NCBI RefSeq assembly: GCF_032921865.1
Contig: NZ_CP136684.1
Location: 2,267,001-2,331,000 of the forward strand
Direction: 5' to 3'
From: Thalassospira lucentensis
GTDB taxonomy: Bacteria; Pseudomonadota; Alphaproteobacteria; Rhodospirillales; Thalassospiraceae
Length of the DNA: 64,000 bases
The position numbers were made by a program, and so were the translations under genes. Position 1 is the first letter of the stretch; every line of letters starts with the position of its first letter. The notes under the pieces were generated by a model, which was not told the origin of the DNA, did no database searches, and worked only from the letters and a program-made list of their open reading frames with translations. Shown piece after piece: positions 1-64,000 of this stretch.

Positions 1-903
1 AAAGCCATTGCCGACCGCGTCACCGTGCTGCGCGATGGCCGCCACATCGTGACCGAGCCGGTGGTTGACCTGAGCAAGGATGACATGGCGCGGCTTATGG
101 TCGGGCGCGATATCAAACAGATGTTCCCGCACCGGGTATCGGATACCAGTGCGCCGATTGTGCTTTCGGTGCGCGATCTTTCGGTGCCCGGACAGGTGCG
201 TGATGCGAGTTTCGACCTGCATAAGGGCGAGGTGCTTGGCTTCGCCGGGATCGTCGGGGCGGGACGGACCGCCCTGATGGAGGCGATTATCGGCCTTCGC
301 GAAAGATCGTCGGGGACGATTGAACGCGATGGCAAGCCGGTGCGGATTGCAAGTTTGCAGGACGCCAAAAACAGCGGCATCGCCTATCTGACCAAGGACC
401 GGAAAGGCAGCGGGTTGCTGCTGAATATGGATATGCGGCCCAACCTGACATTGCTGGCGCTGGAAAAGTTCGGCAACGTGATTGTTGATCGCAAGGCGGA
501 AGAAGCCGCCCTTGAAAAGGCGATTGAGGCGTTTGATATCCGAGCGGCCGACCGCAAGGCAAAGGTCGGTGATTTTTCCGGTGGCAATCAGCAGAAGCTT
601 TTGCTGGCGAAGGTCATGGAAACCGATCCGGATATCGTGATTATCGACGAGCCGACACGCGGCATCGATATCGGCACCAAAAGCCAGATTTACCATTTTA
701 TCGGCGGTCTGACCGATCGCGGAAAATCCGTCATTCTCCTGTCGTCGGAAATGCCAGAAATGCTTGGCCTGTCGGACCGCATCGCGGTCATGGCGGCGGG
801 ACGCATTACCGGCATTCTTGAAGGAAACGACCGCAACGAACATGAAATCATGCGGCACGCGACAGGAATATCAGGCCAAGAGGGAGTGTCTGTTCATGAG
901 TAG
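1..903 (+). CDS. Sugar ABC transporter ATP-binding protein (RbsA/MglA type), 5'-truncated
   Basis: The reading frame is open from base 1, so the gene starts upstream and only about the last 300 residues are seen. They comprise the end of the first nucleotide-binding domain and the whole second one. The second domain has the family's divergent P-loop ([10 protein letters not shown]), a signature FSGGNQQK and a Walker [12 protein letters not shown]. This tandem layout is typical of ATPases that power pentose/hexose/inositol importers at the inner membrane. The stop overlaps the permease start by 8 bases, so the two are translationally coupled. The exact sugar cannot be told from the sequence. 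Confidence 0.93.
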
Positions 904-1909
904 CCTTGAGCGCCGCGAGGCAAGTGCCTCGCCCCGTTTTTCCATCGATTTCAAGGCACTTGGCCCGTTTATGGCCCTTGTGGTGCTGTTTGTTCTGGGA
1001 ACGGCGATCAATGACGCCTTCCTGAGTGGCGGCAACCTTTCGAATATTTTCACCCGTGCGGCCTTTATCGGCATTATTGCGGTCGGTGCGACCTTTGTGA
1101 TCACGGCGGGCGGGATCGACCTTTCGGTCGGCTCGATGGCGGCGTTCATATCCGGTGCGATGATTGTCGTGATGAATACGCTGGTCGAGACACTCGGACC
1201 GGGGCTTGAAACCGTTCTGATCGGGATCGTGTTAAGCATCATTCTGGGCATCGGGGCCGGGGCGGTCAACGGGCTGGTCAGTACCAAGGGCAAGATCGAG
1301 GCCTTTATCGTGACGCTTGGCACGATGGGGATTTATCGGTCGCTTGTGACCTATATGGCCGATGGCGGCACGCTGTCGCTTGATTTCGAGGTGCGCGGCA
1401 CCTATCGCCCGGTTTATTACGGCGAGCTGCTGGGCATTCCGGTGCCGGTTCTGGTGTTCCTTGCGGTGGCGGTTGCCGGTTATGTGTTGCTGAACATGAC
1501 GCCGTTCGGGCGCAAATGTTTTGCCATCGGCTCGAACGAGCAGGTGGCGCGTTATTCCGCGATCCATGTCGACCGGGTCAAGACGATGACCTATGTCATT
1601 CAGGGGCTTTGTGTGTCGATTGCGACCATCATTTATGTGCCCCGCCTTGGTTCCGCATCCAGTTCGACCGGGGTTCTTTGGGAACTTGAAGCCATCGCGG
1701 CCGTGATCATCGGCGGCACGATGCTCAAGGGTGGTTATGGCCGCATCTGGGGCACGGTGGTTGGTGCGATCATGCTGACCACGATTGGCAATATCCTTAA
1801 CCTTACCGATGCGATCAGCAATTACCTGAACGGGGCTGTTCAGGGCTTGATCATTATCGTTGCCGTGTTCCTGCAGCGCGGGGACTGGCGACGCAAGAAA
1901 AGCAAATAA
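896..1909 (+). CDS. Sugar ABC transporter permease (RbsC/XylH family)
   Basis: The product is a 337-residue multi-spanning inner-membrane protein, the usual size for RbsC-like permeases. It has the family motifs [12 protein letters not shown], a [11 protein letters not shown] segment and [14 protein letters not shown] near the C-terminus. ATG 896 is preferred over an upstream in-frame start at 764, because the longer version would lie inside the ATPase gene and add a polar leader. It overlaps the ATPase stop by 8 bases. It forms the membrane channel of the importer encoded with the ATPase and the binding protein downstream. Substrate is undetermined. Confidence 0.93.
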
Positions 1910-1973
1910 CCGGCGATCAACGTCCGGCTCAAGATGACATACAGAATCATTTTTTGATCAGGAGGAAGCTTGA

Positions 1974-2942
1974 ATGAAAACGATTACAAAGTTTCTCGGG
2001 GCGGCCTGCGTTGTGGGTCTTGGTCTTGCATCGACCTTGGCATCGACCACGGCACTGGCACAGGAAAAGGTAAAGATCGGGGTTTCGATCCCGGCGGCGA
2101 CCCATGGCTGGGCCGGTGGTCTGAACTACCACGCGGAACAGGCCGAAAAGCGCCTTGAGGCGACCTATCCGAACCTTGATATCATTGTTGTTACCGCCAA
2201 TGGTGCGGGTGAACAGGCCAACGATCTTGAAGATCTGGTATCGGTTCAGAATATCGATGCACTGGTGGTTCTGCCGTTTGAATCCGATCCGCTGACCGTG
2301 CCGGTCCAGCAGGTCAAGGAAGCGGGCAAGTTTGTGACCGTGGTTGACCGTGGTCTTTCCCTGCCGGGGATCGAGGATGTTTATGTTGCGGGTAACAACC
2401 CGGAACTGGGCCGTGTATCGGGCGAATACATCAAGGAACGTCTGGATGGCAAAGGCAAGATCGTCATCCTGCGTGGCATCCCGACCGTGATTGACGAAGA
2501 ACGCGTCGAAGGTTTCATGACGGCAATCGAAGGATCGGATATCGAGGTCCTTGATATGAAGCACGCCAACTGGAACCGTGATGACGGGTATGAAGTCATG
2601 CAGGACTTCCTGTCGCGCTTCCCGGAAATCGATGCTGTCTGGGCGCAGGATGATGACATCGCGCTTGGTGTGATCGAAGCCGTCAAGCAGGCCGACCGTA
2701 CCGATGAACTGTTCATCGTTGGCGGAGCTGGCATGAAGGACATCATCAAACGCGTGATGGATGGTGATGAACTGACCCCGATTGACGTTCTGTATCCGCC
2801 ATCGATGATCGCAACCGCGATGGACATCACCGCGATGAAGTTCGTTTCCAATGCGGCGGTCGAAGGCCGTTACATTCTGGGGGCGACCGTCGTGACCCAG
2901 GAAAATGCCGAGAACTTCTATTTCCCGGATAGCCCATTCTGA
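1974..2942 (+). CDS. Periplasmic sugar-binding protein of the ABC importer
   Basis: A 322-residue protein with a cleavable signal peptide (MKTITKFLGAACVVGLGLAS..., likely cleaved after ALA at about residue 29), followed by a type I periplasmic-binding fold (Peripla_BP_4, related to RbsB/LacI). Recognisable parts are the first strand KVKIGVSIPAATHGWAGG, LVVLPFESDPL and VVTQENAENFYFPDSPF at the end. A strong ribosome site, ggagg at 1961, precedes ATG 1974. It lies 64 bases after the permease, and a terminator-like hairpin follows it. It captures the sugar for the upstream permease/ATPase pair. GHGW-like positions do not fix the ligand. Confidence 0.92.
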   Translation: MKTITKFLGAACVVGLGLASTLASTTALAQEKVKIGVSIPAATHGWAGGLNYHAEQAEKRLEATYPNLDIIVVTANGAGEQANDLEDLVSVQNIDALVVLPFESDPLTVPVQQVKEAGKFVTVVDRGLSLPGIEDVYVAGNNPELGRVSGEYIKERLDGKGKIVILRGIPTVIDEERVEGFMTAIEGSDIEVLDMKHANWNRDDGYEVMQDFLSRFPEIDAVWAQDDDIALGVIEAVKQADRTDELFIVGGAGMKDIIKRVMDGDELTPIDVLYPPSMIATAMDITAMKFVSNAAVEGRYILGATVVTQENAENFYFPDSPF

Positions 2943-2996
2943 TCCGGCCGTTCTGATGCGAATTGGCGTTGTTGAATAAACGCGAGCAAGCAGAAG

Positions 2997-3032
2997 GAAC
3001 CCCGCCCTGTCACGACAGGCCGGGCGGGGTTC
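2997..3032 (+). terminator. Hairpin after the sugar-binding protein gene
   Basis: GAACCCCGCCC at 2997-3007 pairs perfectly with GGGCGGGGTTC at 3022-3032 (11 bp), with a smaller internal hairpin. Only a weak T stretch (gaatttta) follows, so it may be a partial terminator or a 3' mRNA stabiliser that raises binding-protein expression over the catabolic genes. Confidence 0.6.
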
Positions 3033-3099
3033 GAATTTTACATCACTTTCGTCACCAGATGACATCCGGGCCACCCGGAAGAAAACACACGAGGTCAGT

Positions 3100-4155
3100 A
3101 TGAAAACGCTTAAGGGACCGGCGATTTTCCTTGCCCAGTTTGCCGGGGACGAGGCCCCGTTTGACAGCCTTTCCAATATCGGACGCTGGGCGGCGTCGCT
3201 TGGCTATAAGGGGGTGCAGATCCCGAGCTGGGACAAGCGCCTGTTCGATGTCGAAAAGGCTGCCCAAAGCAAGGATTACTGTGACGAGGCCAAGGGTATT
3301 CTGGCCGAACATGGTGTCGAGATTACCGAACTTTCGACCCATCTGCAGGGGCAGCTTGTGGCGGTGCATCCGGCCTATGACGAGATGTTTGACGGTTTTG
3401 CCGCCCCCGAAGTGCGCGGCAACCCGAAGGCGCGCCAGGAATGGGCGGTCAATCAGGTGAAGGCCGCGATCCGCGCATCCCGCCATCTGGGCATTGGCGA
3501 TCATGCGACATTTTCAGGCGCCCTTGCCTGGCCCTATGTCTATCCGTGGCCGCAACGCCCGGCGGGCCTGATTGAAACCGCGTTTGATGAACTGGCAAAA
3601 CGCTGGTTGCCGATCCTTGATGTGGCCGAGGAAAATGGCGTCAATGTCTGTTATGAAATCCATCCGGGCGAGGACCTGTTTGATGGTGTGACGTTCGAGA
3701 TGTTCCTTGAACGCGTCAAAAACCACGCGCGGTGCAACATCCTTTATGATCCGAGCCACTTTGTATTGCAGCAGTTGGATTATCTGGATTTCATCGATAT
3801 CTATGCCGACCGGATCAAGATGTTCCACGTCAAGGATGCCGAATTTAATCCGACCGGGCGGCAGGGCGTTTATTCCGGTTATCAGGGCTGGGTCGGGCGT
3901 GCGGGGCGGTTCCGGTCGCTTGGCGACGGGCAGGTTGATTTTGGCGCGATCTTTTCGAAACTTGCGGCGATTGATTTCGATGGCTGGGCCGTGCTGGAAT
4001 GGGAATGCGCGTTGAAACATCCCGAAGACGGCGCGCGCGAAGGGGCCGATTTCATTCGCAACCACATTATCCGCGTGACCGAAAAGGCATTTGACGATTT
4101 CGCCGATAGCGGTGCTGACGAGGCCACCAATCGGCGTCTGCTGGGGCTTGATTAA
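3100..4155 (+). CDS. Sugar phosphate isomerase/epimerase family TIM-barrel protein
   Basis: A 351-residue AP-endonuclease-2/xylose-isomerase-like TIM barrel. Metal-ligand-type motifs are visible: CYEIHPGEDLFDG (Glu/His), LYDPSHFVLQQ, MFHVKDAEF and AVLEWECALKH near the end. Such proteins isomerise or epimerise sugars, or act on 3-keto-sugars, usually with a divalent metal. It sits between a sugar importer and a Gfo/Idh/MocA oxidoreductase, a pairing common in inositol, trehalose/maltitol-like and 3-keto-glycoside pathways. The start is preceded by aggtcag. The precise reaction is not determined. Confidence 0.85.
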   Translation: MKTLKGPAIFLAQFAGDEAPFDSLSNIGRWAASLGYKGVQIPSWDKRLFDVEKAAQSKDYCDEAKGILAEHGVEITELSTHLQGQLVAVHPAYDEMFDGFAAPEVRGNPKARQEWAVNQVKAAIRASRHLGIGDHATFSGALAWPYVYPWPQRPAGLIETAFDELAKRWLPILDVAEENGVNVCYEIHPGEDLFDGVTFEMFLERVKNHARCNILYDPSHFVLQQLDYLDFIDIYADRIKMFHVKDAEFNPTGRQGVYSGYQGWVGRAGRFRSLGDGQVDFGAIFSKLAAIDFDGWAVLEWECALKHPEDGAREGADFIRNHIIRVTEKAFDDFADSGADEATNRRLLGLD

Positions 4156-4191
4156 GGCGACGGCAGAAAACCATTCAGGACGGAGATTGAC

Positions 4192-5355
4192 ATGACTGAG
4201 ACGAAAAATCCGGCGCGGCGCATCCGCCTTGGCATGGTTGGCGGCGGGCAGGGGGCGTTTATTGGCGCGGTGCATCGCATTGCGGCCCGTCTGGATGACC
4301 GGTATGAACTGGTTGCGGGGGCGTTGTCGTCCAAACCCGATATTGCACGCGCGTCGGCGGCGGAACTGTTTATTGCACCCGACCGGTCCTATGACAGTTT
4401 TGCCGACATGGCCAAACAGGAAGCCGCGCGCGAGGATGGCATTGATGCCTGCGCGATTGTCACGCCAAACCACCTGCATTTCCCGGCCGCCATGGCGATG
4501 CTGGATGCCGGTATTCATGTGATTTGCGACAAGCCGCTTTGTCTGAATGTTGAAGAAGCCGAATTGCTGGCGGCCAAGGTGCGCGAAACCGGGCTTCTGT
4601 TCGCATTGACGCATAATTACACCGCCTATCCGATGGTGCGCGAAGCCCGCCAGATGGTGCGTGATGGCAAGCTTGGCGATATCCGTCTGGTGCAGGTTGA
4701 ATATCCGCAAGGCTGGATGGCAACGCGTGTCGAGGATACCGACAACAAGCAGGCCCATTGGCGTGCCGATCCGGCCAAGGCCGGGATGGGCGGGGCGTTG
4801 GGCGATATCGGAACGCATGCCCATAACCTTGCCGATTTTGTCACCGGGCTTGAGATTGCGGAATTGTGCGCGGATATCGATGCCATCGTGCCGGGCCGCA
4901 AGCTTGACGACAATGTCCAGATCCTGCTGCGTTACGATAATGGCGCGCGCGGGATGCTTTGGGCAAGCCAGGTGGCGATTGGCCATGAAAATGGCCTCAG
5001 GCTTCGGGTCTATGGTGACAAGGGCGGCATTGAATGGGCGCAGGAACATCCCAACCATCTGCATTTCCGCCCGCTTGACGGCCGCCCGGAACTGATGACG
5101 CGCGGCGGGGCGGGGATCGGATCAGCCGGATTGCGTGGGGTCCGCGTGCCGCCGGGCCACCCGGAAGGTTATCTTGAAGGTTTTGCCAATCTTTACACCG
5201 ATTTCGCCGATCAGCTGATCGCGCGGATTACCAATGGCAAGGCCGATCCGGCATCGATGCTGATCCCGGGGATCAATGAAGGTGTCAAAGGCATGAAATT
5301 TGTCGAGGCAGTGGTCCGTTCCAGCCAGCGTGGCGCTGTGTGGGTCAGCTTTTAG
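4192..5355 (+). CDS. Gfo/Idh/MocA family NAD(P)-dependent oxidoreductase
   Basis: A 387-residue protein. It has an N-terminal Rossmann fold with GMVGGGQGAFIGAVHR (about residues 14-29), the family motif ICDKPLCLNVEEAE (Lys of the EKP-type motif, about residue 115), and a C-terminal alpha/beta domain with GDIGTHAHNLADF, whose His is in the position of the family's catalytic His. It begins 36 bases after the isomerase and would be co-transcribed. A role in oxidising the imported sugar or its derivative at C1, C2 or C3 is inferred from context. A clear terminator follows at 5403. Confidence 0.88.
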   Translation: MTETKNPARRIRLGMVGGGQGAFIGAVHRIAARLDDRYELVAGALSSKPDIARASAAELFIAPDRSYDSFADMAKQEAAREDGIDACAIVTPNHLHFPAAMAMLDAGIHVICDKPLCLNVEEAELLAAKVRETGLLFALTHNYTAYPMVREARQMVRDGKLGDIRLVQVEYPQGWMATRVEDTDNKQAHWRADPAKAGMGGALGDIGTHAHNLADFVTGLEIAELCADIDAIVPGRKLDDNVQILLRYDNGARGMLWASQVAIGHENGLRLRVYGDKGGIEWAQEHPNHLHFRPLDGRPELMTRGGAGIGSAGLRGVRVPPGHPEGYLEGFANLYTDFADQLIARITNGKADPASMLIPGINEGVKGMKFVEAVVRSSQRGAVWVSF

Positions 5356-5402
5356 GTTCCGGAAACGGGATCACCACGCAAATTGGAACATCTGGGGAGA
5401 AA

Positions 5403-5440
5403 CAGGCGGCGATCCTTGTGATCGACCGCCTGCTTTTTTA
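5403..5440 (+). terminator. Rho-independent terminator of the sugar operon
   Basis: CAGGCGG plus CGATC at 5403-5414 pairs with GATCG and CCGCCTG at 5420-5432, with one bulged A, and is followed by a run of six T at 5434-5439. Confidence 0.9.
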
Positions 5441-5507
5441 TGGCCGGGTGCCGTTACGGAAAGGAGGCATCCGGGGAATTTGCGATGACGGGCAAAGCGG
5501 TCTGGTA

Positions 5508-5522
5508 TTCCATCTGGTGGAA
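5508..5522. promoter_or_regulatory. TTCCA-N5-TGGAA palindrome, copy 1
   Basis: TTCCATCTGGTGGAA lies 105 bases before the 2-hydroxyacid dehydrogenase start. It matches 13 of 15 bases of the element at 6667-6681, in front of the TRAP operon. A shared regulator, for example of IclR or GntR type, is inferred; none is encoded nearby. Confidence 0.5.
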
Positions 5523-5626
5523 AAGTCACCCTGTTGGGTTGATATGCTATTGTTCTATCTGCCGCGAAAGTGTTTCAATGCGGTATAAAGAAAACTGCAA
5601 TCCATGCAGGAAACAGGGAGTAGACG

Positions 5627-6592
5627 ATGGCGGAGAAGCCTGTGCTACTGATCACCCGGCGTTTGACCGATGCGGTCCAGGCGCGTGCGGCGCGTGATTA
5701 TCAGGTCATTCTGAACGACGCGGATCACGTCTTTTCGCGTGATGAGCTGATTGCGCGCTGTCAGGATGTTGACGCGGTTCTTCCCTGCCATTCCGAACAT
5801 TTCAGTGCCGATGTCATTGCCGATCTTGGTGATCGGTTGCGGATCATTGCCAATCATTCGGTCGGTGTTGACCATGTTGATCTTGAGGCCGCAAAGAAGG
5901 CCGGGATCACGGTCACCAATACCCCCGATGTGCTTTCCGATGCGACGGCCGAGATCGCCATGCTGTGCATGCTGGGTGCGGCCCGGCGTGGTGCGGAAGG
6001 TGATGCGATGGTGCGGGCCGGGAAATGGGATTTCTGGTCGCCGGCCTTTATGGTCGGGCGGCAGGTGACCGGCAAGCGGTTTGGCGTTCTGGGCATGGGC
6101 CGTGTCGGGCAGGTTGCCGCCGAGCGCGCACGCGGCTTTGGCATGGAAGTGCATTATCACAATCGCACCCGTCTGCCGGGTCACCTTGAAAAGGGTGCTG
6201 TTTTCCACGACACGGTCGAGGGGCTTCTGGCGGTATCGGATGTCTTGTCGCTGCATTGTCCGGCGACGCCCGATACGACCGGCATCATCAATGAGAAAAC
6301 CATCGCATTGCTGCCGGATCGGGCCATTCTGGTCAATACGGCGCGCGGCAATCTGGTCGATGAGGACGCCCTGATCAAGGCGCTTCAAAGCGGGAAGCTG
6401 TTTGCGGCCGGGCTTGATGTGTTCCGCAAGGAACCCGGTGGAAACCCCGATCTGTCGTCGTTGAAAAACGTCTTCCTGTTGCCACATATAGGCTCTGCGA
6501 CTGAAGAGACGCGTGATGCCATGGGCTTTCGGGCGCTAGATAATCTTGATGCCTTCTTTTCCGGCGGGCAACCGCAGGATCGCGTTGCCTAA
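5627..6592 (+). CDS. D-isomer-specific 2-hydroxyacid dehydrogenase (glyoxylate/hydroxypyruvate reductase-like)
   Basis: A 321-residue protein of typical family length. The nucleotide-binding motif GVLGMGRVGQ is at about 153-162. The catalytic triad is present: Arg240 in NTARGNLVDE, Glu269 in FRKEPG and His287 in LPHIGSATEE. Such enzymes reduce glyoxylate, hydroxypyruvate or other 2-keto acids using NAD(P)H, in the cytosol. A gggag site precedes ATG 5627. Next comes a TRAP transporter whose binding protein resembles 2-oxoacid binders, and both units share a palindrome, so a joint role in uptake and reduction of a 2-keto acid is plausible. Confidence 0.88.
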   Translation: MAEKPVLLITRRLTDAVQARAARDYQVILNDADHVFSRDELIARCQDVDAVLPCHSEHFSADVIADLGDRLRIIANHSVGVDHVDLEAAKKAGITVTNTPDVLSDATAEIAMLCMLGAARRGAEGDAMVRAGKWDFWSPAFMVGRQVTGKRFGVLGMGRVGQVAAERARGFGMEVHYHNRTRLPGHLEKGAVFHDTVEGLLAVSDVLSLHCPATPDTTGIINEKTIALLPDRAILVNTARGNLVDEDALIKALQSGKLFAAGLDVFRKEPGGNPDLSSLKNVFLLPHIGSATEETRDAMGFRALDNLDAFFSGGQPQDRVA

Positions 6593-6621
6593 CGGCGCGC
6601 CAAAAACAAGAACTTGCTAAA

Positions 6622-6646
6622 TTCCGGAACACGTCATGTTTCGGAA
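6622..6646. promoter_or_regulatory. Imperfect palindrome after the dehydrogenase gene
   Basis: TTCCGGAACA at 6622-6631 faces TGTTTCGGAA at 6637-6646, nine of ten bases paired, with a 5-base spacer. There is no T run after it. It could be a weak terminator or a second operator of the TRAP operon; the sequence does not decide. Confidence 0.35.
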
Positions 6647-6666
6647 AATAATAATCGAAAAAAGTT

Positions 6667-6681
6667 TTCCACATGGTGGAA
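6667..6681. promoter_or_regulatory. TTCCA-N5-TGGAA palindrome, copy 2
   Basis: TTCCACATGGTGGAA, a perfect 6-bp dyad around ATG, lies 114 bases before the TRAP binding-protein start. It is the partner of the element at 5508-5522. Confidence 0.5.
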
Positions 6682-6794
6682 GGCCAAATATTCGATGTCC
6701 CTTGTATCAGGTCAGGGCCTATGTAAGGCTGAAAATCATCGCCTATTTTCCGCCAATTAGTTGTCGGGTGCGGCGATAATTCTGGGAGGAAGTA

Positions 6795-7958
6795 ATGAAA
6801 AAGATACCTACGCCTGAAGACGTGAAGTCGAAGCAAGTGTCCCGCCGTTCGTTCCTTACCAAGGGTGCTACCGGTGTTGTTGCCGGTGGCGCTGCTGCTT
6901 CGGGGCTGTTCGCGGCCCCGGCAGTTCATGCACAACCTGCACCTTTGGTCGTCAAAATGCAGACGTCCTGGCCGTCATCGGACATCTGGATGACATTTGC
7001 CAAGCAATATGCCGATCGTGTCGAAGCCATGTCGGGTGGTCGCCTGAAGGTTGACCTTCTGCCGGCCGGTGCCGTTATCGGGGCTTTCCAGGTTCTGGAT
7101 GGCGTCAATGACGGCGTGATCGATATCGCCCATTCCGTGCCGGTTTACTGGTACGGCAAGAACAAGGCAGCGTCGCTGTTTGGTACCGGTCCGGTGTTTG
7201 GTGGTTCTGCAACCACCATGCTGAGCTGGTTCTATGCCGGTGGCGGTGAAGAATTCTATCGCGAACTGACCCAGGACGTTATGGGGCTGAACGTGATTGG
7301 TCTTCTTGGCTTCCCGATGCCGGCCCAGCCGTTCGGCTGGTTCAAGGGTGAAGTCAATTCCGTCGCCGATATCCAGGGCTTCAAATACCGTACCGTGGGT
7401 CTGGCTGCCGATCTGCTTCAATCGATGGGCATGTCGGTCGCACAGCTTCCGGGTGGCGAGATCGTCCCGGCGATGGAACGCGGCGTGATTGACGCGTTTG
7501 AATTCAACAACCCGTCTTCGGACATGCGTTTCGGCGCGCAGGATGTGGCGAAGAACTACTATCTGTCGTCCTATCATCAGGCATCCGAAAGCTTCGAGTT
7601 CATCTTCAACCGTGATTTCTATGAAGACCTCGAACCTGATCTGCAGGCGATCCTGCGGTATGGCGTGGAAGCGGCTTCGACGTCGAACACCGCACTTGCG
7701 ATGGACAATTATTCGTCCGACCTGCAGAAACTTGCAGACGAAGGCGTTACCATCCATCGTACATCGAAGGAAATTCTGGCTGCCCAGCTTGATGCCTGGG
7801 ACAAACTGATCCCGCAGCTTGAAGAAGATCCGTTCATGAAGAAGGTTCTTGATAGTCAGCGTGCCTGGGTTGAGCGCGTGACCTATTATGAACTGATGAA
7901 CTCGCCCGATTATCAGCTTGCCTATGACCACTACTTCCCGGGCAAACTGAAACTGTAA
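6795..7958 (+). CDS. TRAP transporter substrate-binding protein, DctP family, TAT-exported
   Basis: A 387-residue protein with a twin-arginine signal: SRRSFLTK at about residues 16-23, then a hydrophobic stretch and AAPAVHAQ. The mature part is a DctP-type binding protein (VVKMQTSWPSSDIW, GGRLKVDLLPAGAVIGAFQVLDGV, ERGVIDAFEFNNPSSD). The PGGEIVPAMERGVIDA and NNPSSD segments resemble the TakP subgroup, which binds 2-oxoacids with a cation; this substrate is an inference. A good ribosome site (gggagg) precedes ATG 6795. It is the first gene of a dctP-dctQ-dctM-amidase unit. Confidence 0.92.
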   Translation: MKKIPTPEDVKSKQVSRRSFLTKGATGVVAGGAAASGLFAAPAVHAQPAPLVVKMQTSWPSSDIWMTFAKQYADRVEAMSGGRLKVDLLPAGAVIGAFQVLDGVNDGVIDIAHSVPVYWYGKNKAASLFGTGPVFGGSATTMLSWFYAGGGEEFYRELTQDVMGLNVIGLLGFPMPAQPFGWFKGEVNSVADIQGFKYRTVGLAADLLQSMGMSVAQLPGGEIVPAMERGVIDAFEFNNPSSDMRFGAQDVAKNYYLSSYHQASESFEFIFNRDFYEDLEPDLQAILRYGVEAASTSNTALAMDNYSSDLQKLADEGVTIHRTSKEILAAQLDAWDKLIPQLEEDPFMKKVLDSQRAWVERVTYYELMNSPDYQLAYDHYFPGKLKL

Positions 7959-8000
7959 TGAAACCCACCGGTTTCATACGGTTTGTCTGACCCAAAGGCT

Positions 8001-8027
8001 GCCCCGGGGATCCATGATCCCCGGGGC
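8001..8027 (+). promoter_or_regulatory. Perfect intercistronic hairpin between dctP and dctQ
   Basis: GCCCCGGGGATC at 8001-8012 pairs perfectly with GATCCCCGGGGC at 8016-8027, a 12-bp stem with a 3-base loop and no T run. It lies 43 bases after the dctP stop and 27 before the dctQ start. Such a stem probably protects the dctP message or limits read-through, so that binding protein exceeds permease. A smaller hairpin sits at 7958-7977. Confidence 0.65.
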
Positions 8028-8054
8028 GGTTGCTACGGTAACGGAAAAGACTTC

Positions 8055-8627
8055 ATGATCAGCTTTATTGAATTCGCGGACAAGCTTTCGGCCTGGTTTG
8101 CCAAGGCTTTCGGGTGGCTCATCATCCTGATGACGTTGGGAATGAGTTACGAAGTGATGGCGCGTTATGTTTTTAATGCGCCGACGACATGGTCGCTCGA
8201 CGTTTCCTTCATCATGTATGGCTCGTTATTCATGATGGGCGGGGCTTATACGCTGTCGCGCGGGGGCCATGTGCGGGGTGATTTCCTTTACCGTCTCTGG
8301 AAGCCAAGAACACAGGCGACTGTCGACCTTGTGCTTTACATCTTCTTTTTCTTCCCCGGCATTACGGCCCTGATCCTGACAGGCTGGAAATATTCATCGC
8401 GGTCCTGGGGATACGGGGAAGTCAGCGTGAACAGCCCGGCGGGCGTTCCGATCTTTCAGTTCAAGGCCATTATGGTGGCTGCGGGGATTCTGCTGTTCAT
8501 TCAGGGGATCGCCCAGGTCATGCGCTGCATCATGTGCATGCGTGAAGGATACTGGCGCGGTGCCGATGACGATGTCGAAGAAACCGAAGAATTGCTGATG
8601 AAGCAGCATGTCGCAAAAGACAACTAA
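8055..8627 (+). CDS. TRAP transporter small permease (DctQ family)
   Basis: A 190-residue membrane protein with four predicted helices, the normal DctQ length. Family features are the early motif GMSYEVMARYVFNAPTTWSLD and GGHVRGDFLY between helices two and three. ATG 8055 is chosen over an in-frame TTG at 7983, because the longer version would translate through the perfect hairpin at 8001-8027 and add a polar leader. It ends 44 bases before dctM. It pairs with the large permease to move the ligand captured by the binding protein at 6795. Confidence 0.9.
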   Translation: MISFIEFADKLSAWFAKAFGWLIILMTLGMSYEVMARYVFNAPTTWSLDVSFIMYGSLFMMGGAYTLSRGGHVRGDFLYRLWKPRTQATVDLVLYIFFFFPGITALILTGWKYSSRSWGYGEVSVNSPAGVPIFQFKAIMVAAGILLFIQGIAQVMRCIMCMREGYWRGADDDVEETEELLMKQHVAKDN

Positions 8628-8671
8628 CCAAATCGAAACCCGCGATAACCGGTCCGAACGGAGCTGCAAAC

Positions 8672-10093
8672 GTGATTGACGCACATGTCGCCCTGATGAT
8701 GCTTGGCATCTTCATTATGCTTGTTTTCCTTGGCTTTCCCGTCGCGTTTACGCTGATGGCGCTGGGGATTGGTTTTGGTTACTACGCGTATTTTGACGCA
8801 GGACGCATGTGGCGTGCCTTTGACCGTCTGGCCGAGGACAGCGATACCCTGACATCGGCGATAACCTGGATCGAAGGGGCGGTGAATAACCGGATTTTCG
8901 ATCTGTTTATCAACCAGACATACACGGTGATGTCGAACGAGGTCTTGACCGCGGTTCCGCTGTTCCTGTTCATGGGGTACATCGTTGAACGCGCCAATAT
9001 CGTTAACCGGTTGTTCTCGACACTGAATATCGCTGCCAAGAATGTCCCCGGTTCGCTTGGCGTTGCCGCCCTTGTGACCTGTGCGCTGTTTGCGACCGCG
9101 ACCGGGATTGTCGGTGCAGTGGTGACCCTGATGGGGATGCTGGCACTGCCCGCGATGATCAAGGCCCGTTATGACAAAAGTTTTGCCACCGGCATCATCT
9201 GTGCCGGCGGGACGCTGGGCATTCTGATCCCGCCATCGATCATGCTGATTGTGTATGCCGCGGCATCGGGTGTGTCGATCGTGCGGCTTTATGCCGGTGC
9301 GCTGTTGCCGGGCCTGACGTTGGTCGGGCTTTATCTGCTTTATGTCGTGGGGCGTGCCTTGTTGCAGCCAAAAGCCGCACCGCGTCCGACATCCGATGAA
9401 ATTCCTGATGTGCCGTTGCCCAAGGTTCTGTGGATGCTGGGGACGTCGTTCTTCCCGCTGGCATTCCTTATTCTGGCGGTTCTGGGGTCGATCCTGTTTG
9501 GTCTGGCAACCCCGACCGAGGCGGCATCCATCGGGGCGCTGGGCGGGATGGTTCTGGCGCTGGCGTATCGTGCGCTGACCTTTGACCGGCTGCGCGAGTC
9601 CGTTTACCTGACGGTACGGACATCGGCCATGGTGTGCTGGCTGTTTGTCGGGTCCTATACGTTCTCGTCGGTGTTCTCGTATCTTGGTGGCGAGCATGTC
9701 ATTGCCGAGTTCGTTGGTGGGCTTGACCTGACACCGCTTCAGTTCCTGCTGCTGGCGCAGTTGATCATCTTCCTGCTTGGCTGGCCGCTGGAATGGTCGG
9801 AAATCATCATCATCTTTGTGCCGATCTTCCTGCCGCTGCTGCCGCTGTTTGATATTGATCCGCTGTTCTTTGGTATCCTCGTCGCGCTGAACCTGCAGAC
9901 GTCATTCCTGACACCGCCGATGGCGATGTCGGCCTATTACCTCAAGGGGGTTTCGCCTCCGGGTATTTTGCTGACGGATATCTTCAAGGGGATCATGCCG
10001 TTCCTGTTCATGGTGATTGTCAGCATGGTTCTGATGTATACCTTCCCCCAGATCGTGTTCCATCTGCCGGATCTGTTCTATGGCGCACGTTAG
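8672..10093 (+). CDS. TRAP transporter large permease (DctM family)
   Basis: A 473-residue, roughly 12-helix membrane protein starting at GTG 8672. DctM motifs are clear: LGFPVAFTLMALG at the start, PLFLFMGYIVERA, TCALFATATGIVGAVVTLMGMLALPAM, GTLGILIPPSIMLIVY and TPTEAASIGALGG. It is slightly longer than typical DctM because of a cytosolic loop after the first helix (about residues 40-80), as found in the mannitol/chloroaromatic/2-oxoacid subgroup of TRAP permeases. It forms the sodium-coupled channel with the small permease. Confidence 0.93.
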   Translation: MIDAHVALMMLGIFIMLVFLGFPVAFTLMALGIGFGYYAYFDAGRMWRAFDRLAEDSDTLTSAITWIEGAVNNRIFDLFINQTYTVMSNEVLTAVPLFLFMGYIVERANIVNRLFSTLNIAAKNVPGSLGVAALVTCALFATATGIVGAVVTLMGMLALPAMIKARYDKSFATGIICAGGTLGILIPPSIMLIVYAAASGVSIVRLYAGALLPGLTLVGLYLLYVVGRALLQPKAAPRPTSDEIPDVPLPKVLWMLGTSFFPLAFLILAVLGSILFGLATPTEAASIGALGGMVLALAYRALTFDRLRESVYLTVRTSAMVCWLFVGSYTFSSVFSYLGGEHVIAEFVGGLDLTPLQFLLLAQLIIFLLGWPLEWSEIIIIFVPIFLPLLPLFDIDPLFFGILVALNLQTSFLTPPMAMSAYYLKGVSPPGILLTDIFKGIMPFLFMVIVSMVLMYTFPQIVFHLPDLFYGAR

Positions 10094-10105
10094 GAGGCCG
10101 TCGGT

Positions 10106-11467
10106 ATGACACTTAATCCGTTGCTTAACCTTGACGTGGTCGAAGTGCGTGACCGGCTGGCATCCGGTGCCGTGAGGGCAGTCGAGTATGCCGAGGCCTG
10201 CCTTAATCGGATCGCGGCACTTGAACCGGAAATTCAGGCGTGGGCCTATCTTGATGGTGACTATGTCCTGGCACAGGCACGTGCGCTTGACGCGCGCCGC
10301 CAGTCGGGCATGCCGATCGGCCCGTTGCATGGTCTGCCGGTCGGGCTGAAGGACGTTATCGATACGGCCCGGATGCCAACCGAAAATGGCACGCCGCTTG
10401 ATAAGGGACGGGTGCCGACCGAGGATGCGGTGCTGGTCGAAAAGCTGCGTGCGGCGGGTGCGATCATCATGGGCAAGACGGTTTCGACCGAAATGGCCTT
10501 CATGTGCCCGTCCAAAACACGCAACCCGCACAACACATCCCACACACCGGGGGGATCATCGGCCGGGTCGGCGGCGGCAGTTGCCGCGGCGATGGTGCCG
10601 TTGGCCGTGGGGACGCAAACCGGCGGTTCGGTCATCCGGCCGGCATCGTTTTGTGGGGTGGTCGGGTTAAAGCCGACCTTTGGCGCGATTTCCCGTACCG
10701 GGGTTCTGGCCCAGTCACCGTCGCTTGATACCATTGGTGTGTTTGCCCGTTCTGTCGAAGGGGCGGCGATGATTGCCGAAATCCTGTTCGGGCATGACGC
10801 GCGTGACCGGGCGACGACATTGCAACCCACCCCGCGTTTGCAGGAAGCCGCCAAATCGACGCCGCTGGTAACGCCGACATTGGCCTTTGTCCGCCCACCA
10901 CAGTTTGACAGTGTGGCCGATGACGATACCGTCATGGCGTTTCGCGAATTGACGAGTGTTTTGGGCGAACAGTGCTTTGAGGCACCCCTGCCCAAGGCAT
11001 TTGATGATGCCGCCGACCTGCGGGCAAAGATCAATTTCGCCGAAATGGCGAAATGTTATTACAGCTATGAAAAGCGCGGACGCGATCAATTATCCCCGCA
11101 GATGACAGAGGCGCTTGACGCGGGGAACAGGGTCACGGCGCGGGATTATCTTGCCGCACTGGACTGGCGCGATCTTTACAATGTTGCGCTTGATGAAGTG
11201 TTCCAGCGTTGCGATGTGATCATCACCCCGGCGGCACCGGGCCCGGCCCCCGGCAGCCTTGATACGACCGGGAATGCCATTTTTAACGGTCTTTGGACGT
11301 TGTGCGGGACGCCTGCGATTACGCTGCCGTTGCTTTGGGCGGAAAACGGGTTGCCGATGGGCGTGCAGCTTGTCGGGCGGCGCGGCGATGATGCCCGGTT
11401 GCTTCGAACGGCGCGCTGGCTTGTTGAATTTGTTACGAATTCTGAAAATGAAGGAGCATCGTCATGA
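10106..11467 (+). CDS. Amidase (amidase-signature family)
   Basis: A 453-residue enzyme of the amidase-signature superfamily. The Ser-cisSer-Lys machinery is visible: Lys82 in PVGLKDVIDT, the GGSSAGSAAA segment at about 149-158 (cis-Ser), and Ser175 in GTQTGGSVIRPAS (nucleophile). The family hydrolyses amide bonds and releases ammonia. ATG 10106 has aggagg upstream, 12 bases after dctM, so it is part of the TRAP operon. It probably acts on the imported compound or on a product of it, but the substrate is unknown. Its end overlaps the start of the next small gene by 4 bases. Confidence 0.9.
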   Translation: MTLNPLLNLDVVEVRDRLASGAVRAVEYAEACLNRIAALEPEIQAWAYLDGDYVLAQARALDARRQSGMPIGPLHGLPVGLKDVIDTARMPTENGTPLDKGRVPTEDAVLVEKLRAAGAIIMGKTVSTEMAFMCPSKTRNPHNTSHTPGGSSAGSAAAVAAAMVPLAVGTQTGGSVIRPASFCGVVGLKPTFGAISRTGVLAQSPSLDTIGVFARSVEGAAMIAEILFGHDARDRATTLQPTPRLQEAAKSTPLVTPTLAFVRPPQFDSVADDDTVMAFRELTSVLGEQCFEAPLPKAFDDAADLRAKINFAEMAKCYYSYEKRGRDQLSPQMTEALDAGNRVTARDYLAALDWRDLYNVALDEVFQRCDVIITPAAPGPAPGSLDTTGNAIFNGLWTLCGTPAITLPLLWAENGLPMGVQLVGRRGDDARLLRTARWLVEFVTNSENEGASS

Positions 11468-11649
11468 TACCGTCACGTCTTGATCAGGCAATGGCGATTT
11501 TGGCCTTTATCGTTTTTGGGGGCTTTCTTGGCATTCTGTTTGGCTATGTCACGCGCTGGGATCTTGGCATCATGGTCGGGATCACGCTGGCGCTGTGTGC
11601 GTGGGATTTCTGGCATATGGCCACAGGGCGAAAAAGCGACCATCACTGA
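11464..11649 (+). CDS. Small membrane protein, 61 residues
   Basis: The start overlaps the amidase stop (ATG 11464 in the ATGA arrangement), a sign of coupled translation. The product has two hydrophobic helices (about 10-30 and 34-52) and a basic, His-ended tail. It is not recognised as a named family. Similar two-helix proteins often accompany transporter operons, so an accessory role to the TRAP permease is possible but unproven. Confidence 0.7.
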   Translation: MIPSRLDQAMAILAFIVFGGFLGILFGYVTRWDLGIMVGITLALCAWDFWHMATGRKSDHH

Positions 11650-11680
11650 TCGCTTTTAATTCACGCCAATTGTTTCGGGG

Positions 11681-11720
11681 CGCGCCGGGGATTTCAAAAT
11701 CCCTAGGCGCGTTTTGTTTT
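11681..11720 (+). terminator. Terminator of the TRAP/amidase operon, overlapping the convergent gene's end
   Basis: CGCGCC plus GGGAT (11681-11692) pairs with ATCCC and GGCGCG (11699-11711) and is followed by TTTTGTTTT. The stop codon of the minus-strand sulfotransferase (11703-11705) lies inside the stem, so two operons end in the same 40 bases. Confidence 0.8.
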
Positions 11721-12890
11721 GGCCATGTGGGCAGCTTGTTCCGGTTTGCTGTCATACCCGAAACGGGCGGCTGCAATTGCCGTGACATCGCGGATCAGAT
11801 CAATTTCTTCGTCGCTGAATTTCGGCCGGTAATAGGTCGGCGCGTGAATGGTCGGGGCGACTTCATTGATGATCGGTTCGGCGTCGGGCAGGTCGACATG
11901 ATCAAACAGGCGGCGTAACTGATTTGCCGGGTCGGCGACGAAATCCTCGTAACGGACCACCAGCGTCGCGTCGCCAAGCGCCTTGTTCACGGTCATGCGA
12001 TCCGCGATGTAGTGGTGCAGGTCGCTCCAGTAATGGGCCCAGCCGGCGACTTCGTTGCCTTCGTTCCAGTGTTTCATGATCTGGCGGGTGGCGTGCAGAT
12101 CGCCGGTATTGATCGGACGACGATCAAGGCCGAATTCGTAATGGCCGACACGCTGCATATGGGCGACCGCGCGTGGGTTATCCTGTTCGCCCTTGCAGAA
12201 CAGGTCGTGCTGTTTGGCAAGGGATGCGATATGCCACAGCGGATCACGCACCGGCAGGACGAACCTGGCATCGGGGAAGATCGACAGCAGATATTCCATC
12301 CGGGTGACCAGATAGTTCGCCTTGGAGATATAGCGTTTGCCGCCGCGCACATGGATCAGTTTGCGGATGTGATCGCGATAGAACTTCTCGAACGCCGGGT
12401 TGCTGATCTGACCATCAAGGACGTTGCTTTCATTGACGTCATGCAGATGACGGAAAAACGCCATCCAGATCATTTCCTCGAACGCTTCGGGGCTTTCAGG
12501 CGTGATGTTGATGCCATCCGCATGGGTGCGTTCAACCGCAACCTCCTTGCCCTTGGGGGCAAGATCGACAAACTTGTTCCACAGATAGGGCGTGAAAACC
12601 GGCGGATAGTCGCGGTAACGATGGGTTGCCGCATCGGAATGGCGGGCCAGCGTTTCCAGAAGGATCGTGCTGCCGGATCGGGCAAGACCCGCGACAAAGA
12701 CCGGCTTTTCTATTTGGACATCTTCAATCGCATCACCGGCAAGTTTCGTTTCGAAATTGCCAAGTCTGATCCATTGCATCGGGTGGCGGGCAATCAGGCC
12801 GCTTAGCCAGTTATCCCAGCCCGATACATGGAAGGCTGCGCCATTAGACGCGGGTGTGGTTGATTTTTCGGATGTCGTTTGGCCAGTCAT
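11703..12890 (-). CDS. Sulfotransferase family protein (PAPS-dependent type)
   Basis: A 395-residue cytosolic protein of the Sulfotransfer_3-like group. The 5'-phosphosulfate loop is FVAGLARSGSTILLETLARH (about 65-84), and a 3'-phosphate-type segment FVLPVRDPLWHIASLAKQH follows further on. These enzymes move sulfate from PAPS to hydroxyl groups of carbohydrates, lipids or small molecules. The start at 12890 is fixed by a 4-base overlap (ATGA) with the stop of the preceding gene; a longer in-frame version would add 64 residues overlapping that gene. It is the last gene of a four-gene operon beginning with an arylsulfotransferase-like protein. The acceptor is unknown. Confidence 0.85.
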   Translation of the reverse strand: MTGQTTSEKSTTPASNGAAFHVSGWDNWLSGLIARHPMQWIRLGNFETKLAGDAIEDVQIEKPVFVAGLARSGSTILLETLARHSDAATHRYRDYPPVFTPYLWNKFVDLAPKGKEVAVERTHADGINITPESPEAFEEMIWMAFFRHLHDVNESNVLDGQISNPAFEKFYRDHIRKLIHVRGGKRYISKANYLVTRMEYLLSIFPDARFVLPVRDPLWHIASLAKQHDLFCKGEQDNPRAVAHMQRVGHYEFGLDRRPINTGDLHATRQIMKHWNEGNEVAGWAHYWSDLHHYIADRMTVNKALGDATLVVRYEDFVADPANQLRRLFDHVDLPDAEPIINEVAPTIHAPTYYRPKFSDEEIDLIRDVTAIAAARFGYDSKPEQAAHMAKTKRA

Positions 12891-13630
12891 TCGATGCGAA
12901 ATCCTTTTTTGATCGCCAGCGACCCCAATACGAGAGCAAGGAAGAAAGTCAGTTCCCAGCCACGTGCCCAATCCGGGCCGGCGCTGATGATTTGTTGGGT
13001 TGGCAATTCGAAACGAAGCTGTGTTACCGGGCTGTCGTCGGGCAGATAGCCCGCCGGATTGCCGATAATCAGGTTCCACCACTGTTTTTGATGGATCACG
13101 GGAATGGCGGCGGCCGGTGCCACCAGATAGGTTTCACCGTCACTGGCACCGGGCACCTGAACAACAGGACAGGCACCGTCTTCCAATCCGGCCGGATTGA
13201 TGCCGACCTGTTCGATGGCGACATTTTCCGGCTGGGCGCTGATGGAAACCTGCTGCCCCGGTGCCGGGCAGCTATAACCGTACTGCCCGTCCAGCCAGAC
13301 GATCATCGCAAGGGCGGGCAGGGATGCGACAACCGCCGGGCCGATGACGAAACCGACAAGTTTCAGCGACTGGGCAAGCTGTGCCTTGGCCAGCTTCATG
13401 CCTTCGCCGAAATCCTCGCCATCGTCTTCGGCCATGGCCTTGCGGGCTTCTTTCAGCCGTTCCTTGATCGCCTTGATGCGTGTTTGCGGCGACAGCACCT
13501 TATAAAGCAGCATCGAAATCACCGCACAGACCAGCGCCCAGATCAGGACGCGTCCAAACGGTCCGAGGGCATCTGCCATCAGGGCATCAAGGGTGCTAAA
13601 GGCGGGGGCGGGCCAATCGAGTATTCCCAT
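12887..13630 (-). CDS. Membrane protein with DUF106/YidC-superfamily-like layout
   Basis: A 247-residue protein. A first helix (about 25-45) is followed by a charged coiled-coil-prone stretch, SPQTRIKAIKERLKEARKAM, then a helix at about 92-115. Next comes an outer domain of about 100 residues with two Cys (YSCPAPG and GACPVV) that could form a disulfide, and a last helix at about 222-240. The order helix, cytosolic hairpin, helix resembles EMC3/TMCO1/DUF106 proteins, which belong with the YidC insertases. This is judged from layout only and may be wrong. It overlaps the sulfotransferase by 4 bases, so they are made together. Confidence 0.6.
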   Translation of the reverse strand: MGILDWPAPAFSTLDALMADALGPFGRVLIWALVCAVISMLLYKVLSPQTRIKAIKERLKEARKAMAEDDGEDFGEGMKLAKAQLAQSLKLVGFVIGPAVVASLPALAMIVWLDGQYGYSCPAPGQQVSISAQPENVAIEQVGINPAGLEDGACPVVQVPGASDGETYLVAPAAAIPVIHQKQWWNLIIGNPAGYLPDDSPVTQLRFELPTQQIISAGPDWARGWELTFFLALVLGSLAIKKGFRIE

Positions 13631-13660
13631 GCGTCATCGTTCCTGTTGGTCGTTGACCGT

Positions 13661-13942
13661 TCAGGCCTTCGGCTGGTGCGAATGCGCCGAATGCGTTGAA
13701 TGCGAGGTGGTGCCAGAGCCGTTTTGCTGCGCACGTTTGCGGTTGCGCATCATTTTGCGGATCGGCCACAGCAGGACAAAGCCAACCGCGACAAATACGG
13801 CGGCCAGAACAGCCCACAAAGCAGACAGAAGGCTAAGACCAGCGCCCGGTCCCACATATGCCTGTGCAGGCAGGGCTGTCAGAAGTGTTGCTGCAGCAAT
13901 GGTCGCGGTTCCAATCGAAAGCAGTTTCATGTTCTGTTTCAT
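13661..13942 (-). CDS. Small YVGPGAG-type membrane protein
   Basis: A 93-residue protein with an N-terminal signal peptide ending in LPAQA, then AYVGPGAGLSLLSALWAVLAA leading into one transmembrane helix. A basic WPIRKMMRNRKR stop follows, and a Ser/His/Thr-rich tail. The YVGPGAG sequence after the cleavage site is a repeatedly seen hallmark of small exported proteins beside sulfatase-, phosphodiesterase- or sulfotransferase-like genes (general recollection, not checked). It starts inside the end of the arylsulfotransferase gene (ATGA overlap at 13939-13942) and ends 30 bases before the DUF106-like gene. Confidence 0.72.
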   Translation of the reverse strand: MKQNMKLLSIGTATIAAATLLTALPAQAYVGPGAGLSLLSALWAVLAAVFVAVGFVLLWPIRKMMRNRKRAQQNGSGTTSHSTHSAHSHQPKA

Positions 13943-15336
13943 TGCTTTTCTCCATCAGGGGAGGTCGGGGTGAAGTTGGTATCGCTGTAAAGGGCTGCGC
14001 GTTCATCGCTGATGCGCTCGGCCTGCGATACGACGGGGATCAGTTTTTGGCCGGGATTGTCGGGATCATCACGGCGGATCGGGTTGTGGTATTCCCAGAC
14101 GATCTCGCCTTCCGGGGTGACTTCAAAAAGGCGTCCGCCCGATGATTCGGTAATCAGCGTATTGCCATTGGGAAGGCGCTGCTGATCAGCACGGATGTTG
14201 CTGTCAAACCTGTGTTCGGCAGTGCCCTTGTATTCCCAGGTGATGCCGTTGGTTGCGGGATCAATCTGCAGCACGCGGGATTGACCGGCGTCCGGATCGG
14301 CAAGCTGGCCCTGATTGTCAAACAGCAGGATATCGCCGTTTGGCAGGACATCCGGGTCATGCTGCCCCAGCCAGGGGCCACGGGTTGCCCAGACGACTTT
14401 TTCCGCATCCATATCAAGCACGGCAATGATGCCAAGATCACGGAAGGACAGAACAACATCGCCCGCCTTGCCCTGTTCAAAGTTTTGCGCCGTTTCTTCG
14501 GTAATCAACTGGATCGTGTTGGTGTGCAACACGTCCTCGTTCGAGAAATAGGGCGCGAAATCGACCATGTTGGCGTAGCTGGAATTGATCAGCGCATCGA
14601 GGATCGAGACACGTTTGATTTCCTTGCCTTCAGGCGAGAGGATCACCGCGAAATCATCAAGCCGCGGCGGGGTGAGCTGTTTGCGGTTGTCATATGTGTT
14701 AAAGCGGAATTCCTGGGTCAGGGCATAAACCCGGCCATCAGGCGCAATCGAAAAATCGTGATGTGCGGTTCCCAGATATTTCCAGACCGGTTTGGAATTG
14801 CGGTCGATCTTGGCCATGCCATAGCCATATGGCGTGTCGCCCGCCGCGGTATATTGCACGATCAGGTCACCATCAGGTGCCATCTTGGCGGTATGCCAAT
14901 GCATGAAATCGTCTTTTTGCGGGTTGGGGATCGGCGATGTTTCATCGTGGATTTCGCTGAACGGCATGCGCCATTCATGCACGATGTTGCCATCCATATC
15001 GACCAGCACCGCATGCGGCCCGTCACCCGACGAATACAGGGTCAGACCTTTCTGGGTCTTGTCGGCTTTATTGATCGTGACACCGGTTTCTTCGGTTCGG
15101 GCGGGGGACCAGAAATCAAGCCGTTCGACACTGCTGTATTTGGTACGCTGTTCCCACAGGGCCGTGCCCGCACGCCACGCGTTTTTCATCGACTGATAGG
15201 GCGGTACTTCGGCCAGTATGACAAACGCACCAATACCGAAGCTGATCGCGGCAACGCCGGTCATGAAGGCAGCAAAAAAGATTTTATCGCCGCGGTTGTT
15301 TTCCGCGGATTCATCTGTCTGTTGAGGTGCAGGCAC
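13939..15336 (-). CDS. Arylsulfotransferase (ASST)-like protein, membrane-anchored
   Basis: A 465-residue protein with one N-terminal helix (about 19-41) that would anchor it with the rest outside the cytosol. The body is a beta-propeller-like repeat series. ASST features include FMHWHTAKMAPDGDL (about 145-157), GTAHHDFSIAPDGRV (about 190-203), GQHDPDVLPNGDILLFDNQG (about 324-343) and QQRLPNGNTLITESSGGRLFEV. Known ASSTs transfer sulfate between phenolic compounds through a histidine, without PAPS. It is the first gene of the operon and is coupled to the next by a 4-base overlap. A non-sulfating member of the same propeller family cannot be excluded. Confidence 0.82.
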   Translation of the reverse strand: MPAPQQTDESAENNRGDKIFFAAFMTGVAAISFGIGAFVILAEVPPYQSMKNAWRAGTALWEQRTKYSSVERLDFWSPARTEETGVTINKADKTQKGLTLYSSGDGPHAVLVDMDGNIVHEWRMPFSEIHDETSPIPNPQKDDFMHWHTAKMAPDGDLIVQYTAAGDTPYGYGMAKIDRNSKPVWKYLGTAHHDFSIAPDGRVYALTQEFRFNTYDNRKQLTPPRLDDFAVILSPEGKEIKRVSILDALINSSYANMVDFAPYFSNEDVLHTNTIQLITEETAQNFEQGKAGDVVLSFRDLGIIAVLDMDAEKVVWATRGPWLGQHDPDVLPNGDILLFDNQGQLADPDAGQSRVLQIDPATNGITWEYKGTAEHRFDSNIRADQQRLPNGNTLITESSGGRLFEVTPEGEIVWEYHNPIRRDDPDNPGQKLIPVVSQAERISDERAALYSDTNFTPTSPDGEKQ

Positions 15337-15497
15337 GCGGTAATCTCCTTGTCATCTGACAAAAAGGTTACGCGGGCCTCCGGGCAAATTTACGGCCAGT
15401 ATCAAGGGGATTGGGGCGGTTTGGCCGCTTTTCGCCTTTGTTTCGCCCAAGAGTTTAATTGTAAGTTGGGATGTTTTTCGGCGGTTTGTTTGTTTGA

Positions 15498-16943
15498 TTA
15501 CTGCCGGTATTCCACCCCGTCCATGACCAGAAGATTACCGTCAAACCGGCACGAAACAGTGCCTGACGGTGCACTCATGCGTTGCAGAACCTGTCCGGTT
15601 GCCGCATCGCTATAGGTGCCGTTGCCATAGGTGACCGAAATGCTGTCGGGCGTGGTGACATAGGTGAAGCCGATTTCGAACCGGAATTTTTGCGCGCTGC
15701 CATAGGTGTAACTGACGAAATTACCGTTTCCCTGACCGGGCGAGTCGAGTTTAAGGGTGGAATTGCCGGTATTGTCGCGGAATGTGCCACTGGCATTGCG
15801 GCAACCGCTTTGGGCTGTGGCCTGCGGTTGGGTGGTTTCGGATGCGGCTTTCCGGGCGGCTTCTTCGGCAGCGGCTTTTGCGGCAAGCTGGCGATCACGT
15901 TCCATCAGGGTGGCCAGTTCATCCGGCCCCGAAAGCTTTTTGCCGCCGTAATAATAGCAATCACCGGCCGGGACGGTTTCCCCGCCGCAGACGAATTGGC
16001 CGGTCTGGCTTGGGAATGCCGATCCTTCGGGCAGTTCCATCCACCCGCCTTCCCACCAGGTCAGGCGGCCCTGACCGGCGGGCTTGCGTTCGCGCACCGG
16101 CCCCTGCCAGACATTGCCGTCCGCCATGCGCAGTTCACCCTCACGCGGGTCGAACACGCGATAGGTGCCGGTAAAGCTTGTGCCATCGGGCCATTTGGTC
16201 GTGCTGCCCGGTTCGATCTGGCGGCTGTCGCTTAGATATTCGCCGTCCACCACGCGGCCATCGGCATATTCGATGTCGCCGGTGATTTTATCGCCGGTAA
16301 TGTCGGCATTGTCGATTTCGGCAAAGGGCTGTTCGTTGCGGGTGATTTCGACCGTGCCGGTGCCGACCGGATTGCCGTTATTTTGCGGGCCGGTATATTC
16401 CGCCCGGTAGCCGTCATGGGCAAACATGACTTCGGGGCCATAGGTGGTAGTGATCGGTATGCGCCATACCGTGGTGTCGATATTGGGGTCAATCCGGGCG
16501 GGATCGGGTTCGCGGCTTATTTTGACGTCTTCGGAAAACAGGCCGTAATCGGCATAAACCACCGTGACCTCGCCGGGGAGCACATCAACCCAGCTTTCCG
16601 ATTTCAGTTCGCCCAGTCGAGAGACCCTGACCAGGTAGCTGTCTGGCCAAAGGGTATATTCCTTCATCTGTCCGGCGGAAAGCTGTTCGGTGGTGAAGGG
16701 CTTGAACCCCTTGTTGCGGGAAGCCTTTACGACCTGCATCTGCCAGCCGTAGTAAGCGCCGTTACCGGATGGGTTGATCCGGAATGCGATGCTGCCGGGA
16801 TCGGAAACACTGGCCGGGGCAAGGGATGTTTGCGATGGCACGGGCGAGGGGGCTGGGGGTGTGTTGACTGTCTGGCAGGCAGAAAGGCTTATGCCCAGAA
16901 TGCCAATCGTCATGGTCCTGATCATGGTAACGCCCGGTTTCAT
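15498..16943 (-). CDS. Lipoprotein with MORN-like repeats
   Basis: A 481-residue protein whose signal peptide ends in the lipobox LSAC (ILGISLSACQ), so it should be lipidated. ATG 16943 is chosen because a gggga site lies just upstream; in-frame starts further up give polar leaders. The middle has repeats of the type DGRVVDGEYL, DGTSFTGTYRVF and DGNVWQGPV, like degenerate MORN motifs. An Ala/Glu-rich helical stretch follows (about 390-420), then a C-terminal beta domain (CRNASGTFRDNTGNSTLKL...). The function is unknown; an envelope location is likely. Confidence 0.78.
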   Translation of the reverse strand: MKPGVTMIRTMTIGILGISLSACQTVNTPPAPSPVPSQTSLAPASVSDPGSIAFRINPSGNGAYYGWQMQVVKASRNKGFKPFTTEQLSAGQMKEYTLWPDSYLVRVSRLGELKSESWVDVLPGEVTVVYADYGLFSEDVKISREPDPARIDPNIDTTVWRIPITTTYGPEVMFAHDGYRAEYTGPQNNGNPVGTGTVEITRNEQPFAEIDNADITGDKITGDIEYADGRVVDGEYLSDSRQIEPGSTTKWPDGTSFTGTYRVFDPREGELRMADGNVWQGPVRERKPAGQGRLTWWEGGWMELPEGSAFPSQTGQFVCGGETVPAGDCYYYGGKKLSGPDELATLMERDRQLAAKAAAEEAARKAASETTQPQATAQSGCRNASGTFRDNTGNSTLKLDSPGQGNGNFVSYTYGSAQKFRFEIGFTYVTTPDSISVTYGNGTYSDAATGQVLQRMSAPSGTVSCRFDGNLLVMDGVEYRQ

Positions 16944-17016
16944 CACCCATTCCCCCATAGGCCAAATGATAAAACCGATTTCGCCACAACTTTGGCAGGT
17001 TGGGAAGCGTTTAAAT

Positions 17017-17454
17017 TTAGCCTTTCCAGGCAATAAGCGCGGCACCGGTGCCGATCATCACGACGCCAAGCCAGCTTGCGGGGGACAGTTTTTCACCAAG
17101 AAATGCTGCGCCGAAGATCGCAACCAGTACGACGCTGAGCTTGTCAATCGGGGCGACCTTTGCGGCCTCGCCAATCTTGAGTGCGCGGAAGTAGCATAAC
17201 CACGATGCCCCGGTCGCAAGCCCGGACAGGATCAGGAACCACCATGTTTTGGCCGATACGGTTGCCGGGTTTTGCCAGTGACCGCCAATCATCAGGATGG
17301 CGAAGACCATGACGAAAATGATTGCGGTGCGGATAAAGGTGGCAAAGTCGGAATTGATGTTTTCAATCCCGACCTTGGCAAAAATCGCGGTCAGGGCGGC
17401 AAAGCAGGCGGCAAGGGCAGCCCATAATTGCCAGCTTTCCATCACATCCTTCAT
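17017..17454 (-). CDS. Half-size EamA family transporter
   Basis: A 145-residue hydrophobic protein containing a single EamA unit of about five helices. It has the family's ending, APIDKLSVVLVAIFGAAFLGEKLSPASWLGVVMIGTGAALIAW. Classical DMT exporters have two such units, so this would work as a dimer, like the known 140-residue members. The gene starts 45 bases after the AsnC/Lrp regulator stop and could be the end of the ectoine operon. Export of an amino acid or related compound is possible; no substrate is indicated. Confidence 0.85.
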   Translation of the reverse strand: MKDVMESWQLWAALAACFAALTAIFAKVGIENINSDFATFIRTAIIFVMVFAILMIGGHWQNPATVSAKTWWFLILSGLATGASWLCYFRALKIGEAAKVAPIDKLSVVLVAIFGAAFLGEKLSPASWLGVVMIGTGAALIAWKG

Positions 17455-17499
17455 GCCGATGACCCCCGTTTTGCCTTTCCGGATGCTGCCAGTCGGCCG

Positions 17500-17991
17500 T
17501 TATTTCCGGATCGAGGGATCCAAAAGGGCGTCGATTGGCGGGACCGGTGTGGTTTTGACCTTTTTTGTCACGATATAGGTAAAATATCGGTCAATACCGA
17601 TGCCTGCGATCAAAAGTCCGTCGATCAGGCGCTGATAGGCATCGACATCACGACAGAGTATCTTGAGCATATAATCGACCCCGCCGCCAAGGGCATAGCA
17701 TTCGACGATTTCGGGGATGTCCTGAACGGCCTTTTCGAAAATCGTGAAATCCTCGTGCTGGTGATGACGAAGCGTTACCTCGGTCATCACAAGGGTCGGC
17801 TTGACCAGCATTTCAAGATTGATATGGGCGTGATAGCCCGAAATCACGCCAAGGTCTTCAAGGCGCTTGAGCCGTTCCCAGCACGGGCTTGGCGAGAGGT
17901 TCACCGCCTCGGCCAGTTTGACCTTGGTGATGCGCCCCTCGCGTTGCAGCGTGAGCAGGATTTTCAGATCCTGATCATCCAGCCTGATCAT
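17500..17991 (-). CDS. asnC: AsnC/Lrp family regulator of the ectoine operon (DoeX-like)
   Basis: A 163-residue Lrp/AsnC protein. It has an N-terminal helix-turn-helix (LDDQDLKILLTLQREGRITKVKLAEAVNLSPSPCWERLKRLEDLGVI) and a C-terminal RAM/ligand domain with IVECYALGGGVDYMLKI. Its start overlaps the doeB stop by 4 bases. In halophiles and Roseobacters a regulator of this type is encoded in the ectoine degradation cluster and answers to pathway intermediates, which fits the position here. It probably works alongside the MocR-type EnuR encoded upstream. Confidence 0.9.
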   Translation of the reverse strand: MIRLDDQDLKILLTLQREGRITKVKLAEAVNLSPSPCWERLKRLEDLGVISGYHAHINLEMLVKPTLVMTEVTLRHHQHEDFTIFEKAVQDIPEIVECYALGGGVDYMLKILCRDVDAYQRLIDGLLIAGIGIDRYFTYIVTKKVKTTPVPPIDALLDPSIRK

Positions 17992-18992
17992 TTCCCGACC
18001 ACCTCGGCAATGACGGCAAGACAGTCACCGGTTTTGATCAGGCCGGGGAAATGGCGACAGGCGACGATGCCATCACGCGGTGCCTTGTATTCCGTCGGCA
18101 CCCCGCCGGTCCGGTTGGCATCGTAAACGCGCGCAATCAGATCACCGCGCGTGACCATCTGCCCCAGATCGACACAGGGTTCGAACAGGCCGCTTGAAAC
18201 CGACGCAACGAAACAGTTGCCATCCGGCATATCCAGCATTACGCCGCTATCGTCGGGGACGTCCGGTTCACCGGTCAGAATACCGGCATGGATCAGAAGG
18301 TTGCGCACCCCGCGATCGGCAATCGCCACCCGTTCTGCGGTGGTTGAACCCCCACCACCCAGTTCGGTGGTGACGAATGTTTTGCCGGCTTCCTCAACAA
18401 CCGTGTCGAACATGCCGACCGAATCAAGTTCGAGCATCATCATCGAATAAGGGGCGGCAAAGGCCTTCATCGCGTTTACGCAACGGGCTTCCTGTTCCTT
18501 GTCATCAAGGACGTGGACGGCGGCAAACGGAATGAAGTCCAGCGTCTTGCCGCCGGAATGCAGATCAAGGACGATGTCGGCTTCGGGTACCAGATGGCGC
18601 AGGACGTAATCGGCGATTTTCTGTGTCACCGTACCATCGGCCTTGCCGGGGAAGCTGCGGTTAAGGTTGCCCTTGTCAATCGGGGAAGTCCGCGACGCAT
18701 TCAGGAAAGCCGGGAAATTCATCGCCGGTAAAATGATGACCCGCCCGGTGATTTCAGCAGGTGACAGTTTCCCCGCCAGTTTGAACAGCGATACCAGACC
18801 TTCGTATTCGTCACCGTGATTGCCGCCGGTCAGAAGGGCGGTGGGGCCATTACCGTTACGAATGACCGTGATCGGGATCATCACAGCCCCCCACGCGGAA
18901 TCATCACGCGAATAGGGCAGCTTTAAAAAACCGTGATGAACACCATCCTGATCGAACGGGATCGTTGGCGTAATCGGGGATTTCTTTGTCAT
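17988..18992 (-). CDS. doeB: N-alpha-acetyl-L-2,4-diaminobutyrate deacetylase (DoeB)
   Basis: A 334-residue protein of the succinylglutamate desuccinylase/aspartoacylase family. Zinc-ligand motifs are visible: GGNHGDEYEG (His59, Glu62) and DLHSGG (His145), plus the NLNRSFPG substrate loop. In ectoine breakdown DoeB removes the acetyl group from N-alpha-acetyl-diaminobutyrate, yielding 2,4-diaminobutyrate and acetate. It lies between doeA and the AsnC regulator, the arrangement seen in known clusters. The assignment rests on family plus context; without the context it would be a generic deacylase. Confidence 0.9.
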   Translation of the reverse strand: MTKKSPITPTIPFDQDGVHHGFLKLPYSRDDSAWGAVMIPITVIRNGNGPTALLTGGNHGDEYEGLVSLFKLAGKLSPAEITGRVIILPAMNFPAFLNASRTSPIDKGNLNRSFPGKADGTVTQKIADYVLRHLVPEADIVLDLHSGGKTLDFIPFAAVHVLDDKEQEARCVNAMKAFAAPYSMMMLELDSVGMFDTVVEEAGKTFVTTELGGGGSTTAERVAIADRGVRNLLIHAGILTGEPDVPDDSGVMLDMPDGNCFVASVSSGLFEPCVDLGQMVTRGDLIARVYDANRTGGVPTEYKAPRDGIVACRHFPGLIKTGDCLAVIAEVVGK

Positions 18993-19012
18993 GGCCGTTT
19001 CCTTGCATAAAG

Positions 19013-19041
19013 GCAGGATACCGCGACCGTCGGTATCCTGC
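19013..19041 (-). promoter_or_regulatory. Intercistronic hairpin between doeA and doeB
   Basis: GCAGGATACCG at 19013-19023 pairs with CGGTATCCTGC at 19031-19041, 11 bp with a 7-base loop. It falls in the 107-base gap between doeA and doeB and lacks a strong T run. It may tune doeB relative to doeA. Confidence 0.5.
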
Positions 19042-19099
19042 GTGGCAGTCTTGCACCGGCATTTTATCTGCGATGCGATTGTGATCGGCGGTATTCGCG

Positions 19100-20281
19100 T
19101 CAGTTTTTGACGAATAACTGCCTTGGATAACTGGTCAGCGTTTTGCTGCCTGTTTCCGTGATCATCATGCTTTCGGTGATCTCGATCCCCCAGTCATCAA
19201 ACCAGAGTCCCGGCATGAAATGGAATGTCATGCCCGGTTCAAGAACCGTGCGGTCACCGGGGCGCAGGCTCATGGTGCGTTCGCCCCAGTCGGGCGGATA
19301 GGAAAGCCCGATGGGATAGCCACACCGGCTGTCTTTGTGGATGCCGTATTTTTGCAGCACGCCAAAGAAGGCAACGGCGATATCTTCGCAGACGTTGCCG
19401 GGTTTGGCGGCTTCAAGGCCAGCCTGAAGGCCTTCGATCAGGGCACTTTCGGCATCAAGGAAACGCTGTTCGGGTTGCCCCAGATAAACAGTGCGCGATA
19501 GCGGTGCGTGATAGCGTTTATAGCAACCGGCAATCTCGAAAAACGTTCCGGCATCGCCCGGTATCGGTTTGTCATCCCAGGTCAGATGTGGTGCACCGGC
19601 ATCGGCACCCGATGGCAGCAACGGCACGATTGCCGGGTAGTCCCCGCCGATCCCGTCAATGCCGACAATCCCCGAACGATAGATTTCGGCAACCAGTTCG
19701 TTTTTCTTCATGCCCGGTTCGACAACCTCGAAAATGCGTTCATGCATGTTTTCGACGATGCGGGCCGCCTGACGCATATAGAAAATCTCGGACTCGGATT
19801 TTACCGCGCGCTGCCAGTTTACCAGTGCGGTTGCGTCATGGAACTTTGCATTGGGCAGATGGGCCTGCAATTGCGCATAGCATCTGGCCGAGAAATAGTA
19901 ATTGTCCATTTCCACGCCGATATTGCGCGTGCCCCAATTGCGATATTCGATCACTTCGCACAGGTAATCCATCGGATGATGGGTGGTGGATTGCACATAG
20001 TAATCGGCATAGGGGATGATGCGGTCATGGGTCATATAGACCGTGCGCTTTGCCCCGTTTGCATCCTGCGACCGGCCGAACCAGATCGGATCATCTTCGA
20101 TCGGAACAAGGACGCATTGGTGAACATAAAACGACCAGCCGTCATAGCCGGTCAGCCAGGCCATGTTTGATGGATCGGTCACGATCAGAAGATCGAGCCC
20201 CTTTTCCACCATGGCTTTTTTTGTTTTTTCCAGACGCTCGGCATATTCCTCGCGCGTGAAATTCAATTCAACCTGGCTCAT
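19100..20281 (-). CDS. doeA: Ectoine hydrolase (DoeA/EutD), M24 peptidase family
   Basis: A 393-residue protein of the creatinase/Xaa-Pro peptidase (M24) fold. It has an N-terminal domain (LDLLIVTDPSNMAWLTGYDGWSFY) and a C-terminal pita-bread domain (GDAGTFFEIAGCYKRYHAPLSRTVYLG, GLSYPPDWGERTMSL, VLEPGMTFHFMPGLW). DoeA opens the ectoine ring to N-acetyl-diaminobutyrate. It is encoded directly between eutC and doeB. A strong ggagg site precedes ATG 20281. Family plus operon make the call secure. Confidence 0.92.
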   Translation of the reverse strand: MSQVELNFTREEYAERLEKTKKAMVEKGLDLLIVTDPSNMAWLTGYDGWSFYVHQCVLVPIEDDPIWFGRSQDANGAKRTVYMTHDRIIPYADYYVQSTTHHPMDYLCEVIEYRNWGTRNIGVEMDNYYFSARCYAQLQAHLPNAKFHDATALVNWQRAVKSESEIFYMRQAARIVENMHERIFEVVEPGMKKNELVAEIYRSGIVGIDGIGGDYPAIVPLLPSGADAGAPHLTWDDKPIPGDAGTFFEIAGCYKRYHAPLSRTVYLGQPEQRFLDAESALIEGLQAGLEAAKPGNVCEDIAVAFFGVLQKYGIHKDSRCGYPIGLSYPPDWGERTMSLRPGDRTVLEPGMTFHFMPGLWFDDWGIEITESMMITETGSKTLTSYPRQLFVKN

Positions 20282-20340
20282 CGCAGGCCTCCAAAAAAAG
20301 GCGGGGTTTCAGTTTTTCCTGACCCTGTTTCCCTTTGTTA

Positions 20341-21333
20341 TTACGACGTGATCTCGGTCCCAGCCTTGGCTGCGTCGCAGCGGGCGCGGGCGAGGGTGGC
20401 GATTGCGGTGTCCTGGACACCCGTACCGGTCAGATCGGCAACCGTGATCGCATCATCGGACGTACGTCCAGATGCCGATCCGGCGATAACCTGCCCCAGT
20501 TCTGAAAATGTGCGGTCGGCTTTGATGATCCGGGCATCAATGGCGTGATGCAGTTCGCCCAGGATCCGGCATTGCGAAAGGCTGTCGCACACATAAAGGT
20601 CTGCCCGGCCGATTAATGCCGGGTCGATTTCGTTTTTATGTTCCGCATCCGATCCCATCGCAGTGATATGGGTACCGGGTTTGACCCAGTCCGACAAAAG
20701 GACCGGTTCACGTGCGGGGGTGGTGGTGACAATAATGTCGGCATCCTGTGCCGCGGCCCGGCCATCGGGCGTTGCGGTTACGGAAAGGCCAAGTTCGCTG
20801 GCGCAGGCGGCGGCACAGAGTTCGGCCTTGGCCATGTCGCGTGCCCAGATGGTGGCCGATGTGATGCCGCGTACCAGTTTAAGCGCCTTGAGCTGCAATT
20901 TCGCCTGCACCCCGGCCCCGAAGATCGCGGCATGTTTTGCATCCTTGCGTGCCAGATGTTTGGCGGCGACACCCCCGGCAGCGGCGGTGCGGACATCGGT
21001 CAGATACCCGTTATCGAGCATGACGGCTTCGAGCAGGCCGGTTTTGGCCGAAAACAGGTTCATCAACCCGTTGACCGACGGCAGGCCGAGTTTCGGATTG
21101 TCAAAAAAGCCGGGGCTGATTTTGATGGCGAAACTGTCCAGTCCGGGGACATAGGCGGTTTTGACATCGACCTCGCCATTGTGGTCGTCGATATCAAGCC
21201 GAAGGATTGGCGGCATCCGCACATCCTTGGTCGCCAGGGCCAGAAAGGCATTTTCGATACAGGCAATCGCATCGGTATCAAGGGTGATAACGTTGCGAAG
21301 GTCGGTTTCGGTCAGAATTCTGATGTTGGGCAT
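20341..21333 (-). CDS. eutC: Ornithine cyclodeaminase-like protein EutC
   Basis: A 330-residue member of the ornithine cyclodeaminase/mu-crystallin family. The Rossmann part GAGVQAKLQLKALKLVRGI is at about 139-157, with DADIIVTTTPAREPVLL and KPGTHITAMGSDAEHKNEID. EutC accompanies EutB in clusters that use 5-hydroxyectoine and is thought to help convert the hydroxyectoine-derived intermediate. It starts 5 bases after the eutB stop region and has a gga-g site. The actual reaction in this pathway is less well defined than those of DoeA and DoeB. Confidence 0.9.
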   Translation of the reverse strand: MPNIRILTETDLRNVITLDTDAIACIENAFLALATKDVRMPPILRLDIDDHNGEVDVKTAYVPGLDSFAIKISPGFFDNPKLGLPSVNGLMNLFSAKTGLLEAVMLDNGYLTDVRTAAAGGVAAKHLARKDAKHAAIFGAGVQAKLQLKALKLVRGITSATIWARDMAKAELCAAACASELGLSVTATPDGRAAAQDADIIVTTTPAREPVLLSDWVKPGTHITAMGSDAEHKNEIDPALIGRADLYVCDSLSQCRILGELHHAIDARIIKADRTFSELGQVIAGSASGRTSDDAITVADLTGTGVQDTAIATLARARCDAAKAGTEITS

Positions 21334-21338
21334 ATTGG

Positions 21339-22328
21339 TTACTCCGCCATCAGGTCGACGTCTTCGCCGCCGACAATACGTTTATGCAAATCCATGTCGA
21401 TATTGCAGCCGGTCGACAGAACGACCGTGGTGCCGGGATTGTCGATCAATCCGGCGCGAAGGGCCGCGATACCAACGGCAGCGGCCCCTTCGATCACCTG
21501 CTGGTCATCGTGATAGGCGGCCCGGATGCCGTCCGCGATCTGGGCTTCGTTCACCAGAACAAAGTCATCGGTCAGATCGGCACACATATCGAATGTGTAT
21601 TGGTTGTTTTGCCCGATGCCGCCGCCCAGACTGTCGGCCAGTGTCGGCAGTTCTTTGACCGCGGTCGGTTTGCCTTCCTGCAAGCTTGTGATCATCGCAC
21701 AGCCGCGTTCCATCGAAATGCCGACAACCCGGATGGCCGGATTGATCGACTTCGCCGCCAGCGCAACACCCGCCAGCAGCCCGCCGCCCGACAATGGCAC
21801 CAGAAGCGTGTCGGTTTCGGGAAGCTGTTCAAGGATTTCAAGGCCAAGGGTTCCCTGACCGGCGATGATATCGGCATGGTCAAAGGGGGGCAGCATGGTC
21901 ATGCCCTTTTCCGATACCAGACGGTCGACTTCCTTTTGGGCTTCGTCCTGCGAGGTGCCGGAAATGCAGATTTCTGCCCCCTGGGCGCGGATGCCTTCGA
22001 CCTTGTTTTTCGGGACCAGTTCGGACATGCAGATGACGGCGCGCACCCCGGCATTGCGTGCCGCATTGGCAAGGGCGCGGCCATAATTGCCGGTCGATAC
22101 GCCGACAACGCCCTTTTCCTTTTGTTCGGGTGACAGTTTCAGAACGGCATTCGCCGCCCCGCGCAGTTTGAAGCTGCCGGTATATTGCTGGTGTTCGCAT
22201 TTTAGCCACACGGGCGATCCGATCTGCTCAGACAGGCTGGCAGACGGGCGCAGTGGTGTATGGATCACGTGGCCCGCGATGGTTTTGCGGGCAGAAAGCA
22301 CATCACCAAGCGTGATGGGTTCCTTCAT
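21339..22328 (-). CDS. eutB: Threonine dehydratase-like PLP enzyme EutB
   Basis: A 329-residue fold type II PLP enzyme. The Schiff-base Lys lies in YTGSFKLRGAANAV, and the glycine-rich phosphate loop is in VPLSGGGLLAGVALA. ATG 22328 is chosen because acgagg precedes it and it starts 10 bases after eutA; a 12-residue longer form would overlap eutA. In hydroxyectoine degradation EutB is proposed to dehydrate the hydroxylated diaminobutyrate derivative. Its place between eutA and eutC supports this over a housekeeping threonine dehydratase. Confidence 0.9.
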   Translation of the reverse strand: MKEPITLGDVLSARKTIAGHVIHTPLRPSASLSEQIGSPVWLKCEHQQYTGSFKLRGAANAVLKLSPEQKEKGVVGVSTGNYGRALANAARNAGVRAVICMSELVPKNKVEGIRAQGAEICISGTSQDEAQKEVDRLVSEKGMTMLPPFDHADIIAGQGTLGLEILEQLPETDTLLVPLSGGGLLAGVALAAKSINPAIRVVGISMERGCAMITSLQEGKPTAVKELPTLADSLGGGIGQNNQYTFDMCADLTDDFVLVNEAQIADGIRAAYHDDQQVIEGAAAVGIAALRAGLIDNPGTTVVLSTGCNIDMDLHKRIVGGEDVDLMAE

Positions 22329-22338
22329 GGCGACCTCG

Positions 22339-23121
22339 TTACGATTTGTGTGGGGCGTGGTCAAACAGGGTTCCGAACCCCGCGACCGGTTTGTCGTATT
22401 TCATCAGATGCAGCGCATGCCAGATCATTGCCTGATTGCTGGTGATCACGGGCTTGCCCAGAAGCTTTTCCGCACGTTCGGCAATCTCGGCGGACCGAAT
22501 TGCGGTGCATGAAATGAACACGGCATCGGCATCCGGGCTATTGACCTGCAGGGCCGCAGCCAAAAGGGCGTCGGGCGGGATTGCGGTCATATCAATATCG
22601 TTTTCAAGCCCGAACCCCATCAGCCGGGTCACATCGAAACCGCGCACGATCAGTTGTTCGGCAACGGATCGGGTGACATCCAGAACATAGGGGGCGACCA
22701 CGGCGATTTTTTGCGCACCGATTGTTCGCAATGCGACATCTGTTGCCAGCAACGGATTGGTCACGGCTGTGCCCGGCATTCCCTTGTTGATCAGGGCTTC
22801 GATCCGGTCCGATCCATTGACCGCCGTGCCCGACGTGCAGCCAAAAATGGCAACATCCACCCCATAGCCCGGCAACAGTGTGCGTGCGGCACGTGGCAGA
22901 TCGTCAGCCATGCTGCGCAGGGTGTCGACCGTGATGGGATTGGCATTTTCAATGCGGGTGGTGAACAGGCCAACATCATCGGGAATGATGCGACGCAGGT
23001 CATCCTCGCTATTGAAATCGGTGGCGAGCGTAATCAGCCCTATCCGCCCGGCCGGGGCAACCGGATCGGGCAAATAGGACAGGTCTACCGGCTCTGGCGT
23101 GACCGCGGGGGCAACGGACAT
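22339..23121 (-). CDS. eutA: Asp/Glu racemase/maleate isomerase-like protein EutA
   Basis: A 260-residue protein of the Asp/Glu racemase-like superfamily with two active-site-type cysteines, in FGCTSGTAVNG and in FISCTAIRSAEI. EutA is the partner proposed to adjust stereochemistry of hydroxyectoine so that the pathway can use it. ATG 23121 has aaggag 9 bases upstream and is preferred to a start 30 bases earlier. It is the third gene after enuR, following uehB and uehC. Confidence 0.88.
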   Translation of the reverse strand: MSVAPAVTPEPVDLSYLPDPVAPAGRIGLITLATDFNSEDDLRRIIPDDVGLFTTRIENANPITVDTLRSMADDLPRAARTLLPGYGVDVAIFGCTSGTAVNGSDRIEALINKGMPGTAVTNPLLATDVALRTIGAQKIAVVAPYVLDVTRSVAEQLIVRGFDVTRLMGFGLENDIDMTAIPPDALLAAALQVNSPDADAVFISCTAIRSAEIAERAEKLLGKPVITSNQAMIWHALHLMKYDKPVAGFGTLFDHAPHKS

Positions 23122-23191
23122 CGTCCTGAACTCCTTGATGGGGCGGGGCAATGAATGCCCGCACCCCGGTTTGATATTGTGGTTGTTCTTT

Positions 23192-23206
23192 CCGGGACGA
23201 TCCCGG
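23192..23206 (-). promoter_or_regulatory. Short hairpin between uehC and eutA
   Basis: CCGGGA at 23192-23197 and TCCCGG at 23201-23206 form a 6-bp stem with a 3-base loop, 12 bases downstream of the uehC stop on the minus strand. It has no T run; a message-stability role is possible. Confidence 0.35.
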
Positions 23207-23217
23207 TTACCTGCCGA

Positions 23218-24501
23218 TTAACGGAAAGCCATGGTCGGCAGGAACAATGCGATCTGCGGAACAAAGACCAGAATCACGGCGGCCAGCAGAAGCATGAAGA
23301 TAAAGGGCGGCGTTCCGCGGATGACCTCGTAATAAGGTCGCCTGAAGATCGCGATGGCGGTGAAAATATCGCAGCCAAATGGTGGCGTTGCCGACCCGAT
23401 GGCGACCTGCAGGGTCACCAATGTACCGACCAGCACCGGATCAAGCCCGGCATCACGTACCAGCGGCATGAAGATCGGTGTCAGCACCAGAATGACAACA
23501 ATCGGATCAACGAACATGCAGCCAATGAAGAAGGCGATGCAGATGGCGGCAAGGATCAGATAGCTGTTCGCACCTTCAAGACCCAATGCACCGATCACGT
23601 GTTGCGGAATCTGGGCAAAGGAAATCACGAAGGAGAAAGTTGTACCCGCACCGACAAGGATGAAGACCACAGCGGTGATCAGGCCGGTCGATCGGGCGAT
23701 TTCCAGCATTTCCGACCATTTCACCGACTTGAAGATCAGAACCTCAAGAATGATGGCATAGACCACGGAAACGGCGGCGACTTCGGTCGGGCTGACCCAG
23801 CCGAGATAGATGCCGCCAACAATTAGAACCGGGAACATGATGGCCGGGCCGGCATTGATAACGGCCTTGCCGCGTTCCGCCCAGCTCATGCGCGGGATGG
23901 TCGGGATGTTGTTCTTTTTTGCGTAATAGACGCAATAGGCCGAAAACATCAGAAGGATCAGAATGCCCGGACCGATCCCGGCCAGGAACAGTTCGCCGAT
24001 CGATACCTTGCCAACCACGCCAAACACGATCATGCCGATGGAGGGCGGGATCAGAAACGCGATGTCACTGGCATTGATGATCAGGGCCATGGCAAAGCTG
24101 TCTTTGTAGCCTGCCTTAAGCATTTTCGGGCGCAAAGGTCCGCCCATCGCAACCACGGTTGCCTGTGTCGAACCCGATACCGCGCCAAAAAGCGTACAGC
24201 CAAGGGCGGTTGTTACGGCAAGGCCGCCGCGCACATGACCGACAAAGGTCATGGCAAGGTCGATAAGCCGGTTGGCCGTATGTCCCTTTGTCACGATATC
24301 GGCGGCAAAGATGAACATCGGCACGGCAATCAGTGCCACCGGTGAAATCCCGGTCACCATTTGCTGGATCAGAATTTTGGGATCAATCGGCATGTAGAAG
24401 GTAAAGGCGACAACGCTGGCCATGGTCAGCGGCACCATCATCGGGAAACCCAGCACCAGAAGGACGAGCATCACGATGAGAATTGTGGTTCCAAGATCCA
24501 T
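23218..24501 (-). CDS. uehC: Ectoine TRAP transporter large permease (UehC/TeaC)
   Basis: A 427-residue DctM protein with about 12 helices, the standard length. Family motifs include LGFPMMVPLTMASV, TALGCTLFGAVSGSTQATVVAMGGPLRPKM, AFLIPPSIGMIVFGVVGKVS and SPTEVAAVSVVYAIILEVL, with SATPPFGCDIF near the end. It follows uehB by 12 bases and completes the high-affinity ectoine importer with UehA and UehB. It starts the catabolic part of the operon; eutA follows after a short hairpin. Confidence 0.92.
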   Translation of the reverse strand: MDLGTTILIVMLVLLVLGFPMMVPLTMASVVAFTFYMPIDPKILIQQMVTGISPVALIAVPMFIFAADIVTKGHTANRLIDLAMTFVGHVRGGLAVTTALGCTLFGAVSGSTQATVVAMGGPLRPKMLKAGYKDSFAMALIINASDIAFLIPPSIGMIVFGVVGKVSIGELFLAGIGPGILILLMFSAYCVYYAKKNNIPTIPRMSWAERGKAVINAGPAIMFPVLIVGGIYLGWVSPTEVAAVSVVYAIILEVLIFKSVKWSEMLEIARSTGLITAVVFILVGAGTTFSFVISFAQIPQHVIGALGLEGANSYLILAAICIAFFIGCMFVDPIVVILVLTPIFMPLVRDAGLDPVLVGTLVTLQVAIGSATPPFGCDIFTAIAIFRRPYYEVIRGTPPFIFMLLLAAVILVFVPQIALFLPTMAFR

Positions 24502-24513
24502 TTTTCCGTCCCC

Positions 24514-25098
24514 CTACAGATGATGGTCGTCAGCTTCGGAGAACGTATCCTCAACCCGGTACGACAGATGCGTTCCGGGTCTGACGATATTCGTTACCGC
24601 GGCAAGTACGAACTGGATCCCCGTGACGGTCAGGCCAAAGGGTACGATGAGGACGGTCAGATAGTATGGGATGCGAAGGGCAGGCGTCAGGCGGTTGGAC
24701 TGGATCAGGGATGAAACATAGCCGATAGAATACCATGCCAGAAGAAACAGAAGGGCCGCCGTGCCCAGCGTGATGATGATCATCATGATCTTGCTGGCCT
24801 GCGGACCCAGCATATCGGTAAAGGCCGACATGCGGATATGGCGCCCCATGCGGGCGGCCTCGCTGATGCCGACGAATGTGACAAGAATGATCAGAAATTG
24901 ATTGAGCTCTTCGGAAAAGAAGATGCTCGAACTGAAACCCAGACGCATGATCACATTGGCGACCGTATTGACGGCCATGATCACGATGCTCCACCCCAGC
25001 AACTGACGTTCGACGACAGATAATCCATCATCGAGCCGTTTCAGCACCGACAGCACCCCGCCTTTCGGCGCGGGAGCCTCCCCGTTAGAATCCGACAT
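24514..25098 (-). CDS. uehB: Ectoine TRAP transporter small permease (UehB/TeaB)
   Basis: A 194-residue DctQ protein with four helices and a hydrophilic N-terminal leader (MSDSNGEAPAPKGG). VNTVANVIMRLGFSSSIFFSEELNQFLIILVTFVGISEAARMGRHIRMSAF is the family signature region. ATG 25098 has ggaggt just upstream; a longer frame to 25227 would run into the operator region and has no good site. It is the first structural gene after enuR and lies 133 bases from the palindromic operator at 25231-25254. Confidence 0.9.
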   Translation of the reverse strand: MSDSNGEAPAPKGGVLSVLKRLDDGLSVVERQLLGWSIVIMAVNTVANVIMRLGFSSSIFFSEELNQFLIILVTFVGISEAARMGRHIRMSAFTDMLGPQASKIMMIIITLGTAALLFLLAWYSIGYVSSLIQSNRLTPALRIPYYLTVLIVPFGLTVTGIQFVLAAVTNIVRPGTHLSYRVEDTFSEADDHHL

Positions 25099-25230
25099 AC
25101 GACCTCCATGATGCGCGTGCGAGACATTCTTGCTGAACGTTGTGTGTGGTTGTTGGTTCCCTCCCACACGTTTTCCTGCTCGCTTCACGCCAGACTGCCA
25201 GAATAAAAACGGTTTGTGACGGTTCAATCA

Positions 25231-25254
25231 GATTTTTGTCATGAGACAAAAATC
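25231..25254. promoter_or_regulatory. Palindromic operator in front of uehB (probable EnuR site)
   Basis: GATTTTTGTC at 25231-25240 and GACAAAAATC at 25245-25254 form a perfect 10-bp dyad around ATGA. Its 18-base core TTTTGTCATGAGACAAAA (25234-25251) matches the core at 26746-26763, in front of uehA, at 17 of 18 positions. It overlaps the last two bases of the enuR stop codon. This suggests that the uehBC-eut-doe operon has its own regulated promoter just after enuR. Confidence 0.75.
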
Positions 25255-26650
25255 AATACATAACGTCGAAGGCATGGACACCCGGCATCTGTTCCATCGT
25301 GTGACGGATCTGCATCAGACCGTGATGCAGGGACGGGGTATCAACCGCCCCACCAACACAAATCCGGATGGCATTCGGGCGGGGGACCTTGACGGTCATG
25401 AAGGGATCGGAAATCGTCACGGCAACCCCGTTTTTCCGCAGTTCCGAGGCAAACCATTCTTCCTGCCAGTGATGCGGAATACGCACCCAGGCGCTTAGCG
25501 AGGTGGGGTGGTGGCGAACCACGGCATCGCCCAGTATTTCCGCAACAAGGGTCTGTCTTTCGCGCATCAGGGCGCGTTGGACCGTTACGGCCTGATCGAC
25601 GGTGCCATCGGCAATCCAGCGTGCGCCGATCTCGGCCATTAATGGTGTGCCCATCCAGCCGGTGACTCGCAGAACGCTGCTGGCGCGGATCGAAAGATGC
25701 TGTGGCACGATGAGAAAACCGGTGCGAAGCCCCGGCATGACAATCTTGGTCAGGCTGGAAACATGGAAGCCCAGACGCGGCAGGAAGCTTGTGATCGGCG
25801 GCAGGTTTTGTTCGAGAAGCGGGCGGTATACATCGTCTTCGATGACGTAAACGCCGTAATGTTCGGCGATCTCGGCGATTTGTTTGCGCCGTTCAAGTCC
25901 CATCAGGCAGTTGGTCGGGTTGGTATAGATCGGGGTAACGACAAGGGCGCGGATATGGCGCGCGCGGCATTCGCGTTCGAACGCTTCAGGCAGAATGCCC
26001 TCGTCATCGGTGGGCAACGCGCCCAGCTTGAACCGCAGGATGCTCGCCGTGCCGATAACCCCATGATCGGTCAGGCTTTCGGTCAGGACGACATCATCGG
26101 GCTGAACCACCGTTGCGAGGGCGGTAAACACCCCCTGGGCGGCACCATTGGTGATCAGGATATTGGGAAGTTCGGCCGAAATACCCATGGATTCCAGCCA
26201 TTTACTGCCGATTTCGCGATGATATTCAAAACCGGCAACCGGGCGGCAGCTTTCCATCCAGTTGTGGTGGGTTTCTTCGGCCAGTCTGCTGTGTATCTGG
26301 CGCGACAGATCATTGTGGAAATCGGTATAGGCCGTGCGCACGATCGACAGGTCGATCAGGTCGGGCTGGCGGTTATCCAGAATAAAGGTCGATGCGCGAT
26401 CTGTCAGGCGTGCCTGAACGAATGTGCCCCTTCTTCGTTCCGATCTGAGATAACCCTGTCGTTCTACTTCCTTGTAGGCCGCGCTGACGGTTTGCACGCT
26501 GACATGCAGCCGATAGGCCAGTTCACGATGGGTCGGCATCCGGACATCGTGCCGAAGGCGCCCGGCCTCTATATCCGTGATGATTGCTTCGACAAGGGCC
26601 TTGTATTTCGGTCCCGTATCGCCGCTCAGGTCAATATTTGGCAGCCACAT
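25253..26650 (-). CDS. enuR: MocR/GntR-type regulator of ectoine use (EnuR)
   Basis: A 465-residue fusion. It has an N-terminal GntR winged helix (about 10-80: KYKALVEAIITDIEAGRLRHDVRMPTHRELAYRLHVSVQTVSAAYKEVERQGYLRSERRRGTFV) and a class I aminotransferase-like domain. The PLP Lys is expected in SSLTKIVMPGLRTGFLI. In known clusters EnuR represses ectoine import and breakdown until an intermediate such as acetyl-diaminobutyrate reacts with its PLP. It lies between divergent uehA and co-directional uehBC, and dyads of one sequence flank it on both sides. That supports it as the regulator of both units and probably of itself. Confidence 0.92.
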   Translation of the reverse strand: MWLPNIDLSGDTGPKYKALVEAIITDIEAGRLRHDVRMPTHRELAYRLHVSVQTVSAAYKEVERQGYLRSERRRGTFVQARLTDRASTFILDNRQPDLIDLSIVRTAYTDFHNDLSRQIHSRLAEETHHNWMESCRPVAGFEYHREIGSKWLESMGISAELPNILITNGAAQGVFTALATVVQPDDVVLTESLTDHGVIGTASILRFKLGALPTDDEGILPEAFERECRARHIRALVVTPIYTNPTNCLMGLERRKQIAEIAEHYGVYVIEDDVYRPLLEQNLPPITSFLPRLGFHVSSLTKIVMPGLRTGFLIVPQHLSIRASSVLRVTGWMGTPLMAEIGARWIADGTVDQAVTVQRALMRERQTLVAEILGDAVVRHHPTSLSAWVRIPHHWQEEWFASELRKNGVAVTISDPFMTVKVPRPNAIRICVGGAVDTPSLHHGLMQIRHTMEQMPGVHAFDVMY

Positions 26651-26735
26651 CCTGTCGATTCCTACCCTTGTCTACCCTTGTGCTTCCTTGGGGGTTTTCC
26701 CGACCCTAACATGACCTGTGGGTTAATGTGTAGAC

Positions 26736-26774
26736 GTCAATGTTATTTTGTCATGATACAAAACTAACATTGAC
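26736..26774. promoter_or_regulatory. Nested palindrome between enuR and uehA (probable EnuR operator)
   Basis: The outer arms GTCAATGTTA (26736-26745) and TAACATTGAC (26765-26774) pair perfectly. Inside them is TTTTGTCATGATACAAAA (26746-26763), the second copy of the dyad seen in front of uehB. The 39-base element sits in the 238-base divergent control region, 115 bases before the uehA start and 86 before the enuR start, so one site could control both genes. Confidence 0.78.
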
Positions 26775-26888
26775 CTGATGCAGGAACATTTCAACACTTT
26801 GCGCGTTCATGACATTGATGTGCCAACTAATCGCCGCCGGTCCAGGGTTCAATCCCGGTCGTCGCGGCATAATAAGGGAGACTTCGAT

Positions 26889-27908
26889 ATGAGTTTGAAC
26901 AAGCTCTTCAAGGCGACCCTGTCTGCCGCCGCAATCTTTGCGGTTGCCGGGACAGCCGCCCATGCCGAAGAATGGAAATTTGCGCACGAGGAAAGCCCGG
27001 GCGATGTGCAGGATCTGTATGCACAGGAATTCAAACGCCTGGTTGAGGAAAAAACCGATGGTGAGGTCGAAGTCACGATCTACACCTATGGCCAGTTGGG
27101 TACCGAAAACGACATTACCGAGCTGACTGCGGCGGGGGCTGTCCAGTTCTCGAACGCGTCGCCGGGCCACCTTGGCACCTTTGTTCCGGAAATCCAGGTT
27201 TTCGGTGTTCCCTATCTGCTGTCGCAGGATAACGAGGTGAACAAGGAAGTCCTGTCGAGCAGCCCGACGATCTATGATGGTCTGGCGAAGGATTTCGAGT
27301 CCAAGGGGCTTAAGCTTTACACCATGTATCCGGAAGGCGAGATGGTCTGGACCACCAAGAAAAAGGTGACCCAGCCGTCCGAATTTGACGGGGTTAAATT
27401 CCGTGTCATGACATCGCCGATCCTGATCGAAAGCTATGAATCTTTCGGTGCCGATCCGGTGGCATTGCCGTGGGGTGAAGTTTATTCCGGCCTTCAGACC
27501 AGCGTGATCGATGCACAGGTCAACCCGATCTTCTTCATCGAAAGTGCCAAATTCTATGAAGTGACCGACTATCTGATCTATGCCGGTCAGCAGCAATACA
27601 CCACCACCGTGGTGTCGAACGCGGCCTTCTATGAAGGTCTGTCGGACGAGCGCAAAGAGATGCTCAAGGAAGTCAAATCCGAACTGGACGACTTCATCTA
27701 TGAAGCCCAGGAAAAGGCAAATGCCGAGGCACTTGATCGCATCAAGGAAGCCAAGCCGGGCATCGAAGTCATCAAGCTGAACGAAGAACAGCGCGCTGCC
27801 TTCAAAGAGGCATCGGCCGGTATCGGCGACAGCCTTGTCAGCGAAGTTGGTGGTGACACCGAAGAAGTGCTGAATGCGCTCCGCAAGGAATTTGGCACCG
27901 AGATGTAA
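26889..27908 (+). CDS. uehA: Ectoine/hydroxyectoine-binding TRAP protein (UehA/TeaA)
   Basis: A 339-residue DctP protein with a Sec signal peptide (cut after AAHA). It resembles TeaA closely: EEWKFAHEESPGDVQD at the mature start, KLYTMYPEGEMVWTTKK, LPWGEVYSGLQTSVIDAQVNPIFFIES. The Glu near the mature N-terminus, the Trp of LPWGEV and the Asn of NPIF match the ligand-binding residues known in TeaA; a second Trp of TeaA is Phe here (NPIFF). ATG 26889 has agggag upstream. It is transcribed alone, away from its permease genes, which allows it to be made in excess. Confidence 0.93.
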   Translation: MSLNKLFKATLSAAAIFAVAGTAAHAEEWKFAHEESPGDVQDLYAQEFKRLVEEKTDGEVEVTIYTYGQLGTENDITELTAAGAVQFSNASPGHLGTFVPEIQVFGVPYLLSQDNEVNKEVLSSSPTIYDGLAKDFESKGLKLYTMYPEGEMVWTTKKKVTQPSEFDGVKFRVMTSPILIESYESFGADPVALPWGEVYSGLQTSVIDAQVNPIFFIESAKFYEVTDYLIYAGQQQYTTTVVSNAAFYEGLSDERKEMLKEVKSELDDFIYEAQEKANAEALDRIKEAKPGIEVIKLNEEQRAAFKEASAGIGDSLVSEVGGDTEEVLNALRKEFGTEM

Positions 27909-27946
27909 TCGTCTCTGACGCCATTCCCCTTCGCGGGATGATATCT

Positions 27947-27983
27947 GAAACCCCTGCAATGTTGGCCGCAGGGGTTTCTTTTT
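27947..27983 (+). terminator. Rho-independent terminator of uehA
   Basis: GAAACCCCTGC at 27947-27957 pairs with GCAGGGGTTTC at 27968-27978, 11 bp with a 10-base loop, followed by TTTTT. Confidence 0.92.
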
Positions 27984-28007
27984 GTCTGCTTTTGGCGGGG
28001 GTGCCGG

Positions 28008-28388
28008 TTACAGGCCGCTGTTGATCCGAAGCGGACGCTGGAATGTGATGGCGGCAAATAGCGCACCCGCCGCCAGTGTGAGAAGCGATCCGATGATGGC
28101 GATGGCTTCGGTGCCGCCCTGATGGGCGATGGCAATACCGATGCCCATAATGACCGATCCGACGATTGCGCAGCCAACCTGAATGCTTGCGACCCTAGAG
28201 CGTGTCAGTCCGATCAGCCGGTAATAGGTGCCATACAGCGCCAGACCGACCCAGCCCAGAAGATTGAGATGGGCATGCGCCGCAAGATTGCTGTGATCGC
28301 CGCTTCCGGCCATCTGCATGCCCCAAACCATACCTGCAAGCCCCAGACAGGCGGAAACTGTCCAGCAAATGCGTGGCAAATTATTCAT
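28008..28388 (-). CDS. Small four-helix membrane protein with HAHLNLLGW motif
   Basis: A 126-residue protein with about four helices. The stretch AAHAHLNLLGWVGLALYGTYYRL (about 36-58) places two His next to a helix, like heme-binding segments of NorB/CcoN/NnrS-related membrane proteins, so a heme link is possible but unproven. It is divergently paired with the TetR regulator at 28641; a perfect 21-base palindrome lies 42 bases before its start and probably controls it. It is not part of the ectoine pathway as known. Confidence 0.7.
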   Translation of the reverse strand: MNNLPRICWTVSACLGLAGMVWGMQMAGSGDHSNLAAHAHLNLLGWVGLALYGTYYRLIGLTRSRVASIQVGCAIVGSVIMGIGIAIAHQGGTEAIAIIGSLLTLAAGALFAAITFQRPLRINSGL

Positions 28389-28429
28389 CGCGGTTTCCCC
28401 GACATATGTTAAGAATGATCCCTCAAAAC

Positions 28430-28450
28430 GAAACTGTACGGTACAGTTTC
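28430..28450. promoter_or_regulatory. Perfect palindrome, probable TetR operator
   Basis: GAAACTGTAC (28430-28439), one G, then GTACAGTTTC (28441-28450). A related half-site GAAACCGTACAGTT occurs at 28518-28531, closer to the TetR gene. Two sites between divergent genes fit autoregulation by a TetR protein. A TTGACA hexamer at 28455-28460 could be a -35 box. Confidence 0.7.
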
Positions 28451-28640
28451 AATTTTGACAAATGAAAAATGTGGTCTGATCGTGTCCAGGGATTTACAAA
28501 GCGGATAGCTGTGAAACGAAACCGTACAGTTCTGTTTGGCGGTTCGACGAGCTTGGGGAATTTCCGATCCGGAATGAGCCCGACCGTTTGATGCCTCTTT
28601 TTATGTCTGTGACGAAACCAGCAACAAGGAACCCGGCTAT

Positions 28641-29252
28641 ATGTCTGCCGAAAGCCTGACCCCAAAACAGCAGGAACGCCGCACCCGGATCCTTGAGGCA
28701 GCTGCAACCGAACTGCTTGATATGCGTGATGACAGCACGGCGGTGGATCGGATAGCCACGCGTGCCGGAACGTCAAAGGCGACCATCTATCGGTATTTCG
28801 GGGACAAGATCGGGCTGGAACGCGCCATGGTCGCGTGGCTGTGTGAACGTGCCCGCGATCCTCTGGAAGGGGTCACCGTCTGGCCATACAATCCGCGCGC
28901 GACCCTGATCGCCATAGCCACGGCCTTTGCGGATGGCATTTTACGTGCCCCGGTGATGGATCTGCATCGCTATGTTGTTGCGCGCACCCCGACCCACCCG
29001 GAACTGGGTGAAATCTTCTGGAATGCCGGGCCGGAGGCAACCTATGAAAAAGCGGCCAGGCTGATGACGCAAACCCATTTGCCGTCAAACCTGCGCGCGA
29101 TTGCCCCGCGACAGTTTGCCGAACTGTTCATCAACATGCTGACCGGCAGCATCCAGCTTGGCTATTTCTGCAAAGGCCCGGTTGTGCTTGAACAGGATGA
29201 CATGGCCAAACGGATCGAGGACGCGGTAAACGCGGTTGGCTTTCCGCCGTGA
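28641..29252 (+). CDS. TetR/AcrR family regulator
   Basis: A 203-residue protein with the TetR DNA-binding domain at about 10-56 (TRILEAAATELLDMRDDSTAVDRIATRAGTSKATIYRYFGDKIGLERAMV). A C-terminal ligand domain of the TetR_C group follows, with APRQFAELFINMLTGSIQLGYF. aagga lies before ATG 28641. It diverges from the His-motif membrane protein at 28008, with two palindromic half-site clusters between them, so that gene is the likely target. The inducer is unknown. Confidence 0.88.
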   Translation: MSAESLTPKQQERRTRILEAAATELLDMRDDSTAVDRIATRAGTSKATIYRYFGDKIGLERAMVAWLCERARDPLEGVTVWPYNPRATLIAIATAFADGILRAPVMDLHRYVVARTPTHPELGEIFWNAGPEATYEKAARLMTQTHLPSNLRAIAPRQFAELFINMLTGSIQLGYFCKGPVVLEQDDMAKRIEDAVNAVGFPP

Positions 29253-29341
29253 TTTAAAGCGGGCCAGACAGACTTGCGGGCCGCTGTGTATAAAAAGCTG
29301 TGTATAAAAAACAGAGGCTGGCATGGGACTATGTCTCATAT

Positions 29342-29707
29342 TCAGCGTCGTTTATCGTAGGCGAGCCGGCTTTCCTCGATTAGTTTCCGGTTGGTTTTCG
29401 CCCACTCCGCGAGTTGTCGCACGGTTTCTGACAAGGACAGTCCAAGCGCCGTTAGCTTGTATTCCACCTGCGGCGGCGTACTGTGGTGAACTGTCCGTTC
29501 GACCATCCCATCACGTTCCAAGGCCTTAAGCGTTCTCGTCAGCATCTGCTGCGAGATACCTCGAACCTGCCGTTTAATGGCGTTGAAACGCAGCGAACCC
29601 AGCCGAAGTGCAACGACCACTTGAATCGTCCACTTGTCGCCAACACGGTTGAGGACTTCACTTACGCCTCTGCAATCAGCTTCCGCGTGGGACACAGTCA
29701 CATCCAT
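29342..29707 (-). CDS. HxlR family regulator (beside the GST)
   Basis: A 121-residue winged-helix protein with DKWTIQVVVALRLGSLRFNAIKRQVRGISQQMLTRTLKALERDGMVERT and VEYKLTALGLSLSETVRQLAEW, the usual HxlR length. An N-terminal Cys (HAEADCRGV) is in the position used as a redox/electrophile sensor in related regulators. ATG 29707 with gggag upstream is preferred to TTG 29722. It is divergent from a glutathione transferase, which suggests control of an electrophile or thiol response. Its codon choice looks less GC-biased than that of its neighbours, hinting at acquisition. Confidence 0.88.
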   Translation of the reverse strand: MDVTVSHAEADCRGVSEVLNRVGDKWTIQVVVALRLGSLRFNAIKRQVRGISQQMLTRTLKALERDGMVERTVHHSTPPQVEYKLTALGLSLSETVRQLAEWAKTNRKLIEESRLAYDKRR

Positions 29708-29786
29708 CTGACCAACTCCCAAAGATATGCTTTTGACGGGTATTTTTAAGCCTCATAAATAGATGTGGTCAATAAAGTAGACTTAA

Positions 29787-29802
29787 AATTTCGATAGAAA
29801 TT
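29787..29802. promoter_or_regulatory. Short palindrome between HxlR regulator and GST
   Basis: AATTTC (29787-29792), GATA, GAAATT (29797-29802) sits in the 124-base divergent control region; an outer TAGAC/GTCTA pair flanks it at 29778-29782 and 29809-29813. It is a candidate HxlR operator. Confidence 0.45.
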
Positions 29803-29831
29803 CGTGAGGTCTACGCAACACGGAGACCACC

Positions 29832-30416
29832 ATGATCCTCTTTTACTATCCGGGCGCTTGCAGCTTGGCTAATCACATCGCCCTCATCGAGACCGGACTT
29901 CCCTACGAACTGGTCAGTATCAATCATGAGAAGAAGACCGCCGACGGCCGTGACTTCCTCGCGATAAATCCAAAGGGTTATATTCCGGCTCTTGAACTGG
30001 AAGACGGTACTGTCCTTACGGAGAATCCAGTTATTCTGAACTATATTGCCGAGAAGAGTGGCAAGCTTCTTTCAAAAAAGGAGGGCATTCGATGGCAGGT
30101 GCTCGAGGTTCTCGCCTTCATGGCATCCGAAATACATGGGAGTTATCAGCCGTTTTTCAGAAACTTCTCGGAACCAGAGAAAGAGCGCGCACGCGAAAAG
30201 CTGAAAAAGGCTTTTTCCATTCTATCCGACCAGATAGGAGGCAAGATGTTTTTGGTGGGCGACGAGATCACGATCGCCGACTGCTATCTGTTTTGGGTGC
30301 TTATGGTCGCGCCCAGAAGTGGCGTCGAGTTGCCGACACCACTGCGGAACTATTTTGATCACATGAAGATACGACCTGCCGTAGCTCAAGCGCTTTCCGA
30401 GGAACACTTGGATTGA
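29832..30416 (+). CDS. Glutathione S-transferase
   Basis: A 194-residue GST with an N-terminal thioredoxin-like domain. It has FYYPGACSLANHIALIETGLPY with Cys10, as in beta-class enzymes, NPKGYIPALELEDGTVLTENPVILNYIAE for glutathione contacts, and an all-helical C-terminal domain with the IADCYLFWVL capping segment. It would conjugate or reduce electrophiles or peroxides. It diverges from an HxlR regulator. Base use is more AT-rich than that of the ectoine genes around it, consistent with insertion of the regulator/GST pair. Confidence 0.9.
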   Translation: MILFYYPGACSLANHIALIETGLPYELVSINHEKKTADGRDFLAINPKGYIPALELEDGTVLTENPVILNYIAEKSGKLLSKKEGIRWQVLEVLAFMASEIHGSYQPFFRNFSEPEKERAREKLKKAFSILSDQIGGKMFLVGDEITIADCYLFWVLMVAPRSGVELPTPLRNYFDHMKIRPAVAQALSEEHLD

Positions 30417-30570
30417 CTGACCTTTTCATTGAACCTGTTGGATATTTACTTTGATAAAGTCAGTGGATGTTGGCGTCTCGTGGCGAAATGGTTTCCAGTC
30501 CCCTGTTGAGTAATCTCTGGGCGTAATTATGGTCGGGCGGGGCTTTGGAGAATAGCGCCGCCTAATATAG

Positions 30571-30604
30571 ACACAGGGGCCGGTCATGGGCCCGGCCCCT
30601 GTGT
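30571..30604 (-). terminator. Strong hairpin downstream of doeD
   Basis: ACACAGGGGCCGG at 30571-30583 pairs perfectly with CCGGCCCCTGTGT at 30592-30604, 13 bp with an 8-base loop. It lies 56 bases past the doeD stop on the minus strand. There is no strong T tract on either side; it probably ends the doeCD message and may protect it. Confidence 0.65.
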
Positions 30605-30659
30605 GCACCGCGTCGGGAAGAAGGTATGACGCGGTGGAGATCAGAATAGCGCGCGAGAT

Positions 30660-32060
30660 TTAATTGCCAGCGGCAACTTCGTCGGCAACGGCATCGACGG
30701 CCTGTTTGGCGATGTCGATGACCTTGTCGATTTCGGACTTGGTGATGCAAAGCGGCGGGGCAAAGCCCAGGATATCACCATGCGGCATCGCACGTGCGAT
30801 CATGCCGCGTTCAAGGCAGGCGGCCGAAACGCGCGGGCCGATTTTCGCATTCGGATCGAACCGTTCCTTTTTGGTTTTATCAGCGACAAATTCCAGTGCC
30901 GCCATCAGACCAACACCGCGCGCTTCGCCAACCAGCGGATGCTCGTTAAAGGTTTCGCGCAAGCGTTTCTGGAAATAGCCACCGGTATCAGCCGCATTGC
31001 CGGTCAGGTTTTCACCATCGACAATATCAAGGTTGGCATTGGCGGCAGCGGCACAGACCGGATGCGCGGAATAGGTCCAGCCATGACCAATCGGCCCCAT
31101 TTTATCGGACCCCTGTTCCAGAACTTTCCAGACGCGTTCGCCGATGATCACACCCGACAGCGGCAGGTAGCCCGAGGACACACCTTTGGCAATCGTGATC
31201 AGGTCGGGTTTGATGTCGTAATGGTGCGAACCGAAATAGGACCCGGTGCGGCCGAATGCGGTGACGACCTCGTCGGCAACCAGAAGCACATCATATTTGT
31301 TCAGAACCTTCTGGATCGCGGCCCAGTATCCTTCGGGCGGGGTGATGATGCCGCCCGTACCCATGACCGGTTCGCCGATAAAGGCAGCAACAGTTTCCGG
31401 GCCTTCGCGCAGGATCAGTTTTTCGAGATCATCGGCACAGCGTTTGGCAAATTCGGCCTCAGTCTCGCCCGCGTCGGCATTCCAGTAATGGTGCGGGCAG
31501 GTGGTGTGCAGGATCGGCGCGCGTGGCAGATCGAACGCGTTGTGGAAGGCGGCAAGGCCGGTCAGGCTGCCGGTCATGATGCCGGAACCGTGATAGCCAC
31601 GCCAGCGCGAGATGATTTTCTTTTTCTGCGGCAGGCCGCGGATATTGTTGTAGTACCAGATCAGCTTGATGTTGGTTTCGTTCGCATCCGAACCCGACAT
31701 GCCGTAATAGACGCGCTGCATGCCTTCTGGTGCCGATTTGACGATACGATCCGACAGGCGGATGACCGGCTCGTTCCCGTGTCCGACATAGGTGTGGTAA
31801 TAGGCCAGTTCCTTGGCCTGCGCATAGATCGCATCAGCGATTTCGGTACGGCCATAGCCAACATTCACACAGTAAAGACCGGCAAAGGCATCAAGCGATT
31901 CCTTGCCTTCGGTGTCATGAATGTAAATTCCCTTGCCGCCATTGATGATGCGGTTTGGGGTTTCACCCGCCGCGTGCTGGCGCATATGGGTCGAGGGATG
32001 CATGAAATGGGCGCGATCCATTTCCTGCAGATCGGCGGTGGTGTTTTTGATGACATTCAT
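30660..32060 (-). CDS. doeD: Class III aminotransferase, probable DoeD (diaminobutyrate transaminase)
   Basis: A 466-residue PLP enzyme of aminotransferase class III. It has GMSGSDANETNIKLIWYYN, GRWRGYHG-like RWRGYHGSGIMTGSLTG, LLVADEVVTAFGRTGSYFGS (PLP Asp) and ITIAKGVSSGYLPLSGV (Schiff-base Lys). In ectoine breakdown DoeD converts 2,4-diaminobutyrate to aspartate semialdehyde. It sits 39 bases behind a DoeC-like dehydrogenase and within 3 kb of the rest of the pathway. A putrescine or GABA transaminase (SpuC-like) is the alternative, since these are close relatives. Confidence 0.82.
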   Translation of the reverse strand: MNVIKNTTADLQEMDRAHFMHPSTHMRQHAAGETPNRIINGGKGIYIHDTEGKESLDAFAGLYCVNVGYGRTEIADAIYAQAKELAYYHTYVGHGNEPVIRLSDRIVKSAPEGMQRVYYGMSGSDANETNIKLIWYYNNIRGLPQKKKIISRWRGYHGSGIMTGSLTGLAAFHNAFDLPRAPILHTTCPHHYWNADAGETEAEFAKRCADDLEKLILREGPETVAAFIGEPVMGTGGIITPPEGYWAAIQKVLNKYDVLLVADEVVTAFGRTGSYFGSHHYDIKPDLITIAKGVSSGYLPLSGVIIGERVWKVLEQGSDKMGPIGHGWTYSAHPVCAAAANANLDIVDGENLTGNAADTGGYFQKRLRETFNEHPLVGEARGVGLMAALEFVADKTKKERFDPNAKIGPRVSAACLERGMIARAMPHGDILGFAPPLCITKSEIDKVIDIAKQAVDAVADEVAAGN

Positions 32061-32099
32061 TGTGCTTCTCCCATGTGAATGCGGTGGCCGCTGCGCGCG

Positions 32100-33587
32100 T
32101 TACGGTTTGAACGCGGCGCAGACATATTTAAGCTCGGTGAATTCTTCGAGGCCGTGGCGCGACCCTTCGCGGCCAAGGCCGGACTGCTTGACCCCGCCAA
32201 ACGGGACCGGGGCGCCGGTAATCTTCACGCAATTCAGCGCGACCATGCCGTATTCAAGTGCGTTCGAAACACGCGCTGCGCGATCATGGTCGCTGGTATA
32301 GACGTAAGCTGCAAGGCCATATTCGCTGTCATTGGCGCGGCTGATCACTTCTTCTTCGGTATCGAACGGGATCACCGGTGCAACCGGACCAAAAGTTTCC
32401 TGATGATAGATGTTCATATCCTCGGTCACATCGGCCAGAAGGGTTGGGGCATAGAAAAGCCCGCCCATTTTCTTGCCACCTGTCAGAACACGGGCACCCT
32501 TGGCGCGGGCATCTGCAACATGCTCATCACATTTGGCAACCGCACGATCATGCATCAGCGGACCGATTTCGGTGGTTTCATCCAGTCCGTTGCCAACGCG
32601 GAGTTCACCAATCGCCTTGGCATATTGATCAAGAAAAGCGTCATAGATTTCGCGATGGACAAAGATGCGGTTCGCTGCAAGGCAATCCTGCCCGCTGGTG
32701 GCGAATTTGGCACCGACGGCATGTTTGACGGCTTCGTCCAGATCGACATCGGGGAACAGGATAAAGGGTGCATGCCCGCCCAGTTCCATCGACATCTTTT
32801 TGACCGTCTGTGCGCCTTGCGATAGCAGCAACCGGCCCACTTCGGTCGAACCGGTAAAGGACAGGGCGCGAACAACCGGATTGCCGCAAAGCTCGCCGAC
32901 CACCGGATTGGGATCACCGGTCACGACGTTAAACACACCGGCCGGAATACCGGCCCGTTCGGCCAGTTCCGCAAGGGCGGTGGCCGAAAACGGCGTTTCG
33001 GTGGCCGGACGAACGATCATGGTGCAACCCGCAGCCAGTGCCGCGGCGGCCTTGCGCGTGATCATCGCACAGGGGAAGTTCCATGGTGTTACCGCAGCGG
33101 TGACGCCAACCGGTTCGCGTTTGACGGTCATATTACGACCGGGGAGATGAGACGAAATGTTTTCGACATTCACCCGTTTGGCTTCTTCGGCGAAGAATTC
33201 GATGAAGCTTGCGGCGTAATCAATCTCGCCACGCGATTCTGAAATCGGTTTGCCCTGTTCAAGCGTCATTAGAAGAGCCAGGTCTTCCTTGTTTTCGATC
33301 AGAAGGTCAAACCAGCGGCGCAGACGTGCGGAACGATCCTGCGGCAGAAGAGCCGCCCATGCCGGAAAGGCCGCATGGGCCGCGGCAATCGCGTTACGGG
33401 TTTCGGCAATGCCCATATTGGGCACGGTTCCAAGAAACGCACCGTCAAACGGATTGGTGACTTCGATAACCTGGCGATTGTCGGCCGAGCACCAGCGCCC
33501 GTCGATATAAGCATGTTCGCGCAGAAGCCGAAGATCGGACAGCTGGCTTAACGACACGCAGCGCTGTTCTTTGAGTTGTGCCGTCAT
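32100..33587 (-). CDS. doeC: Aldehyde dehydrogenase, probable DoeC (aspartate-semialdehyde dehydrogenase of ectoine degradation)
   Basis: A 495-residue NAD(P)-dependent aldehyde dehydrogenase of the succinate-semialdehyde (GabD) group. It shows TPWNFPCAMITRKAAAALAAGCTMIVRPA, GFTGSTEVG-like SFTGSTEVGRLL, ELGGHAPFI (Glu) and SGQDCLAANRIFV (catalytic Cys). DoeC oxidises aspartate semialdehyde to aspartate, the exit of the pathway. A perfect aaggaggt site precedes ATG 33587. It is the first gene of the doeCD unit. A true succinate-semialdehyde dehydrogenase remains possible. Confidence 0.84.
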   Translation of the reverse strand: MTAQLKEQRCVSLSQLSDLRLLREHAYIDGRWCSADNRQVIEVTNPFDGAFLGTVPNMGIAETRNAIAAAHAAFPAWAALLPQDRSARLRRWFDLLIENKEDLALLMTLEQGKPISESRGEIDYAASFIEFFAEEAKRVNVENISSHLPGRNMTVKREPVGVTAAVTPWNFPCAMITRKAAAALAAGCTMIVRPATETPFSATALAELAERAGIPAGVFNVVTGDPNPVVGELCGNPVVRALSFTGSTEVGRLLLSQGAQTVKKMSMELGGHAPFILFPDVDLDEAVKHAVGAKFATSGQDCLAANRIFVHREIYDAFLDQYAKAIGELRVGNGLDETTEIGPLMHDRAVAKCDEHVADARAKGARVLTGGKKMGGLFYAPTLLADVTEDMNIYHQETFGPVAPVIPFDTEEEVISRANDSEYGLAAYVYTSDHDRAARVSNALEYGMVALNCVKITGAPVPFGGVKQSGLGREGSRHGLEEFTELKYVCAAFKP

Positions 33588-33763
33588 GAAAACCTCCTTG
33601 AAACAAGGCTGCGCATAAGGCGTCAGCCTGTTTGTTGAACTGCCAGCAGGCTATCAACAAGCTGGCAGAGGAGGTTTCCGAACTCGATGCGATTTGATGC
33701 GCTTTTTTTGGCAAGCCGCGGTCGAAAGCAGATGTTTTTTCTGCTGGCCAACCGTGAGGATAT

Positions 33764-34012
33764 TCAATCTTCGGCGTTATCTTTGAGAAAAGCCCGCATT
33801 TCGCGGCGTTCGCGCCTTTTCTGGATGACGGTGCGGACGATGATCACGGCGAAGAACAGGACAACGATGCTGGTTGACATCGGAAAGGCGACCGGGATGC
33901 CGATGATGAAGACAATTGCCCCCAGAAGGCCGCCACCGATCATTGCCGCCATTCCGCCAAGCAAAGCGATGGCGAAAACGGCGGCGATAATGATGGAGGC
34001 AATCTTGTTCAT
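33764..34012 (-). CDS. Small membrane protein, 82 residues
   Basis: Two hydrophobic segments (about 5-25 and 28-62, Gly-rich and Ile/Val-rich) are followed by a basic, charged tail (RTVIQKRRERREMRAFLKDN). The gene starts 27 bases after the large ABC/cyclic-nucleotide-binding gene, on the same strand, and is probably co-transcribed. No family is recognised. A role as a partner of the ABC protein is only suggested by position. Confidence 0.6.
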   Translation of the reverse strand: MNKIASIIIAAVFAIALLGGMAAMIGGGLLGAIVFIIGIPVAFPMSTSIVVLFFAVIIVRTVIQKRRERREMRAFLKDNAED

Positions 34013-34038
34013 GACGGATCAGACAGGGCGAAAATCAA

Positions 34039-37000
34039 TCAGTTATTCCGGCTGGTAAGCTGTTTGGTGGTGACATCAACGCGGTGTGCCAGAACACGGA
34101 TCAACTGGACGGCAACCGCCTGGTCCTGTCGGACAAGGCCAAGGAACTCGTTTTTATCGAGCTTCAGGACGGTCATTTCCTCGACCGCGCGAATGGTTGC
34201 GGAGCGGGGGGCATCGACCAGAAGGGCGATTTCACCAATGACTTCCTTGGGTTCGACATCGCGAAGCTTGATGGTCTGGGCTTCCTCGGTCGTCAGCCAG
34301 ATTTCGCCCCGACCGGAAATCACGATATAGGCCGCATCCCCCGGATCACCCTGTTTGACCAATACCTCGCCACGTTTGAAGGTCAGGCGCGGGCTGGTAA
34401 AGGCCAGCAGCTTGATCACGCTCGGGTCAAGACCGGCAAACAGCGGAATGGTCCGAAGCAACCGGACTTCTTCCTCGATGCTGCCATCGCTTGTATCGGG
34501 TGCGGCTTCGGCGGCTTCTTCCTCGGCCTCTTCGGCGGTGGCGTCGTCGATTGCATGGCTTTGGCGTTTGACGATCTTGCCGTTCGCCATGTGCAGATAA
34601 GTCCCGAAACGCTGACTGTCGGTGTCATCGCCATCGACCCAGATCACGCTGCGATGTTCGGCCTGCCCGGTCAGCCAGGCGATGACCTGTTCGCGTGTTT
34701 CACGGTCAAGTGCCGAAAGGGCTTCGTCCACGACCATCAGGTCGGGATTTTTGATCAGGGCACGGACCAGCGCAATTTTCTGGCGCAGGCTTTGCGAAAC
34801 GCGGCTGCCACCGACACCGACCTGGCTTTCAAGGCCGAGGGCGACAAGCGCCTCGTAAAGGCCGCCTTCATGGGCGATTTCAAACAGTACTTCGCCGACG
34901 CGTTCTTCGGAATTTGCACGGCCATAGGCAAAACGACCGAACAGAAGGTTATCGATGACCGGGGCGGCAGCGGCATATTCATCGACCTTGAAGAAATCGA
35001 TCATTTCAGCGAGATCGTCGGGCAGATTGCCGTAGAATTTCGGTCGTGCTTTCAAAACCAGTTGGCGGAATTCGTCATCGATCACGCGCAAACGATGACG
35101 TGCCGGGGTCAGGTTCATGGCGACGTCAAGGAGCTTCAGCTTATCCTCGGCGCGCATATCCTTGATCGCGACCCCGTCGGTCCGTTTCAGCATGTTTTTG
35201 ACCTCGGGCAGTTCGTCGGCCGAGATAAAGCTGTAACGGTCAAAGAATTCATGTCCGGGCGGCAGGCCGGTAAACAGTTCGATCATCAGATCAAGCGTAT
35301 CGCGACCGATGCTGATCATGACTTCGTAAAGCCCGGTTTCGCGCAGGGTTTCCTGCATATAGGGATGTGACAGGAATGCCGTGCGTTCGAAATCGGATCG
35401 GGCCGGGGCACCAAAAAGAATGTTTACGCCGACCGGCGCGTTGTCGTTGTAAAGGTCAATGTCATAGGGCTCGACCAGATCAGACAGGCCGCGTTCCGCA
35501 AGAATTTCCTTCAGTTTCGGGCGTGCAACCAGAACGGCCTCGACCAGATCGGGGCGTTCCTTCGGATCAATGCGGCGTTGCAGACCGATGCGGTAAATGT
35601 CGCGATCAAGCTGAACGACTTCGAGCAGGCGCATCAGTTCGGCCTTCAATTCATCAATCGAATTGAAGCCGGGCCCGACATAGTCGATCCATTCCGCTGC
35701 CGGGTCATAGGGGATATTTCCCGAACGCTTGATTTCGTCGTACATCTCGTCGGTCAGACGCCATGGCAGATCGGCCGGGTCGGCAAGTTCGACATTATCG
35801 ACGAATTTCGGCAATGGCAGTTTCAGGTTTTCCGAGCCGTCATCGCCGTCATCTGATCGAGAGGCAAGGATCGGGCGATGTTTCAGCCCGTAAAACAGGT
35901 TGTCGGCGATGGTGCCATTAAACAGATAGGCATCATTGCCGATATAGGCCAGGCGTTGCCCCAGTGTCGATGCCGGAAGGTCTTCGGCATTGCGGTCATT
36001 AAACTGTATGCGGCCACCGGTCGGTGTCAGCAAGCGGGCGATCAGGCGGGCGAGTTGTGACTTTCCGCTATCGGCCGAGCCGGTTAGAAGGGCCGTCCCC
36101 GGCAGCGCCATGTTGAAGGACACATTTTCGACAACCCGGGTGCCGTCATCATCAACCCATGACAGGGCCGCGACATCCAGTGGTCCGGGCAGGTGTTCGG
36201 ATTTCGGCGCGATCAGTTCGTGTTCACGGCCAAGATCGGGCAGTTCAAACTGTTCATGAAGCTGTTCGTATTTGATCCGGGCATCGGCAAGGCGCTGATA
36301 ATAGGCCAGAAGCTCTTTCCAGGGGGCGGACATATCCTTGTAGGCGGCAAGGGCTGCGACCAGCGCACCGAAGCTGAGATCCCCCATGATCACCAGATAG
36401 CCACCGATGGAATAGAAGAAGAACGGCGTGATCTGGGCGATGAAGTTGTTCAGGAACTTGATAAAGAATTTGCGGAAATAGATTTCCTTGCGGATTTCAA
36501 AAATCCGGCCCATCCGCTGTGTGAAATGGGTAAGTTCGTATCCTTGGGTTTCGTGGGCGCGGATATCGGTCGCACCGGCGACGACTTCGCCGATATGTTC
36601 GGACATCCGGCGCACATTCTGCACGCGCTGTTTGCCAAGCTGGTTTACGCGGCGTTGCAGTTTCGGGATCAGGTAGCCCTGCAACGGATAAAACGAAATC
36701 GCGGCCAGACCCATCAACGGGTCCTGGATAAAGATAAAGGCCGTGATCGTGACCAGAATACCGCCCTGATACAGCGGCAGCGAAAATGCTTCGCCGAAGA
36801 AACCGCCAAGCGGTTCTGCTTCGGCGGTGATCATTGAAACGATTTCGCCCTGACTGGTTTTCCGGAAATGCGGCAACGGAAAACGCAGAACCCGTTCAAA
36901 CAGGGTATAGCGCAACCGGCGCAAAAGCCGTTCGGACATCACGCCGACATAGACGTTGATGAAATACTTGAACCCGCCATTTATGAAAACCAGCGCAAGG

Positions 37001-37218
37001 AAAATACCAGACAGGGTGAACAGGTATTCGATCTGGTTCAGTTCGATCCCGAGAACGTCATAAGGTTCGCCTGCGCCACCGATCGCCTCGTTGACGATCA
37101 GTTTCGGCAAATCCAGCGAGTAATACAGAAAAGGAAAGGAGATCATCGTGACCAGTGTCAGGATGATCTGCTGCATACTGCTGTGGCGCCAGATATAGGC
37201 AAAAACCGACTTCGGCAT
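34039..37218 (-). CDS. ABC-type transporter with enlarged, degenerate ATPase domain and C-terminal cyclic-nucleotide-binding domain
   Basis: A 1059-residue protein. Residues 1-320 are an ABC exporter-type membrane domain (about six helices). Walker A GSADSGKS is at about 380-387. The normal Q-loop region (IGNDAYLFNGTIADNLFYGL, about 426-445) has no Gln. About 300 extra residues (450-755) follow, containing two more NxLFG-type copies (VGVNILFG at about 596, IDNLLFG at about 755). A weak signature, GGSRVSQSLRQK, is at about 803-814, and Walker B LMVVDEALSAL at about 827-837. The switch His is replaced (VIWVDGDD). Residues 920-1045 are a cNMP-binding domain (FKRGEVLVKQGDPGDAAYIVISGRGEI, GEIALLVDAPRSATIRA). 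The cargo is unknown. Confidence 0.85.
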   Translation of the reverse strand: MPKSVFAYIWRHSSMQQIILTLVTMISFPFLYYSLDLPKLIVNEAIGGAGEPYDVLGIELNQIEYLFTLSGIFLALVFINGGFKYFINVYVGVMSERLLRRLRYTLFERVLRFPLPHFRKTSQGEIVSMITAEAEPLGGFFGEAFSLPLYQGGILVTITAFIFIQDPLMGLAAISFYPLQGYLIPKLQRRVNQLGKQRVQNVRRMSEHIGEVVAGATDIRAHETQGYELTHFTQRMGRIFEIRKEIYFRKFFIKFLNNFIAQITPFFFYSIGGYLVIMGDLSFGALVAALAAYKDMSAPWKELLAYYQRLADARIKYEQLHEQFELPDLGREHELIAPKSEHLPGPLDVAALSWVDDDGTRVVENVSFNMALPGTALLTGSADSGKSQLARLIARLLTPTGGRIQFNDRNAEDLPASTLGQRLAYIGNDAYLFNGTIADNLFYGLKHRPILASRSDDGDDGSENLKLPLPKFVDNVELADPADLPWRLTDEMYDEIKRSGNIPYDPAAEWIDYVGPGFNSIDELKAELMRLLEVVQLDRDIYRIGLQRRIDPKERPDLVEAVLVARPKLKEILAERGLSDLVEPYDIDLYNDNAPVGVNILFGAPARSDFERTAFLSHPYMQETLRETGLYEVMISIGRDTLDLMIELFTGLPPGHEFFDRYSFISADELPEVKNMLKRTDGVAIKDMRAEDKLKLLDVAMNLTPARHRLRVIDDEFRQLVLKARPKFYGNLPDDLAEMIDFFKVDEYAAAAPVIDNLLFGRFAYGRANSEERVGEVLFEIAHEGGLYEALVALGLESQVGVGGSRVSQSLRQKIALVRALIKNPDLMVVDEALSALDRETREQVIAWLTGQAEHRSVIWVDGDDTDSQRFGTYLHMANGKIVKRQSHAIDDATAEEAEEEAAEAAPDTSDGSIEEEVRLLRTIPLFAGLDPSVIKLLAFTSPRLTFKRGEVLVKQGDPGDAAYIVISGRGEIWLTTEEAQTIKLRDVEPKEVIGEIALLVDAPRSATIRAVEEMTVLKLDKNEFLGLVRQDQAVAVQLIRVLAHRVDVTTKQLTSRNN

Positions 37219-37305
37219 TCACGGGTCCCATATTTTTGTCGGAACGCGCGTTATCGCATGTTCCTATTGCTCGTTTGGCGCAAAATGTACCCGGCCTGTA
37301 AGGCG

Positions 37306-38085
37306 TTAGCCAAGCTCGAAACTTTGACCGGGCTCGATAAATCCGCAGAAGCCGTCAGAAACCGCATCGGGCCTTGGATAGGCCTGATAGTGATAGAGCC
37401 ACATTTTGGCTTTGATATCGGCGGGCAGGGTCACAAGTTGTTCGTAATGTGCATGAACGCCGGAATGGCGGGGGCCAAGTTCGCAATCCTGAAAGATGAT
37501 ATCTGCTTTTTGGTACAACGGCATATGGGCATCTGGATTGAAAATCGCATCTGTCGTCAGGAAAAAGCTTTGTTTTTTTCCATGTCCGAAAAGCGCATAG
37601 GACAGCATGGTGTTTTGCGCGGTAACGACATGTTCAACCGGGATCACATCGAAATGCACACCCTGCCAGTCAAATCCCGTGGCGGGGCTGAGTTCCTTGA
37701 TGTCGAAATAGGATGACAGGCTGCTATTGCCCGTATCACTGATTTGCAGGCCGCCGCGCAGGCTGTGTTCCCAAAGCGGTTCGATCAGATCGTGAACCGC
37801 AAGCAGTTTGACCCGGTGGCCTTCGAAAATGAAATAATTGGCAAGCGCCATCCATTCGAGACCGCCAATATGGTCCGAATGCAGGTGGCTGATATAGACA
37901 GCATCAAAGTCATTGGGCATATGACCCAGATTGCGCAACGAGTGCCGCGCATCTGAACCGCAGTCAATCAACATGCGCGCCGGTTGGTCACTGCCGGGCT
38001 GAACTGCTTCCAGAACCATGTTGCTCTGGAAATTGTCAGCCGCCATGCAGAACGCCGAACCTGTCCCCGCAAAAGTAAGCTTCAT
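37306..38085 (-). CDS. MBL-fold hydrolase, ribonuclease Z-like
   Basis: A 259-residue metallo-beta-lactamase-fold protein. The metal motif HLHSDHIGGL is at about 67-76, with further ligands expected in VEHVVTAQN and FLTTDAIF, and a late His in LYHYQAY. It resembles the RNase Z/arylsulfatase-like subgroup but is shorter than tRNase Z and lacks its exosite arm, so a true tRNA 3'-processing role is doubtful. ATG 38085 has gggag and gggga upstream. It stands alone between the sodium channel and the ABC/cNMP protein. Confidence 0.85.
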   Translation of the reverse strand: MKLTFAGTGSAFCMAADNFQSNMVLEAVQPGSDQPARMLIDCGSDARHSLRNLGHMPNDFDAVYISHLHSDHIGGLEWMALANYFIFEGHRVKLLAVHDLIEPLWEHSLRGGLQISDTGNSSLSSYFDIKELSPATGFDWQGVHFDVIPVEHVVTAQNTMLSYALFGHGKKQSFFLTTDAIFNPDAHMPLYQKADIIFQDCELGPRHSGVHAHYEQLVTLPADIKAKMWLYHYQAYPRPDAVSDGFCGFIEPGQSFELG

Positions 38086-38218
38086 TCCCCGATCTCCCGA
38101 CATTTTGCCGAAAGATTAGACGAGGTTTGGGGCAAAGAACCACCCCCTTTGATAGAGAAATGCTAATTTTCCCGATAAAAGCCGCGGGATGACCCGTCGT
38201 TCAGCAAGATATTATGCG

Positions 38219-39034
38219 CTATTCGCCGGGTTGGCGAACCGTGTCGACGTCTTTTTTGCCATCGGCAAGCCGGGTGACTTCGGCGCGCAATTCCCGCAGT
38301 TCTGCAAGGATTTCATGGTGATCAAGACCAAGTTCGCTGCGAGTCTGCGTTTCTTCGACGTCAACATGGGTCGCCATCGCATCGACGACAATGGCGATGA
38401 ACAGGTTGAGGACGGCAAAAGTCGTAACCAGGATGAAAGGCACAAAAAACATCCACGCCAGTGGATAGATTTCCATAACCGGGCGGACGATTCCCATTGA
38501 CCAGCTTTCCAGCGTCATGATCTGGAACAGGGAATAAAGCGATGCGCCGATTGTGCCAAACCAGTCGGGGAAACCCGATCCGAACAGCTTGGTTGCCATG
38601 ACGGACGAAACGTAAAATACCAGCGACAGCAGGGTCAGAACCGAAACCATGCCGGGGATGGCTTTCATCAGGGCTTCGACGACCTTGCGCATCGACGATA
38701 CGGTCGAGATCAGGCGGAAGGCACGCAGGATGCGAAGCGCACGCAGGACCGATACACCCTGTCCCATCGGCAGCAGGGTGATGGCAACAATCGTGAAATC
38801 AAAGATGTTCCATGAACGCCTGAAAAAGCCCAGTCGATATACGACAAGTTTCATCAGAAGTTCGACAACGAAAATCGCAACCGCGATCTGATCAAGCAGA
38901 TGCAGGATCGATCCGGCGGCATTCATAACAGTCGGGGATGTTTCAAGTCCGAGAATGACGGCATTGATCGCAATCACGGCCGTGATGAAATTCTGGAACT
39001 TTGAAGATTCGACAATCCGGCGCAGCTTTTCCAT
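38219..39034 (-). CDS. Bacterial voltage-gated sodium channel (NaChBac/BacNav family)
   Basis: A 271-residue six-helix channel subunit that would form a tetramer. The S4 voltage sensor carries Arg98, 101, 104 and 107, one every three residues (VLRALRILRAFRL). The selectivity filter reads TLESWSM (about 174-180), the canonical BacNav sodium filter with Glu176. The S6 helix ends in NLFIAIVVDAM, and a charged C-terminal helix with heptads (HHEILAELRELRAEVTRLAD) follows, as in the family's tetramer coiled coil. It would admit Na+ on depolarisation, plausibly linked to motility or pH/osmotic response in a marine cell. Confidence 0.94.
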   Translation of the reverse strand: MEKLRRIVESSKFQNFITAVIAINAVILGLETSPTVMNAAGSILHLLDQIAVAIFVVELLMKLVVYRLGFFRRSWNIFDFTIVAITLLPMGQGVSVLRALRILRAFRLISTVSSMRKVVEALMKAIPGMVSVLTLLSLVFYVSSVMATKLFGSGFPDWFGTIGASLYSLFQIMTLESWSMGIVRPVMEIYPLAWMFFVPFILVTTFAVLNLFIAIVVDAMATHVDVEETQTRSELGLDHHEILAELRELRAEVTRLADGKKDVDTVRQPGE

Positions 39035-39122
39035 TAGGCCCTCCCGGCGGGTGCCGGTTCAAAAGGCGCAGCGACCGGGGTTTTCACCGACGGGCGGGAC
39101 AGCGCCGGAAAGAAAACACAAA

Positions 39123-39159
39123 CAGGGCGCAGGTCAGACGTGCTGATGACTGCGCCCTG
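39123..39159 (-). terminator. Terminator of accA
   Basis: CAGGGCGCAG at 39123-39132 pairs with CTGCGCCCTG at 39150-39159. On the minus strand the stem is followed by TTTGTGTTTTC. Confidence 0.8.
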
Positions 39160-39164
39160 CGAAA

Positions 39165-40121
39165 TCAGTTCAGGCCGTGACGGCCCATATCGAGGAATTT
39201 GTCACGACGACGTGCCTTCAGCACACCGCCTTCGACATTGTCCATCGATTCAAGTGCCTTGATGATGGCATCGCCAACGCGTTTGCAGGCATCAACGGGT
39301 GAACGCTGTGCGCCGCCAAGCGGTTCAGTGATGATTTCATCAATGACGCCAAGCTGGTGCAGATCCTGTGCCGTCAGGCGCAGTGCATCAGCAGCGGTTT
39401 TGGCTTCGTCACCCGAACGCCACAGGATCGAGGCGCAGCCTTCCGGCGAAATGACGGAATAGATCGAATTTTCAAGCATCATGACGGTGTTGGCAACGGC
39501 AAGTGCAATCGCACCACCAGAACCACCTTCGCCGATGATGATCGAAATCAGCGGAACCTTGATATCAAGGCAGGCTTCGATTGAACGTGCGATGGCTTCG
39601 GACTGGCCACGTGCCTCGGCGTCGGCACCCGGGAAGGCACCGGCGGTATCCACCAGCGTCACAACCGGAATGCCGAAACGTTCGGCCATCCGCATCAGGC
39701 GGATCGACTTGCGATAGCCTTCGGGCTTGGCCATGCCGAAATTGTGTTTCACACGCGATTCAGTATCGCGGCCTTTTTCGTGGCCGATCACCATGACAGT
39801 GCGACCCTGCAGGCGCGCAAGACCACCAATGATGGCCTCGTCTTCGCCAAACAGGCGGTCGCCGGCAAGCGGGGTGAAACCCTCGAACAGGTGGGCGACA
39901 TAGTCGGTGAAATGCGGCCGGTCGGGATGACGAGCGACCTGCGTTTTCTGCCACGGGGTCAGCTTGCCATAGGTGCTTTGCAGCAGCTTGGTCAGCTTGT
40001 CCTGCAGGCGCGCAACCTCGTCGGCGATGTTGACTTCATCATTGCCGGTCAGGTGGCGCAATTCTTCGATCTTGCCTTCGAGTTCGGCGATCGGCTTTTC
40101 AAAATCCAGAAAGTTATGCAT
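39165..40121 (-). CDS. accA: Acetyl-CoA carboxylase carboxyltransferase subunit alpha
   Basis: A 318-residue AccA, the usual length. It starts with the characteristic [21 protein letters not shown], which fixes ATG 40121 over a start 51 bases upstream. The coenzyme-A-binding core is intact: [15 protein letters not shown] [40 protein letters not shown] and [22 protein letters not shown]. Together with AccD it transfers the carboxyl group from carboxybiotin to acetyl-CoA for fatty acid synthesis in the cytosol. Confidence 0.97.
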
Positions 40122-40279
40122 CAGGGCATCATATCCGGCTGGGAAACAATGAGGCGGAACATAGTAGATCAACCCGTCACGTCAAGGGTTGAGGTCCGAT
40201 ACGCATATAAATTCCATCGATACAGGGGTTATATCGTATATTTCATCCTGCACAGTGATAGTTTTGCATATGGAAATCC

Positions 40280-40783
40280 ATGACATCCAGTATCGAGATC
40301 ACATCGCCCCGCGATCCCGCCCTTGTTCCGTTCGACCGGCTTGTTGAAATCCTGCTGGCCGCCTTTGCCTTTCAGGACGATATCGTCGATCCGCCAAGTT
40401 CGGCGAAATCGGTCAATATTGCCGAACTTCAATGGCGGTTTGCCCGTGATACGCTGTTTCTGGCGCATGATTCCGCAGGCCGTGTTATCGGTCAGGTCTG
40501 GGTCGAGGATGTCGGTAAGGACGCCTATCTTTATAAATTGTCGGTCGATCCGTCCATTCAGGGCGGTGGCATCGGCAAGGCACTGGTCGAGGCCGCCTGC
40601 GCCCATGCCGAAAGTGCGGGCAAGGAAAACATGCGACTTCATGTTCGGGTCGAACTGACCGGCAATATTGCCTTTTTCAAATCGCGCGGTTTTGAAATCG
40701 CCGGTGAAGGCGTTCATGATGGATATGATCGCACGACATTCTGGAAAATGGCGCGGCCCTTACGGCTGGCAAAAACGGCCTGA
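40280..40783 (+). CDS. GNAT family N-acetyltransferase
   Basis: A 167-residue GNAT protein with the acetyl-CoA-binding motif A, YKLSVDPSIQGGGIGKALVEAACAHAESAGKENMRLHV (Q-x-x-G-x-G/A), and NIAFFKSRGFEIAGEG before the end. It is divergent from accA. An AT-rich near-palindrome (ATACGCATATAA at 40199-40210 versus TTATATCGTAT at 40229-40239) lies between them. The start has only a weak ribosome site. The acceptor substrate is unknown. Confidence 0.85.
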   Translation: MTSSIEITSPRDPALVPFDRLVEILLAAFAFQDDIVDPPSSAKSVNIAELQWRFARDTLFLAHDSAGRVIGQVWVEDVGKDAYLYKLSVDPSIQGGGIGKALVEAACAHAESAGKENMRLHVRVELTGNIAFFKSRGFEIAGEGVHDGYDRTTFWKMARPLRLAKTA

Positions 40784-40795
40784 TCACACCGGTAA

Positions 40796-41161
40796 TCAGG
40801 CGACGTCGGTTTCCGGTTTGATTGCATAATAAGGCACGTGGCTTTCGCCCCAATCCTTTAGCGCAAGGATGATCTGGCGAAGCGTTTCGCCCTTTGCGGT
40901 CATGCTGTATTCCACGCGTGGCGGGACTTCGGCATAGACTTCGCGATGGATCAGGCCGTCGGCCTCCAGCTCGCGCAGTTGGCGGGTCAGCATGCGTTGT
41001 GTGACACCGGGCATCAGACGGTGCAATTCATTGAACCGCTTGGTGCCGTCGAGCAGGTGAAACAGGACGACACCCTTCCACTTGCCACCAATCACATCAA
41101 GCGTGCCTTCGACCGGGCAGCCGGGGCTGCGATTCGGTGGGCAATTGAATGTCGTTGCCAT
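40796..41161 (-). CDS. HxlR family regulator (beside zinc-type oxidoreductase)
   Basis: A 121-residue winged-helix regulator of standard HxlR length. It has CPVEGTLDVIGGKWKGVVLFHLLDGTKRFNELHRLMPGVTQRMLTRQLRELEADGLIHRE and VEYSMTAKGETLRQIILALKDWG. Cys near the N-terminus (FNCPPN and GCPVE) could sense reactive species, as in YodB-like members. It diverges from the oxidoreductase at 41308, and a perfect 9-bp inverted repeat lies in between. It is probably a repressor of that gene and of itself. Confidence 0.9.
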   Translation of the reverse strand: MATTFNCPPNRSPGCPVEGTLDVIGGKWKGVVLFHLLDGTKRFNELHRLMPGVTQRMLTRQLRELEADGLIHREVYAEVPPRVEYSMTAKGETLRQIILALKDWGESHVPYYAIKPETDVA

Positions 41162-41190
41162 TCATTTATTCCTTAAAATCCGCAGAAAAC

Positions 41191-41220
41191 GCCAATAGTA
41201 TACAAATTGTCACTATTGGC
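41191..41220. promoter_or_regulatory. Inverted repeat between HxlR regulator and oxidoreductase
   Basis: GCCAATAGT at 41191-41199 and ACTATTGGC at 41212-41220 are perfect arms around ATACAAATTGTC. The inner part (GTATACAAATTGTCAC) is itself roughly dyad-symmetric. It starts 30 bases before the regulator gene and is the probable HxlR operator. Confidence 0.7.
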
Positions 41221-41307
41221 ATGAATTGTGCGTACTTACGTTTATCGATATTATGCGTTAGGTCTTGGGCATTCGCAAATCAAACCTTTTCACAAAGGAT
41301 GCCGACA

Positions 41308-42330
41308 ATGAAAGCTATCGGACTTTATAAAGCCGCCCCTGTCGAGACAGACGGGTTGTTTAGTGAAATTGATATGGAAGTTCCAAAGGCAGAAGGCCGG
41401 GATATTCTGGTTCGGGTCAAAGGTGTTGCCGTCAACCCGGTTGATTTCAAGGTACGCCGTGGCAAGGTGGATGACGGCAATTTCAAAATCCTTGGCTGGG
41501 ACGCGGCCGGTGTCGTTGAGGCCGTTGGCGCGGATGTCACCCTGTTTCGCCCGGGCGACGAGGTCTGGTATGCCGGGGATGTTACCCGGTCGGGCAGCAA
41601 TACCCAGTTTCAGCTTGTCGATGAACGCATCGTTGCATCAAAACCCAAGTCGCTTGGTTTTGCTGATGCGGCGGCATTGCCATTGACTGCGATTACGGCA
41701 TGGGAAGCCCTGTTTGACCGTATGATGATTGATCGCAATGCCAAGGATGCCAATGCGGGCAAGACACTTCTGGTGATTGGCGGTGCAGGCGGGGTTGGCT
41801 CGATCGCGATTCAGCTTGGCAAACTGGCTGGTTTGACCGTTATCGCGACCGCATCGCGCCCGGAAACCATCGACTGGGTCAAAGATCTTGGTGCGGATCA
41901 GGTGATCAATCATCGCAATCCGTTGAATGACGAGCTGAAGGCAATTGGCTTTACCCATGTCGATTACATTCTGTGCACGTCGGAAACCGATCAGTATTTC
42001 GATGTCATGGCCGAAATCATCACCCCGCAAGGCCGGATCGCGACGATTACCGAAGCCAAGGAAAACCATAATGTCGATCTGCTGAAGGCAAAATCGGCCA
42101 GCTTTTCCTACGAATTCATGTTTACCCGTTCGATGTTCCAGACCCCGGACATGATCGAGCAGCACAAGCTGCTGTCGATCGTTGCTGATCTGATTGATGC
42201 CGGAACCGTTAAAAATACTGCCAATGAAAGCTTTGGGGCCTTAACACCCGAAAGCCTGCGCAAGGCGCATGCGTTGCTGGAATCCGGCAAGGCGATTGGC
42301 AAGATCACGTTTGACGGTTTGGGCGCATAA
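41308..42330 (+). CDS. Zinc-type alcohol dehydrogenase / quinone oxidoreductase family protein
   Basis: A 340-residue medium-chain dehydrogenase/reductase of the ZADH/quinone-oxidoreductase subgroup. It has the GroES-like start (VKGVAVNPVDFKVRRG, LGWDAAGVVEAVG) and the nucleotide site LLVIGGAGGVGSIAIQLGKLAG at about 153-174. No structural-zinc Cys cluster is seen, in line with NADPH-dependent quinone/enone reductases. ATG 41308 is preceded by aaagga at good spacing. It is paired with an HxlR regulator, so detoxification of quinones or reactive carbonyls is likely. Confidence 0.9.
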   Translation: MKAIGLYKAAPVETDGLFSEIDMEVPKAEGRDILVRVKGVAVNPVDFKVRRGKVDDGNFKILGWDAAGVVEAVGADVTLFRPGDEVWYAGDVTRSGSNTQFQLVDERIVASKPKSLGFADAAALPLTAITAWEALFDRMMIDRNAKDANAGKTLLVIGGAGGVGSIAIQLGKLAGLTVIATASRPETIDWVKDLGADQVINHRNPLNDELKAIGFTHVDYILCTSETDQYFDVMAEIITPQGRIATITEAKENHNVDLLKAKSASFSYEFMFTRSMFQTPDMIEQHKLLSIVADLIDAGTVKNTANESFGALTPESLRKAHALLESGKAIGKITFDGLGA

Positions 42331-42421
42331 CGGCCACGGTCCTGTTGATCAAACAAACGAAGGCCGCCCTGCTTGAATGCGGGGTGGCCTTTTTCATGTG
42401 CCTTGTGACCTGTTTTGATGG

Positions 42422-43327
42422 CTATTGGTTCTGTTTTACCAATGTGATCAGTCTGTCACGCAGCCAACGGTGCATGGGGTGGGTGGTGGTCCGGTCATGC
42501 CAGACCATTGCCATGTCAAACCCGGTTACCGGTAAGGGTGGTGCAAATTGCTGCAGTCGGTCTTCCCGGTTCAGGGCAAGGCGACCGGGAACAAGTGCGA
42601 TCATGTTGCTGTGTGCGACAATTTCCGGGACAACCAGAAAACCGGGGGCGGAAAGCATAACCCGTCGTGTTTGCCCCAATGCGCTGAGGGCTTCGTCGGC
42701 AGGCCCATAAAAGCCGCCGCCCCGGGGCGACACGATCACATGATCGAGTTGGCAGAATGTCTCAATATCAAGACCATTACTAATGGCGGGATGGTCGAGC
42801 CGGGCAATCGTGACATATTCCTCGCGATAGATTTTGCGCATGCGCAGGGTTTCCGGGGCTGTTTCCGGCGTGGTCAGGGCAAGACCGACATCCCCGCGGA
42901 TCATCTGTGTTTCGAGGTTTGCCGTATCAATCGTGCGCCATGCCACCCGGATGCCCGGTGCCTCGACGCGCAGAACATCAAGCAGCGGCATCAGCACCGA
43001 ATACTGGACATAGTCACTGGCGGCAATGGCGATGGTTGCCGTGATGGATGATGGATCAAACCGGCTGTTTTGCAGTAGGACCTGACGGACGCCTTCAAGG
43101 GCGGCATGCAGGGGTTCCTGTAATTCAAGCGCGTGTTCGGTCGGGATCATGCCGCGCTGGGAGGGTAGCAATAACGGATCGCCCAGTTGATCACGCAGAC
43201 GGGTCAACCGCGTTGAGAGGGCCGGTTGGCTGATGCCAAGGCGCTGGGCCGCGCGTGTCACATTGCGTTCGACAAGCAGCGTATCAAGGGTGACCAGAAG
43301 ATTGAGATCAAGCTTGTTGATATCCAT
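42422..43327 (-). CDS. LysR family regulator
   Basis: A 301-residue LTTR with an N-terminal helix-turn-helix (LDLNLLVTLDTLLVERNVTRAAQRLGISQPALSTRLTRLRDQLGDPLL) and a substrate-binding domain of the NodD/LinR-like subgroup (ASDYVQYSVLMPLLDVLR..., DVGLALTTP). ATG 43327 fits the family start; the upstream extension is not homologous-looking. It is divergent from a quinone reductase, with a TGCC-N-GGCA repeat between them. It probably activates that gene in response to an aromatic or quinone inducer. Confidence 0.9.
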   Translation of the reverse strand: MDINKLDLNLLVTLDTLLVERNVTRAAQRLGISQPALSTRLTRLRDQLGDPLLLPSQRGMIPTEHALELQEPLHAALEGVRQVLLQNSRFDPSSITATIAIAASDYVQYSVLMPLLDVLRVEAPGIRVAWRTIDTANLETQMIRGDVGLALTTPETAPETLRMRKIYREEYVTIARLDHPAISNGLDIETFCQLDHVIVSPRGGGFYGPADEALSALGQTRRVMLSAPGFLVVPEIVAHSNMIALVPGRLALNREDRLQQFAPPLPVTGFDMAMVWHDRTTTHPMHRWLRDRLITLVKQNQ

Positions 43328-43373
43328 TTTATTTATACCAAAACAAAAATTTTTGAATTTCAAAGATACCACA

Positions 43374-43395
43374 TGCCGGGTCCATGATCAGGCAT
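43374..43395. promoter_or_regulatory. Candidate LysR box between LysR gene and quinone reductase
   Basis: ATGCC and GGCAT form a 5-bp inverted repeat with a 13-base spacer (ATGCCGGGTCC...GGCAT), 33 bases before the quinone reductase start. Spacing and place suit a LysR binding site, but the repeat is short. Confidence 0.4.
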
Positions 43396-43427
43396 CGAAC
43401 ATGATCCACAGGAAAAGGACCGGTATC

Positions 43428-44258
43428 ATGCCCAATATTTTGATCGTCCATGCCCACCCCGAGCCCAAATCGTTGACCAGCGCCTTGAAAGACGTTGCGG
43501 TTGAAACCCTGCGCGAGCAGGGGCACGAGGTCAAAGTCAGTGATCTTTATGCAATGAAGTGGAAGGCCGTCGCCGATGAGGCCGATTTTACCGAACCGAA
43601 TGATCCGGATCGGCTGATCTATGTAGCCGAATCCAAGTATGCCTATGCCGGTGGCACCCAAAGTGCGGACATCGCCGCCGAGCAGGAAAAGCTTTTATGG
43701 GCCGATGCGGTTATGTTCAGCTTTCCCATGTGGTGGTTCGGGATGCCTGCCATCATGAAAGGCTGGTTTGACCGGGTGTTTGCTTATGGCTTTGCCTATG
43801 GCGTGGGGGAGCATAATGACAAGCACTGGGGAGACCGGTATGGCGAGGGAACCCTTGCCGGGCGGCGCGCGATGGTGATTGTGCCGATTGGCGGCCGTGC
43901 ACCGCATTACAGTGAACGTGGCGTGAATGGCAGTCTTGAAGACATTCTTTGGCCGATCCATCACGGAGGGCTGTTCTATCCGGGGATGGATATCATGCCG
44001 CCATTCGCGGTTTATCACACTGACCGGATGGATGAGGCCGGATGGCATGATGCGGTGAAGGATTTAAAGCAGCGCCTGCAGGGCCTGTTTACCGATGCAC
44101 CGATCCCCTATCGCGCGCAAAATGGCGGTCACTATGACGCGCAACAGCGCCTTAAGCCAGGATTGGGACAGGGTGCGGGTGGCACGGCCATGCATCTGGT
44201 GCAATCTGGTGATCCGGAAGAAATCCTGCGGGGTACGGTCCGGCGTCTGGCGTCGTGA
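43428..44258 (+). CDS. Flavodoxin-fold NAD(P)H:quinone oxidoreductase (MdaB/NQO-like)
   Basis: A 276-residue protein with the flavodoxin-like start NILIVHAHPEPKSLTSALKDVAVETL and the FMN/FAD-contact segment ADAVMFSFPMWWFGMPAIMKGWFDRVFAYGFAYG. Members reduce quinones by two electrons and protect against redox cycling. ATG 43428 has aaagga upstream; an ORF extension to 43233 would overlap the LysR gene. The C-terminal 60 residues (Gln/Gly/Ala-rich) are longer than in MdaB. Confidence 0.9.
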   Translation: MPNILIVHAHPEPKSLTSALKDVAVETLREQGHEVKVSDLYAMKWKAVADEADFTEPNDPDRLIYVAESKYAYAGGTQSADIAAEQEKLLWADAVMFSFPMWWFGMPAIMKGWFDRVFAYGFAYGVGEHNDKHWGDRYGEGTLAGRRAMVIVPIGGRAPHYSERGVNGSLEDILWPIHHGGLFYPGMDIMPPFAVYHTDRMDEAGWHDAVKDLKQRLQGLFTDAPIPYRAQNGGHYDAQQRLKPGLGQGAGGTAMHLVQSGDPEEILRGTVRRLAS

Positions 44259-44267
44259 TCATAATGT

Positions 44268-44303
44268 ATCAAAGGGCTGAAACAGTGTGTTCGGCCCTTT
44301 GAT
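44268..44303. terminator. Shared hairpin between convergent genes
   Basis: ATCAAAGGGC at 44268-44277 pairs with GCCCTTTGAT at 44294-44303. It lies 10 bases after the quinone reductase stop and 22 bases after the malyl-CoA lyase stop. T-rich stretches are weak on both sides; it may serve both genes. Confidence 0.65.
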
Positions 44304-44324
44304 CAATCTTGTTCGGTTTTCGAC

Positions 44325-45311
44325 CTAACCTGCGTCGCGTGCGGCAATCGCCTCGGCCTGCCGGACCATGACTTCGGCCTGTTTGATCGATGCGATATCG
44401 ATCAAACGACCATCTAGGGCAACCGCGCCGGCACCTTCGGCCTGTGCCTTGATCATGGCTTCCAGGATGCGTTTGGCTTTGGTGACTTCGGCCTCGGACG
44501 GGGAATAGACATCGTTGGCAAGGGTGATCTGGCTGGGATGGATGGCCCATTTGCCTTCGCAGCCCAGAACCATGGCGCGCGCGGCCTGTGCACGATAGCC
44601 ATCCGGATCGGAAAAATCGCCAAACGGACCATCAATCGGGCGCAGACCATTGGCGCGTGCGGCCACCACCATGCGGGCAATGGCGTAGTGCCACATATCG
44701 CCCCAGTGATAATCGCGCGGATTATCGCCATCCTTGTCGGTCAGCACACCATAATGCGGGTTAGGTCCACCGATGCCGGTCGTCATTGCCTTGGTCGAGG
44801 CGGCGTAATCGGCCACACCAAAATGCAGGCTTTCATTGCGTTTGGATGCACCTGCAATTTCGTGGATATTCTGCATGCCAAGGGCGGTTTCAATGATCAG
44901 TTCGAACCCGATGCGCTTTTTGCGGCCCTTGGCGGCCTCGATCTGGGTTGCCATCATATCAAGCGCATAGACATCGGCCGCCGTTCCGACCTTGGGGATC
45001 ATGATCAGGTCAAGCCGGTCACCGGCCTGTTCGAGTACATCGACGACATCGCGATACATATAATGTGTATCAAGGCCGTTGATGCGGACCGAAAGCACCT
45101 TGTCGCCCCAGTCGATATCGTTGATGGCGGCAATGATGTTTTTGCGCGCCTGTTCCTTGTCGTTTGGCGCAACCGCGTCCTCAAGATCAAGGAAGATGGC
45201 ATCGGCCTTTGATCTGGCGGCCTTTTCAAACAGTTCGATGCGGCTGCCCGGAACGGCCAGTTCGGACCGGTTCAGACGTGCTGGTGCCGGGGTCGGTGTG
45301 GTGAAGCTCAT
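44325..45311 (-). CDS. mcl1: L-malyl-CoA/beta-methylmalyl-CoA lyase (HpcH/HpaI-citrate lyase beta family)
   Basis: A 328-residue CoA-ester lyase. The sequence tracks Mcl1 of Rhodobacter: LNRSELAVPGSRIELFEKAA, IFLDLEDAVAPNDKEQARKNI, RINGLDTHYMYRDVVDVLEQAGDRLDLIMIPKVG, FELIIETALGMQNIHEI, GPFGDFSDPDGYRAQA and KWAIHPSQITLAND. Mg2+-binding Glu/Asp of the family are kept. It cleaves malyl-CoA to acetyl-CoA and glyoxylate and also handles methylmalyl-CoA, as in the ethylmalonyl-CoA pathway. The product glyoxylate could feed the reductase family seen at 5627. ATG 45311 has ggag upstream. Confidence 0.85.
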   Translation of the reverse strand: MSFTTPTPAPARLNRSELAVPGSRIELFEKAARSKADAIFLDLEDAVAPNDKEQARKNIIAAINDIDWGDKVLSVRINGLDTHYMYRDVVDVLEQAGDRLDLIMIPKVGTAADVYALDMMATQIEAAKGRKKRIGFELIIETALGMQNIHEIAGASKRNESLHFGVADYAASTKAMTTGIGGPNPHYGVLTDKDGDNPRDYHWGDMWHYAIARMVVAARANGLRPIDGPFGDFSDPDGYRAQAARAMVLGCEGKWAIHPSQITLANDVYSPSEAEVTKAKRILEAMIKAQAEGAGAVALDGRLIDIASIKQAEVMVRQAEAIAARDAG

Positions 45312-45722
45312 GGTAACGTCTCTCCAAAGCCTGTCATTCTGGAAGGATCGGCCTGTTTGTGTTTGGGCCAAGCTTCCGGCGTTAAATGCTTTTGTCCCGT
45401 TTTCGGGATCGTACCGTGGCCGCCGTGACAGAATTCTGCGCCTGCGGTCATTGTGCGCCGCAGTAAGATAGAGCGAATTTGATCCAATTTATGGTGCGCA
45501 TGCTAACAGATGCAAGCCATTTTGCGCACACGACCATTGTCTGATGCCTATCGGAAGGCAACACGGAAACGGGTCTTTGCGGCTGAATTAGAAAAAACGC
45601 AGAAACACGGCATAAAGCAATGGCCCCTTAAGGATGCAGTGGTTAGATTACCGGCGATATTGCGGATCGGGCCTGCCCGATACCGTATCCTTGGGGGAAT
45701 TTCAGGCAGAACCAAACGGCCC
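45312..45722. other. Divergent control region, 411 bases
   Basis: This stretch separates the malyl-CoA lyase start (minus) and the chosen start of a diguanylate cyclase (plus). The plus frame is open back to 45510, so some of it could code a 71-residue basic extension, but that part has no recognisable domain or good ribosome site. No clear palindrome or RNA gene was seen. Confidence 0.4.
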
Positions 45723-46883
45723 ATGCGTCGCGCTTATTCCATTCTTGTCTCGGCCGGGCTGGCACCCTTTCTGATATTGGGGGCCTGTCTTGTGCTTGCG
45801 CTGTCACCCGGACTGGTTCCGGGTGAACTGGCGGGGCTTGTGCGATACGGGCCGTTCATCCTTGCGGTGCTTGGCGGTGCAATCGGGTGGTGGTTTAACC
45901 GCGGGCGGGCGGTTTTCGTCATGATCCTGCTTTTGGTCTGCTACTGGCTGCTGGTGGGGAATAGTGGCGGTTTTTCCTCCGATGGCCTTGCCTTCATGCG
46001 CATTGCGACGCTTTATCTGATCCCGGTCAATCTGCTGGTGCTTGGTTTTACCAAGGAACGCGGGGTTCTTAATCCGCGTGGCATTGCCCGGATGCTGGTG
46101 CTGGGATTGCAGCTTTTTGTCATGCTGATGCTGGCTGGCAAGGCCGATGTTGGCGCGGCGCTTTATCAGGTACTTAATTACCGGCTGATCGACACCGGAA
46201 CCTTTATGGCCGATATGCCGCAACCGGCCCTGATTCTGGCGGTTGTTTCGGTCGGTATTCTGCTTGCGCTGCATCGGCCGCTTGAAACCAGCTTTGCCGC
46301 CGCGATCATTGCCATTGCGGTGGCGACCGTTATGGGGCCGGGGTTTATCAAGTTCGGTTATCTGGCGGCGACGGGTGTGGTTCTGGCCGGGTTGGCGCAG
46401 GAAGCGTGGCGGATGGCGTTTGTTGATGATCTGACCGGTTTGCCCGGTCGTCGGGCATTGGGCCATGCCTTGGCCGAACTTGGCAGCCAGTATGCGATTG
46501 CGATGCTCGACGTCGATCATTTCAAGAAATTCAACGATACCTATGGTCATGATGTCGGCGATATCGTGTTGCGCAAGGTTTCGCGCGAACTAGCACGCGT
46601 TGGCGGCGGGGGAAAAGCCTTCCGTTATGGCGGCGAGGAATTCACCGTTGTCTTTGCCGGACGCAGTGCGGAAAAAGCCCACGAACCGCTGGAAGCCCTT
46701 CGTAAACGGATTGCCGCAACCAGAATTGCCCCGCCCGACAAAAACAAGACCGTTTCGGTCACCATCTCGGTCGGTCTTTCGGAACGGGATGAGGATATTG
46801 ATGATCCCTGGGCGGTGCTGAAACAGGCGGATGAAAAACTTTATGCCGCCAAGCAGGCGGGGCGCAACCGGGTTGCGGTTTAA
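45723..46883 (+). CDS. Membrane diguanylate cyclase (GGDEF)
   Basis: A 386-residue protein. About seven hydrophobic helices cover residues 1-220. A GGDEF domain follows (DDLTGLPGRRALGHAL, AMLDVDHFKKFNDTYGHDVGD, FRYGGEEFTVVF). The active-site loop GGEEF is intact; the usual RxxD inhibitory site before it is not evident. It would make cyclic di-GMP at the membrane. The start at 45723 is uncertain, since the frame is open to 45510 and no strong ribosome site marks either. Confidence 0.87.
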   Translation: MRRAYSILVSAGLAPFLILGACLVLALSPGLVPGELAGLVRYGPFILAVLGGAIGWWFNRGRAVFVMILLLVCYWLLVGNSGGFSSDGLAFMRIATLYLIPVNLLVLGFTKERGVLNPRGIARMLVLGLQLFVMLMLAGKADVGAALYQVLNYRLIDTGTFMADMPQPALILAVVSVGILLALHRPLETSFAAAIIAIAVATVMGPGFIKFGYLAATGVVLAGLAQEAWRMAFVDDLTGLPGRRALGHALAELGSQYAIAMLDVDHFKKFNDTYGHDVGDIVLRKVSRELARVGGGGKAFRYGGEEFTVVFAGRSAEKAHEPLEALRKRIAATRIAPPDKNKTVSVTISVGLSERDEDIDDPWAVLKQADEKLYAAKQAGRNRVAV

Positions 46884-47034
46884 GGGCGTCATTGGCGCGA
46901 TGTCGTGCCATTATTGGCAGAAAACCTGCATTTCCGGATGAAAATAGAACTATATTTAAGGTTTTGTTTTTCTTTTTTGAATCACCTATAGGGCGCACCG
47001 TGGGGTCGTTTCATTTAACGACAGGAGGTCTTCT

Positions 47035-48891
47035 ATGGCACGGATCATCGGTACAAACGAAGACGACGTGTTGAACCATACCTCTCGTGGTCGTGATATT
47101 ATTTATGGGCTGGATGGTGATGATGAAATCCATTTCAGCCAATCAGACACGGTGATTGGTGGGGCCGGGGGCGACAGCTTTTTCGTCAGTGGGCTATCTG
47201 ACGATTACGTGCTGTCATATGCGACCTCTGAGGAGCCACTGACATTCAAGTTTTACAATAATGAAGATGCCCCATCAGGCGAACAGGTCGCGCAGCTTGA
47301 CGCTAGTGGTGGTGACGCGGATGGCGATCAGCTGATTGTTGGGGAGTATGGCGACCATGTTTCCCAGAAGTTGGGCGTGATTGGTACTGACGGAGACGAC
47401 TATTTTGAAGGAGAAATAAGTGCGGTCGAAGGTGGCGGCGGTGCCGATACCATCAACTTTGATTTTCGCGATATATTTCCCAGTTCCTACTCCCGCTATG
47501 CGCCGACTGTTGCATATGGCAGTTCGCCCGAAGCCATTTATTTCGATCAGGACAGCATGATCGGTTATGGCGGGGATGCCGAGGGGGATGTGATTTCCTT
47601 TGCCGATGATAGCGAGTTGCGCGATCTGAATATACGCGGATCAAATCATGATGATCTGCTGATTGGCGGTGAGGAGCGGGGCGGAACGCTGTTTGGTGCC
47701 GGTGGTGACGATATGATGATCGGCCGGGGCGGTGATAATGCAATGTCCGGGGATAGCGGTAGCGATACCCTGATGGGACGTGCCGGTGATGATTTTCTGA
47801 CAGGGGGCAGCGGTGCTGATTTCCTTGATGGAGGCAGTGGGCAGGATACTGTCAGCTATCAGACTTCGGCCGAAGGTGTGCATATCGACCTTGGTGCTGG
47901 CATTGCCGGAGGCGGGGATGCGGACGGGGATGTGCTGACGGATGTCGAGGGCATTTTCGGAACCAGCCACAGCGACCTTTTGATCGGTGATGAACAGGGT
48001 AATAATATTGATGGCTATTTCGGCTACGACACCATCTATGGCAATGGCGGTGACGACACGTTAACCGGCATTACCGCCTATGGTGGCGATGGTAACGATA
48101 CTCTTTCGGGTTCGGAGTATGGACAACCTGATCGCGATTACCTTTACGGTGATGGCGGTGATGACACCATTCTAGGCAATGAAGGTGGCGACCGTCTGTA
48201 TGGCGGAGAGGGGAATGACACAGTTCTCGCCGGTTACACATATTACGGGGACGATCTTTTCCCGCCGGATGGCACTCATGCCGATGGTGGTGACGGTGAT
48301 GACATTGTCAAAGGCAATAATGCGGATGACTTTCTTTATGGCGGTGCCGGGGACGACCTTATGGAAGGTGGTCTTGGTGACGACGCGATGTATGGCGGTG
48401 ATGGCCAGGACATCTTGCGGGGTGGGCAATGGGAGGATCTGCTATCGGGTGGCGCAGGACGTGACCTTCTGGAAGGTGGCCGGGATGATGACCGGATGTT
48501 GGGGCAGGACGGTCATGATGTCCTGAGGGGAGAGCATGGCGAAGACCTGTTGTTTGGCGGGGATGGCAATGATCTTCTGACGGGCGGCCAATCGTCGGAC
48601 AGTTTCGTCTGGGCTACGTTCGAAGGCGGGGCGGAACGTGACCGTATTACCGATTTTGAAGCGGGCGAAAACGGCGATCGCTTTCTGCTTGGCAAAACAT
48701 TTCAGGAAAAAAGCGGCATCGATGATTTTGGTGATTTCATCAATCACGCAGAACAGAACGACACGGGTGTTTATGTCGATTTCAGTGGTGGCCGACATTA
48801 CAGCTATGGCGTTCAGATCGACGGGGTCGAGATCGGCGATCTGGTCGCTGATAATGTGGTCTTTGACGTAGATGATTACGGGACTTTGTAA
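47035..48891 (+). CDS. RTX-type calcium-binding repeat protein
   Basis: A 618-residue acidic protein. The N-terminus (MARIIGTNEDDVLNHTSRGRDIIYGLDGDDEI) already has a repeat-like unit. Residues about 205-520 are rich in nonapeptides of the GGxGxDxLx kind (GGDGNDTLSG, YGGAGDDLM, FGGDGNDLLTGG), which form a calcium beta-roll. There is no Sec signal; secretion by a type I system through the C-terminal region (FVWATFEGGAERDRITDFEAGENGDRFLL onward) is expected. No type I exporter is nearby. No enzymatic domain is recognised. aggagg precedes ATG 47035. Confidence 0.9.
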   Translation: MARIIGTNEDDVLNHTSRGRDIIYGLDGDDEIHFSQSDTVIGGAGGDSFFVSGLSDDYVLSYATSEEPLTFKFYNNEDAPSGEQVAQLDASGGDADGDQLIVGEYGDHVSQKLGVIGTDGDDYFEGEISAVEGGGGADTINFDFRDIFPSSYSRYAPTVAYGSSPEAIYFDQDSMIGYGGDAEGDVISFADDSELRDLNIRGSNHDDLLIGGEERGGTLFGAGGDDMMIGRGGDNAMSGDSGSDTLMGRAGDDFLTGGSGADFLDGGSGQDTVSYQTSAEGVHIDLGAGIAGGGDADGDVLTDVEGIFGTSHSDLLIGDEQGNNIDGYFGYDTIYGNGGDDTLTGITAYGGDGNDTLSGSEYGQPDRDYLYGDGGDDTILGNEGGDRLYGGEGNDTVLAGYTYYGDDLFPPDGTHADGGDGDDIVKGNNADDFLYGGAGDDLMEGGLGDDAMYGGDGQDILRGGQWEDLLSGGAGRDLLEGGRDDDRMLGQDGHDVLRGEHGEDLLFGGDGNDLLTGGQSSDSFVWATFEGGAERDRITDFEAGENGDRFLLGKTFQEKSGIDDFGDFINHAEQNDTGVYVDFSGGRHYSYGVQIDGVEIGDLVADNVVFDVDDYGTL

Positions 48892-48903
48892 CCAGCTACA
48901 CTG

Positions 48904-49425
48904 TTAAAGTTCTTCAAACCGGAACAGCATGCGCATTGATCCGGCAGTGTTGGCAAGTGTTGCCAGACAGGCGGCAGCACGGTCAGCCGGAATGGCGATA
49001 GCAAAGCGTGTGGTATAGATGCGTGCATCCTTTTCATCGGTTGCCGATGCCGCCAGTTGCACGATGTTGGCGTTGAATTCGATGAAAATCTCTGACAGCC
49101 GGGCAATCAGGCCGGGTTGATCAATGCCGGAACACTCAATCATATGGGTTGCCCCCGGTGCGCGGGTCAGAAGTGGGGCGGGCTGAATTTCTTCGACCGT
49201 GATTTCGGCCTGTTCCATAGGCAATTCAAAAAGGGCGGCTTCGCATTCGGTGATCGGGCAGGTGTCGGGAAGTTCGCAGGTGGTAATGAAATTTGCGCGT
49301 CCCTGATCAAGCATGAAACTGGTCGGACCAAGATTGGCCCCGATATCAAACAGACGACCGGATATATCCGATACCAGGCCGACACGATCGGTGCAGGAAA
49401 TGGTGATGCGCGTATTGGCGTTCAT
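48904..49425 (-). CDS. GcvR-like tandem ACT-domain protein
   Basis: A 173-residue protein of two ACT domains: residues 5-80 (TRITISCTDRVGLVSDISGRLFDIGANLGPTSFMLDQGRANFIT) and 92-170 (HMIECSGIDQPGLIARLSEIFIEFNANIVQLAASA). It resembles GcvR, which modulates the glycine-cleavage regulator GcvA, but no gcv gene is nearby. aaggag precedes ATG 49425. It converges on the RTX gene with a 12-base gap. Amino acid sensing is the likely role. Confidence 0.85.
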   Translation of the reverse strand: MNANTRITISCTDRVGLVSDISGRLFDIGANLGPTSFMLDQGRANFITTCELPDTCPITECEAALFELPMEQAEITVEEIQPAPLLTRAPGATHMIECSGIDQPGLIARLSEIFIEFNANIVQLAASATDEKDARIYTTRFAIAIPADRAAACLATLANTAGSMRMLFRFEEL

Positions 49426-49679
49426 GCGTGGGGCTCCTTGAGGCGGTCGTCAGATGGCATCAAGCATAGCATTCCTTGCCACTTCCGGGCACGGGCTTTT
49501 TCCCGTTTTCAACTTGCACAAGCGTTCCTGTACGCAAGCCAGCCTGATGTGGATGTCAGGGTGGCTATCACAATTAAATGAAGCATCACGATGGATCCGT
49601 TTACCGGGCACGGCGCGTAGGTTTTTCGACAGCAGAGATGTCGGGCACATCCGACAATATATGGACAGGAGTTCGAAAC

Positions 49680-50168
49680 ATGACTGCTTTGAAGAAAACC
49701 GTGATCGCAACCGTTGCCGCAGCGGCATTTGCATTGGCAAGTCTTCCGGCAAAGGCGGCTGACATCGTTGATACGGCGGTATCTGCCGGGTCCTTTAAAA
49801 CGCTTGTTACCGCGGTTCAGGCAGCCGGGCTTGTCGATACCCTTAAGGGTGAAGGACCCTTTACCGTGTTTGCGCCGACCGACGAAGCCTTTGCCAAGCT
49901 GCCGGCGGGCACGGTCGAAGACCTTCTGAAGCCGGAAAACAAGGAAAAGCTGGTCGCCATTCTGACTTATCACGTTGTACCGGGCAAAGTGATGGCAGCC
50001 GATATCGCGGGTAAGGAAATGGAAGTTGCCAGCGTGCAGGGCGACACCATTGATGTGAATGCCACAAGCGGCGTCATGGTTGATGGTGCGACAGTAACCC
50101 AGGCCGATATCGAAGCCGACAACGGCGTCATTCACGTGATTGATACGGTCATCATGCCTGCGATGTGA
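49680..50168 (+). CDS. Secreted fasciclin-domain protein
   Basis: A 162-residue protein with a Sec signal peptide (cut after AKA at about residue 26) and a single FAS1 domain: [45 protein letters not shown], with the H2 motif [13 protein letters not shown] and the end motif [13 protein letters not shown]. Such proteins are exported and take part in adhesion or cell-surface interaction. acaggag precedes ATG 49680. A strong terminator follows, so it is a single-gene unit. Confidence 0.93.
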
Positions 50169-50194
50169 GCCGGGCTGACAGGATATTGCAACTG

Positions 50195-50227
50195 CAGGCC
50201 CGAACGACACTGTTCGGGCCTGTTTTT
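50195..50227 (+). terminator. Rho-independent terminator of the fasciclin gene
   Basis: CAGGCCCGAAC at 50195-50205 pairs with GTTCGGGCCTG at 50212-50222 (11 bp, 6-base loop) and is followed by TTTTT. It also lies just past the end of the convergent gene at 50240. Confidence 0.92.
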
Positions 50228-50239
50228 CGTTGTCTGGGC

Positions 50240-50992
50240 TTAAGCGTTTGCGAATTCCTGCCGCGCACCTTCGGCCTGCGTATCAAGGTGGGTGCGCAAT
50301 TCATCGGGCAGGCCAAGACATCCGGCAAGCCTTGAAAGATATTGCTGTTCAAGTTGATCATCGGGATCAATCGACAGGCTGGATGCCAGATAGATTTCCG
50401 CACCCTGTTCGCTGGTTCGGGCCAGCCGGGCAATCGCCAATGGGTCAGCATCGGCGGAAAAGGCATCAAACAGAAAAGCCTTTTCCGATGCACCCAGTTC
50501 GAATTGTTCGATCTGGGCTGCAATGCGTTTGTGTTCGGTCTGATCGATATGACCATCCGACTTGGCAGCAGCGATCATCGCGCGCACCAAAGCAAGGCGG
50601 AAATCAACATCACCTTCGCCGCGTTCCTGTTCAGGGGCAAAGCCGCTATCGGCAGGAATGCTGGCAAGATCGGTATCACGGGCATGGCTTTGCGGTTTCT
50701 GGCGGTTGCTGTAATCGCGCCATGCCTTGTAGGCGAGGCCTGCAACCAGTGCGGTGCCGCCGTACGCCAGCACCTTGCCGCCCATTTTGCGGCCCTTTTT
50801 CGACCCGAGAACCGCAGACATCAATCCGCCGCTTAGCGCGCCACCGACAAGACCGCCTCCAAGGCCGCTATTGCCCAGCGCCTTGCCGATCCCGCCGGAC
50901 GATCCGCCGGAAGTGGCTTGCTTGATCCGGTCGCCGATCTGGCCGGTACTGCCGGAGCCGAGTACGCCACCGAGAATTTTTCCGATATCCAT
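50240..50992 (-). CDS. DUF533/TerB-like protein (YebE type)
   Basis: A 250-residue protein. The first part is Gly-rich (GKILGGVLGSGSTGQIGDRI..., LGGGLVGGALSGGLMSAVLGS) with one hydrophobic segment (VLAYGGTALVAGLAYKAW). The C-terminal 110 residues form a TerB/DUF533 helical domain (RLALVRAMIAAAKSDGHIDQTEHKRIAAQIE, LASSLSIDPDDQLEQQYLSRLAGCLGLP), with the acidic SDGHID metal-like motif. ATG 50992 has aaggag 6 bases upstream. The function is unknown; envelope stress is suggested for relatives. Confidence 0.88.
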   Translation of the reverse strand: MDIGKILGGVLGSGSTGQIGDRIKQATSGGSSGGIGKALGNSGLGGGLVGGALSGGLMSAVLGSKKGRKMGGKVLAYGGTALVAGLAYKAWRDYSNRQKPQSHARDTDLASIPADSGFAPEQERGEGDVDFRLALVRAMIAAAKSDGHIDQTEHKRIAAQIEQFELGASEKAFLFDAFSADADPLAIARLARTSEQGAEIYLASSLSIDPDDQLEQQYLSRLAGCLGLPDELRTHLDTQAEGARQEFANA

Positions 50993-51177
50993 TCCTGTCT
51001 CCTTGCGGGTTACGGGGCCGTTCCCCTGATATGTTTGAGGGACCGGCAGGGGCAAGGATGGCGGGGAAAAGTTGCACGATAAGGGCGGGGAATTGGCCAA
51101 AAGGTGTAATCCGGTTCACATTTCGGCGGTTTTATCGGATGAAAGCGGGGGCGCGGTGCTGCATGATCCGGAAATGG

Positions 51178-51209
51178 CAAAGGCCCGACGCGTTAACGTC
51201 GGGCCTTTG
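51178..51209 (-). terminator. Terminator hairpin after tRNA-Arg
   Basis: CAAAGGCCCGACG at 51178-51190 pairs with CGTCGGGCCTTTG at 51197-51209, 13 bp with a 6-base loop, directly downstream of the tRNA on the minus strand. Only a short T stretch follows. Confidence 0.75.
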
Positions 51210-51211
51210 AA

Positions 51212-51288
51212 TGGCGCGCCCGGAAGGATTCGAACCTCCGGCCTTCTGATTCGTAGTCAGATGCTCTATCCAGCTGAGCTACGGGCGC
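51212..51288 (-). tRNA. tRNA-Arg (anticodon ACG)
   Basis: The minus strand gives a 77-base cloverleaf. Acceptor GCGCCCG pairs with CGGGCGC, the D arm is GCTCAGCTGGATAGAGC, the anticodon arm TCTGA-CTACGAA-TCAGA has ACG at positions 34-36, and the T arm is GGAGG-TTCGAAT-CCTTC. Discriminator G and an encoded CCA close it. ACG is read as ICG after deamination and decodes CGU/CGC/CGA. Confidence 0.97.
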
Positions 51289-51623
51289 TTTGCCTTGGTT
51301 TCCGCCGGTTTGCGTTTGGTGCTCCCCGTCGGCGGAGCGGAACTTATGCAAACGAGCGGGGCATTGCAAGCGGTAAATTTCAAAAAACCGTATTTTTTCC
51401 GACAGCAGGTTTTTTCACGCTGCTAGGGCCTTGTTCTGCCCCGGTTTGTTGCGTTTGACACGGATATGACAAACTATGGCTAAAAAAGGGGCAAATGCGT
51501 CTTGTTCCACACGTGGTCGTGGACTAAGATGCATTCAATCCCGGGGGAGCAGGGGCTTGTTTCAATTCATAAAAAAGCAGGCCCAGGGAGATTCGCTTAT
51601 TCCTACTTAGGTAATAGATCGAA
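51289..51623. other. 335-base gap between tRNA-Arg and the lipoprotein gene
   Basis: No convincing gene was found here. The part next to the tRNA should hold its promoter; the part before 51624 should hold the lipoprotein promoter (AT-rich around 51460-51490 and 51565-51600). No integration repeat of the tRNA 3' end was noticed. Confidence 0.4.
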
Positions 51624-52745
51624 ATGGCCGTTCGTAAAACCTACCTCGCCGTAATCGGCGCCGCCCTTTTGCTGGGGGGATGTTCTTTTTCTTCAGAGGC
51701 CCTTTGGCCGACTTTGGCTGGCGAAGAGAATGCCGGCACTGAAAACTCGGCCGCGATGGCCGATACAAGCGGGGCAGATGCTACGACGTCGACCGATGTT
51801 GCGCGCAGCTCTCAACCGTTGACCGGCATGTCGCAGACCGGGACCTTTGTCGGGTCCAAGGTCGAAAACATGCAGGCCGAACTCAATCGCCTGAAATCGG
51901 CGCTGAGTGATCACAGCAACGAATTGCAGCAGCTTCGTGCGCAGACCGTTCGCAACTCGCAGGCCTATCACGGGACTGTGGCAGCGATCAGCGCGCGGCT
52001 TCAGGTTGGTACCACGCCGGGCAACCCGGTTCTGGTGCAGCAGTGGAATACTGCACAGCAGGAACTTGATCGTGTGAATGACGATATCGCGGCGATGAAT
52101 TCGCTGGCCAACAAAGTGGCCGCTGATTCGACGCTGTCGACTTTCCTTCTGGAATCTGTCCGGTCTGCCTATCAGGTTTCCGGCGCGGTTGACGAAGATC
52201 ACCGTCAGCTCGCACTGCTGGAAGACGAAACCAACCGCACCACGGTGCTGATTGACCGTCTTCTCAATGAAATCAGCGAAGGCCTTGCCCGTCAGACGTC
52301 TTATGTCAGCAACGAGCGTGCGAACCTCAATGCGCTGGCGCTGGCTGTCAAGAATGGCGAGATTTTCGGCGACGCGCTTTCCAAGCGTGTCTTCCAGTCG
52401 CAGGCTGCACCGGCATCCGCCGGTAGCAGCATGGCATCGACCAGCGATCGTCCGCTGGTCGTTATCCGTTTCGACAGCCCGAGCGTGAAATACGAGCAGG
52501 CGCTTTATAATGCGGTCAACCGCGTTCTGGAGCGCCGCCCGCAGGCCAGCTTTGATGTTGTTGCGGTAACGCCGAATCGCGGGACCCCGGCGCAGGTTGC
52601 GCTGAACAGCAACAAATCAAAACGCAATGCACAGTCGGTTCTGCGTTCCCTGACAGATATGGGAATGCCCAGCGCGCGTGTTCGTGTTTCTGATGCGACC
52701 AGTGCCTCGGTTTCGGCCAACGAGGTCCACGTCTTCGTCCGCTAA
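51624..52745 (+). CDS. Lipoprotein with coiled coil and OmpA-like C-terminus
   Basis: A 373-residue protein with a signal peptide and lipobox LLGGC (about residues 16-20). A low-complexity Thr/Ala/Ser linker follows, then a helical, coiled-coil-prone stretch (KVENMQAELNRLKSALSDHSNELQQLRAQ). The C-terminal 95 residues (VVIRFDSPSVKYEQALYNAVNRVLERRPQASFDVVAVTP, KSKRNAQSVLRSLTDMGMPSARVRVS) have the spacing of an OmpA-like peptidoglycan-binding fold, without clear catalytic features. It probably sits in the outer membrane and contacts the wall. The start has only a weak ribosome site. Confidence 0.82.
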   Translation: MAVRKTYLAVIGAALLLGGCSFSSEALWPTLAGEENAGTENSAAMADTSGADATTSTDVARSSQPLTGMSQTGTFVGSKVENMQAELNRLKSALSDHSNELQQLRAQTVRNSQAYHGTVAAISARLQVGTTPGNPVLVQQWNTAQQELDRVNDDIAAMNSLANKVAADSTLSTFLLESVRSAYQVSGAVDEDHRQLALLEDETNRTTVLIDRLLNEISEGLARQTSYVSNERANLNALALAVKNGEIFGDALSKRVFQSQAAPASAGSSMASTSDRPLVVIRFDSPSVKYEQALYNAVNRVLERRPQASFDVVAVTPNRGTPAQVALNSNKSKRNAQSVLRSLTDMGMPSARVRVSDATSASVSANEVHVFVR

Positions 52746-52790
52746 GACGGATTGAGGCAGGTTTTATCAACGGTTTGCCAAGCTTCTAGG

Positions 52791-52830
52791 CGGGTGCCCT
52801 GATCAATCGGGGTGCCCGTTTGTCATTTTG
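52791..52830 (+). terminator. Terminator-like hairpin after the lipoprotein gene
   Basis: CGGGTGCCC at 52791-52799 pairs with GGGTGCCCG at 52810-52818 with two G-T wobbles, then TTTGTCATTTT. It ends 26 bases before the next gene's ribosome site. Confidence 0.6.
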
Positions 52831-52855
52831 GACCGGGATGAAAGGGGACGTTCGC

Positions 52856-53224
52856 ATGGGCGATCTTGTTAATCTGCGGCAGGTGCGCAAGCAGAAGAAA
52901 CGCAGTGCCAAGGAAAGGCAGGCCGATGCCAATCGGGCCCTGCATGGCCGCACGCGGGGCGAGCGTACGAAAAAGGACGCCGAGGACCGCAAGGCCGACA
53001 GGCAGCATGACGGCCATTATCGAGGTGCCGTGTCGCCCGCCGATGATACCAAGCCCCATGGAACGGACGATAACATCGAAGCGGCCAAGCGCGGCGAAGA
53101 TGCCGGTGATAGTGAGCGCGCCGATGACGGTGCCGGTGCTTCCGATGCCGCGTCGTCCGATACGGATAATGTGGTTTCATTCTTTCGGGCAGCCAATCCG
53201 AATTCCAAACCCGACAACGACTAG
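52856..53224 (+). CDS. DUF4169 family protein
   Basis: A 122-residue protein. The N-terminus MGDLVNLRQVRKQKKRSAKERQADANRALHGRTRGERTKKDAEDRKADRQHDGH is the full DUF4169 signature, a short basic helix found in Alphaproteobacteria. The rest is an acidic, disordered-looking tail (DDTKPHGTDDNIEAAKRGEDAGDSERADDG...) that is longer than in most members. aagggg lies before ATG 52856. The function is unknown; the basic N-terminus suggests nucleic acid contact. Confidence 0.87.
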   Translation: MGDLVNLRQVRKQKKRSAKERQADANRALHGRTRGERTKKDAEDRKADRQHDGHYRGAVSPADDTKPHGTDDNIEAAKRGEDAGDSERADDGAGASDAASSDTDNVVSFFRAANPNSKPDND

Positions 53225-53514
53225 AAATGGCGACACCGTGGCCGGGTTGATTCGCCTTGCCGCGCGATAAAATCACAAGCATCGTATTATCGGGAAAACA
53301 GGGTGACGAGGGTACGTTGCCCGGCTGTTGGCTGTGGCGGTACGGACGCGTACCCGGGCACAGTCGGCGGGCAAGTCAGTGGCCATCGGACGGGTATCCG
53401 GGCCGACCGGATCGATACCGGTCTGGTCAATTCCGGCACCGCCCTGGTTCCCCCAAATGGTGCCGGTCCGCAAATCTTTCATGCCGGATCGCCTTGGGCG
53501 TCCGGGATGGTCCC
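53225..53514. other. 290-base gap without a convincing gene
   Basis: Several short frames are open on both strands, but none shows a domain, a ribosome site and normal codon use together. DUF4169 genes are often followed by a small ribbon-helix-helix gene; it is not seen here. Confidence 0.35.
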
Positions 53515-54054
53515 CTAGCTTACAAGCGTTTCCGCTTCGCGTTTGCTTTGGTCAAGGGCCTCGTCCCAGCCCATCAGCCAGTCTTCATGGTCGCGGCTGT
53601 CTGATGGATAGGGGTTCTCGGTCAGACGATGGGAACCCAGTCCCGCCGAAAAGCCCGATCCATAAGCAGGATTGGGAAGATGGCGTTCATGCACAACCGG
53701 CGCATTGGTGTCGTAAATCTGATTACGGAATGCCGGTAGCGAACACAATACCCCGTCATCAATGCCCATTGGATAGGCCATCATCATGGCCCGACCAAGG
53801 GACGTGATGGACAGGCTGCCATCCGTTTCGGTGTGCACCAGACCAGCAATTTTCAAATGTGAAATTGCTATGCTGATCCGCCGCCTAAGATCGGGCGTGT
53901 CTTCGACAATGATCTGGTTGCCATCATCATCGGTGCAAAACAGGGATAAAATGCGTTCAAGAAGGACGCTTTGGTCAAGGTTGCCTTCGGCACCGCGTAG
54001 TACCGTCAACATCAAGGCGGGATCGCCAGGCACGAAATCAGTCGCAGTGGACAT
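53515..54054 (-). CDS. Winged-helix protein with C-terminal ribosome-modulation-factor-like segment
   Basis: A 179-residue protein. Residues about 8-90 look like a winged helix (DPALMLTVLRGAEGNLDQSVLLERILSLF, DLRRRISIAISHLKIAGLVHTETDGSLSITSLGRAMM). Residues about 135-175 (YGSGFSAGLGSHRLTENPYPSDSRDHEDWLMGWDEALDQS) match the spacing of RMF-type proteins: a G-x-AG-x segment, NPYP, then W-x-x-GW-x-x-A. RMF pairs ribosomes in stationary phase; the fusion with a winged helix is unusual. ATG 54054 has ggagg upstream, whereas the frame upstream to 54189 lacks one. The domain calls are by eye. Confidence 0.68.
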   Translation of the reverse strand: MSTATDFVPGDPALMLTVLRGAEGNLDQSVLLERILSLFCTDDDGNQIIVEDTPDLRRRISIAISHLKIAGLVHTETDGSLSITSLGRAMMMAYPMGIDDGVLCSLPAFRNQIYDTNAPVVHERHLPNPAYGSGFSAGLGSHRLTENPYPSDSRDHEDWLMGWDEALDQSKREAETLVS

Positions 54055-54401
54055 CAGGAGCCTCCGTTCTGTCCGAACCGAATTCCCTCCCATTGGCAGC
54101 TTCTCTCTCTCGTTTTCAGGCCCGTCGCCGGAACCCTGCTGCCTTTTATTATTATAGTTTGCAGATATGTTTCCATCTTGTGAAGACAAGATTGCGCTTT
54201 AGTAGAATTTTTTGTTTCCCGGACGGATTTTTGCCGCGGGTTGCGCGTTAGCCGATGAAAAATATGGAAAATTTTGTGAAGTGCCGGCGATTTGATGCCG
54301 GTTGGGAAGGCGATCACATTTTCGATATTGTGGGGTGGTCTGGGGTATTCCCCGCGACAAGGGGCCTTTCCTGCGCTGGAAAACGCAAAGGCGTGTCGGG
54401 T
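54055..54401. other. 347-base gap between two minus-strand genes
   Basis: It lies between the winged-helix protein and the DgcZ-like gene. The stretch 54160-54290 is AT-rich and should hold the winged-helix gene's promoter. A minor GGGG/CCCC hairpin near 54340 could be the end of the DgcZ-like message. No further gene was found. Confidence 0.35.
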
Positions 54402-55421
54402 TCAGTCGCGGGATTTTGATTTGTCGGGCTTGCCGCTATCTTTTTCACCATCGGGATTGCGCCAGACCCGGACCTTGTTCCGCCCGCCTTCCTTGGCGGC
54501 ATAAAGGGCCTGATCGGCCTTTTCGATGATCTGTTCGATGGTGCGGGTTTTGGTCATCGGGGCGGCCCCGATGGAGGCGGTGACAGGCAAAATCGTGCCG
54601 TCATTAAGCGTAACCGGGGATGCTTCGATGACGCGACGCAGGCGTTCAAGGACACGTGCGCATTGCTTCATATCGGCATTTGGCAGGCAAATCAGGAATT
54701 CTTCGCCACCATACCGATAGACCTTGTCGAACGGGCGGACATGGGATTGCAGGATACCGGCAACCGATTGCAAAACCAGATCACCGGCCTGATGGCCGTG
54801 GGTATCGTTGACCGCCTTGAAATGATCCAGATCGACCAGGGCAATTGCGGTTGGTGTATCGGTTCGCACCGCGCGTTCGCGTTCGGTGCCAAGATCGCCC
54901 AGCATGGTTTGCCGGTTATAGGTCCCCGTCAACGGATCAACATCGGAGCGCGCCGTCCGGAACGCGCGTTCAAGACGGCGAAGCTGCGCAAAAAACGATT
55001 CGGCGCGCAGGGACAGCATTTCAAATTCGGCTTCGTCGACATCGCCGTCGATCTCGTGGCCTTCCAGAAGCCGTCTGGCAGATGCGTGAAGCTGTTCATG
55101 AGTGGCGGCAAGCGCATGCATCGCAGGCTGGTCTATGAGCCTGTTGTGGCGATTAAGCGCATACCATGCCCCGAAGTCACAATCGTGATCATCGCTGTGG
55201 TCATGAAGGGGGGCTGGGCCAGTCTTGCCAGCAGGCAGGGTAAGGCGACGGCTCCATCCCAGCAGAAGCGAGATATGCTCGCTTAACGCCTTGTCGAGTT
55301 CGGCCAGAATATCGCGTTCCGCGTCGGCCATGCCGACTTCGGCGATGCTTTCGCCCATCTTCCGGGAATTGCCCGGTTTGGCTTTGCTGTTTTTGGCAAC
55401 CTTTTTCGGGCTGTCACTCAT
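54402..55421 (-). CDS. Diguanylate cyclase with zinc-binding CZB-like sensor (DgcZ-like)
   Basis: A 339-residue soluble protein. Residues about 45-130 carry a CZB-like pattern: a His/Trp helix ([13 protein letters not shown]), [13 protein letters not shown] and [15 protein letters not shown], giving the His-Cys-His-His set that binds zinc in DgcZ. The GGDEF domain follows ([49 protein letters not shown]), with an intact GGEEF loop. Zinc would restrain c-di-GMP synthesis. It overlaps the lipB end by 8 bases. The start may also be 55448. Confidence 0.85.
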
Positions 55422-56079
55422 CTGCGAATCCGGGGAACACTTCGACAAAGGTCTGTTTTAACAGCCTATCGAGTTCCGCCATAGAAATATCGACGCCAAG
55501 ATCGGCAAGGCTGGTGACGCCGTGATCGGAAATACCGCAGGGAACAATCCCGCCAAAGTGCGACAGATCGGGGTTCACATTGATTGCAATGCCGTGGAAC
55601 GTGACCCAGCGTCGCACCCGCACACCGATGGCGGCGATTTTATCTTCGCGTCCGCCTTCACGGGTAACCCATATTCCGACCCGGCCATCGCGGCGTTCGC
55701 CGGCAACGCCAAGCAGTGCCAGCGTGCGAATCACCCATTCTTCAAGGTTATGGACATAGGCCCGAACGTCCCGACCGCGCCTTTTGAGGTCCAGCATCAG
55801 GTAGACAGTGCGCTGTCCGGGGCCGTGATAGGTATATTGGCCGCCGCGTCCCGCGTCATAGACGGGGAAGCGATCCGGATCGACAAGATCTTCGGCATGT
55901 GCGCTGGTTCCGGCCGTATATAGCGGCGGATGTTCCAGAAACCATACGAGTTCCGTGGCTTTGCCTTCATGGATGGCTTCGGCGCGTGCTTCCATTTCGG
56001 CCAGTGCTTCGGGGTAGGAAACCAACCCGGAGGCGGTGCGCCAGTCGGGAATTTGCGCGGCAGGGGCGATGGTTTGCAT
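55414..56079 (-). CDS. lipB: Octanoyltransferase LipB
   Basis: A 221-residue LipB of normal size. The substrate motifs [12 protein letters not shown] and [14 protein letters not shown] are present, with the catalytic Cys in [15 protein letters not shown] and the Lys in [10 protein letters not shown]. It moves octanoate from acyl carrier protein to the lipoyl domains of 2-oxoacid dehydrogenases and the glycine cleavage H protein. ATG 56079 with aggaaa upstream is preferred to TTG 56091. It overlaps the DgcZ-like gene downstream by 8 bases. Confidence 0.97.
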
Positions 56080-56196
56080 TTTTCCTGTCAAATAAGTGAA
56101 ATGAGCCCTTGATCAGGGGTAACCTTTTTGCTATCTCCCTTTCCGCACCAAGGCAAGCCCGCAAAATTACCTCATGGGTTTGCAGACAAGACATAT

Positions 56197-56283
56197 GCGG
56201 TCGTGGCGGAATTGGTAGACGCGCAGCGTTGAGGTCGCTGTGGGCTAACCCCCGTGGAAGTTCGAGTCTTCTCGACCGCACCA
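56197..56283 (+). tRNA. tRNA-Leu (anticodon GAG)
   Basis: An 87-base cloverleaf with a long variable arm. Acceptor GCGGTCG pairs with CGACCGC, the D arm has GCGG-AATTGGTAGACGC, and the anticodon arm CAGCG-TTGAGGT-CGCTG shows GAG. The variable stem is TGGGCTAACCCCCG, the T arm TTCGAGT. Discriminator A and an encoded CCA end it. It decodes CUC/CUU. Confidence 0.97.
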
Positions 56284-56321
56284 TTATCTGGATCTTTCCT
56301 TCGGGAAGGGTCATGAAAAAG

Positions 56322-56347
56322 AACCCGCCAGAGATGGCGGGTTTTTT
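56322..56347 (+). terminator. Rho-independent terminator after tRNA-Leu
   Basis: AACCCGCCA (56322-56330), GAGA loop, TGGCGGGTT (56335-56343), then further T to 56347. Confidence 0.92.
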
Positions 56348-56591
56348 CGTTTCTGATGATCCCCATATGAAACGGGACCGCTATCGGATCGGGAACGTGG
56401 AAAGTTGCGGTGTGGTGTTGAAAATTATGCAATGCTGACCCTTGCCGTGTTTGGGTGATTCTTTGAACTGAATGCTTCAAACCGGCTTGAAAGTGCTCTA
56501 CGCTGTGCGCCCCACTTAAAGACAAAATAATCAGGATTTAACCAATTTAAGGTTAATTTGGCTCAAATACCTGAAATTAAAAGGTATTCTT

Positions 56592-58883
56592 ATGGCAAAC
56601 AGAAATGACAAGCTGCGCGAAGCGGCTTTGGACTATCACCGGTATCCCACCCCGGGGAAGCTGTCCGTTACGGCAACCACGACGCTTGCAAACCAGCGTG
56701 ACCTTGCGCTGGCCTATTCGCCGGGTGTTGCGTTCGCCTGCGAGGAAATCGTCAAAGACCCTGAAACCGCTGCCGAATATACCGCGCGCGGCAATCTGGT
56801 TGGCGTGATTTCCAATGGTACGGCGGTTCTGGGTCTTGGCCCGATTGGTCCGCTGGCATCCAAGCCGGTGATGGAAGGCAAGGCGGTTCTGTTCAAGAAA
56901 TTCGCCAATATCGATGTCTTCGACCTTGAAGTAAACGAGACCGACCCGCAGAAATTCATCGATATCGTCGCGGCACTTGAGCCAACATTTGGCGGTGTTA
57001 ACCTGGAAGACATTAAGGCGCCGGAATGCTTCATTATCGAGAAGGCATTGCGCGAACGCTGCAACATTCCGATTTTCCACGATGACCAGCATGGTACGGC
57101 GATTTGCGTTGCCGCAGCCGTGCGCAACGGCCTTCGGGTTGTTGGCAAGGATATCAGCAAGGTGCGCCTTGTTGCATCGGGTGCCGGGGCTGCGGCACTT
57201 GCGTGTTTGAACCTTCTGGTTTCCATGGGCATGCCGCGTGAAAACATCACCGTAACCGACCGGTTCGGTGTTGTTTACAAGGGACGCAAGGAAGAGATGG
57301 ATCCGTGGAAAGCGGAATATGCCATCGATACCAATGCACGGACCCTGAATGACGTGATCGAAGGGGCCGATGTGTTCCTGGGGCTTTCGGCGCCGAACAT
57401 CATGGGTGAGGAAGAACTGCGCAAGATGGGGGAACGCCCGATCATTATGGCGCTGGCCAACCCGACCCCGGAAGTGTCACCCGAACTGGTCAAGGAAATC
57501 CGCCAGGATGCCGTGATGGCGACCGGACGTACGGATTACCCGAACCAGGTTAACAACGTTCTTTGTTTCCCGTTCCTGTTCCGCGGTGCGCTTGACGTTG
57601 GCGCGACCGAGATCAACGAGGAAATGAAAATTGCCGCGGTCGAAGCGATTGCCGATCTGGCAACCGCCGAGGTCTCCGACATTGTGGCCGCTGCCTATGG
57701 CGGGCAGGAGCTGCGCTTTGGCCCGGAATACCTTATTCCGAAGCCGTTTGATCCGCGCCTGATGCTTGAAATTCCGCCGCGCGTAGCAAAGGCCGCAATG
57801 GATAGTGGCGTTGCCAAACGCCCGATCACGGATTTCGATGCGTATCGTCAGCAGCTTGAAGGCTTTGTCTTCCGGTCCGGTCTGGTGATGAAGCCGGTGT
57901 TTGACATGGCACGCGCGCACAAGAAACGCGTTGTCTATCCCGAAGGCGAATCGCGCCGTGTTCTGCAGGCCTGTCAGGTTCTGGTCGATGACGGTGTGTG
58001 CCATCCGGTCCTGATCGGTCGTCGTGACGTGATCCTTGAACGCATTGCCGAACTTGGCCTGCGCCTGATCCCGGACGAGCAGGTTGAAATCCATGATCCG
58101 GAAGACAATCCGCATTTCGAACAGGATTGGCAGGATTTCCACAACATCATGGGCCGTCGCGGTATCAACCCGGAATATGCGCGTTCCATCGTGCGGACCC
58201 GGCCGACCGTGATTGCCGCCCTGATGCTTCGTCGCGGCGAGGTGGATGCGATGTTGTGCGGTTGCCAGGGTGGTTTCCTGCGTCATCTGCGCTATGTGCG
58301 GAACCTTGTTGGCGTGCAGAAAGGGGTTACCGACTTCTCGACCGTCAATATGATGATCATGAAGCAGGGGACATTCTTCCTGACCGATACCTATGTGTCA
58401 GTTGATCCGACGCCGGAACATGTTGCGGAAACCGCGATCATGGCCGCCGACGTGGTCAAACGTTTCGGGATCACGCCGAAAGCAGCCCTGATTTCGCATT
58501 CGAACTTTGGCAGCCATGAAAACAAATCGGCCTGCAAGATGCGCGATGCGTTGCAACTGATCCGTACCCTGGCACCGGATCTTGAGGTTGAGGGTGAAAT
58601 GCACGCCGATGCCGCGATTTCCGAAGAAATCCGGTCCCGCATTTTCCCGAATTCGATGCTGAAAGGCTCGGCAAACCTTCTGGTGATGCCGACGCTTGAT
58701 GCGGCGAATATCTCCTACAACATGGTCAAAATGCTGGGCGATGGTTTGCCGGTTGGTCCGATTCTGGTCGGTGCGGCCAAACCGGCCCACGTCGTCAGCC
58801 CGTCGATCACGGTGCGCGGTATCGTCAATATGAGTGCGATTGCCGTGGTTGATGCCATCAATCGCAGTCAGGAATACAATTAA
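56592..58883 (+). CDS. maeB: NADP-dependent malic enzyme with phosphotransacetylase-like C-terminus (MaeB)
   Basis: A 763-residue two-part enzyme. Residues 1-430 are the malic enzyme (Tyr in [48 protein letters not shown] nucleotide site, [22 protein letters not shown]). Residues 430-763 are a PTA-like domain ([53 protein letters not shown]), a regulatory module in this family. It turns malate into pyruvate and CO2, producing NADPH. The 240-base upstream gap holds a TTAACC-N7-GGTTAA repeat near 56538 that could be an operator. Confidence 0.96.
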
Positions 58884-58938
58884 CCGCACATTGCTATCGC
58901 GCGGCCCTTGACCGGGCCTGACCGATAGCGCAGAAACA

Positions 58939-58974
58939 GCCGTGTCGGGCAAAATGGCCCGGCACGGCATTTTT
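58939..58974 (+). terminator. Rho-independent terminator of maeB
   Basis: GCCGTGTCGGGC at 58939-58950 pairs with GCCCGGCACGGC at 58957-58968 (one G-T pair), followed by ATTTTT. Confidence 0.9.
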
Positions 58975-59026
58975 AATTGAAGTGCAGGAACGAACTTAGC
59001 GCGCAACACATTCAGAGGAGGGGCAG

Positions 59027-60433
59027 ATGACGGATCAGGTCGAAGAACTGGAACGTCCGGCGGAAAATACGTCGTCTGGTGACGAGTATGTCGATCTTAC
59101 TCCTGAATATGCGCGCGAGATTCTTGATGCACTGGGCGACGATGACGTATCGCGCGCCGAAGAACTGATTTCCGAACTTCACTTTGCCGATATCGCCGAC
59201 CTTCTGGGGTGGGCGAGCAGCAGTCAGCGCGTCAAACTTGTTGATCTGATCCGCCCGGATTTTGATCCGGAACTTCTGACCGAGCTTGATGACGAGTTGC
59301 GCGAAGAGGTCATTTCGCTGCTCGGTACCGAGGCGGTGGCCGAAGCGATTTCCGAACTCGATTCGGATGACGTGGTCGAGGTTGTCGAATATCTGGAAGA
59401 AGAGGACCAGAAAGAACTTCTGGGGGCCCTTTCCGATATCGAACGTGCGCGCGTTGAAGAAGCGCTGTCCTATCCGGAATATACCGCCGGCCGTATCATG
59501 CAGCGCGAGCTGGTGGCGATTCCGGATTACTGGTCGGTCGGCCAGACCATCGATTTCCTGCGGTCTGCGAAAAATCTGCCGGATGACTTTTATGACATCA
59601 TCGTGGTTGATCCGCGCTACAGCCCGGTCGGGATTGTGCCGCTTTCACGGGCTATCCGCACGAACCGCCCGGTTCTGATCCGTGATGTCATGGATTCTGA
59701 GAACATGCGCACGGTCGTCGTGACCGAAGAACAGGAAAACGTCGCCCACCTGTTCCGTCAGCGCGACCTTATTTCGGCGCCGGTTGTTGACGATAGCGGC
59801 CGACTGGTCGGCGTGATCACGGTCGATGACGTGGTTGACGTTATCGATGAAGAATATGAAGAAGACATGATGCGCCTTGCCGGTGTTGGCGAGGAAGACG
59901 ACCTTTCAAGCGCAATTCTTGATACGACGCGATCCCGCTTTACCTGGTTGCTGGTCAATCTTTTTACGGCGATTGCGGCATCAATGGTCATTGGTGTGTT
60001 TGAGGGAACCATCCAGCAGCTTGTTGCGCTGGCGGTTCTGATGCCGATTGTGGCCTCGATGGGGGGCAATGCGGGGACCCAGACCCTGACGGTTGCCGTA
60101 CGCGCGATTGCCACGCGTGAACTGACCAGCACCAACGCCTGGCGTGTCATCCGCAAGGAGGTCGCCGTGTGCGGCCTGAACGGGCTCGCGTTTGCGGTGT
60201 TGACCGGGGCTGTGACATGGTTCTGGTTTGATAGTGGTTTGCTGGGTGCCGTTATCGGGGCTGCCATGATCATCAATCTGCTGTTTGCGGGATTGTTTGG
60301 CGCATTGATCCCGCTTGGCCTGGAGCGGGCGGGGATTGATCCGGCCGTGTCTTCATCGGTATTTCTGACGACGATTACCGATGTGGTTGGCTTCTTTGCC
60401 TTCCTGGGATTAGCCGCAACCTTCCTGTTGTAA
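59027..60433 (+). CDS. mgtE: Magnesium transporter MgtE
   Basis: A 468-residue MgtE. An N-domain of short helices covers about 25-135 (acidic, LADIADLLGWASSSQRVKLVDLIRPD). Two CBS units follow at about 135-260 (PEYTAGRIMQRELVAIP; RDLISAPVVDDSGRLVGVITVDDVVDVIDEEYEEDMM), then five transmembrane helices with the pore motif PIVASMGGNAGTQTLTVAVRAIATREL. It is a Mg2+-gated Mg2+ channel; the cytosolic domains close it when internal Mg2+ is high. agaggagg precedes ATG 59027. Confidence 0.97.
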   Translation: MTDQVEELERPAENTSSGDEYVDLTPEYAREILDALGDDDVSRAEELISELHFADIADLLGWASSSQRVKLVDLIRPDFDPELLTELDDELREEVISLLGTEAVAEAISELDSDDVVEVVEYLEEEDQKELLGALSDIERARVEEALSYPEYTAGRIMQRELVAIPDYWSVGQTIDFLRSAKNLPDDFYDIIVVDPRYSPVGIVPLSRAIRTNRPVLIRDVMDSENMRTVVVTEEQENVAHLFRQRDLISAPVVDDSGRLVGVITVDDVVDVIDEEYEEDMMRLAGVGEEDDLSSAILDTTRSRFTWLLVNLFTAIAASMVIGVFEGTIQQLVALAVLMPIVASMGGNAGTQTLTVAVRAIATRELTSTNAWRVIRKEVAVCGLNGLAFAVLTGAVTWFWFDSGLLGAVIGAAMIINLLFAGLFGALIPLGLERAGIDPAVSSSVFLTTITDVVGFFAFLGLAATFLL

Positions 60434-60440
60434 CAACGTG

Positions 60441-60477
60441 AAAAAAAAGGCCGGGTATCTGACCCGGCCCTGTTGTT
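60441..60477. terminator. Bidirectional terminator between mgtE and the CHASE-GGDEF-EAL gene
   Basis: GGCCGGGT (60449-60456), ATCTG, ACCCGGCC (60462-60469). Eight A in front (60441-60448) make a T run for the minus strand; ctgttgttt follows on the plus strand. Confidence 0.88.
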
Positions 60478-60505
60478 TGTGGCTTATCCTGAAAGTCCGC
60501 GAAAT

Positions 60506-63103
60506 TCAGCTTCGCGCTGGTGATTTGTCCGTCGGGTTCTGATGGCTGAGCAGTGCGGTCGTTTCAATCGCATCGACTGGTGGCGACAGCAGGAAGCCCT
60601 GTAATTCATCACAATCGGCGGATTGCAGGACGGCAAGCTGGTCCTCGGTTTCGACCCCGACAGCAACCACCTTGCGGTTAAGGCTTTTGCACAGCCGGAT
60701 GGCTGGTTGCAGGATGCTGTTTTCGGGTTGTTCATCAAGGGCGATATTGAACAATGCCTTGGACAATTTGATCCGCTGCACCGGGAACCGTTTCAGATAT
60801 CGGAGCGAAGTATTGGCCGCGGCAAAATGATCCAGCGTCAGACCAATGCCCGCCTCCGCAAAGCGATAGAACTGGCCAAGTGCCCGTTCCGGGTCGCGCA
60901 TCGCAATTTCTTCGGACACTTCGATTTCGATCATCGCGGGATCGATTTCGTGCGCCTTGGTGAATTCGACAATGCTTTTGAGCAAGTCTGCCTGAATGAA
61001 CTGGCGGCTTGATACGTTCAATGCGACCGGAACCGGGATGTAGCCGTCATCCCGCCATTGAGCGATCTGTTTGCAGACCGTTTCAATGATCCAGCGCCCC
61101 AATGGGGATAGCAGGCCCGTGCGATCAGCAACGGCAATGAAATCGGGCGGCAGGCGTCGCTTGCCGCTTTCATCAATCCAGCGCAGCAAAGCTTCGAACC
61201 CGGTTAGGGTTCTGTCCGATGTGCGATAGCGCGGCTGGAATTCCAGAATAAAGCGTTTTTCATCGACTGCACGGCGTAACTGCGTTTCCATAGACAGGCG
61301 CGCATGCATGACGCTGTTCATCGTTTCCACAAAGAAGCAATAGGACGATTCCGCGGATTTCTGTGCGCGGTACATCGCGGCATCCGCATTTGCCAGCAAT
61401 TGTGACGGTGCCCGTGCATCATTTGGATAAAGGGCAACCCCGACACTGACATGCAGGCGGATTTCATCGTTGCCACCCGCCTGAATTGGCTGGGACATTG
61501 CTTCGACGATCCGTTCCGCGACAAGGGCGGCACCTTCGGCCTCGGACAGATCGGTTGCGATCACGGCAAACATATCGCCGGAAAAACGCGCACAGCTATC
61601 CTTTTCCCGAACGGTCGCCCGTAGACGGCCAGAAACGGTGCGCAGTGTTTCATCACCGATATCGGAACCAAACCTGTCATTGATGGCACGGAAATTGTCG
61701 ATATCAACGACCAGCACAGCCAGAAGTTTTTCATAGCGTTTGGCGTGGGCAACAGCCTGGTTAAGCCTGTCGTCAAAAAGGGCCCGGTTGGGAAGGCCGG
61801 TCATCGGGTCATGCGTTGCCAGATAGCGCAGGCGATTGACCGATGCGTTGGCCGCCGGATTGTGATGCAGGGTGATATCCACGCAATCGTCATGATTGAC
61901 CGACGGACGCATGGACAGATCGCAAACGACATGGACGCCTTCGGCACTGCGAACCACCCATTCGCGGCGGATTTCCTCGTCACCGCGGCTGAGTGCCAAT
62001 AACATCTTTTCCTGTGCCCGGCGTGATGCGGTGCCGTCGGACTGGAATTCCGGCGCCAGATTATAGAACCGTATGAAACCGTAATCTTCTTCACGCAGGT
62101 CAAAGAAATCTGCGGTTTCGGGTGTCATGGATTTCAGATGACCGTCCAGTCGCGTAATGGCAAGCGACAGGTCGCTGATATCATCAGGAGCACGCATGTG
62201 ATGGATAATGCGGCCCGAGGATCGCGGTTGCCGATTGGCAAGAACAAAGACCACGATGGTCATGATGATCGTGATGACCGCCCCGATAAACAGAACCATT
62301 TCCGGGCTGAACATGGCCTGATTTGCGAGGGCCGGATCAGCCGTGACATCGACATGCCACTGGCGACCGGCAATGTCGACGGCGGTAGTCTGTTCCAGCC
62401 TGGGATCATCACCTTCGCCCTGAAGGTCAAACAGGACGGTGTCACCTTCGCGGACACGGACCGAATAACCGATGATACCCTCGTCATCGATAACCGATGT
62501 CAGCATGGTCCGGATGCGCACAACACCGTTGATCACGCCAATGATCTGCCCATCCCGGCTGAGTACGGGGGTATAGACGGCAAAGCCGCGACCACCCTGC
62601 AGCAATTCAAGGGTCGGGGTGATCTGTGTGCGGCGCTGATCAAGTGCGATATCAAGAACCGGGCCGGCAAGCGGATGGCGTTTAAGATCCGCACCCATTG
62701 CCGGGACATTCCCCTTAATCGGGGCGACATACATGATGATGTAATTGGGCGTGACCCAGTTTACGGCCTGAAGGGCAGGGAAGCGGGCCTGCAGTGGGGT
62801 GGCGAGGCTAAGATAGTCGCGTTCTTCCGTCGGTGCGCCGTCCTGCCAGTTATCGGCGAAAGTTTCCAGCACATGCAGATTGTTATCGACGATCTGTTTG
62901 ACCTGCCGTGCGATGCTAAGAGACATGATCCGCGCAGACGACAGCAGCATTGTATCGCGGTTCTGAAGCGCGTTGCTCCAGAGCAGGAAGGTCGAGAGTG
63001 CCAGCAGCACAGCGGTCATGAAGCTGGCAAGAAGGGCCTGCTTGCGAATGCCTGTTTTGCGCTCGGTTGCTGTTTCTTCAGTTGGCCGGTTATCGTCTTC
63101 CAT
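60506..63103 (-). CDS. CHASE-sensor GGDEF-EAL protein with degenerate catalytic motifs
   Basis: An 865-residue membrane protein. Helix 1 is at about 25-45, a CHASE-type sensor at about 55-245 (VNWVTPNYIIMYVAPIKGN, GRGFAVYTPVL), helix 2 at about 270-292, and a PAS-like part at about 305-415. The GGDEF domain (about 430-590) has SGDMF instead of GGDEF at 508-512. The EAL domain (about 610-850) keeps FEALLRW (E637) but has DHFAAA for DDFGTG at 758, Ser for Asp at 781 (IKLS) and AVGVE for AEGVE near 815. Both enzyme activities are probably lost. ATG 63103 has gggga upstream. Confidence 0.88.
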   Translation of the reverse strand: MEDDNRPTEETATERKTGIRKQALLASFMTAVLLALSTFLLWSNALQNRDTMLLSSARIMSLSIARQVKQIVDNNLHVLETFADNWQDGAPTEERDYLSLATPLQARFPALQAVNWVTPNYIIMYVAPIKGNVPAMGADLKRHPLAGPVLDIALDQRRTQITPTLELLQGGRGFAVYTPVLSRDGQIIGVINGVVRIRTMLTSVIDDEGIIGYSVRVREGDTVLFDLQGEGDDPRLEQTTAVDIAGRQWHVDVTADPALANQAMFSPEMVLFIGAVITIIMTIVVFVLANRQPRSSGRIIHHMRAPDDISDLSLAITRLDGHLKSMTPETADFFDLREEDYGFIRFYNLAPEFQSDGTASRRAQEKMLLALSRGDEEIRREWVVRSAEGVHVVCDLSMRPSVNHDDCVDITLHHNPAANASVNRLRYLATHDPMTGLPNRALFDDRLNQAVAHAKRYEKLLAVLVVDIDNFRAINDRFGSDIGDETLRTVSGRLRATVREKDSCARFSGDMFAVIATDLSEAEGAALVAERIVEAMSQPIQAGGNDEIRLHVSVGVALYPNDARAPSQLLANADAAMYRAQKSAESSYCFFVETMNSVMHARLSMETQLRRAVDEKRFILEFQPRYRTSDRTLTGFEALLRWIDESGKRRLPPDFIAVADRTGLLSPLGRWIIETVCKQIAQWRDDGYIPVPVALNVSSRQFIQADLLKSIVEFTKAHEIDPAMIEIEVSEEIAMRDPERALGQFYRFAEAGIGLTLDHFAAANTSLRYLKRFPVQRIKLSKALFNIALDEQPENSILQPAIRLCKSLNRKVVAVGVETEDQLAVLQSADCDELQGFLLSPPVDAIETTALLSHQNPTDKSPARS

Positions 63104-63512
63104 GTCTTCCCCAAGTCTCACGGTTATGGCGGACCGTGATATTATTCTGCGTCTCGACCGTACGGGACAGATTGCACCTATTGGCAGCTGTCACAATGAT
63201 TGCACTGACGGGACGGCGTTCTTGTGATTATCGAAAATGGCCTCACCGCGCTTTGTGGCCCCCAGATTAATCCACTACGCTGTTTATGGGGGCATTCTTA
63301 CACGATTTTAAGGGTTTGAGCGTGCGCAAAAGACAATAAAAGCCAAATTTCAACTGACCGGCAGGTCACTTGCCGGAGCGAAAGGCGGATTTCCGGCCTT
63401 TGGGCAGCCATGCATTGTGCGGGTCTGTTCGCCATAGCATATCTGGTGTATGTCGATGTCCGACGCGCCATCCCGCAAGGTGCTTAGAAATATCGATCCA
63501 AAGAGAGAGTTC
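63104..63512. other. Divergent control region, 409 bases
   Basis: It lies between the CHASE-GGDEF-EAL start (minus) and the RNA methyltransferase start (plus). It contains a short hairpin, CCGGCA (63358-63363) with TGCCGG (63371-63376), and an AT-rich part at 63295-63350 suited to a promoter. No gene was found. Confidence 0.4.
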
Positions 63513-64000
63513 ATGAAACATCATCACCGTAATCCCCGTGCCCGCGGTGGGCGTCGTAAGTCCGCGCCGCGTCGCGATCCGTTGATCGGGTTTGAGGCGA
63601 CGACGACTATCCGTGAAATCGGTGCGCGGGGTGACGGTATTGCAAGCATCACGGGGCCGGATGGTTCCAGTATCATCGCCTATGTCGATTGCGTACTGCC
63701 TGGGGATGAAGTGCGTGTGGCGCTGCGTCAGAAACGCGGTGACGGATATGGTGCGGAACTGGTCGAACTGATCGCGCGCAGTGCTCCTGCCAGTGCCCCG
63801 CGGTGCAGCCATTATGAAAGCTGCGGCGGATGTGCGCTTCAGCATCTTGATGATGACAGTTATCGCGACTGGAAGCGCCAGAAGGCAATTATCGCAGTTC
63901 AGCGTGCCGGAATTGATCCCGACGAGGCAGAGGAACTGGTGGGGGCTGTCGAAATTTCGCCGCCGGCAAGTCGCCGCCGGGCGGGTTTTGCGGTTCATGT
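63513..64000 (+). CDS. TrmA/RlmD-family RNA (uracil-5-)-methyltransferase, 3'-truncated
   Basis: The frame opens at ATG 63513 (gagag upstream) and runs off the window, giving about 162 residues. A basic leader (MKHHHRNPRARGGRRKSAPRR) is followed by a TRAM-like beta domain (IREIGARGDGIASITGPDGSSIIAYVDCVLPGDEVRVAL). Then comes the 4Fe-4S cysteine motif (APRCSHYESCGGCALQHL, C-x5-C-GG-C). This order is that of RlmD/RlmC-type enzymes that methylate C5 of uridine in rRNA. The catalytic SAM domain lies beyond the window. Confidence 0.9.
   Translation, partial: MKHHHRNPRARGGRRKSAPRRDPLIGFEATTTIREIGARGDGIASITGPDGSSIIAYVDCVLPGDEVRVALRQKRGDGYGAELVELIARSAPASAPRCSHYESCGGCALQHLDDDSYRDWKRQKAIIAVQRAGIDPDEAEELVGAVEISPPASRRRAGFAVH

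Follow-up and report, generated by a model that had tools for sequence, protein, structure and literature searches.

The window, that is, the whole stretch of 64,000 nucleotides from Thalassospira lucentensis that was analysed, contains a four-gene operon that is real and widely conserved. We propose, with a probability of roughly 0.55, that it encodes a membrane-spanning two-step sulfation system, in which PAPS-driven sulfation inside the cell would be followed, by way of a membrane module, by a transfer outside. All genes lie on the minus strand: gene 1 (13939..15336; 465 aa, GTG start) for a predicted arylsulfotransferase-type beta-propeller; gene 2 (13661..13942) for a 93-aa peptide with a signal-like start, the motif AYVGPGAG, one hydrophobic stretch and a basic tail; gene 3 (12887..13630; 247 aa) for a DUF106-related membrane protein with an inserted beta domain; and gene 4 (11703..12890; 395 aa from its ATG, the mechanical ORF opening upstream at 13082) for a PAPS-type sulfotransferase. 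As read from the ORFs, genes 1 and 2 overlap by 4 bases (13939..13942, minus strand), genes 2 and 3 are separated by a 30-base gap (13631..13660), and genes 3 and 4 overlap by 4 bases, ATGA (12887..12890), exactly the layout described in the earlier note. Promoter and terminator scans between 11400 and 15700 gave no excess (2 against a shuffle mean of 2.2, and 1 against 4.7). As a candidate function, anti-phage defence was rejected, as none of the four proteins had a PADLOC match at 0.01.

The exact four-gene order on one strand was found in 53 of 72 GTDB loci, so the cassette, for which restriction to a single strain had been considered, is conserved beyond it. The search proposed across Alphaproteobacteria did recover the order there, but the cassette was not confined to this class and extended to Gammaproteobacteria and one Sumerlaeota record. 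Start codons allowing the 4-base overlap were present in relatives both for genes 3 and 4 (39/48 loci; 26/35 outside Thalassospira) and for genes 1 and 2 (27/48; 14/35 outside Thalassospira), which, like the recurring same-strand order, argues that the operon arrangement is more than chance. Gene 1 was linked in 57 of the 72 loci, in 56 of them within the locus stretch and in L058 via another contig of its genome, and a phosphodiesterase replaced it in 10 others. In L034, L041, L044 and L048, gene 1 was not immediately upstream and the opposite side ended at a contig end. One MAG was the source of both L077 and L078, one cassette of each kind (gene 1 or phosphodiesterase), so the rule of "not both" is true of loci and not of genomes. 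The divergence of genes 1, 3 and 4 was correlated (r 0.82 to 0.89, 44 rows).

In sampled genomes, gene 3 was detected in 7/289 Alphaproteobacteria and 7/274 Gammaproteobacteria, each class sample including one genome picked for having the cassette (G000 and G316). The gene-2 motif occurred in 8/289 Alphaproteobacteria, including the seven with gene 3, and in the same 7/274 Gammaproteobacteria; over the 563 genomes, it was thus present in 14 of the 14 having gene 3. The gene-4 subfamily at E<1e-100 was found in six of the 289 Alphaproteobacteria, all six with gene 3. For this search and for the gammaproteobacterial gene-3 search, scoring was confined to the top 6 or 10 first-look candidates of each genome. 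Genome G224 had a distant gene 3 and the gene-2 motif, with no gene-4 match at 1e-30 and only a partial Sulfotransfer_3 gene nearby, while in G233 and in the genome of L086 genes 2 and 4 were paired with no adjoining gene 3. Four records belong to both sets (G159 = L052, G205 = L055, G202 = L048, G491 = L061), so sampled-genome counts and GTDB-locus counts are not independent. Within the genus Thalassospira, 10 of 29 genomes lacked gene 3, indicating that the cassette is dispensable.

Gene 1 had been described as arylsulfotransferase-like, and this was borne out by two Pfam matches above cut-off (Arylsulfotran_2, PF14269, 9.7e-29; Arylsulfotrans, PF05935, 1.9e-10); NCBIfam gave no match. A membrane anchor was read by eye and coincides with helix 9-42 of the AF2 model (pLDDT 89.5). 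The model is predicted to adopt a beta-propeller fold, with Cpz4 as best Foldseek match (4e-16, TM-score about 0.55) among 690 matches at E<=0.001 that include many other propellers. Cpz4 was also the best match of the gene-1 family profile among solved sequences, where unrelated propeller and SLM4 chains match as well from 0.006; a search of PDB sequences with the single gene-1 sequence gave nothing useful. The QHD of the profile aligns opposite the QHD of Cpz4.

Residues H193, H271, N273, R299 and H326 were invariant in 56/56 rows (the window and 55 of the 72 loci, at a coverage of at least 60%; L080, with a split gene 1, and 16 other loci lacking gene 1 in the locus were left out). According to the available text on the E. 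coli ASST, its catalytic set is His252, His356, Asn358, Arg374 and His436 (PMC13426309). H326 (GQHDP; codon 14359..14361, minus strand) is profile position 312, and profile positions 310-379 align to chain 434-514 of 3ELQ. The pairing of H326 with His436 is derived from this aligned range, assuming that the alignment opens without a gap and that the chain is numbered as in the publication; H193, H271, N273 and R299 were paired with the E. coli residues by motif and spacing only. Similarity to 3ELQ is weak (profile E 0.53), the structure was not among the best 50 Foldseek matches listed, and it was not listed by the search with a shorter gene-1 profile. A reduced gene-1 alignment leaves out six near-identical Thalassospira sequences. 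From these alignments, gene 1 keeps the catalytic-histidine pattern of PAPS-independent arylsulfotransferases, and sulfuryl transfer is its predicted activity. The loss of the catalytic histidine, which would have spoken against the assignment, was not observed in the sequence alignment.

Gene 4 matched Sulfotransfer_3 (PF13469, 1e-21), confirming its earlier designation as a PAPS-type sulfotransferase. The solved sequences nearest to its family profile were TPST1/2 (2.4e-11), eukaryotic Golgi enzymes unlike gene 4 in that respect. R71, T75, R215 and S223 were invariant in 40 rows (the window and 39 of 69 loci) and sit in regions aligned with TPST1, which we take to be the PAPS-site regions. 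Gene 4 is thus assigned to the PAPS-dependent sulfotransferase family, with putative PAPS-site regions. An APS kinase encoded in the same genome (3.5e-72) indicates PAPS supply in the cell. Moreover, an APS-kinase domain lies downstream of gene 4 in all six Pseudomonas/Stutzerimonas loci among the 72, and an APS-kinase-like gene adjoins gene 1 in L013, L037, L053 and L075.

No Pfam or NCBIfam model named gene 3 above cut-off. Its profile (from the window and 64 of the 72 loci, with six near-identical and two partial sequences left out) matched the archaeal DUF106 protein MJ0480 (5C8J) with E 7.1e-7 among solved sequences, the next match being at 0.55; the match scored 31.7 bits against at most 20.1 among 39,991 scored decoys, and hhalign against MJ0480 and four haloarchaeal DUF106 proteins gave 89.9% (E 1.7e-6). 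The AF2 model (pLDDT 91.5) has helices at 24-46, 49-68, 74-102, 104-117 and 225-244 and an inserted beta domain at about 118-207. It thus shows the three transmembrane helices and the helical hairpin expected of the Oxa1 superfamily and DUF106, the hairpin being cytoplasmic according to the available text of PMC8675477. Over profile positions 3-117, gene 3 resembles MJ0480 in the succession of transmembrane helix, helical hairpin and transmembrane helix, and both have a final helix near the C-terminus, in gene 3 according to the model. The last helix is only weakly matched to DUF106 (equalled by 3/4866, 22/4934, 34/4858 and 71/4855 scored shuffles). Unlike MJ0480, gene 3 carries a beta domain of about 90 residues ahead of this helix, is bacterial and tied to sulfotransferases, and has neither a PF01956 nor a fold match: PF01956 was not listed for any of 67 family members, nor was any found in the T. 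lucentensis genome, and Foldseek against solved structures returned no match at E<=0.001, with Oxa1 members absent among the best 50 of 252. Thus, the DUF106-like label stood at the level of sequence homology but found no confirmation by Foldseek, and the YidC-like fold anticipated for this protein was not recovered. An origin from bacterial YidC was also rejected by sequence (hhalign probability 1.2; ten YidC rows at most 1.7 bits). PF02096 was listed for 2/67 members (best 0.042), which is no curated match. By sequence, gene 3 is a relative of archaeal DUF106, distinct from bacterial YidC, and represents a bacterial family so far unannotated.

Gene 2 had no Pfam or NCBIfam model above cut-off. 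By phmmer it was found in 70 of the 72 loci, the other two (L058, L086) having the motif elsewhere in the genome; in L037, L043 and L051 it is present and was hidden by an overlap filter in one locus tally. Its core AYxGPG is invariant (A28, Y29, G31, P32, G33 and G35 in 65/65 rows: the window and 64 of the 72 loci), for rows found using the window peptide, so that a motif-less relative could be missed. Tyr29, whose position was read from the ORF (codon 13856..13858, minus strand), is likely the first residue past a likely signal-peptidase site.

Single-frame fusions join gene 3 to gene 4 in L079 and an exported-type phosphodiesterase to gene 3 in L015, L078 and L086; gene 3 therefore bridges the membrane. 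At the phosphodiesterase loci the enzyme belongs to type I, and in 8/10 of them a sulfatase match lies nearby. Among the 14 largest flank clusters, some of them identified, no carrier-making enzyme was recognised as recurring beside the cassette, and no recurrence of lipid-making genes was seen. Among the identified clusters, a lactate permease and an SUV3-type helicase recurred as neighbours, as did an APS-kinase fusion, an APS-kinase-like gene and, for phosphodiesterase-form cassettes, a sulfatase; some clusters were frame artefacts of GC-rich DNA.

In the two-step system that we favour, a carrier, most likely a phenolic one, would be sulfated in the cytosol by gene 4 with PAPS as donor. Gene 3, with its N-terminus outside and its C-terminus inside, would form with the gene-2 peptide a membrane module that holds gene 4 on the cytosolic side and the outward-facing enzyme on the other. 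The sulfated carrier would reach the periplasm through this module, and gene 1 would take the sulfuryl group onto H326 and pass it on to an envelope or exported acceptor. The families, the active-site pattern, the conserved linkage, the orientation from fusions and the PAPS-synthesis linkage in some relatives were computed; from them we infer the existence of the carrier, its passage via genes 2 and 3 and the outside location of the acceptor. The pathway suggested in the earlier note (a molecule sulfated inside, passed on and used outside) agrees with the fusions and with the enzyme pairing, and may hold in this form. Counted against the two-step relay are the phosphodiesterase in place of gene 1 in 10/72 loci, the lack of a recurrent carrier-making neighbour, the layout of L034, L041, L044 and L048, the missing gene-4 match in G224, the lack of an Oxa1 fold match and the dispensability of the cassette.

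The exchange of the outer enzyme bears on a scheme with no relay, which we regard as unlikely, where an amphipathic or lipid-linked molecule would be sulfated by gene 4 inside and moved across the membrane by genes 2 and 3, and the outer enzyme would only trim or remodel its sulfate by removal or exchange. Trimming agrees with the choice of outer enzyme, in some loci an arylsulfotransferase-type propeller and in others a type I phosphodiesterase, with the nearby sulfatases and with the fusions of gene 3 to inside and outside enzymes; however, the complete sulfuryl-transfer residue pattern kept in every gene-1 row would be unneeded for it, and no lipid-making genes recurred in the flank clusters seen. 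Rather more doubtful is a role of genes 2 and 3 outside sulfate chemistry, in which they would serve the outer enzyme as a dedicated factor for its insertion or assembly, comparable to DsbL/DsbI for E. coli ASST. ASST operons with their own folding system are known (PMC13426309), and the superfamily of DUF106, to which gene 3 is related, inserts membrane proteins (PMC8675477, PMC8887752), as far as the available texts go; the fusions of gene 3 to gene 4 and to phosphodiesterases are more scaffold-like, and the gene 2/gene 4 pairing persists in G233 and the genome of L086 with no adjoining gene 3.

We hold it improbable that the gene-2 peptide itself carries the sulfate or is the first to accept it, Tyr29 becoming tyrosine sulfate, with the DUF106/Oxa1-type protein linking the PAPS enzyme to the outer propeller or phosphodiesterase. 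Least credible to us is that gene 1 draws on external aryl sulfates, in scavenging or detoxification, and has only regulation in common with gene 4: natural substrates are unknown for most such enzymes and urinary aryl sulfates have been proposed for E. coli ASST (available text of PMC13426309), but the tight linkage, and the fact that genes 1, 3 and 4 diverge in a correlated manner, argue against it.

A two-enzyme sulfation is already known from caprazamycin biosynthesis, in a Streptomyces antibiotic cluster: in the available account, the PAPS sulfotransferase Cpz8 feeds the PAPS-independent arylsulfate sulfotransferase Cpz4, with a triketide pyrone as sulfate carrier. The statement that no such system had been described was therefore partly wrong, having overlooked Cpz8/Cpz4, while no description of a membrane-spanning version was found in the sources as available. 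In both systems a PAPS enzyme is linked with a PAPS-independent propeller (57/72 loci here), the pair compared at sequence level being gene 1 and Cpz4, which ranks first among its solved matches in both the profile and the fold search. Unlike this cassette, the Cpz system, in that account, has no mention of a DUF106-like protein or YVGPGAG peptide, and the cassette has no recurring carrier-making neighbour in the flank clusters seen. The ASST of E. coli CFT073 (3ELQ) is periplasmic and PAPS-independent, works by His436 chemistry and likewise lies in an operon with accessory proteins, DsbL/DsbI; these are disulfide enzymes, and no PAPS enzyme is named in that operon in the available text (PMC13426309).

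According to the same text (PMC13426309), it is not known for most PAPS-independent arylsulfotransferases which acceptors they use in nature and what their physiological role is. In the cassette, an enzyme of this kind is linked to a PAPS sulfotransferase of its own and to a membrane bridge, which makes this question testable by deletion and labelling. If the gene-2 tyrosine were sulfated in the relay, sulfuryl transfer would have recruited one branch of the insertase superfamily. The cassette also suggests that some sulfated envelope or exported material may be made in a range of Proteobacteria.

The four minus-strand genes of the cassette were found as ORFs exactly where the earlier note had placed them: gene 1 (13939-15336, arylsulfotransferase-type propeller), gene 2 (13661-13942, 93-aa membrane peptide), gene 3 (12887-13630, DUF106-related membrane protein) and gene 4 (11703-12890, PAPS-type sulfotransferase). 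Both 4-base overlaps (13939-13942 and 12887-12890) and the 30-base gap (13631-13660), also described there, were present. Pfam assigned gene 1 to Arylsulfotran_2 (9.7e-29) and gene 4 to Sulfotransfer_3 (1e-21), and no Pfam or NCBIfam model reached above the cut-off for genes 2 and 3. Gene 3 was 100% identical in T. xianhensis and T. lucentensis records. Upstream of gene 1 lies a 515-aa lipoprotein-like ORF with repeats (15498-17045, minus strand; no Pfam match at 0.01), and a second Sulfotransfer_1 match (7.9e-7) occurs elsewhere in the same genome (G000:C2:4213581-4213829; locus L001). Searches by gene set, families and motif found no earlier description of the cassette among the listings and abstracts of open-licence PMC papers; a text search there for the gene-2 motif matched two papers, and the one listed was unrelated.

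A gene-3 profile scan of GTDB contigs yielded 72 loci. By their titles these come from Alpha- or Gammaproteobacteria or from unplaced Proteobacteria, apart from one in a Sumerlaeota MAG. Examination of the flanks revealed the exact order 1-2-3-4 on one strand in 53 of them: 47 plain cases, L039 (on a cut contig), L037, L043 and L051 (whose gene 2 was filtered out in one flank scan and visible in another), L079 (gene 1 in two copies, genes 3 and 4 fused) and L080 (8080-9611, Pseudomonas sp. PIC25; gene 1 split over two ORFs by sequencing error or decay). The order was 2-3-4-1 in two Mesorhizobium loci and 1-4-2-3 in one MAG. Gene 1 lay within the locus in 56/72, or 57/72 including L058, in whose genome genes 1 and 2 stand at the end of a different contig. 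In Paroceanicella profunda all four genes are on a plasmid. The distances of genes 1, 3 and 4 were correlated (r 0.82 to 0.89, 44 rows; 0/2000 permutations as high), as expected for a unit inherited together.

Unbiased co-occurrence was determined in samples of 289 Alphaproteobacteria and 274 Gammaproteobacteria; gene 2 was sought by its AY[VI]GPGAG core, written as a DNA pattern, with the reversed pattern as control. Among the Alphaproteobacteria, gene 3 was present in seven genomes and the motif in eight, including all seven (control: one match). The eighth, G052, contains an arylsulfotransferase match, the peptide, a gene-4 homologue and no gene 3; a different, 129-residue membrane protein with no Pfam match occupies gene 3's place (L103/L151). 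A segment resembling this protein is fused to gene 4 in G218 (L104/L152). Gene 3 and the motif occurred in the same seven Gammaproteobacteria (control: 0), and all four genes were found in each of the six regions checked (those of all but G316), with gene 1 after gene 4 on the opposite strand in two. The gene-4 subfamily (E<1e-100) was detected in 6/289 Alphaproteobacteria, always with gene 3, and three weaker matches (3.9e-58 to 1.7e-73) came without it. G224 has a distant gene 3 and no gene-4 match at 1e-30, just a partial Sulfotransfer_3 gene nearby. In G259 (L154), a gene-4 homologue adjoins a weak arylsulfotransferase match (2.3e-13), with no gene-2 or gene-3 match in the 14 kb examined. 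Within Thalassospira, gene 3 is present in 19 of 29 genomes, and the cassette is therefore accessory.

Among solved structures, the gene-1 family profile matched Cpz4 (9KF6, 4.8e-8; 9KF4, 7.9e-8). E. coli ASST (3ELQ) was a weak match at 0.53, ranked below some unrelated chains, and was absent among the matches listed for a shorter profile. Cpz4 was also the top Foldseek match (4e-16) of the AlphaFold2 model (pLDDT 89.5); the TM-scores were modest, at about 0.55, and many other propellers ranked below it. H193, H271, N273, R299 and H326 are invariant (56/56 rows), a set resembling the active-site pattern reported for E. coli ASST in PMC13426309 (His252, His356, Asn358, Arg374, His436). H326, the predicted sulfuryl-accepting histidine, is profile position 312 and would lie opposite 3ELQ position 436, judging from the alignment range (starting at profile 310 = chain 434) and not from aligned residues. 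Lack of the catalytic histidine, which the earlier note had held would count against its proposal, did not occur: H326 and its partners are kept.

In gene 2, A28, Y29, G31, P32, G33 and G35 are identical in 65/65 rows. The A-x-A ahead of Y29 resembles a signal-peptidase site, so the mature peptide may begin with Y29; a single hydrophobic stretch comes next, and the tail is basic. Gene-3 profiles built from 7 and 67 sequences retrieved the archaeal DUF106 protein MJ0480 (5C8J) at 1.7e-6 (next match 1.7) and 7.1e-7 (next match 0.55). The MJ0480 stretch scored 31.7 bits, against at most 20.1 in 39,991 scored decoys made from it by shuffling inside segments or 10-residue windows. When profiles were compared, four haloarchaeal DUF106 proteins plus MJ0480 gave 89.9% (E 1.7e-6) and bacterial YidC yielded nothing. 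The model (pLDDT 91.5) shows the plan TM, hairpin, TM, TM, as described for the Oxa1 superfamily in PMC8675477, with a roughly 90-residue beta domain ahead of the last helix; archaeal DUF106 has three TM helices, according to PMC8887752. Against the relationship, PF01956 was not among the matches listed for 67 members, nor any Oxa1 structure among the best 50 of 252 Foldseek matches, and the last helix resembles DUF106 weakly. Gene 3 is here called DUF106-related by sequence, a name that does not extend to a fold match. In L079 gene 3 continues into gene 4, and in L015, L078 and L086 the phosphodiesterase described below continues into gene 3, each as one open frame without stops. These fusions show that gene 3 connects enzymes on the two sides of the membrane; with the signal-peptide-like start (by eye) of the L015 phosphodiesterase, they place its N-terminus outside and its C-terminus inside.

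The solved sequences closest to the gene-4 profile are protein-tyrosine sulfotransferases (2.4e-11, PAPS-site regions aligned), a likeness that need not mean a protein substrate. From the absence of an obvious hydrophobic stretch and the L079 fusion, we infer that gene 4 is cytosolic. The Thalassospira genome itself encodes an APS kinase. An APS-kinase domain follows gene 4 on the same strand in 6/6 Pseudomonas/Stutzerimonas loci among the 72, fused in L060 and L063 to a GTPase-type C-terminal domain (Pfam). APS-kinase-like ORFs (1e-12 to 1e-15) adjoin gene 1 in L013 (9175-9975), L037 (7491-8270), L053 (7383-8243) and L075 (7541-8326); they have a cytidylyltransferase-like C-terminus and perhaps represent an unusual sulfate-activating enzyme.

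A type I phosphodiesterase (PF01663 family) replaces gene 1 in 10/72 loci (L054, L056, L057, L069, L072, L074, L078, L081, L083, L086), eight of them with a sulfatase match in the flank, as also in gene-1 locus L037. Five were not assignable to either form: L036 is cut at gene 2, and L034, L041, L044 and L048 have no gene 1 directly upstream and are cut on the other side. Both enzymes together were found in 0/72 loci within the stretch examined around each; one MAG has both cassette kinds on two contigs (L077, L078). Genes 2 and 4 are paired elsewhere in two genomes with the phosphodiesterase-gene 3 fusion (G233 and that of L086). L015 and L016 are further loci of this form, L016 with a YIGPGAG segment fused to the phosphodiesterase N-terminus. 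The outer step can thus be swapped, leaving room for sulfate trimming outside, an insertion or assembly factor, or scavenging of external aryl sulfates.

Two-step sulfation, in which a carrier sulfated inside is the donor outside, is the simplest reading of an inside and an outside enzyme with a bridge, and the most likely one. There is precedent in caprazamycin biosynthesis, where, according to PMC6731281 and PMC4257720, Cpz8 uses PAPS to sulfate a triketide pyrone, from which Cpz4 passes the sulfate on. The cassette differs in that no carrier synthase was seen in the flanks of the loci and in its membrane module, not mentioned in the passages cited from the two papers, and for these reasons it was not classed as a Cpz8/Cpz4 system. 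In the proposed relay, gene 4 would make the sulfated carrier inside, gene 3 would bridge the two enzymes, and the carrier would serve outside as donor for the PAPS-independent gene 1.
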